64,000 nucleotides of DNA, from positions 310,001 to 374,000 of the forward strand of contig NZ_CP051180.1 of NCBI RefSeq assembly GCF_012295575.1. Reading direction: 5' to 3'. Positions within the stretch are counted from its first letter, which is position 1. Each line of letters begins with the position of its first letter. Shown piece by piece: positions 1 to 64,000 of the stretch. The notes under the pieces are model-generated. The model was not told the DNA's origin. It did not search any database and was given only the letters and a program-made list of their open reading frames with translations. Position numbers and translations under genes: made by a program. This DNA comes from Ferrimonas lipolytica. Its GTDB lineage: Bacteria; Pseudomonadota; Gammaproteobacteria; Enterobacterales; Shewanellaceae.

Positions 1-511
1 CGGTTGGCTTAGCGCCGTCAGCAGCACGTAGTTGGATTAGTACCAAACCAGAATCCGTTAGGATAGCGCCTTCGGTCTTAGCTACTTCAGCTAACCATTT
101 CGGGCCTTCTGCTTTTTCTGCTTCCGCTTGTTCCGCTGCTAGCTTCTGCATCTCTTCTTGCTTAGCTTGCATTGCTGTTTGCATATCGGTTTGGAACTTT
201 TGCAGCACTTCGGTGATCTGCTCTTCGCCCATCTGAGTGTTAGCTGCCATGGTGTCTTTGATGCCTTGGCGGATCAGATCAGCGTCTAATGGCTTATCCA
301 TTTCTGCTTGTTGGGCGGTAATGGTCTCAATGTTTTGTACAACGTTTTGACCAATTGAGCTGCCGATGGCGTACGCCACTTTTTGCTCTTCAGTTTCGAA
401 CTGAATAGCGGCTGGTGCTGCTGTTGCGGCAACTTCTTCTGTTTTACCGTCCTGACAACCGGTTAGGGCAATAGCCGCAGTTAACAGGCTGACTTTAAAA
501 ATGGTTTGCAT
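1..511 (-). CDS. FKBP-type peptidyl-prolyl isomerase, FkpA/Mip-like lipoprotein (C-terminus off window)
   Basis: Only the N-terminal ~170 residues lie in the window; the gene runs off the left edge. The start is ATG at 511..509, preceded on the minus strand by a GAGGG Shine-Dalgarno. The N-terminus is a lipoprotein signal with lipobox LTGC at residues 16-19, so the product should be a lipid-anchored envelope protein. It is followed by a helical FKBP_N-like region (EEQKVAYAIGSSIGQNV) and a long Ala/Glu/Gln-rich helix, as in the dimerisation domain of FkpA/Mip proteins. The family folds periplasmic or outer-membrane proteins by prolyl isomerisation. The catalytic FKBP domain is not visible here, so the call rests on the N-terminal domain only. 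Confidence 0.75.
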   Translation of the reverse strand, partial: MQTIFKVSLLTAAIALTGCQDGKTEEVAATAAPAAIQFETEEQKVAYAIGSSIGQNVVQNIETITAQQAEMDKPLDADLIRQGIKDTMAANTQMGEEQITEVLQKFQTDMQTAMQAKQEEMQKLAAEQAEAEKAEGPKWLAEVAKTEGAILTDSGLVLIQLRAADGAKPT

Positions 512-716
512 GTGTCATTCCCTCAAAATTGGTTTTATTACTATTGGGGTCTACCTGCTTTATTGCAAGCTCTTATTGTTCGCAGTGGGGTTCGACTCAC
601 CAACTCTGCTTTAGTTCCGCTTCGCAGAAGTAAAAGTTAGCCATGTCACCTCTTGTAGTCATTAGGTGAACCCTTTACTCTGCCGAGCTTTCCTACCCCA
701 TTAAAGAGAAACGGTA

Positions 717-1265
717 ATGGCGCTAAAAGCCACAGTATTTAAAGCTCGAATTCAGCTGTCTGATATGGATCGTCATGTTTATATGGAACAGCCATTAACG
801 ATGGCACGTCATCCATCAGAAACCGACGTACGGATGATGCTGCGAGTGTTGGCTTGGAGCATGTTTGCCCATGAACGGTTAGAGTTTTCTAAAGGTTTGT
901 GTGAAGAGGACGAGCCTGAGTTATGGCAGAAGAGCTATAGCGATGAGATTGAGCTGTGGATTGAGATGGGTACCCCAGATGAAACGCGTTTGCGTAAAGC
1001 CTGTGGTAAAGCTCAACAAGTTGTTTTGTTTGCTTACGGCGATAATGCAGTTGCGGTTTGGTGGCAAAAAAACCAAGGTAAGTTTAGCAAATTGCGTAAC
1101 CTAACTGTGGTTCAGATTGATGACGCAGCGGCGGCACAAATGGCCGATATGGCTGAGCGGACTATGGATCTGGCAGTAACCATCAGCGATGGTCAAGTGA
1201 GCGTCAGCAACGACAACGGCTACTTGATGATCGATCCAATCTGGTTGCAGCGCTTCGATTCATAA
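717..1265 (+). CDS. yaeQ: YaeQ family protein
   Basis: The 182-residue product matches the YaeQ family in length and in characteristic segments such as MALKATVFKARIQLSDMDRH near the start and DNGYLMIDPIWLQR at the end. YaeQ proteins have a PD-(D/E)XK nuclease-like fold but no firmly established activity; a link to suppression of rfaH defects has been reported for enteric homologues. It stands alone, with about 200 bp of non-coding sequence on its left, and is convergent with the HIT gene on its right. The start ATG follows an AGAGAAACGG ribosome site. Family assignment is confident; function is not known. Confidence 0.9.
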   Translation: MALKATVFKARIQLSDMDRHVYMEQPLTMARHPSETDVRMMLRVLAWSMFAHERLEFSKGLCEEDEPELWQKSYSDEIELWIEMGTPDETRLRKACGKAQQVVLFAYGDNAVAVWWQKNQGKFSKLRNLTVVQIDDAAAAQMADMAERTMDLAVTISDGQVSVSNDNGYLMIDPIWLQRFDS

Positions 1266-1283
1266 GCGCTGCAGGTTTCTCGG

Positions 1284-1709
1284 TTAGGCTTGTTCGAACT
1301 CAACCAGTTGGTTTAGTCGCTGCTGCCATAGCTTGGTGATCTCTTTTAGATCTTCAATCGGATAAGGAAGTGGCGGCAATTGCCCCCAAATTGGTTTCGG
1401 CCAGCATGGGTCGTTGTGGTAGCGAGCAACGTGGTGCAGGTGTAACTGCGCCACCATGTTGCCGATCGCAGCAACATTGATCTTATCTGGGTGAACGTGC
1501 TGCTCCATCAAGGCGGCAATGGTGCAAGACTCGTGTATCAACTGTTGTTGATCAGTGTCTTCTAATTGATGGATCTCGCTAATATCTTTACGCATCGGCA
1601 CTAATAACAACCATGGGAACTGGCTATCTCGGCTTAATCGTACCTGGCATAGTGGTAAGGTACCAAGTAACACGCTGTCTGCTGCAAGGGTAGAGTTGAG
1701 TTCAAACAT
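1284..1709 (-). CDS. HIT family nucleotide-binding protein
   Basis: A 141-residue protein with the C-terminal histidine triad signature (QLHLHHVAR, about residues 88-96), the catalytic motif of HIT hydrolases that cleave nucleoside-phosphoramidate or dinucleotide bonds. The N-terminal half (PWLLLVPMRKDISEIHQL) is typical of the short HIT proteins of gammaproteobacteria. It is encoded convergently with yaeQ, with only 18 bp between the stops, and upstream of the HD-GYP regulator gene on the same strand (38 bp gap). The precise substrate cannot be inferred from sequence. Confidence 0.85.
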   Translation of the reverse strand: MFELNSTLAADSVLLGTLPLCQVRLSRDSQFPWLLLVPMRKDISEIHQLEDTDQQQLIHESCTIAALMEQHVHPDKINVAAIGNMVAQLHLHHVARYHNDPCWPKPIWGQLPPLPYPIEDLKEITKLWQQRLNQLVEFEQA

Positions 1710-1747
1710 CTTATTGTTCTTGTTCCGATTAAAAGTCTGCTCTAACG

Positions 1748-2788
1748 CTATCCTAACGCTACATTATGATCCATATGTTGCTCGCGAATTTTTATTAGTT
1801 CCGGTTCTAAAGCAATAAAAATATCGAGTAATTCCGGATCGAAATGATCGCCACGACAGTCAATCAAATGGGACATTGTTTGATCGATGCTCCAAGCTGA
1901 TTTATATGGTCGGTCTGAGGTCAGCGCATCAAACACATCACCAATGGCGACAATGCGCCCTTCAAGTGGAATCGATTCCTTCTTAATACCGTAGGGGTAG
2001 CCGCCGCCATTCCAGCGTTCGTGGTGGGTTAATGCAATTCTCGACGCCATGTGCATCAGCTCGGTGTCTAAGTTACCTAGTATATTCGCACCTAGCTCTG
2101 GGTGCTCCCGCATGATCTTCCACTCAGAATTATTTAGATCCGAGGGTTTCTTAAGGATCTGGTCTGGGATGCCTATCTTACCGATATCGTGCATCGGTGC
2201 AGCCGCGAGTAATTGGCTACAAAAGTGGTCATTAAGGCCAGCGGTACGGGCCAATAGCTCACAATATTTACTCATACGAATAACGTGGAGCCCGGTTTCG
2301 TTATCTTTGTATTCAGCGGCGCGGCCTAAGCATTGAATGATGTGTTCGCGGGTTTGCTCTAGTTCCAATGTTCGCTGTTTGACCAACGAATTGAGCAGCT
2401 GGGTTTGGTTATAGAGTTCGAGATGACAAGCCACTCGAGCTCGGACAATATCGACGTTGATGGGTTTGGTGATGTAGTCGGCTGCGCCAATCATTAACCC
2501 TTCGGTTTCGTTGTTGGAGTCCCCTAATGCAGTTACAAAGATGACTGGAATACGGCTGGTCAGTGGATTACTTTTAAGTTGTTTACATACATCAAAGCCA
2601 CTCATGCCAGGCATCATTACATCAAGCAAGATCAGATCCGGTGGTGTATTTGTCACAATTTTAAGTGCGGTCTCGCCGTTCAAGGCAACACGCAGTTGAT
2701 ATTGATTGCGCAGTGCTGCCACCAGAATATCAATGTTGGCTGGCGCATCATCGACGAGCAATATCGTAGGTTTTTGATTCTCTGTCAT
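1748..2788 (-). CDS. Response regulator with HD-GYP domain (c-di-GMP phosphodiesterase)
   Basis: Residues ~8-120 form a receiver domain with acidic pair DD (13-14), phosphoacceptor Asp56 in LLDVMMPG, and the conserved Lys in YITKP. A short helical linker follows, then an HD-GYP domain with HD at 200-201 (MHDIGKIGIPDQIL), HHE at 255-257 and GYP at 263-265 (GGGYPYGI). All metal and signature residues look intact, so it is probably an active cyclic-di-GMP phosphodiesterase of the RpfG/REC-HD-GYP type. It has no adjacent histidine kinase. It is transcribed divergently from a GGDEF protein across ~640 bp, so enzymes that make and degrade the same messenger are neighbours. Confidence 0.9.
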   Translation of the reverse strand: MTENQKPTILLVDDAPANIDILVAALRNQYQLRVALNGETALKIVTNTPPDLILLDVMMPGMSGFDVCKQLKSNPLTSRIPVIFVTALGDSNNETEGLMIGAADYITKPINVDIVRARVACHLELYNQTQLLNSLVKQRTLELEQTREHIIQCLGRAAEYKDNETGLHVIRMSKYCELLARTAGLNDHFCSQLLAAAPMHDIGKIGIPDQILKKPSDLNNSEWKIMREHPELGANILGNLDTELMHMASRIALTHHERWNGGGYPYGIKKESIPLEGRIVAIGDVFDALTSDRPYKSAWSIDQTMSHLIDCRGDHFDPELLDIFIALEPELIKIREQHMDHNVALG

Positions 2789-3428
2789 TATGTTCTAGCT
2801 GGAGTGTAATTCCCTCTAGCTCCTCTGGTGCACTGGGACCGAATACGACAATCAGTTGATGCAGTTAGGGTTATCCGTTTCATCCTTTTCGTTACCCGCC
2901 ACGCACTGCCGCGACTTACGTCAACCGAACAACATTTCCATCAGCTGCAGGCTAGGGGCCGATAATACGCATCAATAAATGTTGGCTGAATTTACTACTG
3001 CCACTATTTAACTGTAGTTCGTTATCGACGTTTATTTGATTGCCTTAGGATCAAGTCTGCTTGCCATTAGTGCTTATAATGAAATCAGGCTTCAGTATCG
3101 CGATGGCTAGTTGGCTGATGCAGCATCATTGGCACCACTATTAACTGTATCGTTATGGCATTCCTTGATAGAACGACTCGCAACGGGCTCAAGCAAGTGT
3201 TTTATCGCTGGCACTAAGTAAATAAAAAACATAATATTATTTATAATTTAGTTAACTAAGTTGGTTGCATTGGTGTAGTTAACGTGGTTTTACTCAGCCT
3301 GTTGGGATAACAGTTGATGGATAAATTACTGCGATTACTGGTAACCATTGCTAGCAATGGTGATAAGAGACAATGATGTTGTTGCAAGGCTCTAATGATT
3401 CAGGGTCATTGCTGAGGTAAGAATTTTG
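2789..3428. other. Divergent intergenic region between HD-GYP and GGDEF genes
   Basis: About 640 bp with no convincing gene. It must hold the promoters of both flanking c-di-GMP genes, but I cannot assign hexamers confidently. An AT-rich tract lies at about 3220-3270, and a perfect 18-bp palindrome at 3344-3361 is listed separately. A 19-codon ATG-initiated open frame at 3317-3376 overlaps the palindrome; it lacks a good ribosome site and is not called. Confidence 0.5.
3344..3361. promoter_or_regulatory. 18-bp perfect palindrome upstream of GGDEF gene
   Basis: ACCATTGC-TA-GCAATGGT is a perfect inverted repeat ending about 67 bp before the GGDEF start codon. It could be an operator or a stem-loop in the 5' leader. 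There is no T-tract after it, so it is not a terminator. Assignment as regulatory is inference from symmetry and position. Confidence 0.35.
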
Positions 3429-5018
3429 ATGCTTCGAAGATTACGCTCAGTACTTAGTGAACCACTGGTTATCGGAGCCATTGTTTTTGCTGTTATTTTT
3501 AATAGTAGTCTCTACTTTACTAAGCTCGAGTTTGCCAGCCGAACTAAAGCGAGTGTAGAGACCCTGATCAGCTCGTTATTAAAAACGACCGAAGAAGCAC
3601 TGCACATCTGGATAAGCAGCGAACAGTCGACCCTAACCAATCTGGTTGATTACTATGCCCCGTTGCGAGAGGCTATCGTTCAGATGGGGCCCAACCGCGA
3701 TAATCTACAGACGCTACAGCAACATCCACTGCAACAGCAATTGCGCAATGACCTGAGTAAACTGCTCCAGAATAAGCACTATCCAGCTTACTACCTGTTA
3801 GCAGATGACTTTAGCATTGTTGCGGCCTCCACTGATCCACTACTCAAAAAAACGACACTTAAGCCACTGCTTGAGAGTCCGATCTCACAACGCCATCTGC
3901 TCGCCGGTAATATTACTGTACTTAACGATCTTCACTATCCAGATGGAATACGTAGATCGGAGTTGTATATTGCACAGGCGCTGTTTAACCCTGACGAGCA
4001 AGTTTCCGGCTACATTGTGTTTCAGCTTAATCCAGCATTGCAGTTCAGTAAGATGCTGCACCTAGGGCGGTTTGGTCAGTCTGGTGAAACCTACGCCTTT
4101 AACTACAGCGGTGAGATGTTGTCGCAAAGCCGCTTTGCTACGGTGGCTAAGTTGGCGGAGCAGCAAGGTATTCAGATTGGCTTAGCGCGTCAACGAACAG
4201 ATGGTGAAATGGTTAGAACGCTTCCATTAGCATCGATTCAGTCGGGTTTGTTCGTTGGCACTAATATCGACGGTTATCTGGACTACCGTAACCAAATAGT
4301 GGTCGGCAGCTGGCGCTGGATTGAAGAGCTTGATCTCGGCCTTATCACAGAGATTAATGCTGAAGAGGCTTATCAAAATTTTGATAAAACGAGTTGGGCA
4401 ATAAGTCTTAGTCAGTGGATTACCAATATATTGTTGCTCACCATTACCATACTAAATTGGTTGAGACAGGCTCAGATAGAGCGTTTTACGCTGATAGATC
4501 CGTTAACGGAGATTGGTAACCGCAAGCACCTTGATGCAGAGTTAGCGCGGATCCTTGAAGACGTGAAGCGCAGCAAGTTGGCAGCAACGGTTATGATGCT
4601 CGATATCGATAAGTTCAAACCCTATAACGATGAGTATGGCCACCTCAAAGGCGATAAAGCGCTAAAGCTTATTGCCGCTGCGCTGGAAGTGGCTGTGCCT
4701 CGGAGCACCGATGTTGTAACTCGCTATGGCGGCGAGGAGTTTTGTGTGGTGTTGCCCTATACCGATGCAGAGCATGCCAAGGTGGTTGCCGATAAGATAT
4801 TGAGTGAGGTTGTCGCGCTCAATATTACCCCAAGTTCTAAGGCTCACCATAGTGCACTGTCGATGAGCATTGGCTATTACTGCTGCGAGCCTCACGACGA
4901 ATTGGAACCATTAATGTGCATTGAAAACGCGGATAAGGCGTTGTACCAAGCGAAGGCGCAGCGAGGAAATGTTGCGGTAAGATTCGGCACCGCGGAGCTA
5001 AAGCTCGCACGGGCTTAG
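3429..5018 (+). CDS. Membrane-anchored diguanylate cyclase (periplasmic sensor + GGDEF)
   Basis: Start taken as ATG 3429 behind GAGGTAAG; an in-frame TTG lies one codon upstream. Residues ~12-32 are a transmembrane helix, followed by a ~290-residue periplasmic region resembling a dCache-type sensor (SELYIAQALFNPDEQVSGYIVFQ, shown in part). A second membrane segment (ITNILLLTITILNWL) precedes a C-terminal GGDEF domain with GGEEF at about residue 434. The inhibitory I-site RSTD lies five residues upstream of GGEEF, so both catalysis and product inhibition appear preserved. The protein should synthesise cyclic-di-GMP in response to an extracytoplasmic ligand. It is divergent from the HD-GYP phosphodiesterase gene and ends at a bidirectional terminator shared with deaD. 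Confidence 0.9.
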   Translation: MLRRLRSVLSEPLVIGAIVFAVIFNSSLYFTKLEFASRTKASVETLISSLLKTTEEALHIWISSEQSTLTNLVDYYAPLREAIVQMGPNRDNLQTLQQHPLQQQLRNDLSKLLQNKHYPAYYLLADDFSIVAASTDPLLKKTTLKPLLESPISQRHLLAGNITVLNDLHYPDGIRRSELYIAQALFNPDEQVSGYIVFQLNPALQFSKMLHLGRFGQSGETYAFNYSGEMLSQSRFATVAKLAEQQGIQIGLARQRTDGEMVRTLPLASIQSGLFVGTNIDGYLDYRNQIVVGSWRWIEELDLGLITEINAEEAYQNFDKTSWAISLSQWITNILLLTITILNWLRQAQIERFTLIDPLTEIGNRKHLDAELARILEDVKRSKLAATVMMLDIDKFKPYNDEYGHLKGDKALKLIAAALEVAVPRSTDVVTRYGGEEFCVVLPYTDAEHAKVVADKILSEVVALNITPSSKAHHSALSMSIGYYCCEPHDELEPLMCIENADKALYQAKAQRGNVAVRFGTAELKLARA

Positions 5019-5071
5019 TTGCCAAGTTACGCAGTCGCTGCGACATACCTGTTAGCGCAAAATGCAAATAC

Positions 5072-5101
5072 AAAAAACCGGCCACTAGGGCCGGTTTTTT
5101 T
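5072..5101. terminator. Bidirectional Rho-independent terminator between GGDEF gene and deaD
   Basis: A GC-rich stem (AAAACCGGCC ... GGCCGGTTTT) flanked by A-run and T-run, located between two convergent genes. It can end transcription from both sides. Confidence 0.9.
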
Positions 5102-5122
5102 AGTTGGTGTACTCAGTAATAA

Positions 5123-7027
5123 TTACTGGTTACCAAAGTTCTCGTCACGACGTGGACGACGATCGCCACGTGGAGCAGAGCTACGGTCGCCGCGTGGAGC
5201 GCTATCACGACGCTGGCCACGATGACCTTCGCCGCCACGACCACCTTCGCTGCGGCCGCCTTCACGGTTACCGCGGTAGCCGCCACCGTCACGACGTTGA
5301 CCGCCTTCACGGCCGCCTTCGCGGTTGCCACGGAAACCGCCACCGTCACGGCCGCCTTCACGGCGAGGACGCGGTGGGATTACTTCAGAAGTACGTTCCG
5401 CTTCCAATGGACGGTTGCGAATGTTGATCTTCTTCAGCTTAACCAGAGTCTCGTTAGGCATATCTTTCGGCAACTGCACCAGGGTGTGGGCATCTTGCAG
5501 GCGGATTTGACCAATCAAGCCGCTGTCCAGAGACAGTTCGTTCGCGATAGCGCCAACGATATCTTTAACCTGAGTGCCGTGCTCGCGACCCACTTCCAGA
5601 CGGAAGGTATCGAATTCAACGTTAGCACGACGTGGACCACGCTCACGGCGTTCGCCACGCTCACCACGGTCGTTGCGCTCACCACGGTCACGCTCGAAAC
5701 GAGGCGCAGGATCAGCTTGTGGTGCCAGAGGCTTGTTACGTTGACGTTGGAACAGCAAGGCTGCAGCCAATTGCTCAACAGTCAACTCTTGCTCTTCCAC
5801 CATGGTAGAGATAACTTTCTGCATCTCTTCCAAGTTGGTACCAGCAACACACTCAGCCAGCTCAACGCTCAGCTTAGCGGTACGGTGCTTACCCAGCTCT
5901 TCAGCTGAAGGCAGGTCCATCATCTCGATAGTGCCAGCAGTCTGACGCTCGTAGAAGCGCAACTGACGCAGTTCACGTGGACGAGCAAACAGGATTGCAG
6001 TACCGCTACGGCCAGCACGACCAGTACGGCCAATACGGTGTACGTAAGATTCTGAATCCATTGGTAGATCGTAGTTCAACACGTGAGTAATACGTGGAAC
6101 GTCCAGACCGCGAGCAACAACGTCGGTTGCGATCAGGATGGAGATCTTACCTTTGTGCAGCTGAGCAACAGTGTGCTCACGTTGCTGCTGGCTCATGTCA
6201 CCGTTTAACGCTGCAGCTTTAAAGCCCAGAGTATTCAGGTGGTTAGCCAGTTCCATGGTGTCGTTACGAGTACGTACGAACACGATCATGGCATCGTAAT
6301 CTAAGGTTTCAGCAAGACGCTCGAGAGCGGTAGTCTTGTTTAGGCCGGAAACCTTCCATGCCTTCTGAACGATGTTAGATTTTTGAGCTTTATCAGCAGC
6401 GATCTTAACGTGCTTCGGATCTTTCAAGAAGCGCTCGGCGATACGACGGATCTGGTTAGGCATGGTTGCAGAGAACAACGCCATTTGAGTCTGCTCAGGC
6501 AGGTGCTCAAGGATCCACTCGATATCTTCTAAGAAACCCATGTTCAGCATTTCATCAGCTTCATCCAATACACAGCACTGGATAGAATCTAACTTGAGGC
6601 TACCGCGACGGATGTGATCCATCAAACGGCCAGGGGTAGCAACTACTACCTGAGAGCCACGCTCTAGGTCACGCAGCTGAGGTGCGTATGGTTGACCACC
6701 GTAAAGGGTAGTAACACGCAGACCCTTGATGTTTACCGCGAACTCTTCCAGTGCAGTTGCAACCTGGATAGCCAATTCACGAGTAGGGGCCAGTACTAAC
6801 ATTTGTGAAGCGCGCTGACGTGGGTCAATTCCGGCTAGAGCAGGCAGACCAAAGGCAGCGGTTTTACCGGTACCAGTTTGGGCTTCGCCCAAGATGTCGT
6901 TACCTTCCAACATGAATGGAATGGATTGTGCCTGAATCGGAGTAGGGCTAGTGAAACCCATAGACGTTACGGCACTCAGCAGCGCTTCGGGTAAACCGAG
7001 GCTGGAAAAATCACAGCTATTAGACAT
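5123..7027 (-). CDS. deaD: DEAD-box ATP-dependent RNA helicase DeaD/CsdA
   Basis: A 634-residue RNA helicase with the full motif set: Q-motif region (FTSPTPIQAQSIPFML), Walker A AQTGTGKT, DEAD box (VLDEADEML), SAT motif (LFSATMP) and motif VI HRIGRTGRAGR. After the helicase core come a dimerisation region and a DbpA-type RNA-binding domain (~residues 475-550), then an RGG/DR-rich tail from about 560 to the end. DeaD remodels structured RNA in ribosome biogenesis and mRNA decay, especially in the cold. The low-complexity tail creates several false overlapping frames on the opposite strand. A promoter and ~145-nt leader lie upstream (7028-7205), in line with post-transcriptional control of deaD in relatives. 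Confidence 0.97.
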   Translation of the reverse strand: MSNSCDFSSLGLPEALLSAVTSMGFTSPTPIQAQSIPFMLEGNDILGEAQTGTGKTAAFGLPALAGIDPRQRASQMLVLAPTRELAIQVATALEEFAVNIKGLRVTTLYGGQPYAPQLRDLERGSQVVVATPGRLMDHIRRGSLKLDSIQCCVLDEADEMLNMGFLEDIEWILEHLPEQTQMALFSATMPNQIRRIAERFLKDPKHVKIAADKAQKSNIVQKAWKVSGLNKTTALERLAETLDYDAMIVFVRTRNDTMELANHLNTLGFKAAALNGDMSQQQREHTVAQLHKGKISILIATDVVARGLDVPRITHVLNYDLPMDSESYVHRIGRTGRAGRSGTAILFARPRELRQLRFYERQTAGTIEMMDLPSAEELGKHRTAKLSVELAECVAGTNLEEMQKVISTMVEEQELTVEQLAAALLFQRQRNKPLAPQADPAPRFERDRGERNDRGERGERRERGPRRANVEFDTFRLEVGREHGTQVKDIVGAIANELSLDSGLIGQIRLQDAHTLVQLPKDMPNETLVKLKKINIRNRPLEAERTSEVIPPRPRREGGRDGGGFRGNREGGREGGQRRDGGGYRGNREGGRSEGGRGGEGHRGQRRDSAPRGDRSSAPRGDRRPRRDENFGNQ

Positions 7028-7177
7028 TAAAATGCTCTATATAAAGGCAGATGGGGGATCTGCAAGATGATAAAGAGGTGCAAGCCCAGCGACGGTCCCA
7101 TAAAAACACGCTGTCTTCTGGCGCTAAACACCCCAAGTAACCAAGTGAAGGTGAGATACCCTGACTTGAGGGCGCGA

Positions 7178-7205
7178 ACTATACAGGATTTAAATAGAAA
7201 CACAA
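7178..7205 (-). promoter_or_regulatory. Sigma-70 promoter of deaD
   Basis: On the minus strand, -35 TTGTGT (7205-7200), 16-bp spacer and -10 TATAGT (7183-7178), followed by a G/C-rich discriminator (TCGCGCCC). Predicted start is near 7171, leaving a leader of ~145 nt before the deaD ATG. The GC-rich discriminator is typical of stringently controlled promoters. Confidence 0.55.
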
Positions 7206-7294
7206 GTGTTTTGTTGAATAACTGAACAGATGTTAACGGGCTCGAATGGAACTCAATTTGCTTGAACCCGTTAGTATGACTAATGCCGCTATCG

Positions 7295-7915
7295 CTAAAG
7301 GGCGGCTAGTTCTTTATTGAGCGACGATTGTGCTGCCGGGCGGGCAGTGAGGCGTGCTCGGTAGGCTTCAGCGCGGTCACTAAGCTCCAGTTCAAAGCGT
7401 TGGGCCCAGTTAAGGGTTTGCGCCAGTAAAATATCAGCCACGGTAAACTGCTCACCTATTAAGTAGCCCTCGACTGGGATCTCCTGCTCTACCTCGGCCA
7501 ATATCTTGGCAAACTCCCATTTGGCGGTTGCTACAACTGCGGTAACTCGTTGCTCTTGGGGCAGGGCAAATTTATGTTTCCCCATGGTCCAAAGTGGTTG
7601 CTCGATTTCGCAGATGATCAACTGAAGCCACTGGAGATGACGTGCTGATTCGATACTGCCCGGTTGTGGTAGCAGTTTATGGTTGCCATATTTCTCTGCC
7701 AGAAACAGGCATGTAGCAGCGGACTCAGTAAGAATAAAGCCATCGATATCAATGGTAGGCACCTTCTTGCGAGGATTGAGTTGGCTGTAGGCCTCGCTGC
7801 GATGCTCCGCTGTGCCTAAGTTTACCAGTTGATAGGCCCATTCAACGCCAAGCTCTTCGAGAGTCCATGATACTCGCCATGAGCGGGTGCGTGGAAAACC
7901 GTGTAGTGTGATCAT
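7295..7915 (-). CDS. Glutathione S-transferase family protein
   Basis: A 206-residue two-domain GST. The N-terminal thioredoxin-like domain (~1-80) has the G-site pattern with KVPTI (cis-Pro) and the glutathione-contacting ESAAT. The all-helical C-terminal domain has the N-capping/hydrophobic-staple segment FTVADILLAQTLNW. SD AAGGACG lies just before the ATG. Likely conjugates or reduces small electrophiles with glutathione; the subclass is not decided. It is monocistronic and divergent from the ProX-like gene. Confidence 0.88.
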   Translation of the reverse strand: MITLHGFPRTRSWRVSWTLEELGVEWAYQLVNLGTAEHRSEAYSQLNPRKKVPTIDIDGFILTESAATCLFLAEKYGNHKLLPQPGSIESARHLQWLQLIICEIEQPLWTMGKHKFALPQEQRVTAVVATAKWEFAKILAEVEQEIPVEGYLIGEQFTVADILLAQTLNWAQRFELELSDRAEAYRARLTARPAAQSSLNKELAAL

Positions 7916-8022
7916 ATTACGTCCTTGTCGTTAATCTGATGGCCTATGGTATGGTGCGCTGATATCGCCCCAAAGCCACTATGTTGCTCGGGTATCCATT
8001 TTTCCAGTGTTATTTCGCCGTT

Positions 8023-8541
8023 ATGTCTTTGCCTAAATCCAAATTTGACCCTTTGTCTCTTAAAGAACTGCTGCGCCGATTAGATATCGATTTCAGCCAA
8101 TACCAACATCCACCATTAGCGACTTGCTGTGATGCCGATGCCCTTGGCCTTATTCGCTCCGGTTTGCGTACTAAAAACCTATTCTTGCGTAACGATAACG
8201 GTAAGCGTCATTTCTTGTTAGTCACGTCGCCGCAAAGCAGTGTTGATCTGCGCCGTTTATCGAAACAGATGGGAGTTTCACGATTGGGCTTCGCCTCGGC
8301 GGCGAGACTCGATAAATACCTAGGAATTAAGCCCGGGCATGTGTCGCTGTTGGCGTTGGGCAATGATGCGGCTGCCGAGGTTGAGTTGTGGCTTGATGAT
8401 TCACTGTGGTGCGGTGAGGCGCTGCAGTGCCACCCGTTAGATAACCAACAGACTTGGGCTATCGCGGCCTTGGGCATCGAAAAACTGCTCGCCCATTGGC
8501 AACGACCGTGGCAAGTGATTGAGGTGCCCATAAACGATTAA
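8023..8541 (+). CDS. ProX-like prolyl-tRNA editing (YbaK/aa-tRNA deacylase) protein
   Basis: A 172-residue product beginning at MSLPKSKFDP; an upstream in-frame ATG at 7981 would add 14 residues not expected in the family, so the internal start is preferred although neither has a clear SD. The protein has the YbaK/ProRS-editing fold pattern: an early YQHPPL segment, KNLFLRNDNGKRHFLLV, and GHVSLLALGND near the C-terminus. Members (PrdX/ProXp) act in trans to hydrolyse mischarged Ala- or Cys-tRNA(Pro), complementing ProRS proofreading. Substrate within the family cannot be fixed from sequence. Confidence 0.85.
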   Translation: MSLPKSKFDPLSLKELLRRLDIDFSQYQHPPLATCCDADALGLIRSGLRTKNLFLRNDNGKRHFLLVTSPQSSVDLRRLSKQMGVSRLGFASAARLDKYLGIKPGHVSLLALGNDAAAEVELWLDDSLWCGEALQCHPLDNQQTWAIAALGIEKLLAHWQRPWQVIEVPIND

Positions 8542-8650
8542 TAGCATTGGCCTCACTCTGTTAGCCAGCTCTGCCTTCCGATAGCTTGTAACCAAGTCAA
8601 CCAGCTTGGTTATTGGTAGAGATGACGCGATCTTTACCAGGCGCTTAAAT

Positions 8651-9187
8651 TTAGCAATCGCGATAATCGTTGTCTTTCGGTTGGAACGCCACCACACCGC
8701 CACGTCCCACTTCAATGTCACAACAACGGGTTAAGTTTTGCTTCAATTTTTCTCTTCCTCGCTGAATGCGACTCTTAGCTCCAGAGAGCGATAACCCCAA
8801 CTCATCCGCAACTTGCTGTTGGCTGTAGTTGCCTAGTTCGGCGAGTTTTAGCGGTGCCTGATACTTTTCTGGTAATTCGTTGATTAATGGCTCGAGGCAT
8901 TGCGCAAGCTGTTGATGGGATAGCTCGGCTTGGTCGGCTTCTACTGCGACTAAGTCTTCTGATAGTTGCTGTTGCGTTTTTTGCTGACGGAAGTGGTCCA
9001 TCATGGTGTTATGTGCGATACGAAACAGCCATGCGCCAATATTTTCTGTGGATTGCAGCTGTCGTTGTTGCCCGTGGGCTTTAATAAACACCTCTTGCAG
9101 GATGTCATCAGCTAACGTCGGGTCTTGCAGCTGCTTCGCAATGTAACCATGGAGGCGTTTTTTGTGTTCAAGCCAGTGATTTAGCAT
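8651..9187 (-). CDS. ECF-type RNA polymerase sigma factor, SigZ-like
   Basis: A 178-residue sigma-70 family factor with region 2 (LADDILQEVFIKAHGQQRQL and AWLFRIAHNTMMDHFRQ) and region 4 (LPEKYQAPLKLAELGNYSQQ then an HTH ending AKSRIQRGREKLK). After region 4 is a short tail with a Cys-Cys pair and a terminal Cys (RCCDIEVGRGG ... YRDC), a feature of SigZ-type factors that may bind metal or sense redox. No anti-sigma gene lies next to it: the ProX gene is convergent on one side and non-coding sequence with tRNA repeats is on the other. Regulon unknown. Confidence 0.85.
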   Translation of the reverse strand: MLNHWLEHKKRLHGYIAKQLQDPTLADDILQEVFIKAHGQQRQLQSTENIGAWLFRIAHNTMMDHFRQQKTQQQLSEDLVAVEADQAELSHQQLAQCLEPLINELPEKYQAPLKLAELGNYSQQQVADELGLSLSGAKSRIQRGREKLKQNLTRCCDIEVGRGGVVAFQPKDNDYRDC

Positions 9188-9520
9188 AGAAGGACAATGA
9201 TCATCGTTTAGAGGGTTGTTAACTAGTGTAACCCTGTTAGAAGCGGTTGCCGTAGGCTAGAAATCAACAGAGAAGATCCATACCCACAGCTTTGGTGATC
9301 TTATCCGCATCACTGTGAATGGAAGCAATTGCCGAGTTGATTGCATCTAGTCGGTACACAGGCTTGTTTACTGAACAAGCGAGCAGTGTTCGTCTCCTAA
9401 ACTGTGTGGCAAGATTTATGGCATTGATGCCGACCTGATTAGCCGCATGCGTAAGCTAACCTGAGCGTGTATTAAGATCCTGAAACGACAAAACTCAACA
9501 CTAGGCTGTATTTTTTTAAA
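9188..9520. other. Intergenic region between sigZ-like gene and tRNA repeat array
   Basis: No recognisable gene. On the minus strand an uninterrupted open stretch of 64 codons (9264-9455, ending ...KAVGMDLLC) has protein-like composition but no start codon with a ribosome site and no family match I can name; it may be a gene remnant. The right edge (about 9490) contains degenerate spacer sequence related to the tRNA-Phe operon. Confidence 0.4.
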
Positions 9521-10124
9521 CAGCGCCTCGTCCGCGTTCGGGCTAGGGGCACGCGCCGATCTTTTGTAAGCCAATCCGCTGTTTTGATTTGGTGGCTAGA
9601 AATGAAAAAGGCTCAATCCGAAGATTGAGCCTTATCAATATGGTGCCTCGTCCCGGAATCGAGCTAGGGGCACGCGCCGATCTTTTGTAAGCCAATCCGC
9701 TGTTTTGATTTGGTGGCTAGAAATGAAAAAGGCTCAATCCGAAGATTGAGCCTTATCAATATGGTGCCTCGTCCCGGAATCGAGCTAGGGGCATGCGTCG
9801 ATCTTTTGTAAGCCAATCCGCTGTTTTGCTTTGGTGGCTAGAAATGAAAAAGGCTCAATCCGAAGATTGAGCCTTATCAATATGGTGCCTCGTCCCGGAA
9901 TCGAGCTAGGGACACGCGCCGATCTTTTGTAAGCCAATCCGCTGCTTTGCTTTGGTGGCTAGAAATGAAAAAGGCTCAATCCGAAGATTGAGCCTTATCA
10001 ATATGGTGCCTCGTCCCGGAATCGAGCTAGGGGCATGCGTCGATCTTTTGTAAGCCAATCCGCTGTTTTGCTTTGGTGGCTAGAAATGAAAAAGGCTCAA
10101 TCCGAAGATTGAGCCTTATCAATA

Positions 10125-10210
10125 TGGTGCCTCGTCCCGGAATCGAACTAGGGACACGCGCCGATTTTTTGTAAGCCAATCCGCTGCTCTACCAACTGAG
10201 CTAACGAGGC
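10125..10210 (-). pseudogene. Chimeric tRNA-Phe pseudogene with altered anticodon arm
   Basis: 86 nt, with 5' acceptor strand, D-arm, T-arm and CCA of tRNA-Phe. The seven-base anticodon-loop region is replaced by an insert found in the neighbouring 121-bp units, adding 10 nt. The anticodon arm can form only an interrupted stem (GAUU/AAUC with a G.G mismatch) around an ~11-nt loop with no GAA anticodon. A T-stem pair is also lost. It appears to be a recombinant between a full tRNA-Phe copy and a 3'-fragment unit; it should not decode Phe. Confidence 0.8.
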
Positions 10211-10325
10211 GTGGTAAGTCGAAACTCAACACTTTAAAAATGGTGCCTCGTCCCGGAATCGAGCTAGGGGCACGCGCCGATCTTTTGTAAGCCAATCCGC
10301 TGTTTTGCTTTGGTGGCTAGAAATG

Positions 10326-10360
10326 AAAAAGGCTCAATCCGAAGATTGAGCCTTATCAAT
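10326..10360 (-). terminator. Terminator of the tRNA-Phe operon
   Basis: Directly after the CCA of the last intact tRNA-Phe: GGCTCAATC, TTCG tetraloop, GATTGAGCC, then TTTTT. The same hairpin is repeated in each downstream unit (for example about 9605-9633, 9726-9754, 9847-9875, 9968-9996 and 10089-10117). Confidence 0.9.
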
Positions 10361-10361
10361 A

Positions 10362-10437
10362 TGGTGCCTCGTCCCGGAATCGAACCAGGGACACGCGGAT
10401 TTTCAATCCGCTGCTCTACCAACTGAGCTAACGAGGC
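10362..10437 (-). tRNA. tRNA-Phe (GAA), copy 4 of operon
   Basis: 76 nt with encoded CCA. Cloverleaf: acceptor GCCTCGT/ACGAGGC, anticodon stem GCGGA/TCCGC around loop TTGAAAA (anticodon GAA), and T-loop TTCGATT. Last intact copy in transcription order, immediately before the terminator. Confidence 0.97.
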
Positions 10438-10467
10438 GTGGTAAGTCGAAACTTAACACTTTAAAAA

Positions 10468-10543
10468 TGGTGCCTCGTCCCGGAATCGAACCAGGGACAC
10501 GCGGATTTTCAATCCGCTGCTCTACCAACTGAGCTAACGAGGC
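10468..10543 (-). tRNA. tRNA-Phe (GAA), copy 3 of operon
   Basis: Identical 76-nt tRNA-Phe with CCA. Separated from the next copy by a 30-bp spacer (GTGGTAAGTCGAAAC...) that is almost the same between copies. Confidence 0.97.
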
Positions 10544-10573
10544 GTGGTAAGTCGAAACTCAACACTTTAAAAA

Positions 10574-10649
10574 TGGTGCCTCGTCCCGGAATCGAACCAG
10601 GGACACGCGGATTTTCAATCCGCTGCTCTACCAACTGAGCTAACGAGGC
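10574..10649 (-). tRNA. tRNA-Phe (GAA), copy 2 of operon
   Basis: Identical 76-nt tRNA-Phe with CCA and anticodon GAA. The spacer to copy 3 is 30 bp; the spacer to copy 1 is longer (67 bp) and different in sequence. Confidence 0.97.
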
Positions 10650-10716
10650 AAGTTCTTGCTAAACAAATGTCCGGCAACAACTTTGATTTACTGGCTAATG
10701 CCAATCAATCGAAAGA

Positions 10717-10792
10717 TGGTGCCTCGTCCCGGAATCGAACCAGGGACACGCGGATTTTCAATCCGCTGCTCTACCAACTGAGCTAACGAGGC
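10717..10792 (-). tRNA. tRNA-Phe (GAA), copy 1 of operon
   Basis: First tRNA of the operon in transcription order; identical 76-nt cloverleaf with encoded CCA. A strong promoter lies just upstream. Confidence 0.97.
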
Positions 10793-10802
10793 GACGGGGC
10801 GC

Positions 10803-10832
10803 TATTAAACGGATTTTCGGTGTCCGCGTCAA
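10803..10832 (-). promoter_or_regulatory. Promoter of tRNA-Phe operon
   Basis: Minus strand: -35 TTGACG (10832-10827), ~18-bp spacer, -10 TTAATA (10808-10803), then the G/C-rich discriminator GCGCCCCGTC leading straight into the first tRNA. This is the classic layout of a growth-rate and stringently controlled stable-RNA promoter. Confidence 0.75.
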
Positions 10833-10980
10833 CTCAATTATGCGCGTCTGCTGGAAAGATACGCAATTTGTGTTTGAGCGAACACAGTTTAATCTGTCTG
10901 GGTTGAAATTTGTGCAAAAAATTGCAGTGTTGCATCAAAAAGGGCGAAATAAATCGATTGCGATTTGGGCGTGAAGACCG

Positions 10981-11018
10981 AAAAAAATAAAGACTCAGGG
11001 ATTATCCTAAGTCTTTTT
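10981..11018 (-). terminator. Terminator downstream of TorF-like porin gene
   Basis: On the minus strand an AAAGACTTAGG ... CCTGAGTCTTT stem followed by ATTTTTTT, about 40 bp after the porin stop codon. Confidence 0.75.
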
Positions 11019-11055
11019 ACTGATGATTGGTTGTGGTTAATGCAATTTTCTTAGT

Positions 11056-11724
11056 TTAAAGGCTAAAGCCATAGCCCCAACTCACCAATACAATAGGGTC
11101 ATCGTCGTCAATATCAGTGTCGCTGACCATAAAGGTAAAGTCACCCATGTCGGTTACCTTGGTGAGTGACGCGTTGTAGTTAACGTAATCTTCGACCCCA
11201 TCAATATCGAAGCTTTGATTGCCAACCGCAACGGCAAAACTCAACGTTGGACTGATGTCGTAACTGATGTTGCCTTCAATGTAGAACGCATCTTCATAGG
11301 TTTCATCATCTTGCGCGTTGGTGCCGTAAGAGGTGCTGATGCCAAACCAGTTCCAACCAAGGTTTAGATACACTTCACCGAAGTCGCCATCGTAATCGGC
11401 ATTAGGGTAGGCGTAATAGATGTAACCTGCATCAAAGCTGATGGATTCGATTTCACCGGCGTAACCACCGTAGAAGTCGATTTCATAAGTTGGTTTGTCA
11501 TCGCCAAAATCAACATTGGATGCCCAAGTACCTGCGTAAACACCACTATCGTGGCTGTAATCTATGCCACCAGAGAAAGCGGCTTCACCGCCGGTTTGGC
11601 TTAAGCCTCGCCACAAGTAGTCACTGGTGGCGCCAATATTGCCGTCAAAGCTGTTCGCCAGAGCTGAGCCACTCATTAGGCCCAGAGCCATCGCAGTGCA
11701 AACAGTGAGTGTTTTGATTTTCAT
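11056..11724 (-). CDS. TorF family putative porin
   Basis: A 222-residue outer-membrane protein. A Sec signal peptide (MKIKTLTVCTAMALGLMSGSALA, shown split as MKIKTLTVCTAM + ALGLMSGSALA) precedes mature NSFDGNIGATSDYLWRGLSQ, the hallmark start of the TorF/Gcw_chp family. The remainder consists of alternating amphipathic strands rich in Tyr, Asp and Gly, as expected of a beta-barrel. Role in substrate passage is unproven for the family. It is followed by its own terminator and sits downstream of the ethanolamine permease gene on the same strand. The ~120-bp gap suggests a separate transcript, though a link to ethanolamine uptake cannot be excluded. Confidence 0.85.
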   Translation of the reverse strand: MKIKTLTVCTAMALGLMSGSALANSFDGNIGATSDYLWRGLSQTGGEAAFSGGIDYSHDSGVYAGTWASNVDFGDDKPTYEIDFYGGYAGEIESISFDAGYIYYAYPNADYDGDFGEVYLNLGWNWFGISTSYGTNAQDDETYEDAFYIEGNISYDISPTLSFAVAVGNQSFDIDGVEDYVNYNASLTKVTDMGDFTFMVSDTDIDDDDPIVLVSWGYGFSL

Positions 11725-11847
11725 CGTAATTTCCCTTTAAACAAAGCCAGGGTGTCCTTAGTCGGTCGCTGGCTTGATGATGACTGACCATATGCTCAAT
11801 CATGAAGCGGCTGACACCGTGCCAGCCATGCAGTTACCAGCGTTACC

Positions 11848-13272
11848 TCAGTCCAGTTCAGCTTCACCTTGCTCGATCAAGGCAAATTCCTCTTCGGCGG
11901 TGCGTTTGGAGACCTCTTTATGTTTGAACATGAAGAAGTAGCCCATACCAATTGCATACATAACGACCATGGCAATCGCCGCTCTTTGGTCGTAAACGAA
12001 ACAAGAGGTCAATGCGATGAGTGACAAAACGATGGTGATCCAAGCGGTAATGTCGCCACCGGGGGCTAGATATGGTCGCTTAATATCAGGGCGAGTTTTA
12101 CGTAAACGGATGGCGCTGTACGCCTGCATTGCGTAGGAGATGGTAGCGCCAAATACCGCCATCATAATCATCATGTCACCTTCGCCAGTCAGGGACGCGA
12201 AGAAACCGAAGATGCCGGGAACGATCAGCGCCCAGATTGGGATCTTGCGACTTGAGGTGCGTGACATGAATTCTGGCAAATAACCAGCGCGAGATAGGGC
12301 AAATACCAAGCGGCTATAGCCATAGATGATGGAGAAGAACGAAGCGATAAGTCCGGTTAAGCCAACTACGTTAACGAAGTTCGCCATCATCGAATCTTCA
12401 CCCTGAACCGCGCGTAATGCATCAACCAGTGGTGCAGCATAGGAACCGGCGGCTTTTGCCCCGGTTGCTCCAGGAACTAATAGCATCACTAATGCCGCTG
12501 AACACAGTAGGAAGATCATTGCCCCAATAATCCCGCGAGGTACGTCTTTGGCTGGGTCTTTGGCTTCTTCTGCAGCCATAGGCACGCCTTCCACTGCTAA
12601 GAACAGCCAAATAGCGAATGGCAGAGCAACCCATACCCCTTTCCAACCTTCAGGTAAGAAGGTTGAAGAGCCAGCAACTTCTGGATTGGCAGCAATATCA
12701 AACAGGTTTGCAGCGTCAAAATGCGGTACTAAACCAATGGCGGTGACAATAATAGCCAGTACAGCGAAGGCGGTAATAACCAACATCAGCTTCAATGCTT
12801 CGCCAGCACCAACAAGGTGAACACCAATAAAGACTAGATAGAACGTGGCATAAACCGTTGGTCCATTCCAGCCAATCAATGCATCAACATAGGCACCGAT
12901 AAAGATAACGATGGCCGCAGGTGCCAACGCGTATTCAATCAATACCGCTAAACCCGTGGCGAAGCCAGCCGTTGGGCCAATGGCATAGCGCGCAAAGCTA
13001 TAACCCGCGCCAGCGGTTGGGATGGCCGCGGATAGCTCCGCTAAGGTCAGCACCAATGTAAGGTACATGACCCCCATTGCAATGGCGGCAACTAACATCC
13101 CGCCCCAACCGGCTTCGGCAATACCGAAGTTCCAACCGGCGTAATCGCCGGAGATAACGTACGAAACCCCTAATGTTGCTAGCAGGAACCAGCCAGCAAC
13201 CCCTTTTTTGAGTTGTCGTTGTGGCTTTTCGCTTTTGGAAGCTAAGCCCGACGAACCTACTTGGTCGACCAT
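11848..13272 (-). CDS. eat: Ethanolamine permease (APC superfamily, Eat-type)
   Basis: A 474-residue polytopic membrane protein with about 12 predicted helices. The N-terminal signature (GVSYVISGDYAGWNFGIAEA) and AAIPTAGAGYSFARYA are typical of Eat-type ethanolamine permeases of the amino acid-polyamine-organocation superfamily. Start is ATG 13272 preceded by GTGAGGTG; the open frame extends to an upstream GTG that lies in the SD itself. It imports ethanolamine across the inner membrane and stands in for EutH, which is absent. It is the last gene of the eut cluster, ~100 bp after the pduT-like gene, so it may have its own promoter. Confidence 0.9.
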   Translation of the reverse strand: MVDQVGSSGLASKSEKPQRQLKKGVAGWFLLATLGVSYVISGDYAGWNFGIAEAGWGGMLVAAIAMGVMYLTLVLTLAELSAAIPTAGAGYSFARYAIGPTAGFATGLAVLIEYALAPAAIVIFIGAYVDALIGWNGPTVYATFYLVFIGVHLVGAGEALKLMLVITAFAVLAIIVTAIGLVPHFDAANLFDIAANPEVAGSSTFLPEGWKGVWVALPFAIWLFLAVEGVPMAAEEAKDPAKDVPRGIIGAMIFLLCSAALVMLLVPGATGAKAAGSYAAPLVDALRAVQGEDSMMANFVNVVGLTGLIASFFSIIYGYSRLVFALSRAGYLPEFMSRTSSRKIPIWALIVPGIFGFFASLTGEGDMMIMMAVFGATISYAMQAYSAIRLRKTRPDIKRPYLAPGGDITAWITIVLSLIALTSCFVYDQRAAIAMVVMYAIGMGYFFMFKHKEVSKRTAEEEFALIEQGEAELD

Positions 13273-13373
13273 ATAACACCTCACTACGTGATGTTTCTGA
13301 TAAATAATCAGTGTCAGCGTTCAGCCAATTGATTACCTCGTTATTAATTAAATTAACCAGTGAAGTACTGGCG

Positions 13374-13922
13374 CTAAACTTTGCCTTCCAAAACCTCCGG
13401 TCGGGGTTGTGGAATAACAACCTTGTCAACCAGTAGTCCTTTATGCCGGATCTGGTTGATTGCGGCTTCGACCGCAGCGGTAACCGCTGCGACATCGCCG
13501 GTTAATGTGACGTAGCCTTTACCGCCGATGGCCATCGCAATATGCACCTCTAGCAGTTCGACGTTAGCGGCCTTCACCGCGGCGTCAGCGGCTTCTACGA
13601 TACTGGCGATTGAGAACGTTTCGATGATCCCCAATGCACCGGTTTGGGAAACCACACGAGTACCTGAGATTGCGGGAAACACATCGGGGTGAACATTGGG
13701 GATCAGCAGGTCATCGATTACTTCACCGCCACCAGCGGCTAGGCCGGTATCCATGGCGGCATTGACGGCGGCGACATCGCCGGCCACCAGCACCATATAT
13801 TTACCGGGACAGATGGTGCGGTTAAAAAGCAGCTCCACTTCCGCTGCCTTTAGCATTGCATCGGCGACGAAGTACCCACGGGCAATGGAGTTCAATTCAA
13901 TACAGCCAATTGCGTTTAACAT
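13374..13922 (-). CDS. pduT: PduT-like tandem-BMC shell protein with Fe-S cysteine
   Basis: 182 residues containing two BMC domains (~1-90 and ~93-180; the second begins ALGIIETFSIASIVEAADAA). The first carries Cys38 in TICPGK, exactly where PduT binds a [4Fe-4S] cluster at the pore of its pseudohexameric trimer. PduT is thought to conduct electrons across the microcompartment shell, and its known partner PduS is encoded directly upstream (2-bp gap). Such a protein is not part of the standard enteric eut operon. Assignment is by sequence; the symbol is borrowed from the propanediol system and the substrate context here is ethanolamine. Confidence 0.9.
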   Translation of the reverse strand: MLNAIGCIELNSIARGYFVADAMLKAAEVELLFNRTICPGKYMVLVAGDVAAVNAAMDTGLAAGGGEVIDDLLIPNVHPDVFPAISGTRVVSQTGALGIIETFSIASIVEAADAAVKAANVELLEVHIAMAIGGKGYVTLTGDVAAVTAAVEAAINQIRHKGLLVDKVVIPQPRPEVLEGKV

Positions 13923-13924
13923 CG

Positions 13925-15298
13925 TTATCCATCCATCTGTTGGGTGATTTCAATCGTGTCGCCAACGGCCGTGACGGTGCCGTTGATGCTGGCGTGAATC
14001 GCTACACTGAGCGTTTCTGGGGTGGGTTGTCCTATCATTTGTCCTGCCTCAACCACATCACCCACTGCGACGATGGCTTGAGCTGGTGCGCCGATATGCT
14101 GTGATAGTGGGATTCGAACCTGTTGAGGGCGCGGCTTGCTGCTATCATTGCTGGCGGCTTCTATGAGTTGGCTCAGCGGCTGGAAACTGGCTTTTACTTT
14201 GGCGTAGCCAGTGAGCTCTAAGCGCTGGGTTAAGCGCTTGGTGGGCACGCCGCGGTAGGAGCGTAGTGGGTGCACAGTGGTGGCTTGAGCTTGCAATTGG
14301 GCCGGCGTTTGCCAAAGGTCGTTGTCTCGCAACGCTTGTTTGGTCAAGGTGCAGACACGGCTGGGATCGAGCCCTTCGGGGCATGACCACATCGAACAAA
14401 GGTTGCAGGCACTACACGCTTGGGCTGCAAGTGCATAACCGACGTTATCGGTAAGGGAGACCTGCAACGAGCGCATTGCTAAATGCGGTTGGATTGGGTA
14501 ACCGAGTAGATGGCGAGGGCACATAGAGGTACATAGGCTGCATTGATCGCAGGCGGATTTACCTATGCGGCGAACCTCTGCCTCTGGGCGCATTTTGTAG
14601 CGAGCGACTCTGCCGTTCGTTGGCAGAACTAATAAACCGCTATCGATTTTGGTGATGGGACGGTCCAGATCTTGGCTGATACTCCCCATTAAAGGCCCGC
14701 CAACCAAAATCACATAGTCATCGCAGGTTGGACCTCCAGCAAGGTGTAGCGCCTCGCCAAAGCTCATCCCGACCGGTAACCAGCTGGTATAGGGGGTGTT
14801 GACTTCACCATGAACCGTCACCATCGATTGGGTTACTGATTGCCCTTGGGCGGCACGAAACAGATTGATAAAAGATTCCACGTTGTTGACCAAGCAACCG
14901 ACCTCTTTTGGCAACCCTCCTGCGGGGGGTAATCGTCCTGTTGCTTCGTAGATCAGCTCCACTTCATCGCCGGCAGGATAAACATCTTCCATCAACAGCA
15001 ACTCAATTTGCGCTGGTCGGCACGATTCTAATATCTCGATGGTATCGGCGTTTTTGCGCTTGATGCCTACTGCTGCTTTGCCGGCGCCAACCTGCTCCAT
15101 CGCCAATAACATGCCACCAAAAAGTTCGGTGGCGTGGCGTTGCATCAATGCTTGATCCTTGTACAACAGTGGTTCGCACTCGGCTCCGTTAGCGAGTACC
15201 CATTCGACTTGGCAATCAAGCTTAAGGTAGGTTGGAAAACCCGCCCCACCAGCGCCAATTACCCCAGCTTGCTGAACTTGTTGCAGCAGCGCATCCAT
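13925..15298 (-). CDS. pduS: PduS-like cobalamin reductase / RnfC-like NADH dehydrogenase
   Basis: Start ATG 15298 behind AGGGAG (an in-frame TTG two codons upstream is not favoured). The 457-residue protein has an N-terminal nucleotide-binding region with GVIGAGGAGFPTYLK and an acidic FMN-site segment NGAECEPLLYKD. A central SLBB-like region follows, then two [4Fe-4S] motifs (CDQCSLCTSMCP about residue 250 and CSACNLCSMWSCP about 296), and a C-terminal barrel-sandwich domain. This order matches PduS, a flavoprotein that reduces cob(III)alamin and docks on PduT. Here it probably delivers electrons for cobalamin reduction ahead of EutT adenosylation, or moves NADH electrons across the shell. 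It sits between eutL and the pduT-like gene. Confidence 0.9.
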   Translation of the reverse strand: MDALLQQVQQAGVIGAGGAGFPTYLKLDCQVEWVLANGAECEPLLYKDQALMQRHATELFGGMLLAMEQVGAGKAAVGIKRKNADTIEILESCRPAQIELLLMEDVYPAGDEVELIYEATGRLPPAGGLPKEVGCLVNNVESFINLFRAAQGQSVTQSMVTVHGEVNTPYTSWLPVGMSFGEALHLAGGPTCDDYVILVGGPLMGSISQDLDRPITKIDSGLLVLPTNGRVARYKMRPEAEVRRIGKSACDQCSLCTSMCPRHLLGYPIQPHLAMRSLQVSLTDNVGYALAAQACSACNLCSMWSCPEGLDPSRVCTLTKQALRDNDLWQTPAQLQAQATTVHPLRSYRGVPTKRLTQRLELTGYAKVKASFQPLSQLIEAASNDSSKPRPQQVRIPLSQHIGAPAQAIVAVGDVVEAGQMIGQPTPETLSVAIHASINGTVTAVGDTIEITQQMDG

Positions 15299-15309
15299 GT
15301 GCAACTCCC

Positions 15310-15966
15310 TTAATGGCTGATTGGGTTGCTGGCAATGTCAATTACCGCTGCCTCAAACGCGTCACAGGCTGCCTTGCACGCGGCTTGAGAACCTGCAAGA
15401 TGGCCACCGGCAAAGTTCGTTTCTGAAGGCGGTGCGAATAAATTTTTCAGTTCAACGTCAGCGGCTTTAAGTGCTGCATCAAGGCCATACATCGCCTCTA
15501 AAGGTGGCGCGATTAAATAGGCGAGGGCGGTGCCCTGTTCAACGTCTGCTTCGGCGGAGAGGTAACTGCCAGTAGAGGAAACCAGATGGGCAAAGTAGGC
15601 CAACTCGCCACTGCTGTCGCCAACCTGAAAGGCGGCTTCATCAGCAATAAAGCCTTTGATGCGCTCTAACCCTGCAATGATGTCGGCAGGGCAAGAGGCG
15701 GCAATGATGCCAATGATTTCGCCCGAAGTAGGGCCTGAAGCATGAGCTGCGCCAGCGTAGAATGACTTGGCGTACACCACCTCGACATCGGCGGCTTTGG
15801 TGGCTTCATCGAGTGCACAGTAGGTGACATCATCGCAATCTGCGGTGACTAAACCGATACTGTTGTGGTGATCTTTTAGTCCTAATTGTGCTTTGTAGGC
15901 TGGATCGACAGATGCGATAACACGAGTTGCTAATACAGCCGGTTGAATTCTATCTTTAATCGCCAT
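15310..15966 (-). CDS. eutL: Ethanolamine microcompartment shell protein EutL
   Basis: 218 residues from MAIKDRIQPAVLATRVI, matching EutL length (219 in E. coli). The frame is open further upstream into eutC but ATG 15966 with an AGGAGC-type SD is the family start. EutL has two circularly permuted BMC domains (~1-110 and ~115-218) and forms a trimer with a gated central pore thought to pass large cofactors. Typical segments are SGEIIGIIAASCPADIIAGL and a Cys-containing C-terminus. It is 13 bp after eutC in the same operon. Confidence 0.95.
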   Translation of the reverse strand: MAIKDRIQPAVLATRVIASVDPAYKAQLGLKDHHNSIGLVTADCDDVTYCALDEATKAADVEVVYAKSFYAGAAHASGPTSGEIIGIIAASCPADIIAGLERIKGFIADEAAFQVGDSSGELAYFAHLVSSTGSYLSAEADVEQGTALAYLIAPPLEAMYGLDAALKAADVELKNLFAPPSETNFAGGHLAGSQAACKAACDAFEAAVIDIASNPISH

Positions 15967-15979
15967 TATCGAGCTCCTG

Positions 15980-16882
15980 TTATCGTTTAAGGTTGATGCC
16001 ACTGGCTTTGTTGGCCAGCATCGATTTGGCCAGATCAACAATCACCGCCGCGGCTTCAACCGGTGGGGTTCCGCCAGCGTGGATATTGGAGATAACCGTT
16101 CGGTCTGATTCGACCGTGTCGGCCGTTGGTCGGTACACCGCGTAGCAACTTAAAGATTCGGATTGCCCCAGCCCGGGGCGCTCACCAATCAATAACAGAT
16201 TCACTTCGGCATCCAGCAACATCCCGATTTGGTCCTGCGCCTTAACGCGGCCGTAGCGGAGGAAGAACGGGGTACCGACATTTAGCCCTGCGTTCTCCAG
16301 TCCTTTCAGCAGGGCCGGTAAGATTTCGCCGTGATTAACGGTGACGGCATCGAGGCTCAGCCCGTCGGACAGCACTACCTGAACCTGCGGTGAGGCTTGG
16401 CATTTCTCCTTAATTGTGGCCTTGGCTTCGTCGTTGAGTAATCGCCCTAAATCAGGCCTAGTCAGGTATTCATCTTTGTCGTGGGCACAGCTCTGTACCT
16501 CCATCAAACCGCGCTCGACTAACCATTGCGGATCGACATTTTTCAACACGGTATCTTTGGACCGAGAGTGGTCGGCCAAAAAGCGCAGCATCGCGGTGGT
16601 GCGCAGTCTTGGGCCGGCTCTGCCTTTGCCAACCCGCGCATCGGTCTGAGCGATGAGATCTTTGATCACAGCTTCATCGTCGACGTCATTGGTACCAATC
16701 CAGGTTTTGTGCTCGTCGTTGCCAAGATCGGGTAAGCAGCCAGTGTCACCGCCTGGGTTCGCTGCAATTGGGGACTGTGTGCTGGTCGTGGCAATCTGCT
16801 TAATCGCCGCCGGTTCAATCTGGTCTTCGCCAAGTTGGGCTAACACGGTCGCTACTATCTGTTGAATCCTTTGCTCGTTCAT
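15980..16882 (-). CDS. eutC: Ethanolamine ammonia-lyase small subunit EutC
   Basis: 300 residues, close to the E. coli length (295). The N-terminus [20 protein letters not shown] is an amphipathic helix of the type that targets enzymes to the microcompartment lumen, followed by a ~50-residue linker. The conserved core includes [40 protein letters not shown] and [20 protein letters not shown], which contact adenosylcobalamin. With EutB it converts ethanolamine to acetaldehyde and ammonia. SD AAGGACACG; 9 bp after eutB. Confidence 0.97.
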
Positions 16883-16891
16883 GTCGTGTCC

Positions 16892-18256
16892 TTACTTGAA
16901 GAAGATGGATGGATCGCCAGCGCGGGCGGTCAATTTGCCGTTTTCCATCAGTCCCATGGTTTCCATCCATGCTTGAAACTCTGGCGCTGGCCGAAGGTTC
17001 AATAACTGGCGGGCAGTAACTGTGTCGTGATAAGAGTTGGTTTGGTAATTGAGCATGATGTCGTCACCCAACGGTAAGCCGATGACGAAGTTCACCCCTG
17101 CAGATGCCAACAGGATCAGCAGGTTCTCATTGGAGTTCTGATCGGTATCGGCGTGGTTGGTGTAGCAGGCATCACAACCCATGGGTAAGCCGGTTAGCTT
17201 ACCCATAAAGTGATCCTCTAAACCGGCACGAATAATCTGTTGGTGGTTATAGAGATACTCGGGACCGATAAAGCCAACCACGGTATTAACTAAATGAGGC
17301 TTATAGCGCCTTGCTAAGGCGTAACAACGGGCTTCCATGGTCATCTGATCGGCACCATAGTGGGCGTCAGCGGACAGTTCGGTCCCTTGACCAGTTTCGA
17401 AATACATCATGTTGCCGCCAGCGAGATTGCAATACTGTTTGCCGACCTCATATGCCTCATCCAACAGTTCAACGTTTACGCCAAACTCTGCCAAGCCCTT
17501 TTCGGTGCCAGCAATGCTCTGGAAGATAAGCCCAGCAGGGGCTCCGCGGCGAATTGCTTCCATCTGGGTGGTTACGTGGGACAGCACGCAGGGTTGAGTA
17601 GGCACCTTGTACTTGTCGATAACCTCTTGCAGTGCTTCTAATACCCGAGCGGTATTTTCGACGTTATCGGTAACGGGGTTTACGCCGATAACCGCATCGC
17701 CACAGCCGTAGCTCAAGCCTTCATAGGTTTGTGCCAAGATAGAGTTAACGTTGTCGCGGGTGTCGTTGGGTTGCAGGCGACAACTAAAATGGCCGGGCAA
17801 CCCGAGGGTGCAATTGGCTTTGGTGACCACCGGCAGTTTTTTGCCGCCGATCATCAAATCGGCGTTGGATGAAAGCTTGGCAACCCCAGCTACCATTTCG
17901 GCGGTTAAGCCCTTACGCAGCCGCTCATAGTCTTCATGATTGGGGCTATCTGAGAGGATGTACTCTCGCAACTCACTAACGGTCCAGTTCCTTATCTGCT
18001 CAAACGAGCGTCGGTTTAAGCTGTCTTGGTTGATGCGGGTAATTAGATCATCTTCGTAAGCAATGGAGGGGTTTTCGCGCAGATCGTTAAGGGTTAATTC
18101 AGATAACACATGCTTTGCTGCTACTCGTTCCTGTGCCGTTTTGGCGGCAACCCCCGCTAACACGTCACCAGAGCGTAAATCAGAGGCTTTGGCCAACACT
18201 TCCTTCACACACTTGAATTGATAAGTTTGACCAAAAAGCTGTGTCTTGAGTTTCAT
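16892..18256 (-). CDS. eutB: Ethanolamine ammonia-lyase large subunit EutB
   Basis: 454 residues, as expected for the TIM-barrel catalytic subunit (453 in E. coli). Diagnostic segments include LGLPGHFSCRLQPNDTRDNV, YGCGDAVIGVNPVTD, MYFETGQGTELSADAHYGAD and MGCDACYTNHADTDQN, covering the substrate and adenosylcobalamin pocket. It generates acetaldehyde and ammonia inside the compartment by radical chemistry. SD AAAGGATC precedes the ATG; the gene lies 13 bp after eutA. No truncation or substitution is visible. Confidence 0.98.
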   Translation of the reverse strand: MKLKTQLFGQTYQFKCVKEVLAKASDLRSGDVLAGVAAKTAQERVAAKHVLSELTLNDLRENPSIAYEDDLITRINQDSLNRRSFEQIRNWTVSELREYILSDSPNHEDYERLRKGLTAEMVAGVAKLSSNADLMIGGKKLPVVTKANCTLGLPGHFSCRLQPNDTRDNVNSILAQTYEGLSYGCGDAVIGVNPVTDNVENTARVLEALQEVIDKYKVPTQPCVLSHVTTQMEAIRRGAPAGLIFQSIAGTEKGLAEFGVNVELLDEAYEVGKQYCNLAGGNMMYFETGQGTELSADAHYGADQMTMEARCYALARRYKPHLVNTVVGFIGPEYLYNHQQIIRAGLEDHFMGKLTGLPMGCDACYTNHADTDQNSNENLLILLASAGVNFVIGLPLGDDIMLNYQTNSYHDTVTARQLLNLRPAPEFQAWMETMGLMENGKLTARAGDPSIFFK

Positions 18257-18269
18257 TGTTAAGATCCTT

Positions 18270-19694
18270 TTAAGCCGGGAATGCGAGAGATTTGACCGTT
18301 AATGGCACGATCTCCCCACCGAAGTAACTGTTGCCAATATCGATGTAATCACCGTCGTTGGTGATCACCTCGTCGATGACGCAAAGCTGTTGCTGAGGCA
18401 GCAATGGTTGCAGCTCCATTCCTAACGCTTTGCCAATATCGTTGTGCGATATCACTAGTGCCGCAAGGCTGCGATTACCATGCTGCTGGTAGTAGGAGGC
18501 CACCTCTGCGGCAACATGAAGAACGCTGCGATAGTTGACCGGCATGCCCGCGTCGATAGCGATGGCGTAGTGATCGGTAGTGAGATTAAGATCCATGCGC
18601 TGGGCTGCGATCTGGATTGCTTGATTGATGTCTGGTTGTGATTGTTGCCAGTCGATATTGGGGTGTACTACTGGGATGTTTTTTAATGGCAACGCATCGG
18701 TGTTAAGCCAGATGGTTGAACCAGATAATGCTAGCGAATAAGCACCAGCACCAATCACCGTTGCGCGGATGGTCTGGCTCGGTTGTAAGATCTCAATCTC
18801 GGCGAGCTTGGGTTGGCGTAGTAGCGCTCGCGCTAATTGTGGGCCAATGTCGTTGTAATCTTGCAGCTCTTTACCTTGCCGCAGCTGATAGAAACAGTCG
18901 CCAACACCACCGCTAAGGAAAATGGCATCAAGTCCTGCAATGTCAGACAACATTGGGGTCTGCAATAGGTAACAGGCCAATCGACTTGGCTGGCCAATGG
19001 CAACCTCGATAATCAATTGCGCCATGCGATCCGCGATGCGGCGAAGGTGCTCAGCATCGATTTGCCGCGGCTGCAGCTGTTCGCCAAATAACTCTTCAAT
19101 CACAGTTAATGCTGGCTTGTGGAAATAGCTGGCTTGTTGCTGGGTGGTTTCTACTAAACGACCGCCGATGTTAAGGCAGGCGGTATCGCTGACTTGGCCA
19201 CAATTGAACACCACGAAGTTAGAGGTGCCGCCGCCAATATCAATATTAAGCACCTTCTTGTGGCGCTCGTGTGAGTACTCTTGTGCGCCACTGCCGCGAC
19301 CGGCGATTACCGATTCAAGGTTTGGCCCTGCGGTAGCAACCACGAAATCGCCAAGCTGTTCCGATAACTCCAACAGCGCTTCGCGGGCGTTGTCGGCTTT
19401 GGCGGTTTCGCCGGTGATGATGATTGCGCCGGTTTCTATCTGATTATGCTCAGCCCCAGCTTGCTCTATTTGTTGATGAATGTAGTGCTGCAGCGCATTA
19501 GCATCGATAACACCACTGCGGTCGATAGGCGTCAGCGATACTGGGCTTTGGTAGGTGATGGCGCGTTCAATGAACTCGTATACCGGCACTTGTGATGCAG
19601 GGGCGCGATTAACCACGGTAAGACGAGAGAAGATCAGTTGTGTGGTGGTAGTACCGATATCGATACCGACACTATGGATACTTTTACGTTCCAT
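18270..19694 (-). CDS. eutA: EutA, reactivating factor for ethanolamine ammonia-lyase
   Basis: Start ATG 19694 (MERKSIHSVG) with GGGGGA upstream; the frame extends to a TTG four codons earlier. The 474-residue protein has the ASKHA/Hsp70-actin ATPase signature: phosphate-1 loop VGIDIGTTTTQLIF, a second phosphate loop LNIDIGGGTSNFVVF, and a C-terminal adenosine motif (LALSGSTIW region). EutA uses ATP to eject damaged cobalamin from EutBC. It overlaps the eutG end by about 10 bp, consistent with translational coupling, and precedes eutB. Confidence 0.95.
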   Translation of the reverse strand: MERKSIHSVGIDIGTTTTQLIFSRLTVVNRAPASQVPVYEFIERAITYQSPVSLTPIDRSGVIDANALQHYIHQQIEQAGAEHNQIETGAIIITGETAKADNAREALLELSEQLGDFVVATAGPNLESVIAGRGSGAQEYSHERHKKVLNIDIGGGTSNFVVFNCGQVSDTACLNIGGRLVETTQQQASYFHKPALTVIEELFGEQLQPRQIDAEHLRRIADRMAQLIIEVAIGQPSRLACYLLQTPMLSDIAGLDAIFLSGGVGDCFYQLRQGKELQDYNDIGPQLARALLRQPKLAEIEILQPSQTIRATVIGAGAYSLALSGSTIWLNTDALPLKNIPVVHPNIDWQQSQPDINQAIQIAAQRMDLNLTTDHYAIAIDAGMPVNYRSVLHVAAEVASYYQQHGNRSLAALVISHNDIGKALGMELQPLLPQQQLCVIDEVITNDGDYIDIGNSYFGGEIVPLTVKSLAFPA

Positions 19695-20919
19695 GAGTTC
19701 CCCCAATCGCTTGGCGGATAAGTTGTTCTATCTGCGCTTGTTCGACTTGACGAGGGTTGCCTTGCAAACAGATGTCTTGCATCGCTTGCTCGGCTAATAG
19801 CGGCAGATCCTGAACGGTCACACCAACGCTTGCCAGTTGGTTGGGTAAGCCCAAGTCATCGGCGAGTTGCTTAATCGCATCGATGGCAGCTTGGCAACGC
19901 TCTCGCTCGGTCATCGCATCACGGCTTACCCCGAGGGCTGTGGCGATATGGGCGTACTCATGCTGACAACACAGGGCATTAAATTGCATTACATAAGGGA
20001 GTAAAATGGCGTTGGCAACCCCGTGTGCAAGGTGATATCGCGCCCCAATCTGATGAGCAATAGCGTGGGTTAAACCAAGCCCAGAGTTGCTGAATGCTAG
20101 CCCAGCTTTAAATGAGGCCACCGCCATCTGTCCTCGTAGTGCTAGATCCTGTCCGTAGCCAACCACTTTAGGCAGGGTGTGAAAGATCGACTGCATTGCG
20201 TGGTAGGCATAAGCCCGAGATAACGGATTGGATTGGATTGACACATATGACTCAACCGCATGAGTCAGCGCATCAAGGCCAGTTGCTGCGGTTATTGCCG
20301 CAGGTACGCCGCTCATCAAGGTTGGATCGAGTAACGCTAAATCAGGGACTAACGCAGGCCCCTTTATCGGAACCTTTATCTTCTGGGTTTGATCGAAGAT
20401 AACGGTAATATCTGTCGCTTCAGAACCGGTACCAGCTGTTGTTGGAATCGCCCCTAAGCCAACTCGACGTGAGCAAACACCACCAACCTTAAGTTCACTT
20501 AGCGGGCCGTAGTGATCGCCAATTACCGCAATTGCCTTGGCGCAATCCAAAGCGGAACCGCCGCCAACGCCGAGGATAAAGTCCGCTTGGCACTGTTGTA
20601 AGGTGGCGTAACCTTGCCGCACCAGTTTGCTATCGGGCTCACCATTAACATCTGCAAACAGAGTGAGTTCAATGCCCGCTAAGGTGATGGCAGACTCACA
20701 GCCTGAAACTAATCCCAATTGATGGATATTACGATCAGTCACCAACATGACATGTTGTGCCCCGAGCTCTTGCAGCGCGTCACCCAATTGGCTTACGCAG
20801 TACTCGCCAGTCACCGTGATGGCAGGCGAGCGGAAGGTAAAACCGTGATTAGGGCGAAACTGTTCAAGGGTTTGACGGACCACATCAGCGATGGTGGCGT
20901 TACTGATCGATTCAATCAT
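19684..20919 (-). CDS. eutG: EutG, iron-containing alcohol dehydrogenase
   Basis: 411 residues of the group III Fe-dependent alcohol dehydrogenase family. It has the NAD-binding GVGGGSALDCAKAIAV, the segment AIPTTAGTGSEATDITVIFD, and the metal-ligand histidines in LTHAIAHQIGARYHLAHG. It reduces acetaldehyde to ethanol, regenerating NAD+ for EutE within the compartment. The N-terminal ~25 residues are an extra helical segment that may help encapsulation. It overlaps eutJ by 8 bp and eutA by about 10 bp. Enteric EutG is 395 residues, so this form is slightly longer. Confidence 0.93.
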   Translation of the reverse strand: MIESISNATIADVVRQTLEQFRPNHGFTFRSPAITVTGEYCVSQLGDALQELGAQHVMLVTDRNIHQLGLVSGCESAITLAGIELTLFADVNGEPDSKLVRQGYATLQQCQADFILGVGGGSALDCAKAIAVIGDHYGPLSELKVGGVCSRRVGLGAIPTTAGTGSEATDITVIFDQTQKIKVPIKGPALVPDLALLDPTLMSGVPAAITAATGLDALTHAVESYVSIQSNPLSRAYAYHAMQSIFHTLPKVVGYGQDLALRGQMAVASFKAGLAFSNSGLGLTHAIAHQIGARYHLAHGVANAILLPYVMQFNALCCQHEYAHIATALGVSRDAMTERERCQAAIDAIKQLADDLGLPNQLASVGVTVQDLPLLAEQAMQDICLQGNPRQVEQAQIEQLIRQAIGGTHGT

Positions 20920-21745
20920 GGCGTGCTCCGTTCAGGCCATAACTGGCGATGGCTAACGGCGTTAGATAAAGCGCTTTGCTAAACGGTACCACTGGAATCT
21001 GTGGAAATTGTTGCTGGAATACCGCTTCAAAACCGGCGACTAAGGTACCGCCTCCGGTAAGGTATATTGCAGCAGGCTGATGGCCGTTAATGTGGTTAGC
21101 GACAATGTCTGCCATCTTTTCAATTACTGGCTTTGCCAGAGGTGCGATGGTTTGGTCGCCTTGGCGCTTTTTTTGTTCGGCGTCTTCGTAGCTGATACCT
21201 AGCCCACCAGCGATAGTGAGACTGACGTGGCGACCACCGCTGGGTTCGTCCAGTGACGTTTGGAGTTGACCATCTTTTATTATGGCGGTGCCGGTGGTGC
21301 CGCCGCCTACATCAACCACGGCACCTTGGTGGATCTCTAGCATAGCGGCAACACTTGAGGGCTCATCAATTACTTGGCTTACCTCAATGCCAGCGGACTC
21401 AACCACATTGATTGATATTTGTGGATCGGTGCCCGGAGGATAGGAGGTGATGGCGTGAGTCGGACGAACACCAAGCCGAGCTTCAACTTTATCCAGTTGT
21501 TGGCGTACGATTTGGCAGGCACCGAAGTAGTCCACCACAATGCCGTCTCGAACCACATCGGCCCAATCTAAGAATGCCGCAATGGGGTAGCCGTTATCGT
21601 CCACTACAACGGTTTGGATATCGGCAGTGCCAAGGTCGATACCAACGTGCATGCCGCCCTGATAACACAGCGGTGTTTGCTGGTTGAGCAAGCTATCGAT
21701 GCAATCCAGTCTGGCGTTGGTTTGTTGTAGCCGTTGCTCATTCAT
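20912..21745 (-). CDS. eutJ: EutJ, chaperone-like ASKHA ATPase
   Basis: 277 residues from ATG 21745 (278 in E. coli); an upstream GTG at 21778 lies inside eutE and is not favoured. It has HVGIDLGTADIQTVVVD (phosphate 1), VVDVGGGTTGTAIIKDGQL (phosphate 2) and YLTGGGTLVAGFE (adenosine motif), so it is an actin/Hsp70-type ATPase. Its exact role in ethanolamine catabolism is unsettled. Its first residues MNEQRLQQ nearly repeat the start of EutC, which in EutC is a lumen-targeting helix. The gene follows eutE by 1 bp. Confidence 0.93.
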   Translation of the reverse strand: MNEQRLQQTNARLDCIDSLLNQQTPLCYQGGMHVGIDLGTADIQTVVVDDNGYPIAAFLDWADVVRDGIVVDYFGACQIVRQQLDKVEARLGVRPTHAITSYPPGTDPQISINVVESAGIEVSQVIDEPSSVAAMLEIHQGAVVDVGGGTTGTAIIKDGQLQTSLDEPSGGRHVSLTIAGGLGISYEDAEQKKRQGDQTIAPLAKPVIEKMADIVANHINGHQPAAIYLTGGGTLVAGFEAVFQQQFPQIPVVPFSKALYLTPLAIASYGLNGARHD

Positions 21746-21746
21746 A

Positions 21747-23150
21747 TCAAACAATCCTGAATGAGTTGACGACGGCACAGCGGCGTTTGCGCGTGAATGT
21801 TAAGGCGTTGGTTACCCCTTCTCCAGTTGGCGTTGAGATAGTCATTGAACTCCACCCTTCACCCCCAGCGCCAAGTGCGGCAATGGACGGTCCGTTTTTG
21901 GCTAATAAACTGCAATCCATCCGGTAAGCCATGTCGGTTAGGGCATCGATGTTTTTTGAGTGAATAGCGGCGGTGTGGCGATTGCTGTGCTCTAGCTCAA
22001 CCGCCCAATCTATCGCTTCAGCTACATCTTTAGCTCTGATCAGCGGCAGAATTGGCATCATCTGTTCAGTTAGGGCAAACACATGAGATTTGTCGGCTTC
22101 GAAAATCAATAAGCGCGTGCAATCAGGAACATCAATCCCCGCTGCGGCAGCAATCTTGGCGGCATCTCGTCCCACCCATTTGGGATTGGCTGTTGGGGTG
22201 CCTTCTGGGTATCCCTTAAGGACTACTTTGGCTATCGCTTCAGCTTGGTCGCCGCTCAGCAGGTGGGCACCATTGCGACACATCGCTTGTTTAAGCGAGT
22301 CAGCGATGCTATCGACAGCAATGATCTCTTTTTCGGTTACGCAGACAATATTGTTGTCGAACGAAGCGCCTTGAACTATCGAGACGGCGGCACGTTCAAT
22401 ATCTGCAGTTTCATCCACCACTACCGGAGGGTTGCCAGGACCCGCAGCAATTAGCCGTTTGTCGGTAATGCTGCGGGCGGCATCAACCACGGCATCGCCA
22501 CCAGTGACCACTAGCAAGCGGATCCCAGGGAAGGTGAATAGGGCACGGGCATTGTCGAGGCTTGGATCTGCCACCGTAGTGCATAAATCGGCAGGACCAC
22601 CAACGGCTTGAGATACCTGATTAATTAGGCGAATCGTATGTTGGGAAACTTTTTTCGCCGCCGGGTGGGGAGCAAAGACAACGGCGTTGCCTGCGGCAAT
22701 CATGCTGATGGCATTATTGATGATGGTGCAGCTTGGGTTGGTGCTTGGGGTAACTGACGCAATAACTCCCCAAGGGGCATTTTCTATCAGGCTCATACCG
22801 CCATCGCCAGAGAGTGCAGCCGGAACCAATATCTCAGTACCGGGAGTGCGCTCGGCGACCAAAATGTGCTTTTTAATCTTATCTTCGACCCGACCAAATC
22901 CGGTCTCTTCCACCGCCATGGTCGACAATAACTCAGCTTGTTTTTTTGCCATTCGGCGAATTGCCATGATGATCTTGTCACGCAGTGCCACTGTGCGGAT
23001 CTGTTTTTGAGCCCTGAAAGCTGCAGCAACAGCATCATTCAACTGGGCATAAACGCCATAATCGCCACCGCCACAGATGTTGTCGGTTGGCATTTCCCCC
23101 AATTGCATCACTACGCGGCGGACAATCTCTTCCAGCTGTTGTTGATCCAT
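21747..23150 (-). CDS. eutE: EutE, CoA-acylating acetaldehyde dehydrogenase
   Basis: 467 residues, identical in length to E. coli EutE. The N-terminal MDQQQLEEIVRRVVMQLGEM is an amphipathic encapsulation helix followed by a linker. The aldehyde dehydrogenase core contains the catalytic Cys in FDNNIVCVTEKEII, the cofactor-binding VVTGGDAVVDAARS, and APHPAAKKVSQHT. It oxidises acetaldehyde to acetyl-CoA with NAD+. SD AAGGAACGG. It is 34 bp after eutN. Confidence 0.97.
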   Translation of the reverse strand: MDQQQLEEIVRRVVMQLGEMPTDNICGGGDYGVYAQLNDAVAAAFRAQKQIRTVALRDKIIMAIRRMAKKQAELLSTMAVEETGFGRVEDKIKKHILVAERTPGTEILVPAALSGDGGMSLIENAPWGVIASVTPSTNPSCTIINNAISMIAAGNAVVFAPHPAAKKVSQHTIRLINQVSQAVGGPADLCTTVADPSLDNARALFTFPGIRLLVVTGGDAVVDAARSITDKRLIAAGPGNPPVVVDETADIERAAVSIVQGASFDNNIVCVTEKEIIAVDSIADSLKQAMCRNGAHLLSGDQAEAIAKVVLKGYPEGTPTANPKWVGRDAAKIAAAAGIDVPDCTRLLIFEADKSHVFALTEQMMPILPLIRAKDVAEAIDWAVELEHSNRHTAAIHSKNIDALTDMAYRMDCSLLAKNGPSIAALGAGGEGWSSMTISTPTGEGVTNALTFTRKRRCAVVNSFRIV

Positions 23151-23184
23151 AATCCGTTCCTTGTTTGCCCAATGTGCTCGGAGG

Positions 23185-23484
23185 TTACTTTAGGTAACAC
23201 TGCTCTCCAGCCACATTGACCTCGTCGATAATCCCTACGATGCATAGATCCACAGGAGAATTGTCTTGCGGTTGACCTTGGCCGTAGGCACGGCGAGCAG
23301 AGCTGCCCGCCACCACCATTACCCATTCACCAACGCCTGCGCCGAGTTGATCCATAGCGATGTAGGTATCGTCATTGCTTTGCCCTTGCTTGTTCACCAA
23401 CTCCACTAGGCACAGTTTGTCCATTTGCATATGTGGGCTGCGAACCGTAGCCACGACGTGGCCGATTACCCGTGCGATTCTCAT
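23185..23484 (-). CDS. eutN: EutN, pentameric microcompartment vertex protein
   Basis: 99 residues of the EutN/CcmL family, starting MRIARVIGHVVATVRSPHM and containing GAGVGEWVMVVAGSSARRAY, the signature of the beta-barrel pentamer that caps shell vertices. The C-terminal Cys and a short tail are usual. SD GGAG lies 8-9 bases before the ATG. It is 35 bp downstream of the second eutM copy. Confidence 0.95.
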   Translation of the reverse strand: MRIARVIGHVVATVRSPHMQMDKLCLVELVNKQGQSNDDTYIAMDQLGAGVGEWVMVVAGSSARRAYGQGQPQDNSPVDLCIVGIIDEVNVAGEQCYLK

Positions 23485-23519
23485 CAGCTGCTCTCCAACC
23501 GTTACCTTGTCTGTATGGG

Positions 23520-23798
23520 CTAAGGCTTAGCAGTGATTGGGAAGATCTTTTCAAGATCGGCATGTGGCCGTGGGATCACGTGTACGGCAACCAGTTCACC
23601 AAGTCGCTTGGCGGCGACTGCACCAGCGTCTGTGGCAGCTTTGCATGAAGCCACATCACCCCGAACCAAGACGGTAACTAGGCCTGAGCCGATCTGTTGA
23701 TAGCCAACGACTTCAACGCGGGCTGCTTTGACCATGGCGTCAGACGCCTCAATTAAGGCGGTTAACCCTTTGGTTTCTAAAATTCCTAATGCATCCAT
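23520..23798 (-). CDS. eutM: EutM-type hexameric BMC shell protein, copy 2
   Basis: 92 residues, single Pf00936-type BMC domain from [20 protein letters not shown] to [17 protein letters not shown]. It is about 75-80 percent identical by eye to the copy just upstream, so the pair is a recent tandem duplication. The pore-loop region reads QQIGSGL here against KQIGAGL in copy 1. It lacks the basic tail of copy 1. It forms hexagonal facets of the shell. Confidence 0.95.
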
Positions 23799-23818
23799 GA
23801 TGTTTACCTTGCTGTCAG

Positions 23819-24139
23819 TTATTTAGTGCTGCGGCTTTTCGCAGTGGTTTTAGCGTCTGCTTCTGGCGCAAAATTGATGGGGAAAATATCTTCGAGGTCG
23901 CCATGAGGGCGGGGGATAACATGAACCGCAACTACTTCACCTAAACGTTGTGCCGCAGCGGCACCGGCATCGGTAGCCGCTTTGCACGCAGCAACGTCGC
24001 CACGAACCATTGCGGTTACTAACCCCGCGCCAATTTGTTTGTAGCCAACAAGCTGCACACGGGCCGCTTTGACCATGGCATCAGAGGCTTCGATAAGGGT
24101 GGTTAGCCCCTTGGTTTCGATGATTCCTAACGCTTCCAT
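23819..24139 (-). CDS. eutM: EutM-type hexameric BMC shell protein, copy 1, with basic tail
   Basis: 106 residues with one BMC domain ([20 protein letters not shown] ... [17 protein letters not shown]), close to E. coli EutM. It adds a C-terminal extension ([18 protein letters not shown]) that is Lys/Arg-rich at the end and absent from copy 2. Extensions of this kind in other shell proteins (for example EutK) can bind partners or nucleic acid; that role here is inference. SD AAGGAATC; 17 bp after eutD. Confidence 0.95.
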
Positions 24140-24156
24140 AATGATTCCTTGTATTT

Positions 24157-25134
24157 CTAATCAGACAGGATTGAGGCCAGCACAGAGATATCGATAATGT
24201 CATCTGCGCTACAACCTCGGGATAGATCATGTACTGCACCATTGAGGCCCTGCAGCATTGGACCAAGAGCGATAAAACCGCCTAAACGTTGTGCCACCTT
24301 GTAGGCAATGTTGCCGGCGTTGAGTGAAGGGAAAATAAACACATTTGCCCCTTCGGCTAATGGGCTTCCTGGCATTTTTTGGGCTGCGACTGCGGGGATG
24401 AGAGCCGCATCAAATTGCACTTCACCATCAACAATCAATTCGGGTTGGCGTTGCCGAACCAGCTCGGTTGCTGCTATCACCTTGGCCACTTCGCTGTGAT
24501 GGGCACTGCCTTTGGTCGAAAATGACAACATTGCCACCCGCGGTTGTTGGCCGGTTGCTTTGGCAAAGTTTCGGGCGGTAGCGATGGCGATATCAGCCAG
24601 TTGGCTTTCGGTTGGAACTGGTACTACTCCGGCATCAGCAAAGGCAAACACCTGTTCACCGTCGGGAGACAACATTAGGAAGAAACTGGATACGGTTTTG
24701 GATTGCGGAGCCACGCCAATAGCACGAATGGCGGCGCGTAGCACATCTCCGGTAGTGGAAAGATTGCCAGCGATGCAGATATCGGCATAGCCCTGGCTGA
24801 CCATCATCATGGCAAAGTTCAATGGCTGCTGGAGCCGCTGTACTGCCTCTTCAGGACTTATCGGTTGGCGCTGTTTAGCGCAATACTGGCTAACCATTTC
24901 AGTAAAGCAGCCAGCAGTTTGCGGGCTTAGTACGGTTAGGCTTGGGATGGCGATTCCGCAGCGATGGGACTGATCTCTAAGCTCAAATGGATTGCCTACT
25001 AAGATAGGCTCAGCAAGGCCAGCCTGTTTTAGATCATTGGCTGCATGCAGCAGGCGCGCATCATTGGCGTCGGCGAAGACGATGCGTTTAGGTGCTTGGC
25101 GGCACCGCTTGCGGGCGAGCTCAAGAAGGCGCAT
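24157..25134 (-). CDS. eutD: EutD, phosphotransacetylase
   Basis: 325 residues of the phosphate acetyl/butyryltransferase family (338 in enterics). Recognisable regions are [52 protein letters not shown] and [20 protein letters not shown], forming the CoA site and active site. It converts acetyl-CoA to acetyl phosphate, recycling CoA inside the compartment. The start overlaps the end of eutT by 14 bp. Confidence 0.95.
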
Positions 25135-25954
25135 CGGTTAACGCCTCCAGCTGCTGTTGCTGGCCGTTTTGGCACTGCCACGTCAAGATGGCGACCACAT
25201 AGACGGCACTGGATAGTCGGTTTAAGCCAGCAATGAGAGCTTCACCCTGCGCCGAAACCTGCCAATTGTTGTCGAGATAGGTATGGCTTGCGCTCAGTTC
25301 GAGCTCTCGCACCATGCTGCGCAACCAGTTCAGCTCGGCGACTACTTCGCCATAGCGTCTATCGGGCAGTAAATGGTCATGACCGAGGTATTGCAGTGGT
25401 TGATGCGACCAACGATGAACAGTAGTAGCACTAAATTCACCAAGGGTGGGCGGTGGTGGCAGTAACCCCTGTACCTCTGCTTGCATCAGCTGGCCTAGGT
25501 AAGAGCGAATATCGGCCATAAAACTTTGCAAACGAGGAGGTAATTGCTGCATGTGGCACTGCACTAGCGCGGTATAGCTGATGCAGCTATCGAGCTTACC
25601 GCGCAGGGTAATACGAGGATGGGTTTTAGCGACTAACAGCTGGTCGTTAAGATGGGTCATGAGCGCGCTTTTGTGAGCGACATCTTGCTGGCACAGTGCA
25701 CATTGGTTTTGCGGGCGCTGATTATTACGTTTGAGTGGGTGTACTTGCTCACTTGGGGCCGCATCTGCGCTGGTAAAGCAGCGCCCTTGTTGATCTTGCC
25801 AGCGGATCTCTATCTGCCGCTCTTGCAGTAGTTGTTTCGCTGCTGGGGTGAAGCGGGTACCTGCCATTAGGGTTATCTCGCCACCTTGACGCAAACCAAA
25901 CTGCTGGCGCAGTTCATGCTCGGTTAGGTAAGGAGGTTCGACCCGTCGTGCCAT
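25121..25954 (-). CDS. eutT: EutT, corrinoid adenosyltransferase
   Basis: Start ATG 25954 behind GGGGGTAA (the frame extends to a TTG at 25966). 277 residues with the EutT N-terminal region (YLTEHELRQQFGLRQGGEIT) and a helical adenosyltransferase core ending LNRLSSAVYVVAILTW. The family metal motif H-X11-C-C-X2-C is changed: after the His (HPLKRNNQ) the first Cys is Gln (QNQCALCQQD), and the internal His equivalent to H75 of Salmonella is Arg. It should convert cobalamin to adenosylcobalamin for EutBC. The altered motif and the nearby PduS-like reductase suggest a different way of reducing cobalt. Confidence 0.92.
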   Translation of the reverse strand: MARRVEPPYLTEHELRQQFGLRQGGEITLMAGTRFTPAAKQLLQERQIEIRWQDQQGRCFTSADAAPSEQVHPLKRNNQRPQNQCALCQQDVAHKSALMTHLNDQLLVAKTHPRITLRGKLDSCISYTALVQCHMQQLPPRLQSFMADIRSYLGQLMQAEVQGLLPPPPTLGEFSATTVHRWSHQPLQYLGHDHLLPDRRYGEVVAELNWLRSMVRELELSASHTYLDNNWQVSAQGEALIAGLNRLSSAVYVVAILTWQCQNGQQQQLEALTDAPS

Positions 25955-25956
25955 TG

Positions 25957-26616
25957 TTACCCCCAATCCGCAGGGTAGGTGATGTAGACGTAACGCACTC
26001 TTGTTGGGGTTCCAAACTCGACCGTGCTGCCTTTGGGAATAAAGATCACATCGCTGGGTTTGGCGATGGTTGTACCGCTAGCGGTTTTAACGTGGAGCTC
26101 CCCCTCCAACACTACATTTACTTCGTCATAGCAAAGTGTCCAAGGGAAAAATGCATTCTCCCAGCCCATATAGCCAACGCCCATATTGCTGCCGTCGTCA
26201 GCGGTAATGACATCAGTTAAACCGACGTTTTTACCTGGAGCGCCATCAAAAGAACCTAAGGTGACCGCTTGGCCGCGAACCAGCATGATACCGTCGTCGT
26301 TGATTTGCCGAGGCGACTCTGGCGCTTGCAGGTTGAAGTCAGCCAATGCTTGTTGAATCAATTGTTGAATATGAGCACTTTTACCGTCATTGACGGTGCC
26401 GATTTTGGCTTCAATCGCGGCTTTAATGGTGGCCACTGGATCTTCGGCACTTACCTTGGATAGAGGCGTTGATTGAGGGGCGATGGAGATGCCAGCCTGA
26501 TGCGCCAAATCTTGGGCTTCGGGGGTGATAATAAAACCTGAAGCAGGCACATCAATATGACTAACGTTGTCTGCTGCTGCTCGGCGTATATCAATTGCCG
26601 TAATCAGTTTTTTCAT
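25957..26616 (-). CDS. eutQ: EutQ, cupin acetate kinase
   Basis: 219 residues from ATG 26616, chosen because of the AAGGACGG ribosome site; the frame is open 24 codons further, into eutP. The N-terminal ~90 residues (MKKLITAIDIRRAAADNVSH, then PEAQDLAHQAGI) are a helical region, and the C-terminal half is a cupin fold with ENAFFPWTLCYDEVNVVLEG and FIPKGSTVEFGTP. EutQ has acetate kinase activity and is needed for anoxic ethanolamine growth and compartment formation in Salmonella. It is 2 bp before eutT and 28 bp after eutP. Confidence 0.94.
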   Translation of the reverse strand: MKKLITAIDIRRAAADNVSHIDVPASGFIITPEAQDLAHQAGISIAPQSTPLSKVSAEDPVATIKAAIEAKIGTVNDGKSAHIQQLIQQALADFNLQAPESPRQINDDGIMLVRGQAVTLGSFDGAPGKNVGLTDVITADDGSNMGVGYMGWENAFFPWTLCYDEVNVVLEGELHVKTASGTTIAKPSDVIFIPKGSTVEFGTPTRVRYVYITYPADWG

Positions 26617-26644
26617 AATGACCGTCCTTGGGCGGTGACCGTAC

Positions 26645-27106
26645 TTAGTCAGACTGCAGTGCCAGTAAATAGCGATACAGAAGGTCAATCGTCTCCGGTT
26701 GATGGATAGAAACCTCGAGATAGGGCTCGGGGATTTGCCCCGCTCGCATCAACCGTTTCGCTCTGTCAATATCGGCGTCGTCGGTGTCGATTTTGCTGAT
26801 AACACCAACGATGTTTTTATTGCTATAAACCGTTAGCAGTCCTGTCATTGGTGCAAAGCGAGTAGCATTGGCTGGCTGCAAACAAAGCACCGTTTTAACG
26901 TTGCAAATTGTGGATAATAAGGGCCCAAACCACGACCTGTTATCAACAAATTCGCCCGGCGTATCGACTAATTTCCCGGCGTAATATTGAGCTGATTGAG
27001 TTTTACCAATATGTATTTGCTGCTCACTTAATTTATCCAAAAGAGCCGATTTGCCAGCATCTACCTCACCGATGAAAACTATATTTTTCAGTGCATCCAT
27101 CGTCAT
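26645..27106 (-). CDS. eutP: EutP, P-loop acetate kinase
   Basis: 153 residues with a G-domain-like fold: Walker A GEVDAGKSALLDKL, LVDTPGEFVDN (switch-like DTPG) and SKIDTDD. EutP has been shown in Salmonella to make ATP from acetyl phosphate. Two in-frame ATGs (27106, 27100) occur with no strong SD; the longer form is given. It follows eutS by 7 bp. Confidence 0.93.
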   Translation of the reverse strand: MTMDALKNIVFIGEVDAGKSALLDKLSEQQIHIGKTQSAQYYAGKLVDTPGEFVDNRSWFGPLLSTICNVKTVLCLQPANATRFAPMTGLLTVYSNKNIVGVISKIDTDDADIDRAKRLMRAGQIPEPYLEVSIHQPETIDLLYRYLLALQSD

Positions 27107-27113
27107 CGAAATA

Positions 27114-27443
27114 CTAATTTTTAGTCATGGCACAACAGCAAAAATTCATCTGCTTGCCTAATGCGACTAATACGGAATGCAATGATTCTTCCACTGCAGA
27201 AACGGAACCGGTAATGACGAGGGCACCGCTAAAGCGATCTAAAAAACCGATATGTACGCTAGCTGCTTTGGTTGCAACGTCGCCGGCAATAATTGCGGTT
27301 TCACCGGGGGTTAAGGTTAGTATTCCGATAGCGCCTTGGGTTTCAACACCGATACGCTCACACAACTCTGTCGTTGGGTTAGCAATTAAGTGGGCTAGGG
27401 TTACCTGTTTACCGGGAACGAACTCCTGAATGATTCGTTCCAT
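27114..27443 (-). CDS. eutS: EutS, bent hexameric BMC shell protein
   Basis: 109 residues from [20 protein letters not shown], the family start, with AAGGA 10 bases upstream; a further in-frame ATG at 27464 has no ribosome site. Conserved [20 protein letters not shown] and [18 protein letters not shown] identify it as EutS, whose bent hexamer is placed at shell edges and is used early in assembly. First gene of the eut operon. The C-terminus has three consecutive Cys ([10 protein letters not shown]), unusual compared with enteric EutS. Confidence 0.95.
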
Positions 27444-27819
27444 GCCGTTATCATCCTTGAACATAATACAACCAATAGTTGATCATAATTTGAACGCTAC
27501 CAGTTTAATACATATGAAACTTTGATTATGGTCATGGAAATTAATTAGTGCCGTTCGAATGGGATTTATTCATCGGGAGCTACAATGAATTTTTTCTAAT
27601 ACTAATTTCAATGCAACTAAGTTAATTAGGCTGAATATAAAACAAGTTGCCGCCATGTGAAGTAACGTTAAGGGGTTGTTACTGATTGAGTGTAAGACTA
27701 TTTAGAAAGGAAATTTCACTATTTAGAGAAGTAATCCTATTTTTGAGGCGATATTTGTCACAATTCCAGTTCGAATAATTAGGATATAATTAGCGCCTAA
27801 CTTTTGGATCTACTTTTGT
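27444..27819. promoter_or_regulatory. Divergent regulatory region between eut operon and DUF2798 gene
   Basis: A 376-bp AT-rich region with no gene. It must contain the eut promoter on the minus strand. I find no convincing sigma-54 element and no clear sigma-70 pair for eutS. On the plus strand a perfect TATAAT at 27785-27790 serves the DUF2798 gene, with a poor -35. A half-conserved CRP-like site (gGCGA-N6-TCACA, about 27747-27762) is centred near -42 of that start, a class II position. No EutR-type regulator or eutVW antitermination hairpins were recognised. Confidence 0.4.
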
Positions 27820-28038
27820 ATGACTCGTAAACAAAAGCTATTTGTCGACATCACTTGCCATATGGTGATTGTGATGTGCATGACGTTAGCTGTAACAACC
27901 ATAAACACTGGGATCGACGCCGCTCTGCTAAAGCGCTGGATGCGCAGCTTTGCTATCGCGTTTCCGCTCGTTACATTACTGCACTTCACGCTGCTACCGT
28001 TTATGCGTAAGCAATTGGTGAAATTATTTGTTAAGTAA
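27820..28038 (+). CDS. Small two-helix membrane protein, DUF2798-like
   Basis: 72 residues with two transmembrane segments (VIVMCMTLAVTTINTGI and FAIAFPLVTLLHFTLLPFM) separated by a short polar loop and capped by basic residues at both ends, which fits the DUF2798 family. Function unknown. It is expressed from its own TATAAT promoter, is divergent from eutS, and is followed by a bidirectional terminator shared with yggX. Confidence 0.75.
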   Translation: MTRKQKLFVDITCHMVIVMCMTLAVTTINTGIDAALLKRWMRSFAIAFPLVTLLHFTLLPFMRKQLVKLFVK

Positions 28039-28064
28039 CGTTAGGCTTACCTATTCATCCCCAA

Positions 28065-28110
28065 AAACAAAAAAAACACGAGTAGGGCTAGCCTAACTCG
28101 TGTTTTTTGA
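28065..28110. terminator. Bidirectional terminator between DUF2798 gene and yggX
   Basis: AAAAAACACGAGT ... ACTCGTGTTTTTT stem with A- and T-runs on both sides, between convergent genes. Confidence 0.88.
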
Positions 28111-28122
28111 TGAACAACCTGA

Positions 28123-28395
28123 TCAAGCTTCTGGTGGCTTGTAACCTTCAATCTCGATCTCTGCTCCTTCAAATAAGAAGGCTTGCATCTTCTCCTCAAG
28201 CATCTGGCGATGCTCAGTATTCATCATATTCAGCTTATGCTCGTTGATTAGCATGGTCTGTTTCTTCTGCCATAAGCCCCAAGCTTCTTGGCTGATGTTG
28301 TCGAAGATCCGCTTACCTAACTCGCCTGGGTAGAGTTGAAAGTCCAGACCAGCGGCCTCTTTGTTTAGATATTGGCAAAAAACGGTACGAGCCAT
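28123..28395 (-). CDS. yggX: YggX, Fe(II)-trafficking / oxidative damage protection protein
   Basis: 90 residues starting [20 protein letters not shown] with conserved Cys7, and [20 protein letters not shown] and [12 protein letters not shown] downstream; a standard YggX. The family protects Fe-S clusters and DNA from iron-linked oxidative damage. In many gammaproteobacteria it is directly downstream of mutY; here 640 bp containing a mobile repeat and a peptidase gene fragment separate the two. Confidence 0.96.
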
Positions 28396-28611
28396 GATGC
28401 TGTGTCCTCAAAATTAGTCTCTGCTTTTATACCAGATGGTGGCGATAGCTGCACCGTAAGCTCAGTAAAATTTAATACTGGTAACATTCGTTGCCAATTT
28501 CTGCCCACAGGCATGATTGCACTGTTACCTACCTCCTCATAAGTTGATGCACTAGTGATTGATTTGGTGTTGCATATTTAGCAGAGAGGGTTGTAGTGAG
28601 GATATTTTTAA

Positions 28612-28856
28612 GGCTATGTAACAACTAAGCGTTGTTCTTGCCAATGCTGTTAAAGCACCGACTAGGCGAGTGTTGATACAAGGATAAAGCACTACTGCCG
28701 TTGCTCTTCTGCCGCATTGGAGCGGTCTAGCGAAGCGTTTTGGACGGCGACCTAAGGCAAAGGGGGATTCCAAAGGGGGCGAAGCTCCCCCCCCCCTAAT
28801 GCATGCAAGAATGTGCCGTCGCCACCGCGACATCCTCCCCGAAAGCACCGAAATAC
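28612..28856 (-). mobile_element. Dispersed MITE-like repeat, copy A (truncated)
   Basis: About 245 bp in minus orientation. Its right-hand terminus is intact (GGCTATGTAACAACTAAGCG at 28612), and the internal blocks shared with the other copies are present: GTCGCGGTGGCGAC palindrome, TGCATTAGG, CAAAACGCTTCGC and CAATGCGGCAGAAG. The left-hand ~35-40 bp are missing; homology stops near 28848-28856 where a DUF885 gene fragment begins. It encodes no transposase, so it would have moved in trans. Confidence 0.75.
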
Positions 28857-28988
28857 AGTATGCGCACCTTGGCTTATCACGAGGGTATTCCCGGCCACCA
28901 CTTCCAGATTACCATTGTGATGGAGTTGGAAGGCTTATCATTGTTGAGCAGTATATCGCGACAACGACTGCTTAACCCTGCCTAAGGG
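28848..28988 (+). pseudogene. Fragment of a DUF885 (HExxH-like) peptidase gene
   Basis: A ~45-codon remnant reading [20 protein letters not shown] then [10 protein letters not shown]. It matches the region [20 protein letters not shown] of the complete DUF885 gene at 35.2-37.1 kb, including the metal-binding HEGIPGHH. Homology is lost on both sides: upstream at the junction with the repeat copy, downstream after about 25 aligned residues. It is too short to be functional and shows that a second DUF885 paralogue once stood here or was carried in. Confidence 0.75.
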
Positions 28989-29039
28989 CGATGGCCCTTG
29001 GAACCATCGAGATGACAGCTAAGCATATCGCTCTAGCCG

Positions 29040-30077
29040 TTAAAGCTGAGCCAGCAGTTTCTCAGTGGCGGCGGCTAAACCGATGCTGTGCTGCTCGGTT
29101 AATGCAAACCAATCCGCCTGTTGTTCAGCGACCATATCAGGCTTTTGTGCTAGTACGACGATTATCGGTTCAATATCGAGGTGATAGTGGCTAAAAGTAT
29201 GACGGAAAGCTGTTAGCGGTTCAGGCTCTGCATGCAGCGCTAGCGTCTGAAGATGTCGTTGCAACTGCTGCTCATCATCAAACTGCGGAAAACACCACAA
29301 CCCTCCCCAGATCCCCGCTGGCGGTCGTTTCTGTAAATAAACCTGATTGTTGTGGATCTGAATCAACAAAATACCGCGCTTTGCCGGTTTCTCTTTCTTA
29401 GGCTTTTTTCCTGGAAATTCGGCGATGCGGTTGGTTAATTTGGCCTGACAACTAGTGGCAACGGGGCACAGATCGCACTTTGGTTTAGAGCGAGTGCAGA
29501 TCATCGCCCCCATATCCATCATCGCTTGGTTGTAGGGTTGGATCTGCTCGGTTGGACTGTTAGCAATAGCCACCTGCCACAGTTTACTTTCTACTGCCTT
29601 AACGCCATACCAACCTTCGATAGTATGATGGCGCGCTAACACCCGTTTTACGTTACCATCTAAAATCGCATGTGGTTGATTTAGAGCTAAGCTCAGGATC
29701 GCCCCAGCGGTTGAGCGACCAATCCCCGGCAACGACATAACCGTGTCGATATCGGTGGGAAACTCACCGTGATGGTGATCTCGAATATGCTGGGCACACT
29801 TATGTAAGTTGCGGCCGCGAGCGTAATAGCCCAAGCCCGTCCACAGGTGGAGTACGTCGTCTTGATCGGCGTTGGCGAGATCAATTAACGTCGGAAAGCG
29901 TTCGATAAAGCGCTCAAAGTACGGGATCACCGTAGTTACTTGAGTTTGCTGCAACATTATTTCAGATAACCACACTCGATATGGAGTGCGATTATGCTGC
30001 CACGGCAATGACTTACGTCCATGTTGGTGGTACCAAGTTAAGATCTGTTGGGCAAAGCTTGTCGGGTTCACTTCCAT
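29040..30077 (-). CDS. mutY: MutY, adenine DNA glycosylase
   Basis: 345 residues from [13 protein letters not shown] (the open frame extends 65 codons upstream through the intergenic region and into trmB, which is not credible). It has the helix-hairpin-helix [14 protein letters not shown] with catalytic Asp in [11 protein letters not shown], and the [4Fe-4S] loop C-X6-C-X2-C-X5-C ([17 protein letters not shown]). A C-terminal NUDIX-like domain follows, which recognises 8-oxoG. It removes A mispaired with 8-oxoguanine. Divergent from trmB. Confidence 0.97.
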
Positions 30078-30155
30078 CGATGGGCAACCTAAAATACAAT
30101 CACGCGTTTTTGTGGGCGACAGTGTAGCGTCCGATGCCTCAAGCGAGAAGAACTG

Positions 30156-30872
30156 ATGACTGATGATCAAAAAGCGCCAGAGTCGAATGAAGACCTGCGT
30201 ATGCGGAAAATCCGCTCTTTCGTGAAGCGCGAAGGCCGAATGACCAAAGGTCAGGCTCGTGCGATGGAACAATACTGGCCAACTATGGGGCTAAACCATG
30301 TTGATGGCAAAATGGATATCGATGCCGCCTTTGGCCGCTGCGCCCCAGTGGTATTGGAGATCGGTTTTGGTATGGGAAAATCTTTGGTAGAGATGGCCAA
30401 GGCAGAACCCGAAAAGAACTTCATTGGTATCGAAGTGCACGGCCCTGGTGTTGGCGCTTGCCTGCTGTACGCAGAGGAGCTGGGTGTTACCAACCTGAAG
30501 GTATTTGAGCATGATGCGGTTGAAGTTTTGGCTGATTGTATCGCTGACGAAAGCCTCGACCGTGTGCAGCTGTACTTCCCAGATCCGTGGCACAAAAAGC
30601 GCCATCACAAGCGTCGTATTGTAAAAGAAGAGTTTATTGCTGCCATCCGTAGCAAACTCAAAACCGGTGGCTGGTTCCATATGGCTACCGATTGGGAGCA
30701 CTACTCCGAACACATGGTGGAAGAGATGAACGAAGCCCCTGGTTTCGAGAACACTGCCACCGAAGGCAACTTCGTTCCGCGTCCTGATTTCCGCCCATTG
30801 ACTAAGTTTGAGGCTCGTGGCCAGCGCTTAGGTCATGGTGTATGGGATCTGATCTACAAGAAAGTAAACTAA
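30156..30872 (+). CDS. trmB: TrmB, tRNA (guanine46-N7)-methyltransferase
   Basis: 238 residues with SAM-binding [15 protein letters not shown], the acidic [12 protein letters not shown], and the family motif [17 protein letters not shown]. It methylates N7 of G46 in tRNA. First gene of a plus-strand set trmB-yggL-glsB with 9-bp and 0-bp gaps, divergent from mutY as in relatives. Confidence 0.97.
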
Positions 30873-30881
30873 GGAAACTTC

Positions 30882-31220
30882 ATGGCGATTAAGCAAAACG
30901 CAAAACGTAATCTACGTATTCGTAAGAAACTGCGTACCGGTGAGTTCCAAGAACTTGGTTTTGACCTGTTTTGGACCTTCAACGCTGATGCGACTGAAGC
31001 GCAGATAGACCAAGTGGTTGAGCAGCTTATCGATGAAGTTATTGAACCGCAGCAGTTGGGTTTCTCTGGTAGCGGTCACCGCGCGTGGGAAGGAATGGTT
31101 TGTACTCGCGACATCGGTAAGTGTACCGATGCCCACCGCGACTCTATCGTAACCTTCTTTAAAGACAAGCCCGTTGCAGACGTAAAGGTTACCGAACTTT
31201 ACGATATTTGGTGGGGCTAA
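30882..31220 (+). CDS. yggL: YggL family 50S ribosome-associated protein
   Basis: 112 residues with typical YggL/DUF469 features: RNLRIRKKLRTGEFQELGFD and a central acidic helix (DQVVEQLIDEVIE), then GSGHRAWEGMV. The family binds the large ribosomal subunit; its exact role is not settled. Nine bp downstream of trmB and immediately followed by glsB. Confidence 0.92.
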   Translation: MAIKQNAKRNLRIRKKLRTGEFQELGFDLFWTFNADATEAQIDQVVEQLIDEVIEPQQLGFSGSGHRAWEGMVCTRDIGKCTDAHRDSIVTFFKDKPVADVKVTELYDIWWG

Positions 31221-32135
31221 GTGCCTGATGTTAGCCTGCTAGAAGAGGTGGTGGCGGATGCCACACCACTGTTAGGGCAGGGTAAAGTCGCCAATTATAT
31301 TCCCGAGCTGAGCAAAGTGGATGGCCGCAAGCTCGGGATTGCCGTATGTAGTTCAGACGGTGGCGTTGTTGGTGCTGGAGATTTCCAAGAGCAGTTCTCG
31401 ATTCAGAGTATCTCGAAGGTGTTTTCGTTAGTGCAGGCAATGACACTCTACGGTGAAGCCGAGGTGTGGAGCCGTGTTGGTAAAGAGCCTTCTGGCAACG
31501 CCTTTAATTCCCTTGTTCAGCTTGAGCATGAATGCGGTGTTCCCCGGAACCCGTTCATTAATGCCGGCGCCTTGGTTATCTCTGATCTGCTGCAAAGTCG
31601 TTTGAGTACACCTAAACATCGGATGCTAGAGTTGGTGCGTGAACTGTCTGGTAATTCCCAGATATTTTCCGATAAAGCGGTTGCGCAGTCGGAGTATCAA
31701 CATATGGCACGTAACGCAGCTATCGCTTACTTGATGAAGTCATTTGGTAACTTTCACAATGACGTTGATCAGGTGCTGCAGACCTATTTCACCCATTGTG
31801 CTGTTCGTATGAGCTGCGCCGATCTTGCCCGTGCTTTTTACTTTTTGAGTAATAAAGGTGTCGGTTTAGATGGCAAGCGAGTGCTGCCGGAGAAACAAAA
31901 CCGTCAGGTTAACGCTTTGCTGGCCACATCAGGTCTTTACGATGGTGCTGGCGAGTTTGCTTACCGTGTTGGTATGCCAGGTAAAAGTGGCGTAGGCGGT
32001 GGCATTATTGCGGTGGTTCCTGGTGAGATGAGCGTTTGTGTTTGGGCACCAGAGTTAGATGAAAACGGCAATTCGCTTGCTGGTATCGCGATGCTAGAGA
32101 TGCTTGGTAAGCGCCTAGGACGTTCTATCTTTTAA
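31221..32135 (+). CDS. glsB: Glutaminase GlsB
   Basis: 304 residues with a GTG start directly after the yggL stop, so translation is coupled. Serine-dependent glutaminase fold: the S-X-X-K catalytic pair in [12 protein letters not shown], plus [15 protein letters not shown] and [18 protein letters not shown]. It converts glutamine to glutamate and ammonia. Ends at a strong terminator. Confidence 0.96.
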
Positions 32136-32157
32136 CCGTTTGAGTTGTTGCTATCGT

Positions 32158-32194
32158 AAAAAAGAGCCAAAGGTTAATCCCCTTTGGCTCTTTT
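32158..32194 (+). terminator. Terminator of trmB-yggL-glsB
   Basis: AAGAGCCAAAGG ... CCTTTGGCTCTTTT perfect stem with T-run, 23 bp after the glsB stop. Confidence 0.93.
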
Positions 32195-32579
32195 AGTTAG
32201 GCAGAGAATCGCCGTGTTTAGCGAGGTTAACCGTTCGTTGTTGTCGCTATTTAAGCTACCTTCACTAGATAAGTAACTTAGACCAACATCGAATGCCACC
32301 ACAGATCCAAGTCTAATTGGTAAGTGAATACTTTAAATTGAAGCCAGTTTAAATGGGCAAACCTGAAAAAATCTATGTTGGTAATTGCCATCGCAGCTCA
32401 GTTGCTGCTTAAGTCAAACGACCAATATGTGGTCTGGTTTACTACTGGTACCTATCGAAAGTGATTTTTAATGCAATAAATTCAGTATCTTACCTGTTGG
32501 CACAAATCTGGCTTATTATTAATGTAATTGAACCGTTTGAGGTTGCAACCGACTAATGATGACCACAAGGATATTGATT
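32195..32579. other. Intergenic region upstream of yggN-like gene
   Basis: 385 bp of AT-rich non-coding sequence; no gene or repeat seen. A possible -35 (TTGGCA, 32497-32502) has only a weak -10 (TAATGT) at the proper distance. Confidence 0.4.
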
Positions 32580-33374
32580 ATGTTTAAGCGTTTGCTGGCA
32601 TGTGTACTGCTCTTACCTACCATGGCGATGGCGACTGAGTTGGAGTTTGGTGATAACCAATGCGAGGTCAATCTGAACTACGACGTTAACGTGAGTTCTG
32701 AGCGCTTGCAGGTAATTGAACAACAACAAACCTTGTATGAATTTGATGGCACCGTTTTGCGAGTCGGTGAGCAAACCATCACCTTAACTGATGAACAGCG
32801 ATTGCAGTTGGAACGTTTTCAACAACAACTATTACAGGGATCCAGTGATATTGTCGCCTTAGCCACAGAAGCTATTATCATGGCGACCGAGGTGTTGGCT
32901 GAGATCTACACCGAGCTGAATATCGACAGCAACACCCCAGAGCAGTTAATGATGGCACTGCAACAACAGCTCGATACTGCTATATCTGCCGATCATGGTA
33001 GCTACCATCTTGCCAGTCAGTCGCTGGAAAGTGCCACAACGGAGATGGAAGCGGTAATAGAAACCCATGTGGAAAAGATTGCCACTGAAGGGATAGGGCA
33101 ATTGTTTATGAGTATGGGCAAAGCGATGAGCGATGGCGAGGGGAGTTTTGAGCAGCGAATGACTGATTTTGGCCAGTCAATGGAGCAGATGGGCGAGCGG
33201 ATTGAGCAACGGGTCGAGCAAAGTTCGACCAAAATGGAAGCTCAGGGGCAACGTCTATGCGAACAGTGGCAACGCTTAGACTTGCAAGAGCAACGAGTAC
33301 GCGATTTAGTACCGCAACTGCAACAATATAACCTCGTGACTGCAGAGCAGAACAAATTGGCATTTTTACGCTGA
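32580..33374 (+). CDS. YggN-like DUF2884 periplasmic protein
   Basis: Start ATG 32580 (MFKRLLACVLLLPTMAMA signal peptide) with AAGGA 9 bases upstream; an earlier in-frame ATG is not favoured. The 264-residue protein is exported, has conserved Cys in NQCEVNLNYDV, and is mostly Gln/Glu-rich helix (coiled-coil-like), ending with a second Cys in QGQRLCEQWQRLD. It matches the DUF2884/YggN family, whose function is unknown. Monocistronic, with its own terminator. Confidence 0.82.
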   Translation: MFKRLLACVLLLPTMAMATELEFGDNQCEVNLNYDVNVSSERLQVIEQQQTLYEFDGTVLRVGEQTITLTDEQRLQLERFQQQLLQGSSDIVALATEAIIMATEVLAEIYTELNIDSNTPEQLMMALQQQLDTAISADHGSYHLASQSLESATTEMEAVIETHVEKIATEGIGQLFMSMGKAMSDGEGSFEQRMTDFGQSMEQMGERIEQRVEQSSTKMEAQGQRLCEQWQRLDLQEQRVRDLVPQLQQYNLVTAEQNKLAFLR

Positions 33375-33390
33375 TTTTCTGAAAAACCTT

Positions 33391-33430
33391 AAAAAAAAGC
33401 GGTGATATCAATATCACCGCTTTTCTTTTT
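33391..33430 (+). terminator. Terminator after yggN-like gene
   Basis: AAGCGGTGATAT-CA-ATATCACCGCTT stem, flanked by A8 and TTTTCTTTTT, 17 bp after the stop codon. Confidence 0.92.
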
Positions 33431-33475
33431 AGGGGTTGCAAGGTCACAATAGACTCAGACATTGAGGGGAGTGTT

Positions 33476-34378
33476 ATGCGCGAGTTGTTGGAGCCAATTG
33501 TAATTTTTACCCACGTAGTGAGAGCACAAGGTTTCTCAGCCGCTGCTCGAAAGTTGGGTATTTCGAAATCCAAAGTAAGCAGCCAGATAAGCATGCTTGA
33601 ACAACGTTTAGGGGTGCAGTTAGTGCAGCGGACAACCCGTTCACTAAGCCTAACTGAAAGTGGTGAATTACTTTACGGACATAGTGAAGTGCTCCTAAAA
33701 GATCTCGACCAAGCCATCGCCGGCGTTCAAGATCTGCAGAAAGAGATTCGAGGCGTATTAAGAGTTGGGATAACTCAAGCGTTTGGTGCACTGCACCTGA
33801 TGCCGTTAATGCCTAAGTTCATGGAAGAGCACCCTGAACTTGAATTGGAAGTAAGTTTTCTTGACCATAAAGTCGATGTTGTCGCTGAAGGGTTAGATCT
33901 TCTGTTAACCATGTCTGAGCAACTGCCGCTTGGAATGGTTGCCCGCCCAATCATGGCTTGTGATTTTGTGTTGGTTGCTTCACCAGATTACCTCGCTAAG
34001 CACGGTGTTCCTTATCACCCAGAACAACTAAGCCAACATAACTGTTTGGTATATAAAAGTGAGTGGTACGAACACGCCAACTGGGAATTTAGCCAAGGCA
34101 CGGAAAACTGCACTATTCGGGTTACCGGTAATTACCGTGTTGACGATGCTCCTGCGCTGAAAGATGCCGCCGTGCGTGGTATGGGTGTGGTTTATCTAGC
34201 CACCTACTTGATTGAAGACGCATTGAAAAACGGCGAGTTGGTTAAATTGTTACCAGAATGGAATTTAGATCATAAGTTGAACTTGCAGGCGGTTTATCCT
34301 CGTCGCCAACATTTGCCACCAAAAGTACGTGCTTTTGTCGATTTTGTTCGCACCCATTTTGGCGCTGAATCGCTATAA
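33476..34378 (+). CDS. LysR family transcriptional regulator
   Basis: 300 residues with an N-terminal winged HTH (GFSAAARKLGISKSKVSSQI, residues ~19-38, then LEQRLGVQLVQRTTRSLSLT) and a C-terminal periplasmic-binding-like effector domain. The sequence resembles the CrgA/AaeR-like subgroup. SD GGGGAG precedes the ATG. No adjacent divergent target gene: the terminator of the yggN-like gene is upstream and a candidate small RNA is downstream. Target unknown. Confidence 0.9.
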   Translation: MRELLEPIVIFTHVVRAQGFSAAARKLGISKSKVSSQISMLEQRLGVQLVQRTTRSLSLTESGELLYGHSEVLLKDLDQAIAGVQDLQKEIRGVLRVGITQAFGALHLMPLMPKFMEEHPELELEVSFLDHKVDVVAEGLDLLLTMSEQLPLGMVARPIMACDFVLVASPDYLAKHGVPYHPEQLSQHNCLVYKSEWYEHANWEFSQGTENCTIRVTGNYRVDDAPALKDAAVRGMGVVYLATYLIEDALKNGELVKLLPEWNLDHKLNLQAVYPRRQHLPPKVRAFVDFVRTHFGAESL

Positions 34379-34554
34379 ATAGCGCTGTTGACGTCAGTTA
34401 GGGGAAATCATTGTTCTGCTAACAAGACAACGCCGTTTCACTAGTGTATCCAATGCTGCTTATCACACTGATCAAAAAGGAAAATTCCATTTGAGCCGGA
34501 TTCGGCATTTATCGGTGATTGTTGCTCGCTTGTTACTTTTTAAAAATCAAAGAC

Positions 34555-34582
34555 TTGTCAGATAAATTGGGTTGGCTAGAAT
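34555..34582 (+). promoter_or_regulatory. Sigma-70 promoter of candidate small RNA
   Basis: TTGTCA (34555-34560), 16-bp spacer, TAGAAT (34577-34582): five of six consensus bases in each hexamer. Predicted start is near 34589, at the first base of a long inverted repeat. No open reading frame follows. Confidence 0.6.
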
Positions 34583-34588
34583 GGCTAC

Positions 34589-34746
34589 ATCAAACGGGAA
34601 CAGGGCAATTGGAATTGACCCCTTCGAAAGCTGTTGTTCCCAGCCGTGTTTGATAGCAGGCAATAGCTGATCGATTAATTGTTTGCGTGGATAACATTAT
34701 CCATCATCTGGACTACTGCCCCAGCGCTTTGCTGGGGTATTTTTTA
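34589..34746 (+). ncRNA. Candidate structured small RNA
   Basis: About 158 nt between a good promoter and a strong terminator, with no coding frame. The 5' end folds into a long stem: ATCAAAC pairs with GTTTGAT and GGGAACA with TGTTCCC. An inner GGGCAATT/AATTGACCC stem and a TTCG are enclosed. A single-stranded A/T-rich middle (about 34660-34710) and terminator stem CCCCAGC/GCTGGGG with TATTTTTT complete it. The layout is that of a Hfq-type sRNA. It is not similar to Spot 42, GcvB, 6S or CsrB as far as I can judge by eye. Family unknown. Confidence 0.55.
34711..34746 (+). terminator. Terminator of candidate small RNA
   Basis: GCCCCAGC-GCTTT-GCTGGGG followed by TATTTTTT. No gene ends nearby (the LysR stop is 330 bp upstream), so it most likely belongs to the small transcript. 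Confidence 0.85.
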
Positions 34747-34846
34747 AAAAGATTGCTCACTCCGTACCCTACAATGCGGAAGAAGTAACTAAGCGACAGG
34801 CCGCGGTAACAATAATAAATAAGCCTGCATCAATAATAATAAAATC

Positions 34847-34876
34847 AAGGGAGACCATCTGGTCTCCCTTTTTCTT
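34847..34876 (+). terminator. Second orphan terminator
   Basis: GGGAGACC-ATCT-GGTCTCCC followed by TTTTTCTT, 100 bp after the previous terminator with no gene between. Repeat copy B starts at the next base (34877). Either a second small transcript (34748-34876, rich in AATAAT) ends here, or it is a backup or leftover terminator. Confidence 0.85.
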
Positions 34877-35166
34877 GGCTGTGTCACAGTTAAGTGTTGA
34901 GGTTTACATCAAACCTTTGGCTCTACCGATTGCAGTACTCTTAAGAGTTATGTCGCGGTTGCGGCGGCACATTCTTGAATGCATTAGGGGGAGCTTCGCT
35001 CCGTTTGGAATCCGCCCTTGCCTTAGGTATCAGTCCAAAACGCTTCGCTGGACTGCGCCAATGGGGCAGAAGATCAACAGCGGTAGTGCTTTCCCCTAGT
35101 ATCAAAACTCCTCTAGCCGGTGCTTTAACAGCATTGGAAAGAATAACACTCAGTTGGTACACAGCC
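34877..35166 (+). mobile_element. Dispersed MITE-like repeat, copy B
   Basis: 290 bp bounded by imperfect terminal inverted repeats: left GGCTGTGTCACAGTTAAGTG, right end (reverse complement) GGCTGTGTACCAACTGAGTG. Flanks TTTTTCTT and GTTTTCTT may be an 8-bp target duplication with one change. The interior has hairpin-forming blocks, for example CAGTCCA ... TGGACTG around CGCTTCGC, and no transposase. It sits exactly at the end of a terminator T-tract. Confidence 0.85.
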
Positions 35167-35228
35167 GTTTTCTTTTGGGGCGATTTAGGGTTTAGCTAGG
35201 CACTTATGAGTGCCTAGCTCCGCTAGGA

Positions 35229-37076
35229 TTATAATCGTGTTTGCACGTATTGATTGACCTGTTGTTCCATTATATCCAACGGCACAGGGCCGTTAGCTAG
35301 GATGGCATCGTGGAAATCAGGCAAAGTAAACTTGTCGCCGAGCTGTTGTTTGGCTAACTGCCGTAGGTTTAAGATTTTATTCATACCAATTTTGTAGGCA
35401 GTGGCTTGGCTTGGCATCACGATATAACGTTCAATAGCTTTAACCACATCACCTTGAGCGTTCGGAGTGTTGGTTGCCAAGTAATCGATAGCCTGCTCGC
35501 GGCTCCACTTGTTAGCATGAATGCCGGTATCTACCACCAAACGACAGGCGCGCCATAACTCCATCGCAAGTCGGCCAAAATCGCTGTACGGATCTTGGTA
35601 GTAGCCCATCTCTTTTGGCAGATACTCTGAGTACAGACCCCATCCCTCAATGTAAGCAGTGTAGCTCCCAAAGCGGCGGAACTTAGGCAGCTCTGGCAGC
35701 TCTTGCGCAATGGCAATTTGCATGTGGTGACCAGGGATCCCTTCGTGGAACGCCAGTGCTTCCATCTGGTAGGTCGGCATGTCTGCCATGTCATACAGGT
35801 TGGCGTAGTAAATCCCGGGGCGACTTCCATCTGGCGCAGGCTGTTGATAGAAGGCTTTACCAGCAGAGACTTCGCGGAACGGCTCAACTCGTTTGACCGT
35901 AAGGCGAGCCTTAGGTTTGATGTTAAAGCTTTCGTCTAAACGCGACTCCATATCCTCAATTATTGCCGTTGCCTCGCTTAGGTATTGGTCGCGGCCTTCT
36001 TGGTCAGAGTCTAAGTAGAACTGTTTGTCGGTGCGCATAAACTCAAAAAATTGCTGCAAGCTACCGTCGAAGCCCACTTTTTTCATGATGGCGCGCATCT
36101 CGTCGTGAATGCGTGCGACCTCATCCAAGCCCAGTTGGTGGATCTGTTGAGCGTTCAGGTTAGTGGTGGTAGTGCGCTGCAGTTTAACCTGATAATACTC
36201 GTCACCTTTAGGAAGCTTCCAAGCACCGTCTTTGGTATCAGCGCGCTCGGCTTGCCCCTCTAAGAAGGTGATAAGCTGCTGATAACCGCTTTTTACTTGG
36301 CTCTTAAGGGCTTGCTCTGCTTCGGCCAATAGTTGTGCTTTTGTCGCTGGATCTATCTCAAGATTACCGACTTTGGTTTTAAAGTCGGCCCACAGTGGAC
36401 TGTCCTCACCCGCGTCAAATGGGGCACCACTGATAACATTGTTGCTGTCGCTGATGGCATAGGCGAAGGTGAATTTCGGTGCCATGATACCCAAGGATTC
36501 ACGCTTTTTCAGCTGGGTGATGCCCTGCTCAAACCGTTGTTTTATCCCTTTCAAACGGCTGATGTAAGCATTAGCGTCGGTGACATTACCGATAGCATGT
36601 TGGTTGATAAGAAACGATGGCGTCCCTGACTGGTAGCCATACATCTGTGTTACAGGGTAGTTGTAGTAACGCCACTTATCGTCTTCAATCGTGTGCTCTA
36701 GGCTCTGTTTCATTAGCTGGTAGCTAATGCGTGTTTGCCCCTCTAGCTTGGTTTCATCCAGTTGCAGCAGCAGTTCTAGGTGTTTTTTGGTGCGCTGTAA
36801 CTTTTTGTCATCTGCTTCGAGGCTCAGATCGTCCCATTTATCCTGATCTTTCTTAATACCCAAATAGCTTTGGAAAACTGGCGAGGCCATAACGTTTTCC
36901 ATAAAGATCTGCTCGAACAGTTGGTCTGCTCGCTCTGATTCGGTTTGGATAACTGCATTATTAACTGCAGTATTCGCGGCTATTTGGGAAGCCGTTGGGG
37001 AGAGGGTATCGCTGGCGAAACCGGCTAGGCTGGCCGAGCTAAGCGCTAAGGCGATAGCGACGCTAAGCTTTTTCAT
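35229..37076 (-). CDS. DUF885 family exported metallopeptidase-like protein
   Basis: 615 residues from MKKLSVAIALALSSASLAGF (signal peptide), with GGAG seven bases before the ATG. The DUF885 domain fills the protein and includes the HExxH-like zinc motif in [16 protein letters not shown] (~residue 440) and the distal EGWGLYSEYLPKEMG, in which a Glu ligand is expected. Proteins of this family are putative periplasmic or outer-membrane peptidases of unknown substrate. It lies alone between repeat copy B and hemW. A 45-codon fragment of a paralogue is found at about 28.85 kb. Confidence 0.87.
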   Translation of the reverse strand: MKKLSVAIALALSSASLAGFASDTLSPTASQIAANTAVNNAVIQTESERADQLFEQIFMENVMASPVFQSYLGIKKDQDKWDDLSLEADDKKLQRTKKHLELLLQLDETKLEGQTRISYQLMKQSLEHTIEDDKWRYYNYPVTQMYGYQSGTPSFLINQHAIGNVTDANAYISRLKGIKQRFEQGITQLKKRESLGIMAPKFTFAYAISDSNNVISGAPFDAGEDSPLWADFKTKVGNLEIDPATKAQLLAEAEQALKSQVKSGYQQLITFLEGQAERADTKDGAWKLPKGDEYYQVKLQRTTTTNLNAQQIHQLGLDEVARIHDEMRAIMKKVGFDGSLQQFFEFMRTDKQFYLDSDQEGRDQYLSEATAIIEDMESRLDESFNIKPKARLTVKRVEPFREVSAGKAFYQQPAPDGSRPGIYYANLYDMADMPTYQMEALAFHEGIPGHHMQIAIAQELPELPKFRRFGSYTAYIEGWGLYSEYLPKEMGYYQDPYSDFGRLAMELWRACRLVVDTGIHANKWSREQAIDYLATNTPNAQGDVVKAIERYIVMPSQATAYKIGMNKILNLRQLAKQQLGDKFTLPDFHDAILANGPVPLDIMEQQVNQYVQTRL

Positions 37077-37181
37077 TATGCACTCCATGCAAAAATATTG
37101 TCGTCGACATTGTTACATGGAGTGGATTGAACTATGCAGCGAAACCATTAACGAAAATGTTACACATTGTTGAAAAAGCAG

Positions 37182-38324
37182 TTATTCCGGTAGGAATTGC
37201 CCCAGTAATTCATTGAGGTAGCGGTGACCTAACTCGGTCAGTTGCATCTGCTCTGCATCGATATGAATCAACTTACGCTGGCGTGCCCAGTCGATGGTCG
37301 GCGCAACATCCCGAGCGCATAGCTGAGTTCGCTGGCTTAACTCTGATAGTGGCATTGGCTCTAATAAGCGCAGTCGATTCATATAGTACTCGAGTGCTTG
37401 GTCCTCTTTCGCTACCGTTGTTTGCTGGTCCATTGGGGAGCGGGTCGGCTCTAAGTAGCCTTTCGGGTGGCGAACCTTAACAGTGCGGATGATGCTGCCA
37501 TCGGCTTGAGTTAATTTGCCGTGAGCACCACAGCCGATACCAAGGTAGTCACCAAAGCGCCAATAGTTGAGGTTGTGCTCGCATTGATAACCTGGCTTAG
37601 CCCAAGCCGAGATCTCATATTGACGATAACCGGCTGCTTCGAGCATCGCTTTACCCTGTTCGAAAATAGCCCATTGAGTATCTTCATCTGGTAGTTGTGG
37701 TGGCTTCGACGCGAACTGAGTGTTGGGCTCGATAGTGAGCTGATACCAACTGAGATGCGGTGGTGCTAATTCGATTGCTTGTGCTAAATCGAACAAGGCA
37801 TCGTCGACACTTTGATTGGGTAGCGTGTGCATCAAATCCAGGTTAAAGCGTTCAAACCCAGCTTTGCGTGCTTCGGTAGCCGCTCGGCGAGCTTCATCGG
37901 CTCCGTGAATACGGCCAAGAATTTGTAACTTATCCTGTTGAAAGCTCTGCACCCCAACTGAAAGGCGGTTCACTCCAGCGTCGCGGTAAGGTTTAAATCG
38001 ATCCGCCTCTAGGGTGCCAGGGTTGGCTTCCATTGTGACTTCGCAATTATCACTCCACGGTAACAAGGCTTGCGCACCGGTCAGGATCTCCTTGATCCCA
38101 GCCGGTGAGATTAGTGAAGGGGTGCCACCACCAATAAAGATGCTTGTCAGCTGACGTTCACCAGCCAACGGCAGATCCGCAGCCAAATCCGCCAGTAGGG
38201 CATCGATATATGCTTGCTCTGGAATAACGCCCTTACGAGCGTGGGAGTTAAAGTCACAGTAAGGGCATTTTTGCTCACACCATGGAATATGGATGTAGAG
38301 CGATAGTGGTGGCAACAAACTCAC
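37182..38324 (-). CDS. hemW: HemW, radical SAM heme chaperone
   Basis: 380 residues from a GTG start overlapping the rdgB stop (GTGA). Radical SAM cluster C-X3-C-X2-C in PWCEQKCPYCDFNSH, followed by FIGGGTPSLIS and SVGVQSFQQDKLQILGRIH. HemW (formerly YggW or HemN-like) binds heme and donates it to respiratory enzymes; it is not coproporphyrinogen dehydrogenase. Operon with rdgB. Confidence 0.95.
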   Translation of the reverse strand: MSLLPPLSLYIHIPWCEQKCPYCDFNSHARKGVIPEQAYIDALLADLAADLPLAGERQLTSIFIGGGTPSLISPAGIKEILTGAQALLPWSDNCEVTMEANPGTLEADRFKPYRDAGVNRLSVGVQSFQQDKLQILGRIHGADEARRAATEARKAGFERFNLDLMHTLPNQSVDDALFDLAQAIELAPPHLSWYQLTIEPNTQFASKPPQLPDEDTQWAIFEQGKAMLEAAGYRQYEISAWAKPGYQCEHNLNYWRFGDYLGIGCGAHGKLTQADGSIIRTVKVRHPKGYLEPTRSPMDQQTTVAKEDQALEYYMNRLRLLEPMPLSELSQRTQLCARDVAPTIDWARQRKLIHIDAEQMQLTELGHRYLNELLGQFLPE

Positions 38325-38917
38325 AGAATACCTTTCTCTTTTAGGCCTGCTAATAACAGTTGCAGTGCTTTGCCGCGATGGCTTACGGCATTCTTTTCGT
38401 CATCGGATAGTTCGGCAGCACTGCGGGTGTCGCCGGCAACGGTAAAGATTGGGTCATAGCCGTGACCGCCGGCGCCGGATTTTGCCTGAGCGATCTCACC
38501 TTCCCAGCTGGCTTGAGCCACGATTGGGGATGGGTCTTCGCCGTGGCGCAGGTATACCAAGACACATTGAAAACGGGCACTGCGGTTGGTTTCGCCTTGC
38601 ATGTTAGTTAACAGCTTTTGCAGGTTCGCTTCGGCATTGCCGTGTTCGCCACCGTAACGAGCGCTGAAGATCCCAGGTTGGCCATTAAGGGCATCGACTT
38701 CGATACCTGAATCGTCAGCAATGGCAGCTAAACCGGTAATGCGAGCGGCGTGGCGCGCCTTGATGATGGCATTCTCGATAAAGGTGGTGCCGTCTTCAGC
38801 AACATCACCAACATTGAATTGCGACTGAGGCAATACTTCAAACGGATAGTCGCTCAGTAAACCGGCGAACTCTTTTACTTTACCGGCATTACCAGTAGCC
38901 AAAACGATTTTTTGCAT
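38321..38917 (-). CDS. rdgB: RdgB, XTP/dITP diphosphatase
   Basis: 198 residues with the Ham1 signature: ATGNAGKVKEFAGLL at the N-terminus, AIADDSGIEVDALNGQPGIF in the middle, and SHRGKALQLL near the end. It removes non-canonical purine nucleotides (XTP, dITP) from the pool. Overlaps hemW by 4 bp. Confidence 0.97.
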   Translation of the reverse strand: MQKIVLATGNAGKVKEFAGLLSDYPFEVLPQSQFNVGDVAEDGTTFIENAIIKARHAARITGLAAIADDSGIEVDALNGQPGIFSARYGGEHGNAEANLQKLLTNMQGETNRSARFQCVLVYLRHGEDPSPIVAQASWEGEIAQAKSGAGGHGYDPIFTVAGDTRSAAELSDDEKNAVSHRGKALQLLLAGLKEKGIL

Positions 38918-38969
38918 GGAAAGCTCTATAGCGAGAAACGATTGGCGAGAGTTTACCGCATATTGAGGT

Positions 38970-39515
38970 TTATAGTGATGGGGAAACGAGGTCCTGGCAA
39001 TGCAGTTGTTGTTGCTGCAACTGTTCCAACTGGATGCTAGCGCCGCTGACGGTAACTTTATAGAGCTGATTAAACTGATCCTCGCCTATTGGTGCTACCG
39101 CTTCTGTAGTGAGGAGTCTAGCGAGAGCAGGGGTGGTATTGGAGTGGCCGACGACTAAAGCGTTTTGCCGTAACGATAGTAATACTTGTGCAAACTGCGC
39201 TAATTGGCGAGGGTCATAACTTTGAATCGTTAATCCCAAACTATTGGCTGTTGGCGCTGCAGTGGCTTGAGTGCGCTGATAATCGCTACTATAGACCGCG
39301 TTAATCTGGGCTGAGGCCATTGCCTGTTGGAGGTTGTTGGCGCGAATAACGCCGCAGCGATGCAGCGGCGGGTCGCTATCATCTGGCGATTGTTTGTTGG
39401 TTTCGGCGTGGCGTACTAAGAATAGCTCGAATGAGTTATTGGCTTGGGACTGCGCCGCCGTCGCCACTAAAAGCAACGCCGTGATGGTAATAGCAAAAGC
39501 TTGAGTTAGGGTCAT
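38970..39515 (-). CDS. Exported histidine phosphatase (phosphoglycerate mutase-like)
   Basis: 181 residues: an N-terminal signal peptide (ITITALLLVATAAQSQA) followed by the catalytic LFLVRHAETNK (RHG-type motif). The second His is in VVGHSNTTPALARLL. Such SixA/PGM-like domains dephosphorylate proteins or small molecules. The export signal indicates a periplasmic enzyme. Located between DUF4426 and rdgB genes; AAGGGAAACGG ribosome site. Substrate unknown. Confidence 0.87.
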   Translation of the reverse strand: MTLTQAFAITITALLLVATAAQSQANNSFELFLVRHAETNKQSPDDSDPPLHRCGVIRANNLQQAMASAQINAVYSSDYQRTQATAAPTANSLGLTIQSYDPRQLAQFAQVLLSLRQNALVVGHSNTTPALARLLTTEAVAPIGEDQFNQLYKVTVSGASIQLEQLQQQQLHCQDLVSPSL

Positions 39516-39569
39516 CCGTTTCCCTTATTAAGCTGGCTTATCAAAAGCCAAACTGGAGCGATTAGACTG

Positions 39570-40007
39570 TTAATCGACGTAGAACTTCTGCTTAAACTTC
39601 AGCTTGGTCGTGAGGTCATTGTCGTGGCTGACATCGATATCGAAGTGGTAGGTCTCTTCGTTACGATAATCGAGCTCAGCAATGTAGTAGATGGCTTCAC
39701 CTTCACGGATCTCTCTAAAGTCGAGATTTTTGGTAATGCCGGTTAGGTCACGAGCTTGGCCACTGATATTGGCCGCTACCGCTGCGCTGACTTCACCTTG
39801 CTGGCTAGTATCAAGCACGCTGATGTTGACCAAACCGGTATAACGGCTGCGTTTGACCCCGTAGCTTTTGGCGATTTCTGGGGTCAGAAAGGTACTGCCA
39901 AAGGTGACGTAGTGGATTGCGTACTTGCCAACCTGCATTTTTTGCTCGGCGGCTGCAGTAAAGCTTAAGCAAACTGAGGCAATCAGTAACAGTAATGATT
40001 TAAACAT
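39570..40007 (-). CDS. DUF4426 periplasmic protein
   Basis: 145 residues with a cleavable signal (MFKSLLLLIASVCLSFTAAA) and the DUF4426 core: YAIHYVTFGSTFLTPEIAKS, then VNISVLDTSQQG and beta-rich C-terminus KLKFKQKFYVD. The family is common next to yggT/yggU/rdgB in gammaproteobacteria; no function is established. Confidence 0.88.
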   Translation of the reverse strand: MFKSLLLLIASVCLSFTAAAEQKMQVGKYAIHYVTFGSTFLTPEIAKSYGVKRSRYTGLVNISVLDTSQQGEVSAAVAANISGQARDLTGITKNLDFREIREGEAIYYIAELDYRNEETYHFDIDVSHDNDLTTKLKFKQKFYVD

Positions 40008-40105
40008 TATTCTTTGGCTCCTTGGCTATCTAGCCAGCTCTATGGGGCAGGTTTAAGCCTAGCTATTGGCTGTAAAGGTCGCAACTTAACAGTGTTAACT
40101 TACCG

Positions 40106-40408
40106 CTAGAGCAGCGCTGCAATTTGCTCTGGGAGCTGGCGAGGTTCGACAATTCGTACCTGTTTGTGTCGACCCTGTTCGCCCTTCTCAATTTGGACCT
40201 GGCTCTTGGGCACTTTGAACTGCTTGGATAGGTACTTGATTAAGTGGCTATTGGCTTTGCCATCAACCGGTGGAGCAGTGATGGCAACCTTAACTTCGTC
40301 GCCGTGCAGGCCAACCACTGCATCGCGGCTGGCCTTGGGCTGAATATATAGGCTCAACAGCAAGTCGCTGTTGAGCTGTTGTACTGCTTTCTTCACGCAA
40401 TGCGCCAC
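40106..40408 (-). CDS. yggU: YggU, DUF167 family protein
   Basis: 100 residues of the DUF167 fold: [20 protein letters not shown], then [20 protein letters not shown] and [20 protein letters not shown]. The start is a GTG overlapping yggT by 16 bp; a GTG four codons later is an alternative. Function unknown. Encoded with yggT, proC and yggS. Confidence 0.92.
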
Positions 40409-40941
40409 AGTGGTACGAAGTCACCCAGTAAGATATTGATGAAGTTGAGCCCCAAGAACACCACCAATACCGACAGATCTAAACCGCCCATGTCAGGCAA
40501 CATACGACGAATTGGCGCGAGGAACGGTTCGGTCAGCTGATGCATTACCCGCTCAACTGGACTTGCTCCTTGAGATACCCAGCTTAAGATGGCGCGCAGT
40601 AACAGAATCCAAAACACCAAGGTACCAAACTCTTTAATCACGGTTAATCCACTGAGGTACAGGGTTAACAGTGGATCAAATGGCTGCGCTTGCAGTACTA
40701 CCAATGCGGTCCAAAACAGGTAGCTGATGATTAGCGCCAGCACCAGTGATGAGGTATCAATCTTGCCCATTGACGGTAAGATGCGGCGCATCGGTTTTAG
40801 GATAGGTTGGGTTGCTTTAACCACAAACTGGCTGAATGGGTTGTAAAAGTCAGCCCGAGCGCTTTGCAGCCAAAAGCGGAGTAACACCACCATCAGGTAG
40901 AGCTTAAACAGGGTGGAGACCAAAAAGATCATGGCGTTCAT
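40393..40941 (-). CDS. yggT: YggT family membrane protein
   Basis: 182 residues containing two YGGT repeats, each a pair of hydrophobic helices with a Pro/Arg-rich connection ([20 protein letters not shown] and [20 protein letters not shown]). Inner-membrane protein with links to cell shape or osmotic tolerance in some bacteria. Overlaps yggU and follows proC by 16 bp. Confidence 0.93.
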
Positions 40942-40957
40942 AGTGTTTCCCTAAATA

Positions 40958-41776
40958 TTAAAACTGGTTAGCCATCTGCTCGGCACGATTAACGGCAGCG
41001 TTCATCGCTGCATCAACCGTAGAACGCAGATTGTGTTGTTCAAAGGTGTTGATCGCTTCGGCGGTGGTGCCGCCTTTTGAGGTAACTTGGGCTCGCAACT
41101 CTGCTAAGGATAACTGCGGATTCTGTTTTACCATCTGTGCTGCACCAACTGCTGCTTGTTGGATCATCAAGCGAGCATCATCTGGGGCGACGCCAAGACC
41201 GGCTGCTGCTTGCTCCATCGCTTCCATAAACAGAAAGAAATAGGCAGGAGAGCTACCAGCGCAGGCGATCACCTGGTTGATGCCACTCTCTTGCTGCGAC
41301 CAGACAATCTCACCCACGGCGGCCATTAGTTTGCCGGCGAAGGCGCGATCGCTACTCGTTACGTTGTCGGGGGCGTAAAGGCCAGTAAGGCCAAGACCTA
41401 GCATAGAAGGCGTATTTGGCATGGTGCGTACCAGCGCAATCGGTTGCTGCAGGTATTCAGTCAAGCTGTTACAACTCACCCCCGCGGCAATAGATATTAT
41501 CAGCTTATTGCTGAGATCTAAGCTGGCGATAGGGCCACAAACCTCGGCCATCAATTGCGGTTTAACCGCCAAGACGATGACGTCAGCTTGACGGCAAGCT
41601 TCAATATTGTCGTTGCCAATATTGATGCCAAACTCGGCTTGCAGTGCATCGAGCTTTGGCTGACTTGGGTTAATGGCGCTGATTGCAGAGGCATCATAGC
41701 CGCTTTTCACCAGTCCACTAATGATGCTACGACTCATGTTGCCAGCACCAATAAAGGCGATATGACGGTTATCCAA
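40958..41776 (-). CDS. proC: ProC, pyrroline-5-carboxylate reductase
   Basis: About 272 residues with an N-terminal Rossmann motif IAFIGAGNMSRSIISGLVKS and the C-terminal ProC helix including TSKGGTTAEAINTFEQ. It makes proline from pyrroline-5-carboxylate with NAD(P)H. The start I favour is TTG at 41776 (then DNRHIAFIG), because AAGGA lies 6 bases upstream and it begins just after the yggS stop; the open frame runs six codons further to another TTG. Confidence 0.94.
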   Translation of the reverse strand: MDNRHIAFIGAGNMSRSIISGLVKSGYDASAISAINPSQPKLDALQAEFGINIGNDNIEACRQADVIVLAVKPQLMAEVCGPIASLDLSNKLIISIAAGVSCNSLTEYLQQPIALVRTMPNTPSMLGLGLTGLYAPDNVTSSDRAFAGKLMAAVGEIVWSQQESGINQVIACAGSSPAYFFLFMEAMEQAAAGLGVAPDDARLMIQQAAVGAAQMVKQNPQLSLAELRAQVTSKGGTTAEAINTFEQHNLRSTVDAAMNAAVNRAEQMANQF

Positions 41777-41777
41777 G

Positions 41778-42464
41778 TTAATTCCTTGTTCCAAATATAG
41801 CGGTGCCGATCCGCACCATGGTGCTGCCTTCTAATATAGCTGCATCCATATCTGTGCTCATCCCCATCGATAAGGTATCAAGTTGTGGATGAGTCTGTTG
41901 TAGTTGTTGCAGTAGCTGTTTCATCTGCGCAAAAGCCAAGCGTTGTTGCGCTGGGTCGTTGCTGGCAGCAGGGATGGCCATTAACCCGCGTAAACGTAGG
42001 TTGGGCATTGCAGCTACGGCAACGGCCAATTGTGGTAATTTTGCCACGCTAACGCCAGATTTACTTGCCTCGTTACTGATATTTACCTGTAAACATACGT
42101 TCAGCGGTGGTTTACCTGTGGGGCGCTGATCGTTGAGTCGCTGGGCAATCTTGCTGCGGTCAAGGGTATGCATCCAATCAAAGTGTTCCGCGACTGGTCG
42201 AGTTTTATTGGATTGTAACGGGCCGATAAAGTGCCAAACTATATCGTCGAGCTGGCTTAGCTCGGCGATTTTTTCAACCCCTTCCTGCAGGTAGTTCTCC
42301 CCAAAGTGGCGGCAGCCTGCGTCGTAGGCTTCAACAATCATACTGGCTGGTTTGGTCTTACTTACCGCCAACAATGTGATCTCTTCAGGGCTGCGATTGG
42401 CGATTGCCGCTGCGTTGTTGATTCTGTTATGGGCTTCAACTAGCCGCTCTGCTAAGGTTGCCAT
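41778..42464 (-). CDS. yggS: YggS, PLP homeostasis protein
   Basis: 228 residues, alanine racemase N-terminal-like barrel. PLP lysine in ITLLAVSKTKPASMI, and HFGENYLQEGVEKI, WHFIGPLQSNKTR and SMGMSTDMDAAILEGSTMVR all match the YggS/PROSC family, which buffers pyridoxal phosphate. First gene of the yggS-proC-yggT-yggU set; only 30 bp separate it from divergent pilT. Confidence 0.97.
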   Translation of the reverse strand: MATLAERLVEAHNRINNAAAIANRSPEEITLLAVSKTKPASMIVEAYDAGCRHFGENYLQEGVEKIAELSQLDDIVWHFIGPLQSNKTRPVAEHFDWMHTLDRSKIAQRLNDQRPTGKPPLNVCLQVNISNEASKSGVSVAKLPQLAVAVAAMPNLRLRGLMAIPAASNDPAQQRLAFAQMKQLLQQLQQTHPQLDTLSMGMSTDMDAAILEGSTMVRIGTAIFGTRN

Positions 42465-42494
42465 AGTGATAATGAGGATAGCCTTGGAATTGAT

Positions 42495-43529
42495 ATGGAA
42501 ATTACTGAATTACTAGCGTTTAGTGTAAAGCACAACGCCTCGGATCTGCACCTTTCTGCTGGTGTTCCGCCGCTTATTCGGGTTGATGGTGAAGTTCGTA
42601 AAATCAATCTGCCTTCGCTGGACCATAAAGAAGTTCACGGGCTTATCTACGATATTATGAATGATAAGCAGCGCAAAGATTACGAAGAACATTTAGAGAT
42701 CGATTTTTCCTTTGAAGTTCCTGGACTAGCACGTTTTCGTGTCAACGCTTTTAACCAGAGCCGCGGTGCCGGTGCGGTATTCCGTACCATTCCTAGTGAA
42801 GTGTTGAACCTCGAGACGTTAGGCGCGCCGGATATATTTCGTGATATTGCTGAATTCCCGCGTGGGTTAGTGTTAGTTACCGGACCGACTGGCTCAGGTA
42901 AATCGACCACTTTGGCGGCAATGATCGATTACATTAACGATCAGCGTCACGACCATATCCTCACCATTGAAGACCCTATCGAATTTGTACACCAGTCGAA
43001 AAACTGTTTGGTTAATCAGCGGGAAGTGCATAAAGACACCCACAGTTTCTCCAACGCACTGCGGAGTGCCTTGCGTGAAGATCCAGACATTATTCTAGTG
43101 GGGGAGATGCGCGATCTGGAAACCATCCGCTTAGCACTGACCGCCGCTGAGACTGGCCACCTCGTTTTCGGTACTTTGCACACCACATCCGCCGCGAAAA
43201 CCATCGACCGTGTGGTTGATGTTTTCCCCGCTGGCGAGAAGGATATGGTCCGTACCATGCTTTCAGAGTCGTTGCAGGCAGTGATCTCGCAAACTCTATG
43301 TAAAAAGGTGGGCGGTGGTCGAGTGGCGGCACATGAGATCATGTTGGGCACCCCAGCGATCCGAAACCTAATTCGTGAGGATAAGGTGGCGCAGATGTAT
43401 TCCGCTATTCAAACCGGCATGGCCCACGGCATGCAAACCTTGGAGCAAAGCCTGCAAACCTTGGTAAATCGTGGCCTTATCTCGCGCCAAGATGCAATGA
43501 GTAAAGCCGGTAAACAGGCTTCCTTCTAG
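42495..43529 (+). CDS. pilT: PilT, twitching motility retraction ATPase
   Basis: 344 residues of the GspE/PilT secretion ATPase family. Walker A GPTGSGKSTTLAAM, Asp box with ILTIEDPIEFVH, Walker B DPDIILVGEMRD, and His box ETGHLVFGTLHTTSA. It powers retraction of type IV pili. First of the pilTU operon, divergent from yggS. Confidence 0.97.
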   Translation: MEITELLAFSVKHNASDLHLSAGVPPLIRVDGEVRKINLPSLDHKEVHGLIYDIMNDKQRKDYEEHLEIDFSFEVPGLARFRVNAFNQSRGAGAVFRTIPSEVLNLETLGAPDIFRDIAEFPRGLVLVTGPTGSGKSTTLAAMIDYINDQRHDHILTIEDPIEFVHQSKNCLVNQREVHKDTHSFSNALRSALREDPDIILVGEMRDLETIRLALTAAETGHLVFGTLHTTSAAKTIDRVVDVFPAGEKDMVRTMLSESLQAVISQTLCKKVGGGRVAAHEIMLGTPAIRNLIREDKVAQMYSAIQTGMAHGMQTLEQSLQTLVNRGLISRQDAMSKAGKQASF

Positions 43530-43537
43530 GAGTTGTT

Positions 43538-44653
43538 ATGGATATTCAACCACTATTGCAAACCATGCTCGACCGCAAGGCCTCGGATCTGTTTATTACC
43601 GTAGGCTTTCCTGCCAGTGCCAAGATCGATGGTGAGATGGTTAAGCTCGACAATGAAAAGTTATCGCTGGAGCAAGTGATAGCCATGGTCGAAAGCTTGA
43701 TGAACGACGACGTTAAAGCCCATTTTCATCAGCACCGTGAGGCCAACTTTGGTTACTCCGGTGTTAATGAGGAAGCGCGTTTCCGAGTGTCGGCGTTCTG
43801 GCAGCGTGACAACCCAGGCATGGTGCTGCGTTCGATTCAGACCCGCATTCCCTCAATGGAAGAGCTATATCTGCCCGAGGTAATGAAAGAGGTTTGTATG
43901 TCCAAGCGTGGTCTGGTGATTATGGTTGGCGCTACCGGCACCGGTAAATCAACCTCGCTGGCGGCGATGGTTGGCCATCGCAACCGCAACCAACGTGGTC
44001 ACATCCTTACCATTGAGGATCCGATTGAATTTGTTCATACCCATGAACAAAGTATCGTCACTCAGCGCGAGGTTGGGCTAGATACTGAAACCTTTGAAGC
44101 GGCACTGCAAAGCTCATTGCGACAGGCGCCTGACGTTATCTTAATTGGTGAAATTCGCAGCCAAGAGACGATGGAGTTCGCCTTAGCCTTTGCGGAAACA
44201 GGCCACCTCTGTATGGCAACCTTGCATGCTAACAACGCCAACCAAGCACTCGATCGCATCAATCACCTTGTGCCGAAAGAGAAGCATCAGCAGCTATTAT
44301 TTGACCTGTCATTGAATCTGAAAGCAGTAATGGCGCAGCAGTTGGTGCCAAAGCGGGATGGCAGTGGTCGTCGTGTTGCCATTGAGGTACTGCTTAATAC
44401 ACCGCGAGTATCGGACATTATTGCCAAGGGCGACCTGCATCTATTGAAAGAGACCATGACCAATAGCCGTGAGCAGGGGATGCAAACCTTCGATCAGGCC
44501 TTGTTTGATCTCTATGACAGCGATCAGATCAGCTATGCTGACGCCTTGCACTACGCGGACTCTCCCAACGATCTGCGCTTGATGATTAAGTTGAAGCAAT
44601 CCGGTAATACCGGCTCAGGCTATCTCGAGGGTGTTACCGTCGATCTCGATTAA
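43538..44653 (+). CDS. pilU: PilU, PilT-dependent retraction ATPase
   Basis: 371 residues, a PilT paralogue: Walker A GATGTGKSTSLAAMVGHRNR, Walker B APDVILIGEIRS, His box ETGHLCMATLHANNA, and the longer PilU C-terminus ending in acidic residues. It assists PilT in pilus retraction. 8 bp after pilT, followed by a terminator. Confidence 0.96.
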   Translation: MDIQPLLQTMLDRKASDLFITVGFPASAKIDGEMVKLDNEKLSLEQVIAMVESLMNDDVKAHFHQHREANFGYSGVNEEARFRVSAFWQRDNPGMVLRSIQTRIPSMEELYLPEVMKEVCMSKRGLVIMVGATGTGKSTSLAAMVGHRNRNQRGHILTIEDPIEFVHTHEQSIVTQREVGLDTETFEAALQSSLRQAPDVILIGEIRSQETMEFALAFAETGHLCMATLHANNANQALDRINHLVPKEKHQQLLFDLSLNLKAVMAQQLVPKRDGSGRRVAIEVLLNTPRVSDIIAKGDLHLLKETMTNSREQGMQTFDQALFDLYDSDQISYADALHYADSPNDLRLMIKLKQSGNTGSGYLEGVTVDLD

Positions 44654-44681
44654 CGCATATGGACGTTATATCTATTTGTCT

Positions 44682-44712
44682 CGACGCCACCTAAATAGGT
44701 GGCGTTTGTTTG
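44682..44712 (+). terminator. Terminator of pilTU
   Basis: ACGCCACCT-AAAT-AGGTGGCGT followed by TTGTTTG, 28 bp after the pilU stop. Confidence 0.85.
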
Positions 44713-44736
44713 TGTGAGGCACGCTTCAATGCTGAT

Positions 44737-44787
<51 letters not shown>

Positions 44788-44898
44788 TACAAAGGCATTT
44801 TGCTGTGCTAATCAGGGGCAGCAAACTAGATAATTAATCAATGAATGGCAAATGAGTTAATTATCAATCTGACAACGTCGACTCACGTTCATATAATT

Positions 44899-44917
44899 AG
44901 TTAATCATTGATTAACT
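44899..44917. promoter_or_regulatory. Probable TetR-family operator
   Basis: Perfect 19-bp palindrome AGTTAATCA-T-TGATTAACT ending 13 bp before the TetR ATG. A related half-site (GAGTTAATTATCAA) lies about 45 bp upstream. Position and symmetry fit autorepression of the TetR-MFP-RND operon. Confidence 0.65.
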
Positions 44918-44930
44918 TCGTAGGCTTGCT

Positions 44931-45575
44931 ATGACTTCTTCTCGTCCAGTTGGACGCCCTAAAGTGCAACCTGATGCTGATAACTCAGTACGTAATTTAC
45001 TTATCTCGGTTGCATTAGAGCTGTTTGCCAGTCGCACCTACTCGCAAGTGTCAACGCGCGAGATTGCGGAAAAGGCCGGTAGCAATATCGGTATGATCCG
45101 TTACTACTTTGGCAATAAGGCGGGGTTGTTTGAGGCTTGTATTGCTGAATTTTACCGGCCGATAGTGGCGGTATTGCAGCAGATGGAACAAGAGGAAAGC
45201 ACCGACATTGAAAAGATGATCCTGTGTTATTACGAGTTGTTGGCCGAACACCCAAACTGGCCAAGAATGTTAATTACATCAATGCAGCTCGATAGCGGTA
45301 CGGAACAGCGTGCTGCGTTAGAGCGTGTAATTCGCAAGCTCAGAGAGTTGATTGTTAAGGTTGTTTCCCGCGAAGGCGCGTTACAACCAGAGTGTAATCC
45401 ACGTTTTGCCTCAACCAGTATTTTGTCGATTATTCTGTTCCCATTTTTGATGCCTGATGCCCTGCGTAAACAGAATGGTTTACTCCTTGACTCAGAGACG
45501 CTCTCGCAACTAGCAGCGCACAATGCCCAAGTATTACGTCACGGCCTTTTGGCGGGGAATCGCAATGAAAGATAG
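44931..45575 (+). CDS. TetR/AcrR family transcriptional regulator
   Basis: 214 residues: basic N-terminus with RPVGRPKV, TetR HTH (YSQVSTREIAEKAGSNIGMI then YYFGNKAGLFEA, ~residues 38-70), and a helical ligand domain. It heads an operon with an efflux adaptor and an RND pump and has a palindromic operator just upstream. It is therefore probably the local repressor, relieved by a pump substrate. Confidence 0.92.
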   Translation: MTSSRPVGRPKVQPDADNSVRNLLISVALELFASRTYSQVSTREIAEKAGSNIGMIRYYFGNKAGLFEACIAEFYRPIVAVLQQMEQEESTDIEKMILCYYELLAEHPNWPRMLITSMQLDSGTEQRAALERVIRKLRELIVKVVSREGALQPECNPRFASTSILSIILFPFLMPDALRKQNGLLLDSETLSQLAAHNAQVLRHGLLAGNRNER

Positions 45576-46875
45576 CAAGTTATGGATAGCTGCAGGTGTT
45601 GCTGCTGGGGTTGGACTGTTATTGCTCGCCAAGGTACTTAAACCTGGTGTTGATGTCGATCCTGGCTTTAATCGTGCTCGCTTGGTCGATGTGGTTCAGG
45701 TACAGCAACAACCGTTGGCTCCTGAAGCTCAGGGCTTTGGGCGGGTAAGTGCTAAGGTTAACTGGCAGGCGCTGTCTGAGGTTGGCGGTGAAGTTATCTA
45801 TCGCCATCCAGATCTTTATGCTGGCCGTTTGTTGCTTAAAGGCACCGAGCTGTTGCGAATTGACCCCCTTGAGTATCAGCTTAAATTGGCCCAAGCGCAG
45901 GCAGACAGAAGCTCGGCTCAGGCTCAACTTACCCGAGTAGATCAAAGTCAAAGCAACCTCAAGTCGTCACTTGAGTTGGAACAAAGTCGACTCAAACTGG
46001 TTCAAGCCGAGACCAAGCGTAAGCAGCAGTTGTTCCAGCAAAATCTTATCTCTGATTCAGAGCTTGATACCCAGCAAACGTCACTGCTAGCACAGCGCAA
46101 CGTAGTGCAGGATCTGCAAAACCAGTTGGCGCTCGTGCCGGATGATCGTTTAGTCGCAGTAGCACAGCTAAAAGTAGCCTCTGCAGCGGTTAACGATGCA
46201 GAGCGCCGCTTGGCCAAAACCGTCTTTACCCTGCCGTTTGATGGTCGTATTGGCGACGTGAATATTGAGCAAGCACAGGTAGTGAGTGCCGGACAGGTAC
46301 TGTTTGAAGCTCAGGGCATGGACATAATGGAAGTGGAAGCTCAGGTAGCTATGCATGAGTTTCGCACCCTCGCCGCGGGCTTTACTGCTGCGCCAGTACC
46401 GGGCAAGTTTCAGGTAAGCGACCTCAATCTTGCGGCTTCGATTGAGGTGGAGTCTGGCCAGTGGAGCAGCCGCTGGGACGCAACTGTAACTGGCATTCGC
46501 CAAAATATTGATCCCAACCAAGCGACCGTTGGCGTGGTGTTAGAGATAGCGCAAGATTGGTCGCAACTGGATCTGACCGAGCGGCCGCCACTAAGCCAAG
46601 ATCTGTTTGTGCGCACCACCATTGTGGGAGCACCGCAAACGGTACTGACGGTACCGGCTAGAGCTCTGCGTCAAAGCAGCCTATATCTGTTGAAGCAGGG
46701 TAAACTGGCTATTACGCCAGTGGAAATCCTGTTCCGTAGTGGCGACGTAGTAGCGGTAGTGGGAAGTAATGAAGGCGCGTTAACTGCCGGCGATACAGTG
46801 GTAATGAACGACTTAATTCCAGCGATTGACGGCATGGCTCTGCGGACGACAACTGCACAGGAGTCGCAACCATGA
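45565..46875 (+). CDS. RND efflux periplasmic adaptor (membrane fusion protein)
   Basis: Start ATG 45565 (MKDSKLWIAAGVAAG) with GGGGA seven bases upstream, overlapping the TetR stop by 11 bp. 436 residues: N-terminal membrane anchor, barrel-sandwich halves around a coiled-coil hairpin (LTRVDQSQSNLKSSLELEQS region), then beta-barrel and membrane-proximal domains (FDGRIGDVNIEQAQVVSAGQ). It links the RND pump to an outer-membrane channel. The stop overlaps the pump start by 4 bp. No TolC-type gene is in the cluster. Confidence 0.93.
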   Translation: MKDSKLWIAAGVAAGVGLLLLAKVLKPGVDVDPGFNRARLVDVVQVQQQPLAPEAQGFGRVSAKVNWQALSEVGGEVIYRHPDLYAGRLLLKGTELLRIDPLEYQLKLAQAQADRSSAQAQLTRVDQSQSNLKSSLELEQSRLKLVQAETKRKQQLFQQNLISDSELDTQQTSLLAQRNVVQDLQNQLALVPDDRLVAVAQLKVASAAVNDAERRLAKTVFTLPFDGRIGDVNIEQAQVVSAGQVLFEAQGMDIMEVEAQVAMHEFRTLAAGFTAAPVPGKFQVSDLNLAASIEVESGQWSSRWDATVTGIRQNIDPNQATVGVVLEIAQDWSQLDLTERPPLSQDLFVRTTIVGAPQTVLTVPARALRQSSLYLLKQGKLAITPVEILFRSGDVVAVVGSNEGALTAGDTVVMNDLIPAIDGMALRTTTAQESQP

Positions 46876-49800
46876 TCCGCTATTTTGTCAAACACCCAAC
46901 CGCAGCCAATCTGGTGATGGCGGCTTTTATCCTGTTGGGTATCTTGAACATCAACAATATCGAACGAGAAACCTTTCCAGAGTTCTCGCTCAATTACATC
47001 TCCGCCACAGTGGTCTATCCGGGTGCCTCACCACTGGAGGCCGAGCAAAGCCTGTGCCTGCGGATGGAAGATGCGGTTGATAGTCTCTCTGGCATTGCAG
47101 AGGTCCGCTGTGAAGCCAGTGAAGGCTTAGCAACCTTGATAGTTAAGCTTGATGACGCTACCGATGTATCGCGAATGCTGGTGGATGTGCAAACCGAGAT
47201 CAACGCCATCAACGATTTCCCTGTGGAGATCGAAGCCCCAATTGTACAACAGCTGGAAATGAATGAAGCGGTGCTCGACATCGCTGTCAGTGCTGACACC
47301 GATTGGCCGGATCTTAAGGCCTATGCTGAAGACCTAAAGCGGCGGATGAAGCTAGACGCTGGCGTATCGTTGGTTGAAGTATCGGGATTTTCTGATCATG
47401 AGCTGCGGGTTGAAGTGCGAGAGGTCGCACTGCGACGGATGGGACTAAGTATCAATGCCGTGGCTGAGGCGTTGGCGGCGCAGAACTTGATGCTACCGTC
47501 GGGTAATATCGAGATGGCTGACCGTAACCTCCTTATTCGTTTTGATGAGCGCCGGGTTACCGCTGCAACCTTGGGGGAGCTGGTGATCAGCTCCTCTGCT
47601 GAGGGCGGCGTGGTGCGTTTGCGTGATGTTGCCACCATTACCGACCGCTTCGAACAAGATGAAGCTAAGGTGTTGTTCAACGATCAAAACTCAGCCATCG
47701 TTAAGATCAGTAAAAGTAAAACCGACGATGCTCTTGAAGTGAAAGCACGGGTAATGGCTTTCCTTGAGCAAGAGCGGTTACGTGCTCCTGATGGGATAAC
47801 GATTACCGCCTCCAATGACACCACCTCATTACTGTGGGATCGCCTCACTATGATGGTGCGTAATGGCGGTCAAGGCATAGTGCTGGTGTTTGCGGTGATG
47901 TGGTTGTTCTTCTCATTGCGTTACTCATTCTGGGTGGCATTGGGATTACCGGTATCGTTCCTTGGCGGCCTGTACGCCATGTTCCTACTGGGGATCTCTA
48001 TAAATATTATGAGCCTAGTGGCGTTGCTGATGGCCATTGGTATTCTCATGGACGACGCCATCGTTATTGCTGAATCGATAGGAGCCCAAATTGATAATGG
48101 GGAGGATCTCGATGGGGCGGTGATCCACGGCGTATCGCGGGTGATGCCCGGGGTGATTTCAAGCTTCTTAACCACTGTGTGTGTATTTGGTTCGCTGATG
48201 TTCCTTGATGGCCAGATGGGGGCGGTGTTGTCGACGGTACCCAAGGTGCTGTTATTGGTGTTGGCTATTTCACTTATCGAAGCCTTCTTGGTATTGCCGG
48301 CTCATCTGGCGCATTCGCTTCACAGCGCTCGTAAGCGTGGGGTTGATGCTGGCAAGGTCTCGCGCTTTAAGGCGGGGTTTCAGCGTCGGTTTGAGTTTTT
48401 CCGTAGTCGCATTCTAAAACGTTGGGTGCGCACTGCAGTTAATTACCGCTACATCACTTTGGGCTTAACCATGACACTGCTGCTCGGCTCGCTTGGTTTG
48501 GTGAGCGGCGGCGCGGTTAAGTTTATCCCTTTCCCAGAACTGGATGGCGATATTGTTGAAGCGCGGGTTATTCTGCCGCCGGGCTCGACCTTGGCACAAA
48601 CTGAGACAGTCGTTGCCCAGATTAGTGCGGCGGCGAAGCGAGTGACCGCCAATTTCAGTGAACTCAATGAAGGCGATGAGCCGCTACTGGAGAACATAAC
48701 TGAGCACTTCAATTCCAATCAAGACGCTGGTGAAGTTGGCCCACACGTTGCGACAGTGCGGTTAGATCTGCGCTCTGCCGAGATTCGAGCGACCCAAATG
48801 GATGATGTTGTTGCCGCTTGGCGCGAACAAACCGGCGCAGTGACCGAAGCGGTGGCACTGTCGTTCAGCCAACCAACCATGGGGCCTGCCGGCCGTGATA
48901 TTGAGGTGCGGCTCAAAGGCGATGATCTTGACCAGATCAAGCTGGCCTCGGTAGCGATGCAAAACTACCTAACGCAATTCTCTGGAGTTACCGATCTGCT
49001 CGATGACATGCGTCCGGGCAAAGAGGAGGTGTTAGTAACACTGTTACCAGGGGCTGAGTCCTATGGTATCAATGGCCAGATGATCGCGTCGCAGCTGCGT
49101 GCCGCTTACTTTGGCCAAACCGCTGATGAGATCCAAGTGGGCCCTGAAAACCTGCAGATCAACGTGTTGTTAGATAAAGCCGATGCGGCCCAGATGCGTA
49201 CCTTAGAGCGTTTTCCTATTGTGCTGGCGAGCGGCGACCAAGTGCCTCTGTCCAGTGTTGCTCGCCTTAACTTTCAGCGTGGTTTTGTCCGTATCCAGCG
49301 GGTTGATGGCCTGCGTACCGTAACAGTTACCGGTAATGTTGATAATCGCTATGCTAATGCCACTGAGGTAGTTAATCAGCTTAAAGCTGAGTTTGCCCCA
49401 CAGCTGCTGCGGGACTTTCCGTCGGTGCGCTTAGATTTTGAAGGGCAAACCAAGGAGACCGCCGATACGGGTAGCTCGATGGGACAGGGGTTCCTGATTG
49501 GGATCTTTGGGGTGTTTGCCATTTTGAGCTTACAATTTCGCAGCTACAGCCAGCCATTTGTTGTCATGCTAGCGATTCCATTTGCCTTAATTGGCGTAAT
49601 TTGGGGCCATCTGCTTTTGGGTTACTCGCTGTCGATGCCATCAATCATGGGCTTTGTGTCATTGGCGGGTATTGTGGTCAATAACTCGATTCTATTGATG
49701 CAGTATATCCGCGAGCACATAACCAATGGGCAAGCGGTAATCGATGCGGTTGTTGCTGCTAGTGGCGAGCGCTTCCGAGCGGTAATGATCACCTCGATGA

Positions 49801-49985
49801 CCACCGCAGCAGGGATGTTACCGCTGTTAACCGAGACCAGTTTACAGGCTCAGGTAGTGCAACCGCTGGTGGTATCGATTGTGTTCGGCCTGTTCTCGTC
49901 AACATTATTGGTGGTGCTAGTACTGCCTTGTGCCTACACCGTTTTGGATGATCTTGGCTGGGTCAGTCATGATCAACATCACTAA
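46872..49985 (+). CDS. RND family efflux transporter permease
   Basis: 1037 residues, full AcrB/MexF-class topology: TM1 near residue 12 with N-terminus RYFVKHPTAANLVMAAFILL, a large periplasmic loop, TM2-6, a repeat half, and TM7-12. The proton-relay Asp pair is present in TM4 (MAIGILMDDAIVIAESI). Substrate-binding loops resemble the heavier-divergent HAE-1 branch, so drugs or lipophiles are likely substrates but specificity is unknown. Last gene of the TetR-MFP-RND operon. Confidence 0.95.
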   Translation: MIRYFVKHPTAANLVMAAFILLGILNINNIERETFPEFSLNYISATVVYPGASPLEAEQSLCLRMEDAVDSLSGIAEVRCEASEGLATLIVKLDDATDVSRMLVDVQTEINAINDFPVEIEAPIVQQLEMNEAVLDIAVSADTDWPDLKAYAEDLKRRMKLDAGVSLVEVSGFSDHELRVEVREVALRRMGLSINAVAEALAAQNLMLPSGNIEMADRNLLIRFDERRVTAATLGELVISSSAEGGVVRLRDVATITDRFEQDEAKVLFNDQNSAIVKISKSKTDDALEVKARVMAFLEQERLRAPDGITITASNDTTSLLWDRLTMMVRNGGQGIVLVFAVMWLFFSLRYSFWVALGLPVSFLGGLYAMFLLGISINIMSLVALLMAIGILMDDAIVIAESIGAQIDNGEDLDGAVIHGVSRVMPGVISSFLTTVCVFGSLMFLDGQMGAVLSTVPKVLLLVLAISLIEAFLVLPAHLAHSLHSARKRGVDAGKVSRFKAGFQRRFEFFRSRILKRWVRTAVNYRYITLGLTMTLLLGSLGLVSGGAVKFIPFPELDGDIVEARVILPPGSTLAQTETVVAQISAAAKRVTANFSELNEGDEPLLENITEHFNSNQDAGEVGPHVATVRLDLRSAEIRATQMDDVVAAWREQTGAVTEAVALSFSQPTMGPAGRDIEVRLKGDDLDQIKLASVAMQNYLTQFSGVTDLLDDMRPGKEEVLVTLLPGAESYGINGQMIASQLRAAYFGQTADEIQVGPENLQINVLLDKADAAQMRTLERFPIVLASGDQVPLSSVARLNFQRGFVRIQRVDGLRTVTVTGNVDNRYANATEVVNQLKAEFAPQLLRDFPSVRLDFEGQTKETADTGSSMGQGFLIGIFGVFAILSLQFRSYSQPFVVMLAIPFALIGVIWGHLLLGYSLSMPSIMGFVSLAGIVVNNSILLMQYIREHITNGQAVIDAVVAASGERFRAVMITSMTTAAGMLPLLTETSLQAQVVQPLVVSIVFGLFSSTLLVVLVLPCAYTVLDDLGWVSHDQHH

Positions 49986-50365
49986 CTAAGACGGATTCGC
50001 TACCGGAACTGTTACACCGATCAGTTCTGGTGGCGTCATTTTGCGAACCTTGCCTCGTTAAATTGAAGTTAAATCCAGTAACATTTACGTTGGCTTGAGC
50101 GCGCTACTGTAAGCCGTTGTTGCGGCGAGTTGCTGCTCAAGTCAGAAATAGTGCGTAAGTTACTGTGATATTTAATATAGGTGATCGTTGCAATTGTGAA
50201 GGTGTGGTGTTATTTACTTTGCCCAGACGTTGCCGTTGTGTTGCATCTACTGTCTTCCTTCGTCGTTAAATGTCAGGAGTTATGTCATTCAACTCCAAAT
50301 TCAGCTCTTATTAAGGTTGTAGCAGTAATCTACCGAAATCTTTTGAATTAAGGTCCGAGAACATT
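49986..50365. other. Intergenic region between RND pump and YiaW-like gene
   Basis: 380 bp with no gene. An imperfect stem (CCGGAACTG ... CAGTTCTGG, about 50001-50030) lacks a T-run, so it is not a convincing terminator. GGAGTT-N9-AACTCC at 50276-50296 is a possible operator for the following membrane-protein gene. Confidence 0.4.
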
Positions 50366-50683
50366 ATGAGCCTTGTATCAATGCCCTTTGTTGGCACTGG
50401 AGCGGACACAGCATTGCATGTGGTAGCAGGCACAATGCTGGTTATCCTGATCGCAGCGGTAGCGGTTGGGTTTTGGAAGCTGCACGAATTACCCGTGCAC
50501 AAAGCAAAGGAAACGGATCATCAACAGATAGCGCTTATATCTGTGCTCACATGGATTGGATTTGTTTGGCACTACGTATGGGTGCTGGCGGTAATTATCG
50601 CGTTTGTCGATGTAGGCTCTGCACTGCGTCGAATTAGAGACATTTGGCGTGAGCCATCCAAGCAGGAGAATGATCATGCTTGA
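50366..50683 (+). CDS. Small inner-membrane protein, YiaW/DUF3302-like
   Basis: 105 residues with two hydrophobic helices (VVAGTMLVILIAAVAVGFW and LTWIGFVWHYVWVLAVIIAF) separated by a polar loop containing KLHELPVHKAKE. The plan, and the Trp-rich second helix, resemble DUF3302 proteins such as YiaW, which pair with an HlyD-like protein (YiaV) in enterics. The next gene is exactly such a protein and overlaps it by 8 bp. Function unknown. Confidence 0.65.
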   Translation: MSLVSMPFVGTGADTALHVVAGTMLVILIAAVAVGFWKLHELPVHKAKETDHQQIALISVLTWIGFVWHYVWVLAVIIAFVDVGSALRRIRDIWREPSKQENDHA

Positions 50684-51899
50684 AGGATTAGCGGTATGGG
50701 CCGCGTTTATCTACCTATTGCGCATGGTTGGCGTGCCATGGACTAAACCCTTTCAGATTTTCGCCTACGTTGGTGGCGGCTGTTGGTTGGTTTTCGTTTG
50801 GATTGGTTTGCTGAACTACACCCCAATGGACTTGTCCGGTGGTTCTTACGTCCAGTCGCCACGCATTCAATTGCGCCCTGGTGACATTGCCATCAACGGT
50901 AAGATTGGTCAAATCTACGTCAAGCCAAACCAAACCGTTGAAAAGGGTCAGTTGATTTACGATCTTGAAACCAGTGAATACACCATTGGTGTTGAGCGTG
51001 CTAAAGCGGAACTGAACAATCAGAACGCCCAGCTGCAAACGGCGAAGGAAGATGTATCTATTGCTATCGCTTCTGCCGATTCTGCTCGCTATGAGATTGA
51101 TAACGTTGACGGTCAACTGGCCGCTGCACGTATCGAGTTGAAGCTGCAACAAAGCACCACTAAACGTTTTGAAAATCAAAACCGAGTGGCGATAAATACC
51201 ATCTCCGAAACCGAGATGGAGCAGCAACATAATCTTGAAGATAAAGCGGAAGCGAACGTTAATGCGTTGCAGGCTTCGTTGTTGCAGTCTCGAGCTGATG
51301 CGCAGAAAGCGACCTTGAATATTGCCCGTGCTGAAGCTGCGGTTGCTAAGGCTGAAGCTGAAGTAAGTACGGCGGAACAAGAGTTGGAAGAGGCTCGTCG
51401 TCAGCTTAATGAAACCAAGATCTTTGCGCCGACAGATGGTTACTTAACTAACTTTATTGCTCGCCCAGGTCAAATTGTTGCACGCATGCCACGTATGCAC
51501 ATGTACACCAATGAAAAGTACGTATTGATGCGGGTGAACCATCAGGCTATCCGCAACATTAAGGTCGGTCACGCGGCAGAGTTTTCAACTCCGGTTTACC
51601 CCGGCCACGTGTTTGCCGCGGAAGTCGAAGGTATTATCGAAGCCACTGGTGAATCGCAGCCAAGCATCTGGGGCGTGGATGAAAACGTTCGAGCTACTAC
51701 TGGTCAAAACGCAAGGAACAAACACCACTTGGTGCGTCTGCGCATTATCGAAACCGAGGGCTATGATATCCCGGTTGGTTCCGCTGGTTTAGCGTGGATC
51801 TCCGGTGACAAACCAATCTCATTCATGGCATTTTTGGATGTAATTCGCGGCATTATTTTGCGAATGAAAGCGCAGTTGTACTACGTCTACTCTATCTAG
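50676..51899 (+). CDS. HlyD-family membrane fusion protein (YiaV-like)
   Basis: Start ATG 50676 behind AGGAG (earlier in-frame GTG/ATG lie within the SD region). 407 residues: two N-terminal membrane helices (WAAFIYLLRMVGVPW and VGGGCWLVFVWIGLL), a biotinyl-like lobe (KIGQIYVKPNQTVEKGQLIY), and a long coiled-coil hairpin (~residues 110-245). The second lobe (IFAPTDGYLTNFIARPGQIV) and a C-terminal beta domain follow. No ABC, MFS or RND partner is adjacent; the only companion is the small membrane protein upstream. May be part of an EmrA-like or envelope-maintenance system. Confidence 0.85.
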   Translation: MLEGLAVWAAFIYLLRMVGVPWTKPFQIFAYVGGGCWLVFVWIGLLNYTPMDLSGGSYVQSPRIQLRPGDIAINGKIGQIYVKPNQTVEKGQLIYDLETSEYTIGVERAKAELNNQNAQLQTAKEDVSIAIASADSARYEIDNVDGQLAAARIELKLQQSTTKRFENQNRVAINTISETEMEQQHNLEDKAEANVNALQASLLQSRADAQKATLNIARAEAAVAKAEAEVSTAEQELEEARRQLNETKIFAPTDGYLTNFIARPGQIVARMPRMHMYTNEKYVLMRVNHQAIRNIKVGHAAEFSTPVYPGHVFAAEVEGIIEATGESQPSIWGVDENVRATTGQNARNKHHLVRLRIIETEGYDIPVGSAGLAWISGDKPISFMAFLDVIRGIILRMKAQLYYVYSI

Positions 51900-51922
51900 A
51901 TTCAGCACAACAACGTAAATAG

Positions 51923-51955
51923 AAAGGGGGGAGCTAATATGGCTCCCCCTTTTTT
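51923..51955 (+). terminator. Terminator after HlyD-family gene
   Basis: GGGGGAGC-TAATAT-GGCTCCCCC followed by TTTTTT. The last T (51955) directly abuts the first base of repeat copy C. Confidence 0.93.
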
Positions 51956-52233
51956 GGCTGTGTCACAGTTAAGTGTTGAGGTTTATATCAAGCCTTCGGC
52001 TCAACCGATTGCAGTACTCTTGAGGGGGTATGTCGCGGTGGCGACGGCATACTCTTGTATGCATTAGGGGTGAGCGTCCCCCCTTTGCCTTAGGTCACAG
52101 TCCAAAACGCTTCGCTGGACTGCTCCAATGCGGCAGAAGGTCAACGACGGTAGTGCTTTGCGCTTGTATCAGCACTTGCCAAATCGGTGCTTTATCAGTA
52201 TTCGAAAGAACAACACTTAGTTGGTACACAGCC
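51956..52233 (+). mobile_element. Dispersed MITE-like repeat, copy C
   Basis: 278 bp with terminal inverted repeats: left GGCTGTGTCACAGTTAAGTG, right end reverse complement GGCTGTGTACCAACTAAGTG. Directly flanked by CTTTTTT on both sides, a possible 7-bp target duplication. Closely similar to copy B in both termini and interior. No transposase. Begins exactly at the end of a terminator T-run. Confidence 0.87.
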
Positions 52234-52680
52234 CTTTTTTGTATTGCCTGACCCATCCCGAAATAGGTTTACACATTGGAGACCTACTATGGAAAAGCGA
52301 CAACACAAGCAGCTTCGCTGAACGTAGCGGAATAACCCAATGACCGTTTAAATTATCTGTGGTTGAAGCGCTAGAACGGGGCGAAATGACCTAGAGGCAG
52401 GTATAAAAGCGGTTCGGTATTCAAAGCTTTGGCTCCGCCTTTTATCTACATGAGTCTTCCAAAGGTGCTTATTTTTATGATCCCACCAATGACGGTTGTT
52501 AATGCCAATCTGGCGGCTATTCTGCCTCCTATCTCTCTGGTTATCGCATGATCTAACCGAGCTATAGCCACCCAAATTTCGCCTGAATCACACTTTATAG
52601 AATCAGCTTCATTAATGCTGAACGAATGCTGAATCTAACGGACATACCTGTATACGAGATAATAAAAGAAGTACTCGAAT
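52234..52680. other. Intergenic region with possible insertion-sequence remnant
   Basis: 447 bp with no intact gene. At about 52246-52324, TGACCCATCCCGAAATAGG is followed by an ATG-initiated 10-codon frame (MEKRQHKQLR, then stop) after a GGAG site. This looks like the left end and first codons of an insertion-sequence transposase that has been lost. The rest shows scattered short open stretches without recognisable products. Confidence 0.35.
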
Positions 52681-53895
52681 ATGACTGTTGTAGAATCTAT
52701 CTCCCTAATGCTGGGATTGCTGTATGCCGCTAGTTTGCTCTATTTCAGCGGCAAGAAATGGGGAGCGGGGTTAACCGTCGCCTTAACTGGTGCAGCTGTG
52801 GTTGCGGCCAGTGCATGGCCGTTATTGGTTGGGGCTGCTGTAGCGATAGCGGTGTTGGTAGGAATGAAACGTTGGCAGCCGCAATTGGCTCAAGGTGAGG
52901 GCAGAGAGAACCAGATCCGCGAACTGGTGCATCATTTTTTCTCATTGTCGATATTGATAGTGGGTATGCAATATGTGCTCTATCACGCGCTACTGCTGAA
53001 TGATATGGGCGGCTCGCTTATCCGTCCTGATGTGGTCGATGCGTTTTTGCCGATTGCCGGTGGTATTGGGATCCGTTCCATTTTGACCATCAACGTATGG
53101 GATAGCCACCATCCGGCAGCAGCGGTGATGCTGTTGACCGTAGTTGTTAGCGCCATTGTATGTAAACGCGCATTTTGTGGTTGGGCCTGCCCACTAAGCC
53201 TAGCTGGCACCTATCTGTATAAGCTCCGCAAGCGCTTTATTGCTGGTGATGCGGTACCACCTAAGTGGTTAGATTGGCCGCTGCGTATGCTCAAATACTT
53301 ACTGTTAATTGCGCTGGTTTATATTGTCTTCGGCATGCCTGCAGAGTCGTTGCCTTATTACTTGAACGGTAACTACCATAAAGTAGCTGATGTGAAGATG
53401 GGGATGTTCTTCCTTAATCCAAGCCTGATTGCAGCCATTATTATTGGAATTATTTTGGTGATGGCAGCATGGCAGCAACATGCATTTTGCCGCTACCTAT
53501 GTCCATATGGTGCTGGGTTGGGGTTGGTAAGTTTCCTAAGCCCATTGAAGATCCGCCGTGACAGTAAAAGTTGCTTGATTGAGTCTCGCGGCATGAAGTG
53601 CGACAAGTGCAGCCGCGCTTGCCCTGCTCGAATTCAAGTGCACCAACAGATCTCGATTCGCAGTGACGAATGCCAAGCGTGTATGCGTTGTGTTTCGGCC
53701 TGCCCTAAATCTGCGGCTCTGGGCTTCAGTACGCGCAACAATTGGCGTGTATCGGCTCGGGGTATTGCCATCATTATGTTGGTGGTGATGTTCGGCATCC
53801 CATTGGCAGCTTACGCTGGCGGCTACTGGCACAGTGATGTAACCGATGCTATTCGATTGCAGTTAATCCCTTACCTCAACAGCATTGGCCACTGA
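52681..53895 (+). CDS. NapH/YccM-like polyferredoxin membrane protein
   Basis: 404 residues with about 8 membrane helices, two cytoplasmic C-X3-C-P loops typical of NapH (RAFCGWACPLS and HAFCRYLCPYG), and two C-terminal [4Fe-4S] motifs (CDKCSRACP and CQACMRCVSACP). Proteins of this type pass electrons between the quinol pool and cytochromes or reductases. A CymA-like quinol-oxidising cytochrome is encoded 400 bp downstream on the other strand, but they are not one operon. Partner not known. Confidence 0.88.
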   Translation: MTVVESISLMLGLLYAASLLYFSGKKWGAGLTVALTGAAVVAASAWPLLVGAAVAIAVLVGMKRWQPQLAQGEGRENQIRELVHHFFSLSILIVGMQYVLYHALLLNDMGGSLIRPDVVDAFLPIAGGIGIRSILTINVWDSHHPAAAVMLLTVVVSAIVCKRAFCGWACPLSLAGTYLYKLRKRFIAGDAVPPKWLDWPLRMLKYLLLIALVYIVFGMPAESLPYYLNGNYHKVADVKMGMFFLNPSLIAAIIIGIILVMAAWQQHAFCRYLCPYGAGLGLVSFLSPLKIRRDSKSCLIESRGMKCDKCSRACPARIQVHQQISIRSDECQACMRCVSACPKSAALGFSTRNNWRVSARGIAIIMLVVMFGIPLAAYAGGYWHSDVTDAIRLQLIPYLNSIGH

Positions 53896-53913
53896 GCTAA
53901 ATAACCACGATAT

Positions 53914-53950
53914 AAAGGCGGTATGCAGTAGTTGCTACCGCCTTTTTAAT
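53914..53950 (+). terminator. Terminator after NapH-like gene
   Basis: AAAGGCGGTA ... TACCGCCTTTTTAAT stem and T-run, 19 bp after the stop. Repeat copy D starts at the next base. Confidence 0.88.
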
Positions 53951-54236
53951 GGTTCTGTCGTAGTTAGCTGTTGAAGTTTATCTTCAGCCTTCGGCTTCAC
54001 CGATTTCGGTGCTTTTGGTGGGTATGTCGCAGTGGCGACGGCACATTCTTTTATGCATTAGGGAGGAGCTCCGCTCCCTTTGGAATGCCCCTTGCTTTAG
54101 GTCGCAGTCCAAAGCGCTTCGCTGGACTGCTCCAATGCGACAGAAGATCAACGGCGGCAGTGCTTTCCCCTTGTATCAACACTCGCCTAGCCGGTGCTTT
54201 AACAGTATTGGCACCACAACTTGTTGCTACACAGAC
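53951..54236 (+). mobile_element. Dispersed MITE-like repeat, copy D (diverged)
   Basis: 286 bp, same family as copies A-C, but with more decayed ends: left GGTTCTGTCGTAGTTAGCTG, right end reverse complement GTCTGTGTAGCAACAAGTTG. Interior blocks are conserved: GGTATGTCGCAGTGGCGACG, TGCATTAGG, and the CAGTCCA/TGGACTG hairpin. Located between the terminators of the NapH-like gene and the cymA-like gene. Confidence 0.8.
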
Positions 54237-54239
54237 ATA

Positions 54240-54270
54240 AAAAAACCCGCACAAGGCGGGCTTTTTCAAT
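54240..54270 (-). terminator. Terminator of cymA-like gene
   Basis: Minus strand AAAAAGCCCGC ... GCGGGTTTTTT, about 40 bp after the cytochrome stop. Confidence 0.88.
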
Positions 54271-54307
54271 CGGTTGTGTTTGCCGAAGCAATACTCAGTA
54301 TCAGCGA

Positions 54308-54868
54308 TTAACGCTTGTATACGTGAGCTACACCTTTGTGACAATCAACACAGGTCTTACGCTTGTCTTCAGCTTTTTCGAAGTTCTTAGCGTGCATACG
54401 CTTAGCCATCTTCTTCATGTCTTCAGGCTGATCTTCGTAGATGCGAGTGTGACAGTGCTGACAGTTAGCAGAATCGGTATCTTTGAAGTACTTCATTGCT
54501 TTCTTAGCTTGCTCAGCGCGGTTCTCGTCCAACCATTCTTGGGTGTTGAAACCGTCGATGGTCAAGTAACCGTACAGATCTTTAGATACGATGATCTTTT
54601 TCACTAAGTAATCAACTGGTCCGTGTGGCAAGTGACAGTCTTGACACTGAACAGTGATGCCAGATTTGCCGCCGCCGTGCGCAGATGCCATAACTTCATC
54701 ACGCAGCGAGTGGTTGCTGTGACAAGTCATACAGAATGCATCGGTACTGGTTGCATGCAGGGTTTGTTGGGTAGTGAAATAGCCTGCAACACCGATAACG
54801 ATGCCGATGGCGATTAAGGCGAAAATTGAGAATTTTGCGCTTGGTTTAAACAGGGCACGCCAGTTCAT
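54308..54868 (-). CDS. cymA: CymA-like NapC/NirT family tetraheme cytochrome c
   Basis: 186 residues: short cytoplasmic N-terminus, one membrane anchor (FALIAIGIVIGVAGYF) and a periplasmic domain with four CXXCH heme sites (CMTCH, CQDCH, CQHCH, CVDCH). Length and heme layout match Shewanella CymA, the menaquinol dehydrogenase that feeds periplasmic reductases and metal-reducing porin-cytochrome systems. SD GGAG precedes the ATG. It is monocistronic with its own terminator. NapC or NrfH are alternatives; the stand-alone context favours CymA. Confidence 0.88.
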   Translation of the reverse strand: MNWRALFKPSAKFSIFALIAIGIVIGVAGYFTTQQTLHATSTDAFCMTCHSNHSLRDEVMASAHGGGKSGITVQCQDCHLPHGPVDYLVKKIIVSKDLYGYLTIDGFNTQEWLDENRAEQAKKAMKYFKDTDSANCQHCHTRIYEDQPEDMKKMAKRMHAKNFEKAEDKRKTCVDCHKGVAHVYKR

Positions 54869-55079
54869 TACAGTTCTCCACGAATAGAAATATTTAATTA
54901 ATGCGTAATCTTCACATCTTAGGTGGGTAATTGTAAGCGTAATTCGACTGGGAGTTAGGTTTTTGATGGCAAAACTAGACCTGAATCAAAGTTAACATCA
55001 GCTTGAATTCAATCGAATTTAAATGAAACTAATGGAAATCAAAAGCTACCTATAAGTGGGTACTTAAAATGGGCATTGT

Positions 55080-55103
55080 AAAGTGTGCATTAATACACAC
55101 TTT
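55080..55103. promoter_or_regulatory. CRP-like 24-bp inverted repeat upstream of cymA
   Basis: AAAGTGTGCATT/AATACACACTTT, arms matching at 11 of 12 positions. The core TGTGC-N6-ACACA resembles a CRP site. It lies ~212 bp upstream of the cymA-like start, so it would need a distal promoter. The region 54869-55253 otherwise has no gene. Confidence 0.4.
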
Positions 55104-55189
55104 TACAAAAACGGCTGAGAGTTCTTGTCGAAAAGTTTGTTTAATCTGCGTTTTTTAGTTTTGTAACAAACGTCGTTGGTAACAACTAT

Positions 55190-55228
55190 CAAAAGAGTGT
55201 CGACGCCAAAAGTAGAGGGGTCGACACC
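55190..55228 (-). terminator. Probable terminator of frmA-fghA
   Basis: Minus strand GGTGTCGACCC ... GCGTCGACAC stem followed by TCTTTTG, 26 bp after the fghA stop. The T-run is short, so termination may be partial. Confidence 0.6.
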
Positions 55229-55253
55229 TAGATATTGTGTTAAAGGTGTTGTG

Positions 55254-56093
55254 TTAAAGATATTGAGCGTGAAAGCGCAGATGCTGTTCGATAAAGCTAG
55301 CGATAAAATAGTAACTGTGATCATAACCGCGGTGACGATTCAACGTGAGCGGGTAGTTGCTCTGTTGTGCTGCGTTAACCAGCGCTTCAGGCTGCAATTG
55401 TTCTGGTAAGAAGTTGTCCCCTTCGCCTTGGTCTACCAGTGCCGGCGGTTGCACTGAGCCGGAACTTGCTGCCATTAGCAAACAGCTGTCGTACTGCTGC
55501 CAGTGGTTTTTATTGGTGCCTAAATATGCGCTGAACGCTTTCTGGCCCCAAGGTACCTGGCTTGGATTGACGATTGGGCTAAAAGCCGAAACGGAACAGT
55601 ATTGCTGCGGGTTGCGCAGTGCGATCATCAGCGCGCCATGCCCCCCCATTGAATGGCCTGCAATAGCGCGTTTCTGAGTTACCGGGAATTGCGCCTCAAT
55701 TAGCTTAGGTAGCTCATTAACAACGTAATCGTACATGCGGTAATGTTGGTCCCACGGTGCTTCGGTGGCATTGACGTAAAAACCAGCCCCTTGGCCAAGA
55801 TCGTAACCGTCATTATCTGCGACGTTATCGCCACGAGGGCTGGTATCGGGAGCGACAATGGCGATTCCTAATTCAGCGGCAATACGATGCGCCCCAGCTT
55901 TTTGCATAAAGTTTTCATCGGTGCAGGTAAGTCCCGATAGCCAATACAGCACCGGCACAGGTTGAGTCTGTGCTTGTGGAGGCAAATAGATCGCGAAGCG
56001 CATAGCGCAACCAAGGGCTTGGCTCTGGTGTTGGTATTGTTTGTGCCAGCCGCCGAAACTCTTAGTGGCGCTAACGTTGTCGATATCTTGCAT
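55254..56093 (-). CDS. fghA: FghA, S-formylglutathione hydrolase
   Basis: 279 residues of the esterase D family: [20 protein letters not shown], nucleophile in [15 protein letters not shown], and [15 protein letters not shown] with the catalytic His. It hydrolyses S-formylglutathione to formate and glutathione, the second step of formaldehyde detoxification. Located 61 bp after frmA with a GAGGAG ribosome site, hence one operon. Confidence 0.96.
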
Positions 56094-56154
56094 TGGTCAC
56101 TCCTCAAATAAACCTAAAAGCGCAGCCCAGTAAGAGCTGCGCTAACCGCTAAGG

Positions 56155-57288
<1,134 letters not shown>

Positions 57289-57437
57289 CTATTCCTCGAC
57301 TGATGAGCAACGGCGCTGCCGTTGCGATATGGCGCCCATTATATTGCCTTTCATTAAAGTGATAATTGGCTCTTTTGGTAAATTACTTTTACTGTGTGGT
57401 AATAATAATTGCAGCTATAGCTAACTAGAGAAGATAG

Positions 57438-58310
57438 ATGTTTATTTGGGATGGGATCAGCGAATTTATAGCGGTAGTGGAAACAGGGAGTTTTACCGCC
57501 GCTGGTAAACGGCTTGGTATCTCCACTGCGCAAGTCAGCCGGCAGATTAATAGTTTGGAAACTCGGCTGGCGCTGAAGCTGTTTTACCGCACTACCCGAC
57601 GAGTAACGGTAACTGAAACCGGCCAGCTCTATTATCAACAGTGTAAACCGTTAATCGAGGGGCTAGAGGAAGCTGAGTTGGTGATCAGTAACCTGCAGGC
57701 GACACCCCGGGGTAAGTTGAAACTAACGGCGCCGGTTACTTATGGTGAGCGCGCTATTGCGCCGGCTATCAATCGATTCTGTCTGCAATATCCTGAGCTG
57801 GAAGTTGAGTTGCAACTGTCTAACCGCAAGCTTGATTTGGTGGATGAAAACTTTGATTTAGCTATCCGCCTGGGGCAGCTAGCAGATTCGTCGATGATGG
57901 CCAAAAAACTCCATTCTCGACGACAATATGTATGCGCCGCGCCAACTTATCTGAACGCTAAAGGGGCACCACATAGCCTGTCTGAGTTAGGGCAGCACAA
58001 CTGTTTAGTTGGCAGCGTAAGTCACTGGCGTTTTGCCCAAACGGGTAAGATGCGCACCATTAAGGTAAAGGGATCACTGCAATGCAACAGCGGTAAAGCA
58101 CTATTGGATGCGGCCTTATTGGGAATAGGCATAGTGCAACTCCCTGATTACTACGTGGCTGAACACCTTAAGCAGGGCACCTTGGTTGAGGTGTTACGGC
58201 CATTTCGGCAAGAGGATGATGGGATCTGGGCGGTATACCCACACAACCGCCATCTATCGCCGAAAATCCGCTTACTATTGGAGCACCTCGACCACGAACT
58301 AAACCGCTAA
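57438..58310 (+). CDS. LysR family regulator divergent from frmA
   Basis: 290 residues: winged HTH with GSFTAAGKRLGISTAQVSRQ and LETRLALKLFYRTTRRVTVT, then an effector domain beginning TPRGKLKLTAPVTYGERAIA. Divergent orientation and a ~150-bp shared intergenic region make frmA-fghA the likely target, activated by a formaldehyde or glutathione-adduct signal; this is inference. Confidence 0.9.
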   Translation: MFIWDGISEFIAVVETGSFTAAGKRLGISTAQVSRQINSLETRLALKLFYRTTRRVTVTETGQLYYQQCKPLIEGLEEAELVISNLQATPRGKLKLTAPVTYGERAIAPAINRFCLQYPELEVELQLSNRKLDLVDENFDLAIRLGQLADSSMMAKKLHSRRQYVCAAPTYLNAKGAPHSLSELGQHNCLVGSVSHWRFAQTGKMRTIKVKGSLQCNSGKALLDAALLGIGIVQLPDYYVAEHLKQGTLVEVLRPFRQEDDGIWAVYPHNRHLSPKIRLLLEHLDHELNR

Positions 58311-58371
58311 CCGTCTTCGCTAACCGTAGTTGAGGCGAAAATGTTGCTCTTACATATTCCATTAGTGAATT

Positions 58372-58386
58372 AAGAACTCAGTTCTT
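58372..58386. promoter_or_regulatory. Promoter/palindrome upstream of cysD
   Basis: Perfect palindrome AAGAACT-C-AGTTCTT overlapping the upstream edge of a -10-like TATAAG (58386-58391) with a weak -35 (TTAGTG, 58362-58367). It is about 57 bp before the cysD start. A CysB-type or other operator is possible; no published consensus is claimed. Confidence 0.4.
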
Positions 58387-58442
58387 ATAAGCAATAATGC
58401 GTTTATCAACACGCATTGGCGTCTTAAGGATTGAGGTTACAT

Positions 58443-59354
58443 ATGCTGTCATCAGAGCGTCGCACCCATCTACAACGGTTGGAAGCGGAAAGCATCTACA
58501 TCATGCGCGAAGTGGTTGCTGAGTTTGAAAACCCAGTGATGCTTTATTCGGTCGGTAAAGATTCATCGGTGCTGCTACATCTGGCCCGCAAGGCTTTTTA
58601 TCCCGGTAAAATTCCATTCCCGCTGCTTCATGTGGACACCACATGGAAGTTTAAAGAGATGATTGAGTTTCGTGATCGTATGGCCGAGCAACACGGTTTT
58701 GAGCTGCTGGTGCATAAGAACCAGCGCGGAATCGATATGAACATCAGTCCGTTTGAGCACGGCAGTGCTCTGCATACCGACATCATGAAAACCGAAGCGC
58801 TGAAGCAAGCGCTGGATCATTATCAGTTTGACGCCGCTTTTGGCGGTGCTCGTCGTGACGAAGAGAAATCTCGTGCTAAAGAACGGGTGTTCTCTTTCCG
58901 TGATAAACAACATCGCTGGGATCCTAAAAATCAGCGGCCCGAGCTGTGGCAGTTGTTTAACGGCCGTACCCACCCTGGTGAAAGTATTCGCGTATTCCCT
59001 TTGTCGAACTGGACCGAGCTGGATATCTGGCAATACATCTATCAAGAAAATATTGAAATTCCAGAGCTTTACCTCGCTAAACTACGGCCGGTAGTAGAGC
59101 GCGATGGCACTTTAATCATGGTCGATGACCACCGAATGCCGCTTGATGATGGCGAGATTGCGACCGAGCAGATGGTGCGTTTTCGTACTTTGGGCTGTTA
59201 TCCACTTACCGGCGCGGTGGAATCTACCGCCACCACCTTGCCTGAGGTGATCCAAGAGATGCTATTAACCAAAACCTCAGAGCGGCAAGGGCGCGTTATC
59301 GATCACGATGGTGCGGGATCGATGGAGAAGAAGAAGGTCGAGGGATACTTCTAA
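58443..59354 (+). CDS. cysD: CysD, sulfate adenylyltransferase subunit 2
   Basis: 303 residues from ATG 58443 with GAGGT six bases upstream; the frame includes an earlier TTG that is part of the SD. PP-loop motif [20 protein letters not shown], then [15 protein letters not shown] and the C-terminal [10 protein letters not shown]. With CysN it forms adenosine 5'-phosphosulfate from sulfate and ATP. Its TAA overlaps the cysN ATG by one base. Confidence 0.97.
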
Positions 59355-60787
59355 TGAATCAACAAAACGACTTATTGGCCACCGATATTCTCGGTTACCT
59401 GCAACAACATGAAGACAAACAACTGCTGCGTTTCATTACCTGCGGCAGTGTTGATGACGGTAAAAGCACCTTGATTGGCCGGTTGCTGCATGACTCTAAG
59501 ATGATCTTTGAGGACCAACTCGCTTCAATTGAAGCGGACAGTAAAAAGGTGGGGACTCAAGGAGAGGCGATCGACTTAGCATTGCTGGTTGATGGGCTGC
59601 AATCGGAGCGAGAGCAGGGCATTACCATCGACGTAGCCTATCGCTATTTTGCTACCGATAAACGCAAGTTCATTATCGCTGATACCCCTGGGCATGAGCA
59701 GTACACCCGCAACATGGTAACCGGTGCATCCACTGCTGATCTGGCCATTATCTTGGTTGATGCCCGTGCGGGGATGCAGGTGCAAACCCGCCGCCACTCC
59801 TACTTGGTATCGATGCTGGGGATCAAACAGGTGGTGGTGGCCATCAATAAGATGGATCTAGTTGAACACAGCCAAGTGCGGTTTGAACAGATTAAAAAGG
59901 AATATCAGCAACTGGCTGTGGAGCTAGGGTTGGATGCAGTGCAGTACATTCCGATGTCGGCACTCAATGGTGATAACGTGGTTGAGCCGTCAGCAGCTAT
60001 GCCTTGGTATCAAGGGCCGGTGTTGCTGCCTTACTTGGAAACTGTCTCCCTCAGTGAAGCGCAATTGACTGAACAGCTGCGTTTTCCTGTCCAGCTGGTG
60101 AGCCGTCCTAATTCCGATTTTAGAGGCTACGCTGGCACCATCAGCGCAGGTCAAATCGCGGTTGGGCAACAGGTTCAGGTACAGCCATCTGGTAAGCAAA
60201 GTACCGTAGCCCGTATTGTTACCTTTGACGGTGATAGGCCTCAAGCACAAGCCGGCGATGCGGTAACGCTGACCTTAGCTGATGAAATTGATATTAGTCG
60301 CGGTGAGCTGTTGGTTACCCCAGAGCAACCTGCACAGCAGGCGCAAGTAGCTGAAGGAACCGTGGTGTGGATGGCGGATGAGCCGCTGCGTATTGGCCAC
60401 GAATATGGCATTAAGCTGGCAACTCAAACCGGTGCGGTGTGGGTTGAGCAGGTGCTTGATCAAACCGATGTGAATACCCTCGAGCGGAAGCAGGCTGAGG
60501 GGTTAGCGTTAAACGAGATTGGTCAAGTTAAGCTTAAATTTGGCAAAACCATGTTGCTGGATGATTATCGTGCGCATAACCACACTGGCAGCTTTATTGT
60601 GGTGGATAAGTTTACCAACTCTACTGTCGCAGCTGGGATGATAACCAAAGCGGTTGCAGCACCAGTGCAAGCCCCATCAGCGCAGTTTAGCGAGTTCGAA
60701 ATTGAGTTAAACGCCTTGGTTCGTAAGCACTTCCCACATTGGGGTGCGGCTGATCTTGGTGCACTGATTAAGTCTGGCTCTAAATAA
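59354..60787 (+). CDS. cysN: CysN, sulfate adenylyltransferase subunit 1 (GTPase)
   Basis: 477 residues, EF-Tu-like GTPase: P-loop GSVDDGKSTLIGRLLHDSK, switch region EQGITIDVAYRYFAT, DTPGHEQYTRNM and NKMDLV, then two beta-barrel domains. GTP hydrolysis drives the adenylyl transfer by CysD. Not fused to CysC, which is encoded separately two genes later. Confidence 0.97.
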   Translation: MNQQNDLLATDILGYLQQHEDKQLLRFITCGSVDDGKSTLIGRLLHDSKMIFEDQLASIEADSKKVGTQGEAIDLALLVDGLQSEREQGITIDVAYRYFATDKRKFIIADTPGHEQYTRNMVTGASTADLAIILVDARAGMQVQTRRHSYLVSMLGIKQVVVAINKMDLVEHSQVRFEQIKKEYQQLAVELGLDAVQYIPMSALNGDNVVEPSAAMPWYQGPVLLPYLETVSLSEAQLTEQLRFPVQLVSRPNSDFRGYAGTISAGQIAVGQQVQVQPSGKQSTVARIVTFDGDRPQAQAGDAVTLTLADEIDISRGELLVTPEQPAQQAQVAEGTVVWMADEPLRIGHEYGIKLATQTGAVWVEQVLDQTDVNTLERKQAEGLALNEIGQVKLKFGKTMLLDDYRAHNHTGSFIVVDKFTNSTVAAGMITKAVAAPVQAPSAQFSEFEIELNALVRKHFPHWGAADLGALIKSGSK

Positions 60788-60790
60788 GCA

Positions 60791-62524
60791 ATGGAACTGA
60801 CACTGGCGCAGTGGGCGGTAATTGCCTGTGCAAATGGGTTAGTAGCCGCGCTGGTGCTTACCAAGATCAGGCCAGAGTTACTGTTTGCTGGGTTAGCGCT
60901 GTTGTTGGCGGCTTCGGGGCTGATTGAACCACAGCGTTTGCCCGAGCTAGCTTCAAATACCGCAGTGATAACGTTGATCCTATTGCTGCTGGTGTCTGCT
61001 GCGCTGGAAAAAACCGGGTTGTTGGCGCGATTAGGGCAGCATCTGTTTCGCCCGAGTTATGGGCAGACACTGATGCGCATTGGTACCAGCACCGTTATTA
61101 GTTCGGCTTTTCTTAATAACACTGCAGTGGTCGCAACCATCGCCGGGGTGATTAATCGGCAGGTTGATCACTTGCCTGCGCGGCTTTTATTGCCGTTGTC
61201 TTATGCGGCGATATTAGGCGGCACGCTAACACTTATCGGTACCTCAACCCATTTGGTGGTTAACTCGGTATTGATGGAGCAGGGGCGACCAACGTTGGCG
61301 TTGCTGGATTTCTTTCCTATCGGTATTGCCGTGGCGGTTGCTGGGCTCGGATTATTATTGGTGATTGCGCGGTATCTGCCAGATCGTAGCGTGGTAACTG
61401 AACAAGAGCAGCCCTACTTTATTGATGCACAATTGTTGGCGACCAGCCCGATGGTTGGGCGTACGGTGCAACAAAATGGCTTGCGGGCGCTTAATGGGCT
61501 TTACCTTGCTGAGATTGTCCGAGCAGGAAAGTTGGTTGCTCCGGTAGCGCCGGATCTAGTGATGCAAGCGGGCGATAAACTGGTGTTTTGTGGCGAGGTC
61601 GATCAACTCGGTGAGTTGGAACGGTTCGAGGGGTTAGAGTTGTTTGCCGGCAGCAATGGTTTGCTCAGCGACAACCTACACGAAGTGCTGTTAAGCCCAA
61701 CCTCAAACATCGTTGGCAAAACCCTTAAACAGGTCGACTTTCGCTCTCGTTTTGACGCGGCCGTGGTAGCAATGCGGCGCCGTGGCGAACGCTTATCGGG
61801 CAAACTTGGGGGGATAGAGCTGCAAGGGGGTGACATCTTAGTGTTGGCGGTGGGTAAACGTTATGTGGCAGAGCGTCGCGTTAACCGCCATTTCTACCAC
61901 GTTGGTGGCACCCAATTACCACGTCCATTAATGCCAATGCAGGAGTGGTTGCTCTATGCGGGTTTTGGTGCGGCGTTGATCGCTAACCTGAGTTTCGGTG
62001 TGTCGCTGTTCTTAGGGTTAGCGCTGTTGCTACTGGCATTGGTTGCCGCTGGTGTACTTAATAGCAATGACATTCGTCAACGCTTTCCGTTTGAATTGTG
62101 GGTCATTATTACCGGCGCACTGGCGTTGGCAGAGGCGTTTCAAAGCACTGGCTTAGCACAGGTAGTTGCCAACAGTTTGCAGGCAGAGCTGAGCGACGCT
62201 GGCGTGCTCACGGCATTTGCAGGCATCTATTTGTTGGCATTAGTGACAACGGAGTTGATGACCAATAACGCGGCAGCAGCACTGGTTCTACCGTTGGCGT
62301 TAGGGTTGGCGGATGCCTTTGGGGTGAGTGCGATGCCATTTATTATGGCGGTAGCCTATGGCGCCAGCGCCAGTTTTATTAGTCCATTTAGTTATCAAAC
62401 TCATTTGATGGTGATGAACTTAGGCAATTATCGCAAACGCGATTATGTCCAGATTGGCGTACCAATGTCGCTGCTCTATAGCGCGATAGTATTGATGTTG
62501 GTACCTAAGGTGTTTCCGTTTTAG
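60791..62524 (+). CDS. SLC13 family permease with two TrkA-C domains (putative sulfate transporter)
   Basis: 577 residues: N-terminal membrane helices (residues ~5-200, including STVISSAFLNNTAVVATIAG and GGTLTLIGTSTHLVVNSVLM), two soluble RCK_C/TrkA_C domains (~215-380), then a second membrane block ending NLGNYRKRDYVQIGVPMSLL. This split arrangement is that of SLC13/SAC1-like anion permeases. Four bp after cysN and ahead of cysC, so sulfate uptake is the probable role; specificity is inferred from context only. Confidence 0.87.
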   Translation: MELTLAQWAVIACANGLVAALVLTKIRPELLFAGLALLLAASGLIEPQRLPELASNTAVITLILLLLVSAALEKTGLLARLGQHLFRPSYGQTLMRIGTSTVISSAFLNNTAVVATIAGVINRQVDHLPARLLLPLSYAAILGGTLTLIGTSTHLVVNSVLMEQGRPTLALLDFFPIGIAVAVAGLGLLLVIARYLPDRSVVTEQEQPYFIDAQLLATSPMVGRTVQQNGLRALNGLYLAEIVRAGKLVAPVAPDLVMQAGDKLVFCGEVDQLGELERFEGLELFAGSNGLLSDNLHEVLLSPTSNIVGKTLKQVDFRSRFDAAVVAMRRRGERLSGKLGGIELQGGDILVLAVGKRYVAERRVNRHFYHVGGTQLPRPLMPMQEWLLYAGFGAALIANLSFGVSLFLGLALLLLALVAAGVLNSNDIRQRFPFELWVIITGALALAEAFQSTGLAQVVANSLQAELSDAGVLTAFAGIYLLALVTTELMTNNAAAALVLPLALGLADAFGVSAMPFIMAVAYGASASFISPFSYQTHLMVMNLGNYRKRDYVQIGVPMSLLYSAIVLMLVPKVFPF

Positions 62525-62568
62525 TGCCTAAGGCATAAACAACAATAGTCAGGGACGATGAGGCGAGA

Positions 62569-63159
62569 ATGAGCAGTAACGTAGTGTGGCATCAACATCA
62601 GGTCGGCCATCAGCAGCGGCAACAACTCAAAGGTCATGGGGCGGCAGTACTGTGGTTTACCGGGCTGTCTGGCTCAGGTAAGTCGACCATCGCCAATGCC
62701 CTTGAGCAGCAGTTGTTGCAACGAAATATCCACAGTTATCTATTGGATGGCGATAACGTTAGGCATGGGCTTAATGGTGATTTGGGCTTTAGTGATGATG
62801 ATCGGGTAGAGAACATTCGTCGAGTTGGTGAGGTATCGAAGCTGTTTGTTGACTCTGGCACCTTAGTTTTGTCGGCATTTATCTCACCGTTTCAAGCGGA
62901 TCGTGACAGTGTCCGCGAGTTATTAGCTCCGGGCCAGTTCATTGAAGTGTTTGTCGACACCCCGCTGGAGGTGTGTGAAGGGCGAGACCCTAAGGGGCTT
63001 TATAAGAAAGCTCGCGCTGGTGAAATTCGCCATTTTACCGGTATCGATTCTGACTACCAGCGACCACAACAGCCTGAGATCCACCTCCATACCGCGCAGC
63101 AATCGGTGCAACAATCGGTAGAGCAGATCCTCGCTTACCTACAGCAGCGTGTGTTATGA
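62569..63159 (+). CDS. cysC: CysC, adenylylsulfate kinase
   Basis: 196 residues with P-loop [58 protein letters not shown], and [20 protein letters not shown]. It phosphorylates APS to PAPS. Stop overlaps the next start (ATGA), indicating translational coupling with the DHH-family gene. Confidence 0.97.
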
Positions 63160-64000
63160 GCCATTACGATCTATTTAATGGCGATGCCGATGGTATCTTT
63201 GCATTAATTCAGCTGCGTAAAGCTCAGCCACGAAAGTCGATATTAGTCAGCGGAGTTAAGCGTGATATTGAGCTGCTGGCCAAGGTTGATGCGAACAATC
63301 GCGACAGCCTTACGGTGTTAGATATCTCGCTAGATAGCAATCGATCCGCGCTCCAACAAGCGTTGCTGAATGGCGCCAGTGTTGATTACGTCGATCATCA
63401 CTTTGCTGGCGAGATCCCAAGCCATCCTAAGCTAGCCACTGTGATTGAAACCGGACCGGCGTGGTGTACCAGTTTATTGGTTGATCGATTGTTGCATCAT
63501 CGCTATCCAGACTGGGCTATCGCGGGTGCCTTTGGTGATAACCTTGATACGGTTGCGAGTCATTATGGCCAACGCCTAGCGATGTCGGAGCCGCAACTGC
63601 GTCAACTACAAACCTTAGGTCGATTAGTTAACTACAACGGCTATGGATTAACACTGGATGACTTGCAGTTTACTCCAGTGGAGCTCTATCAACGGTTACT
63701 GGCATACGACGATGCTATTGCTGCCGCGCACGGGCAAGAAGTGCTGGCGCTGCAGCAGCAACATGACAGCGACATGAGCCAGACCCAAGCGCTTGAACCG
63801 CTGCAAACGAGTACTGATAGCCAAGTCTACCTGTTGCCCAACCAAGCTTGGGCACGACGTGTAAGCGGCACCCTAGCTAATCAATTACAACTGCGCCATC
63901 CACGACACGCGATTGCGATGCTGCTCCCTATTGATGGTGGCTATCAAGTGTCAGTGCGGGTACCTACTGGTTTTGCTTTAACTGCGGACAAGTTTTGTCG
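63156..64000 (+). CDS. DHH-family phosphoesterase-like protein (C-terminus off window)
   Basis: About 281 residues are visible and the gene continues past the window end. Motifs of DHH phosphoesterases are present: [20 protein letters not shown] (DxDG) near the start, [11 protein letters not shown], and [10 protein letters not shown] (the DHH triad), then [12 protein letters not shown]. Such enzymes cleave phosphodiesters or 3'-phosphoadenosine phosphate (Orn/NrnA-like). Being coupled to cysC, a role in removing PAP from PAPS use is an attractive inference, but substrate is unproven. Confidence 0.75.

Follow-up and report, generated by a model that had tools for sequence, protein, structure and literature searches.

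The window examined in this study, a stretch of 64,000 nucleotides of the Ferrimonas lipolytica genome, harbors a tandem array of seven tRNA-Phe-derived units behind a tRNA-Phe operon, comprising five units of 121 bp, one full-length copy and one broken last unit. Judged by its sequence, this is a tRNA-linked repeat (TLR) array and a new case of the class, as it lies directly behind a stable-RNA gene, is repeated in tandem and ends its units in a copy of that gene's 3' end, which is the arrangement given for the tRNA and rRNA genes of E. coli in PMC8144298. We consider it rather probable that the array was made by unequal crossing-over and acts mainly as a set of serial terminators.

The array behind the tRNA-Phe operon

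Read directly from the sequence, the array is real, and the entire tRNA-Phe operon and the array lie on the minus strand. In transcription order, a promoter-like TTGACG-17-TTTAAT, recognized by eye as the putative operon promoter (-35-like hexamer at 10827-10832, -10-like hexamer at 10804-10809, spacing 17), is followed by four identical tRNA-Phe(GAA) genes at 10717-10792 (69.3 bits), 10574-10649, 10468-10543 and 10362-10437, all detected by both ARAGORN and the Rfam tRNA model, the second to fourth of which have a tandem period of 106 bp. The array begins at the base right after the fourth gene. Unit 1 (10241-10361, 121 bp, 98% to the query unit) carries a terminator (10354-10329), behind which the tRNA-Phe sequence runs from about nt 25 to CCA and includes the anticodon insert GGCTTACAAAAGATCGGCGC of the window units. 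It is followed by a copy of the inter-tRNA spacer (10211-10240, TTTTTAAAGTGTTGAGTTTCGACTTACCAC), which is identical to one preceding an intact tRNA gene, and, without a terminator, by unit 2 (10125-10210), the full-length tRNA-Phe copy. Repeat and terminator analysis delimited four more 121-bp units, namely unit 3 (10004-10124, terminator 10117-10092), unit 4 (9883-10003, terminator 9996-9971), unit 5 (9762-9882, terminator 9875-9850) and unit 6 (9641-9761, terminator 9754-9729). Unit 7 (9525-9640, terminator 9633-9608, 93% to the query unit) has a broken T arm and acceptor end and lacks CCA. The earlier note had counted six copies of a tRNA 3' part with its terminator, to which the full-length copy, without a terminator, has to be added; the 121-bp periodicity it reported at 9641-10124 holds for four units in a row, with a fifth at 10361-10241 and the broken one at 9640-9525.

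The next gene downstream, on the same strand, encodes an ECF-type sigma factor (8651-9187; Sigma70_r2 2.4e-13, Sigma70_r4_2 1.2e-13) and lies between the array and a gene for an aminoacyl-tRNA editing domain protein (PF04073, 7981-8541, plus strand); by eye, a gene resembling the PF04073 gene adjoins the array of another genome (G006). Elsewhere in the window, a perfect CAGCAA repeat of 8.5 copies occupies 44737-44787, and a minus-strand gene run at 11848-18256 resembles a set of ethanolamine utilisation (eut) genes.

A functional tRNA has a seven-base anticodon loop and a canonical fold; the full-length copy carries a 10-nt insert in its anticodon loop, measures 86 nt against the 76 of the real tRNA-Phe, and scores 40.6 bits in comparison with the 69.3 of the real genes. 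ARAGORN labels it (10210-10125) tRNA-Val(TAC). The change of T54 to C, previously described as shared by the units, is indeed common to the truncated ones, while the full-length copy keeps T54 (GTTCGATT) and the broken last unit has GCCCG at this site. In the complete genome of 4,133,133 bases the array is single-copy: one unit has 11 matches, all at this locus, and the intact tRNA-Phe genes account for four of these.

The six intrinsic terminators, each preceding one of the seven units, are identical (AAGGCTCAATC-TTCG-GATTGAGCCTT), and in shuffles of 9200-11000 an average of 2.3 terminator-like sites arose. Among the five 121-bp units variation is limited to 5 of 121 columns, with 0-4 differences between any two. 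Units 10124-10004 and 9882-9762 (units 3 and 5) are identical with a different unit between them, an X-Y-X order which marks a 242-bp higher-order duplication and is what unequal crossing-over in two-unit blocks would leave. The last 22 nt of the local tRNA-Phe are repeated in the four distinct 121-bp sequences, and 24 nt in the full-length copy, with the CCA-bearing 3' end kept exactly in all of them. The view that this is a tandem array of a tRNA-Phe 3' part and terminator evolving apart from the tRNA is borne out by these data.

According to PMC8144298, TLRs have been described in E. coli since 1978 (Rudd 1999 and Egan & Landy 1978, as cited there). Strain K-12 has 22 of them at ten loci, and the last 18-19 bp of each copy the 3' end of the upstream gene. 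The copied end in the window is longer (22-24 nt), as is the whole tRNA part, which starts at about nt 25, bears an anticodon-loop insert and comes from tRNA-Phe. Nearly every window repeat has its own terminator, and the host is a Ferrimonas and not one of the Enterobacteriales. The window locus holds five 121-bp units, one full-length copy and one broken copy, seven in all; for E. coli one to five TLRs per locus are stated (PMC8144298). The parallel with the E. coli tyrT repeats drawn in the earlier note was apt, as tyrT belongs to the TLR class (PMC8144298), and its tandem RtT units (RF00391) stand behind a tRNA and each end in the tRNA 3' end and CCA; in our control, K-12 tyrT displayed four orphan tRNA-Tyr ends of 19 nt. 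Between two Salmonella strains the number of rtT RNA copies varies, as a 175-bp VNTR (PMC2658671). The window units, in contrast to RtT, lack the structured core and the antisense tRNA end, and tyrT, as seen by eye, has no terminator between its units. RF00391 gave no match at E <=10 in 9400-10460, while a control on locus L179 gave four matches of 133-138 bits, and the wider model R1 gave none in the window array at E 1. When the RtT-type closing stem, formed by a new 5' strand and the tRNA 3' strand, was looked for, no excess pairing or folding was observed in the window bodies.

Two further E. coli systems are comparable in part. RrA, RrB and RrF are three TLRs, each lying like the window units between two terminators behind a stable-RNA operon, in their case the double terminators of rRNA operons, which give rise to small RNAs that were detected, are folded and conserved, and bind CsrA and Hfq (PMC8144298), whereas the window units carry no such hint in their sequence; before these, according to the same source, no function of TLRs was known. 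The 3'ETS-leuZ of glyW-cysT-leuZ likewise derives from the sequence that follows a tRNA gene within a tRNA operon, differing in that it is a product of RNase E, pairs with RyhB and RybB, and involves no repeat array (PMC8144298).

The tRNA-Pro/tRNA-His repeats of Photobacterium phosphoreum, which include pseudogenes, resemble the present array in that a marine gammaproteobacterium there has tRNA units in tandem, some of them degenerate. No TLR case from Ferrimonas or from tRNA-Phe was found in the open-access literature searched, within which the claim that a phenylalanine version is undescribed stands, even though the kind itself, the TLR, is described.

Related arrays in Ferrimonas and behind other genes

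A one-unit query matched 15 of 60 genomes, these being all 14 Ferrimonas genomes (its own included) and one other, whose locus carries ordinary tRNA-Phe and tRNA-Thr genes. The tRNA-Phe loci of the 14 Ferrimonas genomes contain 33 intact tRNA-Phe genes and 50 orphan 3' ends, an orphan being a tRNA-Phe 3' end with at most 2 mismatches in 14 and without an intact anticodon, and the count including five full-length insert copies (one in the window genome, G000, and two each in G005 and G010). The orphans represent 45 distinct units in 12 of the 14 genomes; the two genomes without any are G012 and G004, the contig of the latter breaking off at its tRNA, and the loci of G007 and G009 contain runs of N. 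Thus 11 of the 13 other Ferrimonas assemblies carry related yet different arrays. Identity to the 3' end extends over at least 18 nt in 11 of the 45 distinct units and at least 12 in 38 (median 16), the tyrT control giving 19 nt in all four.

The anticodon insert of the window recurs in seven of the 14 Ferrimonas genomes (seven of the eight scanned by pattern, the other six being judged from their printed units, where none was seen), so that the insert is old. Across a contig collection described as covering 84,980 species, the insert pattern occurred in 52 stretches, of which five have a tRNA-Phe 3' end behind; four of the five are Ferrimonas records and one is labelled Marinobacter nauticus. 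This last record (NZ_JAHVJZ010000003.1, titled Marinobacter nauticus DP3N21-5) displays Ferrimonas-type arrays and is probably mislabelled. Other Ferrimonas units bear, instead of or besides the anticodon insert, a hairpin replacing the anticodon arm and a T-loop insert, and some contain an antisense copy of the tRNA-Phe end. In F. marina (G005, L039:2200-2385) a degenerate tRNA-Asn copy with an anticodon-loop insert was noticed by eye between tRNA-Phe and an intact tRNA-Asn.

Terminators are kept across the Ferrimonas tRNA-Phe units. An intrinsic terminator lies within the first 75 nt of 33 of the 42 distinct units tested, against 1.9 expected from shuffles, three of the 45 having been dropped for N, a length below 100 nt or a cut at a contig end. 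By the same test it is absent from nine of the 42, including the full-length copy of the window. Terminator stems differ between units and between Ferrimonas species, and by eye the units linked to Pro, Ser and Leu tRNAs likewise carry terminators.

Outside the genus, orphan tRNA 3' ends were not detected within about 1.5 kb at 30 loci of 15 other-genus genomes, these being the best-scoring loci only, some of them overlapping, with tRNA-Phe present at 28 (14 genomes); the same scan recovers the four tyrT units of E. coli K-12. The GGGWCGAGGCACCA pattern had no occurrence in 102 other-genus genomes, a result that is uninformative because the tRNA-Phe end differs there.

Scanning the tRNA loci of three genomes revealed orphan 3' ends behind other tRNAs as well. 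The window genome harbors five for Phe, three for Met and two for Asp; F. balearica (G013) harbors six for Pro, five for Met, three for Ser and two each for Arg, Asp and Phe, the two for Phe being already counted among the genus-wide 50; and G024, from a genus of the same family (g2, presumed Shewanella), harbors three for Leu and two for Met, another five of its ten matches (Thr, Glu) resembling chance or palindromes. A reversed-tail control gave no match in two of the genomes and 26 in G000. The 26 fall at six places, each a tRNA-Tyr gene with a nearly mirror-symmetric tail, a case for which the control made no exclusion. On these sequence comparisons the repeat habit is general and not peculiar to tRNA-Phe, and the repeats at Met and Asp in the window genome and at five F. 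balearica tRNAs argue for a general recombination process.

Several of these loci deserve mention in their own right. The window genome contains three 87-bp degenerate tRNA-Met copies within a Met-Leu-Gln tRNA cluster (L071:2700-2965), degenerate tRNA-Asp units with terminators, repeated in tandem at about 210 bp downstream of tRNA-Asp (L083:2089-2700, L068 and L077), the tRNA-Asp of L083 coming after 23S and 5S rRNA, and degenerate copies of the tRNA-Gly 5' half between intact tRNA-Gly genes (L085). In F. balearica, six units of about 124 to 135 bp with terminators, in which a hairpin replaces the anticodon arm, follow two tRNA-Pro(GGG) genes (L193), and in G024 three degenerate tRNA-Leu(CAA) 3' ends with terminators stand behind the tRNA gene (L250:2123-2475). 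The loci examined in G000 gave 142 ARAGORN tRNA calls and show strong tandem amplification, as exemplified by 11 tRNA-Lys at a period of 136 bp.

Folding of the units and possible RNA functions

The RNA part of the window units shows no sign of constraint. Against shuffles, the five window bodies gave z values of -0.95 to +0.56, while the intact tRNA-Phe gave -3.7. Among the relatives, strong folding was observed in many type B and C bodies, though not in all. Since body types were assigned by simple patterns, the class means are rough; they are -0.84 for 15 type A bodies (with one outlier of -5.4, in which extra leader hairpins are included) and -4.0 for six type B bodies with an extra hairpin. 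Another seven bodies of type B average -1.5, and the five that carry both inserts average +0.4. Bodies with an antisense tRNA end gave -3.5 to -4.4 in four of five cases and -1.4 in the fifth. The terminator-trimming rule cut five bodies to 44-45 nt on the 5' side in both the folding and the pairing tests; two of these are full-length copies, which are labelled truncated in the pairing test and excluded from the type A mean. The only Rfam match above cut-off in the array is the tRNA itself.

These observations bear on the suggestion that the units are small RNAs of the RrA/B/F type, which for the window we regard as unlikely. The window order of terminator, unit, 3' end and terminator does match that of E. 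coli RrA/B/F (PMC8144298), for which read-through past a first terminator was shown to yield processed RNA, a point on which the earlier note is right in principle, and some other Ferrimonas units are structured, such as type B units with an extra hairpin and bodies with an antisense end. The bodies of the window itself, those with both inserts and most of the seven further type B bodies are nevertheless unstructured. GGA motifs number 3 per window unit against 2.5 in shuffles (one unit) and so are not enriched, and PMC8144298 scores 19 tRNA-operon TLRs below 0.01 as CsrA binders and reports that the phenotype once ascribed to tyrT was retracted. Six of the seven units come after a terminator, and if each terminator were about 87% efficient, like rrnB T1, read-through would amount to about 13% at the first and to about 2% after the second. 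A consensus scan found no promoter inside the array, though that scan demands A at position 2 of the -10 hexamer and consequently misses the operon's own TTTAAT too. The regulatory RNAs proposed in the earlier note, and the decoys proposed beside them, are thus not supported by the sequence.

As decoys for tRNA-processing enzymes or an anticodon nuclease, for example, the units would be kept for a CCA-ended, tRNA-like fold. In the window, the 121-bp units and the full-length copy do keep an exact 3' end with CCA, and a change of the T arm into a strand complementary to the acceptor 3' strand was read in some of the truncated units from G005 and G010. Yet the acceptor strand is paired in 19 of 41 truncated units, below the 24.8 expected by chance from shuffles (five bodies being cut short on the 5' side), and the anticodon loop, by which a nuclease would recognize its target, is destroyed by the insert. 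We hold this proposal to be very improbable. The same 41 truncated units, with pairing not above shuffles, led us to reject the idea that the T54C and T-arm changes repair an acceptor microhelix. A Y RNA (YrlA) was also rejected, as PF05731 (Ro/Rsr) was found in 0 of 14 Ferrimonas genomes; the YrlA matches are sub-threshold, at 21 bits in the window and up to 34 bits across neighbouring tRNA genes of the relatives, with a cut-off of 69.

RtT-like units behind tRNA-Ser and tmRNA genes

Structured repeat units stand behind tRNA-Ser(GGA) in F. balearica (L203/L254, about 2605.2-2605.8 kb, period 180 bp) and in G002, G003 and G006 (L255, L256 and L260), carrying an antisense tRNA end and terminators. 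The core of these tRNA-Ser units is matched, in opposite-strand orientation, by the T-loop insert found in tRNA-Phe units of Ferrimonas; the core alignments gave z of 7.9 and 8.8 to type B and of 4.5 and 4.8 to type C. The core pattern occurs at 29 places in 9 of 60 genomes, and 26 of these 29 loci contain a tRNA gene; of the remaining three, two are fragments of tRNA-Phe arrays that adjoin N or the end of a contig, and one lies behind a tmRNA gene. The last belongs to G033 (contig C15; genus g2, presumed Shewanella), where a terminator and then an RtT-like unit lie directly behind tmRNA (L262:1444-1569), and the full length of the unit aligns to Rfam RtT at 38.1 bits (E 3.7e-5), below the cut-off of 45.

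The E. coli tRNA-Tyr, Ferrimonas tRNA-Ser and G033 tmRNA units have in common two hairpins and a closing stem of about ten pairs, in which a new 5' strand pairs with the host 3' end and which is interrupted in the tmRNA unit. Eight of the twelve RtT-like units were folded against shuffles and gave z of -2.6 to -4.3, and both-side changes were observed in 5 of 15 consensus pairs. Several results speak against such a kinship. The host end is repeated without mismatch over only 8 nt in the tmRNA unit, and over 17 nt in the tRNA-Ser units. Rfam RtT had no match in the Ferrimonas tRNA-Ser or tRNA-Phe units searched, only one of four same-orientation alignments of tRNA-Ser with tyrT units went beyond 300 shuffles, and a class-wide pattern for the E. 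coli-like core was found in none of 369 genomes, among which Ferrimonas is represented by G000 only. Of the R1 matches in tRNA-Phe arrays, 17 of 18 lie on the strand opposite the tRNA and only four reach E <=0.01, R1 matches taken as unrelated reaching E 0.085. Considered alone, the apparent homology of the T-loop insert to E. coli RtT is weak (best p about 0.002 in 16 comparisons); what suggests it is the Ferrimonas tRNA-Ser units and the strand bias of R1.

We put forward as a tentative possibility that TLRs are one old gammaproteobacterial class of structured RNA at the 3' ends of stable RNAs, with a common fold made of a closing stem, a 'GAGAA' arm and hairpins like CGCCG-CTTG-CGGCG and CCCC-GAA-GGGG. 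The 5' strand would be re-written to pair with the 3' end of each host, namely tRNA-Tyr in E. coli, tRNA-Ser (and, flipped, tRNA-Phe) in Ferrimonas and tmRNA in a genus of the same family, and the window array might then be a stripped descendant with the tRNA end and terminator only.

Origin and role of the array

The account of a TLR array built by unequal crossing-over and serving mainly as serial terminators draws on the six identical terminators of the window and the 33 of 42 among its relatives, the near-identical 121-bp units and their X-Y-X order, the repeated tRNA-Phe ends, the unstructured window bodies, the low score of the full-length copy, the repeats at other tRNAs and the class as defined in PMC8144298. 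It can be read directly that an insert-bearing tRNA-Phe copy lies at the operon end and that the 3' part and the operon terminator were multiplied in tandem. The full-length copy would have lost its use as a tRNA, the pair of terminator and 3' part would have multiplied and been kept uniform by unequal crossing-over, with the homology of the tRNA 3' ends helping copies to be gained and lost, and selection may now see mainly the terminators. In series, they would stop RNA polymerase coming from a strong stable-RNA promoter before the sigma-factor gene: at the efficiency of about 87% quoted for rrnB T1 in PMC8144298, a few transcripts per million would pass all six. Read-through RNA, itself rare, would be a substrate for the ordinary processing enzymes of stable RNAs, which would cleave it at the tRNA-like 3' ends and leave it to decay, the tRNA-derived part being probably a cutting site for a stable-RNA nuclease, as proposed for RNase E at RrB (PMC8144298). 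A separate RNA function is unneeded to explain what is observed in the window species.

Some observations run against this account. The anticodon insert, shared by seven of 14 Ferrimonas genomes, is old, and a functionless pseudogene should vanish or become unrecognizable unless conversion maintains it, many type B and C units of other Ferrimonas are strongly structured, terminators alone need no tRNA part of at least 52 nt per unit, and nine of the 42 units, among them the full-length copy of the window, have no terminator.

The array could also be read as attachment-site remnants or micro-cassettes of a mobile element that targets tRNA genes, since the inner parts and terminators vary while the tRNA 3' end is constant, as would be seen after serial integration. 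Against this, the array sequence has no copy elsewhere in the genome, no place in the phage and plasmid records covers 80% of it, and the best 20 of 282 and best 20 of 168 records cover at most 25%, consisting of ordinary tRNA parts. Moreover, all places found for the T-loop insert patterns lie within arrays of tRNA-Phe or tRNA-Ser or follow a tmRNA gene, and the inner parts are largely tRNA-derived, so that a mobile origin seems highly improbable to us. An assembly artefact is scarcely credible, for although tandem repeats with 0-4 differences are hard to assemble, the window units can be told apart and related but different arrays recur in the other Ferrimonas assemblies.

In summary, TLR-type units follow tRNA-Phe in 12 of the 14 Ferrimonas genomes and thereby provide comparative material for a class hitherto described in E. 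coli. The few genomes examined for other hosts added such units at Ser, Pro, Arg, Asp, Met, Leu and tmRNA genes. It can now be asked which parts persist, whether the terminators, the tRNA 3' end or the RtT-like fold, and which decay. The arrays are also a warning for annotation, as degenerate copies get called as tRNA-Val or tRNA-Ser genes.
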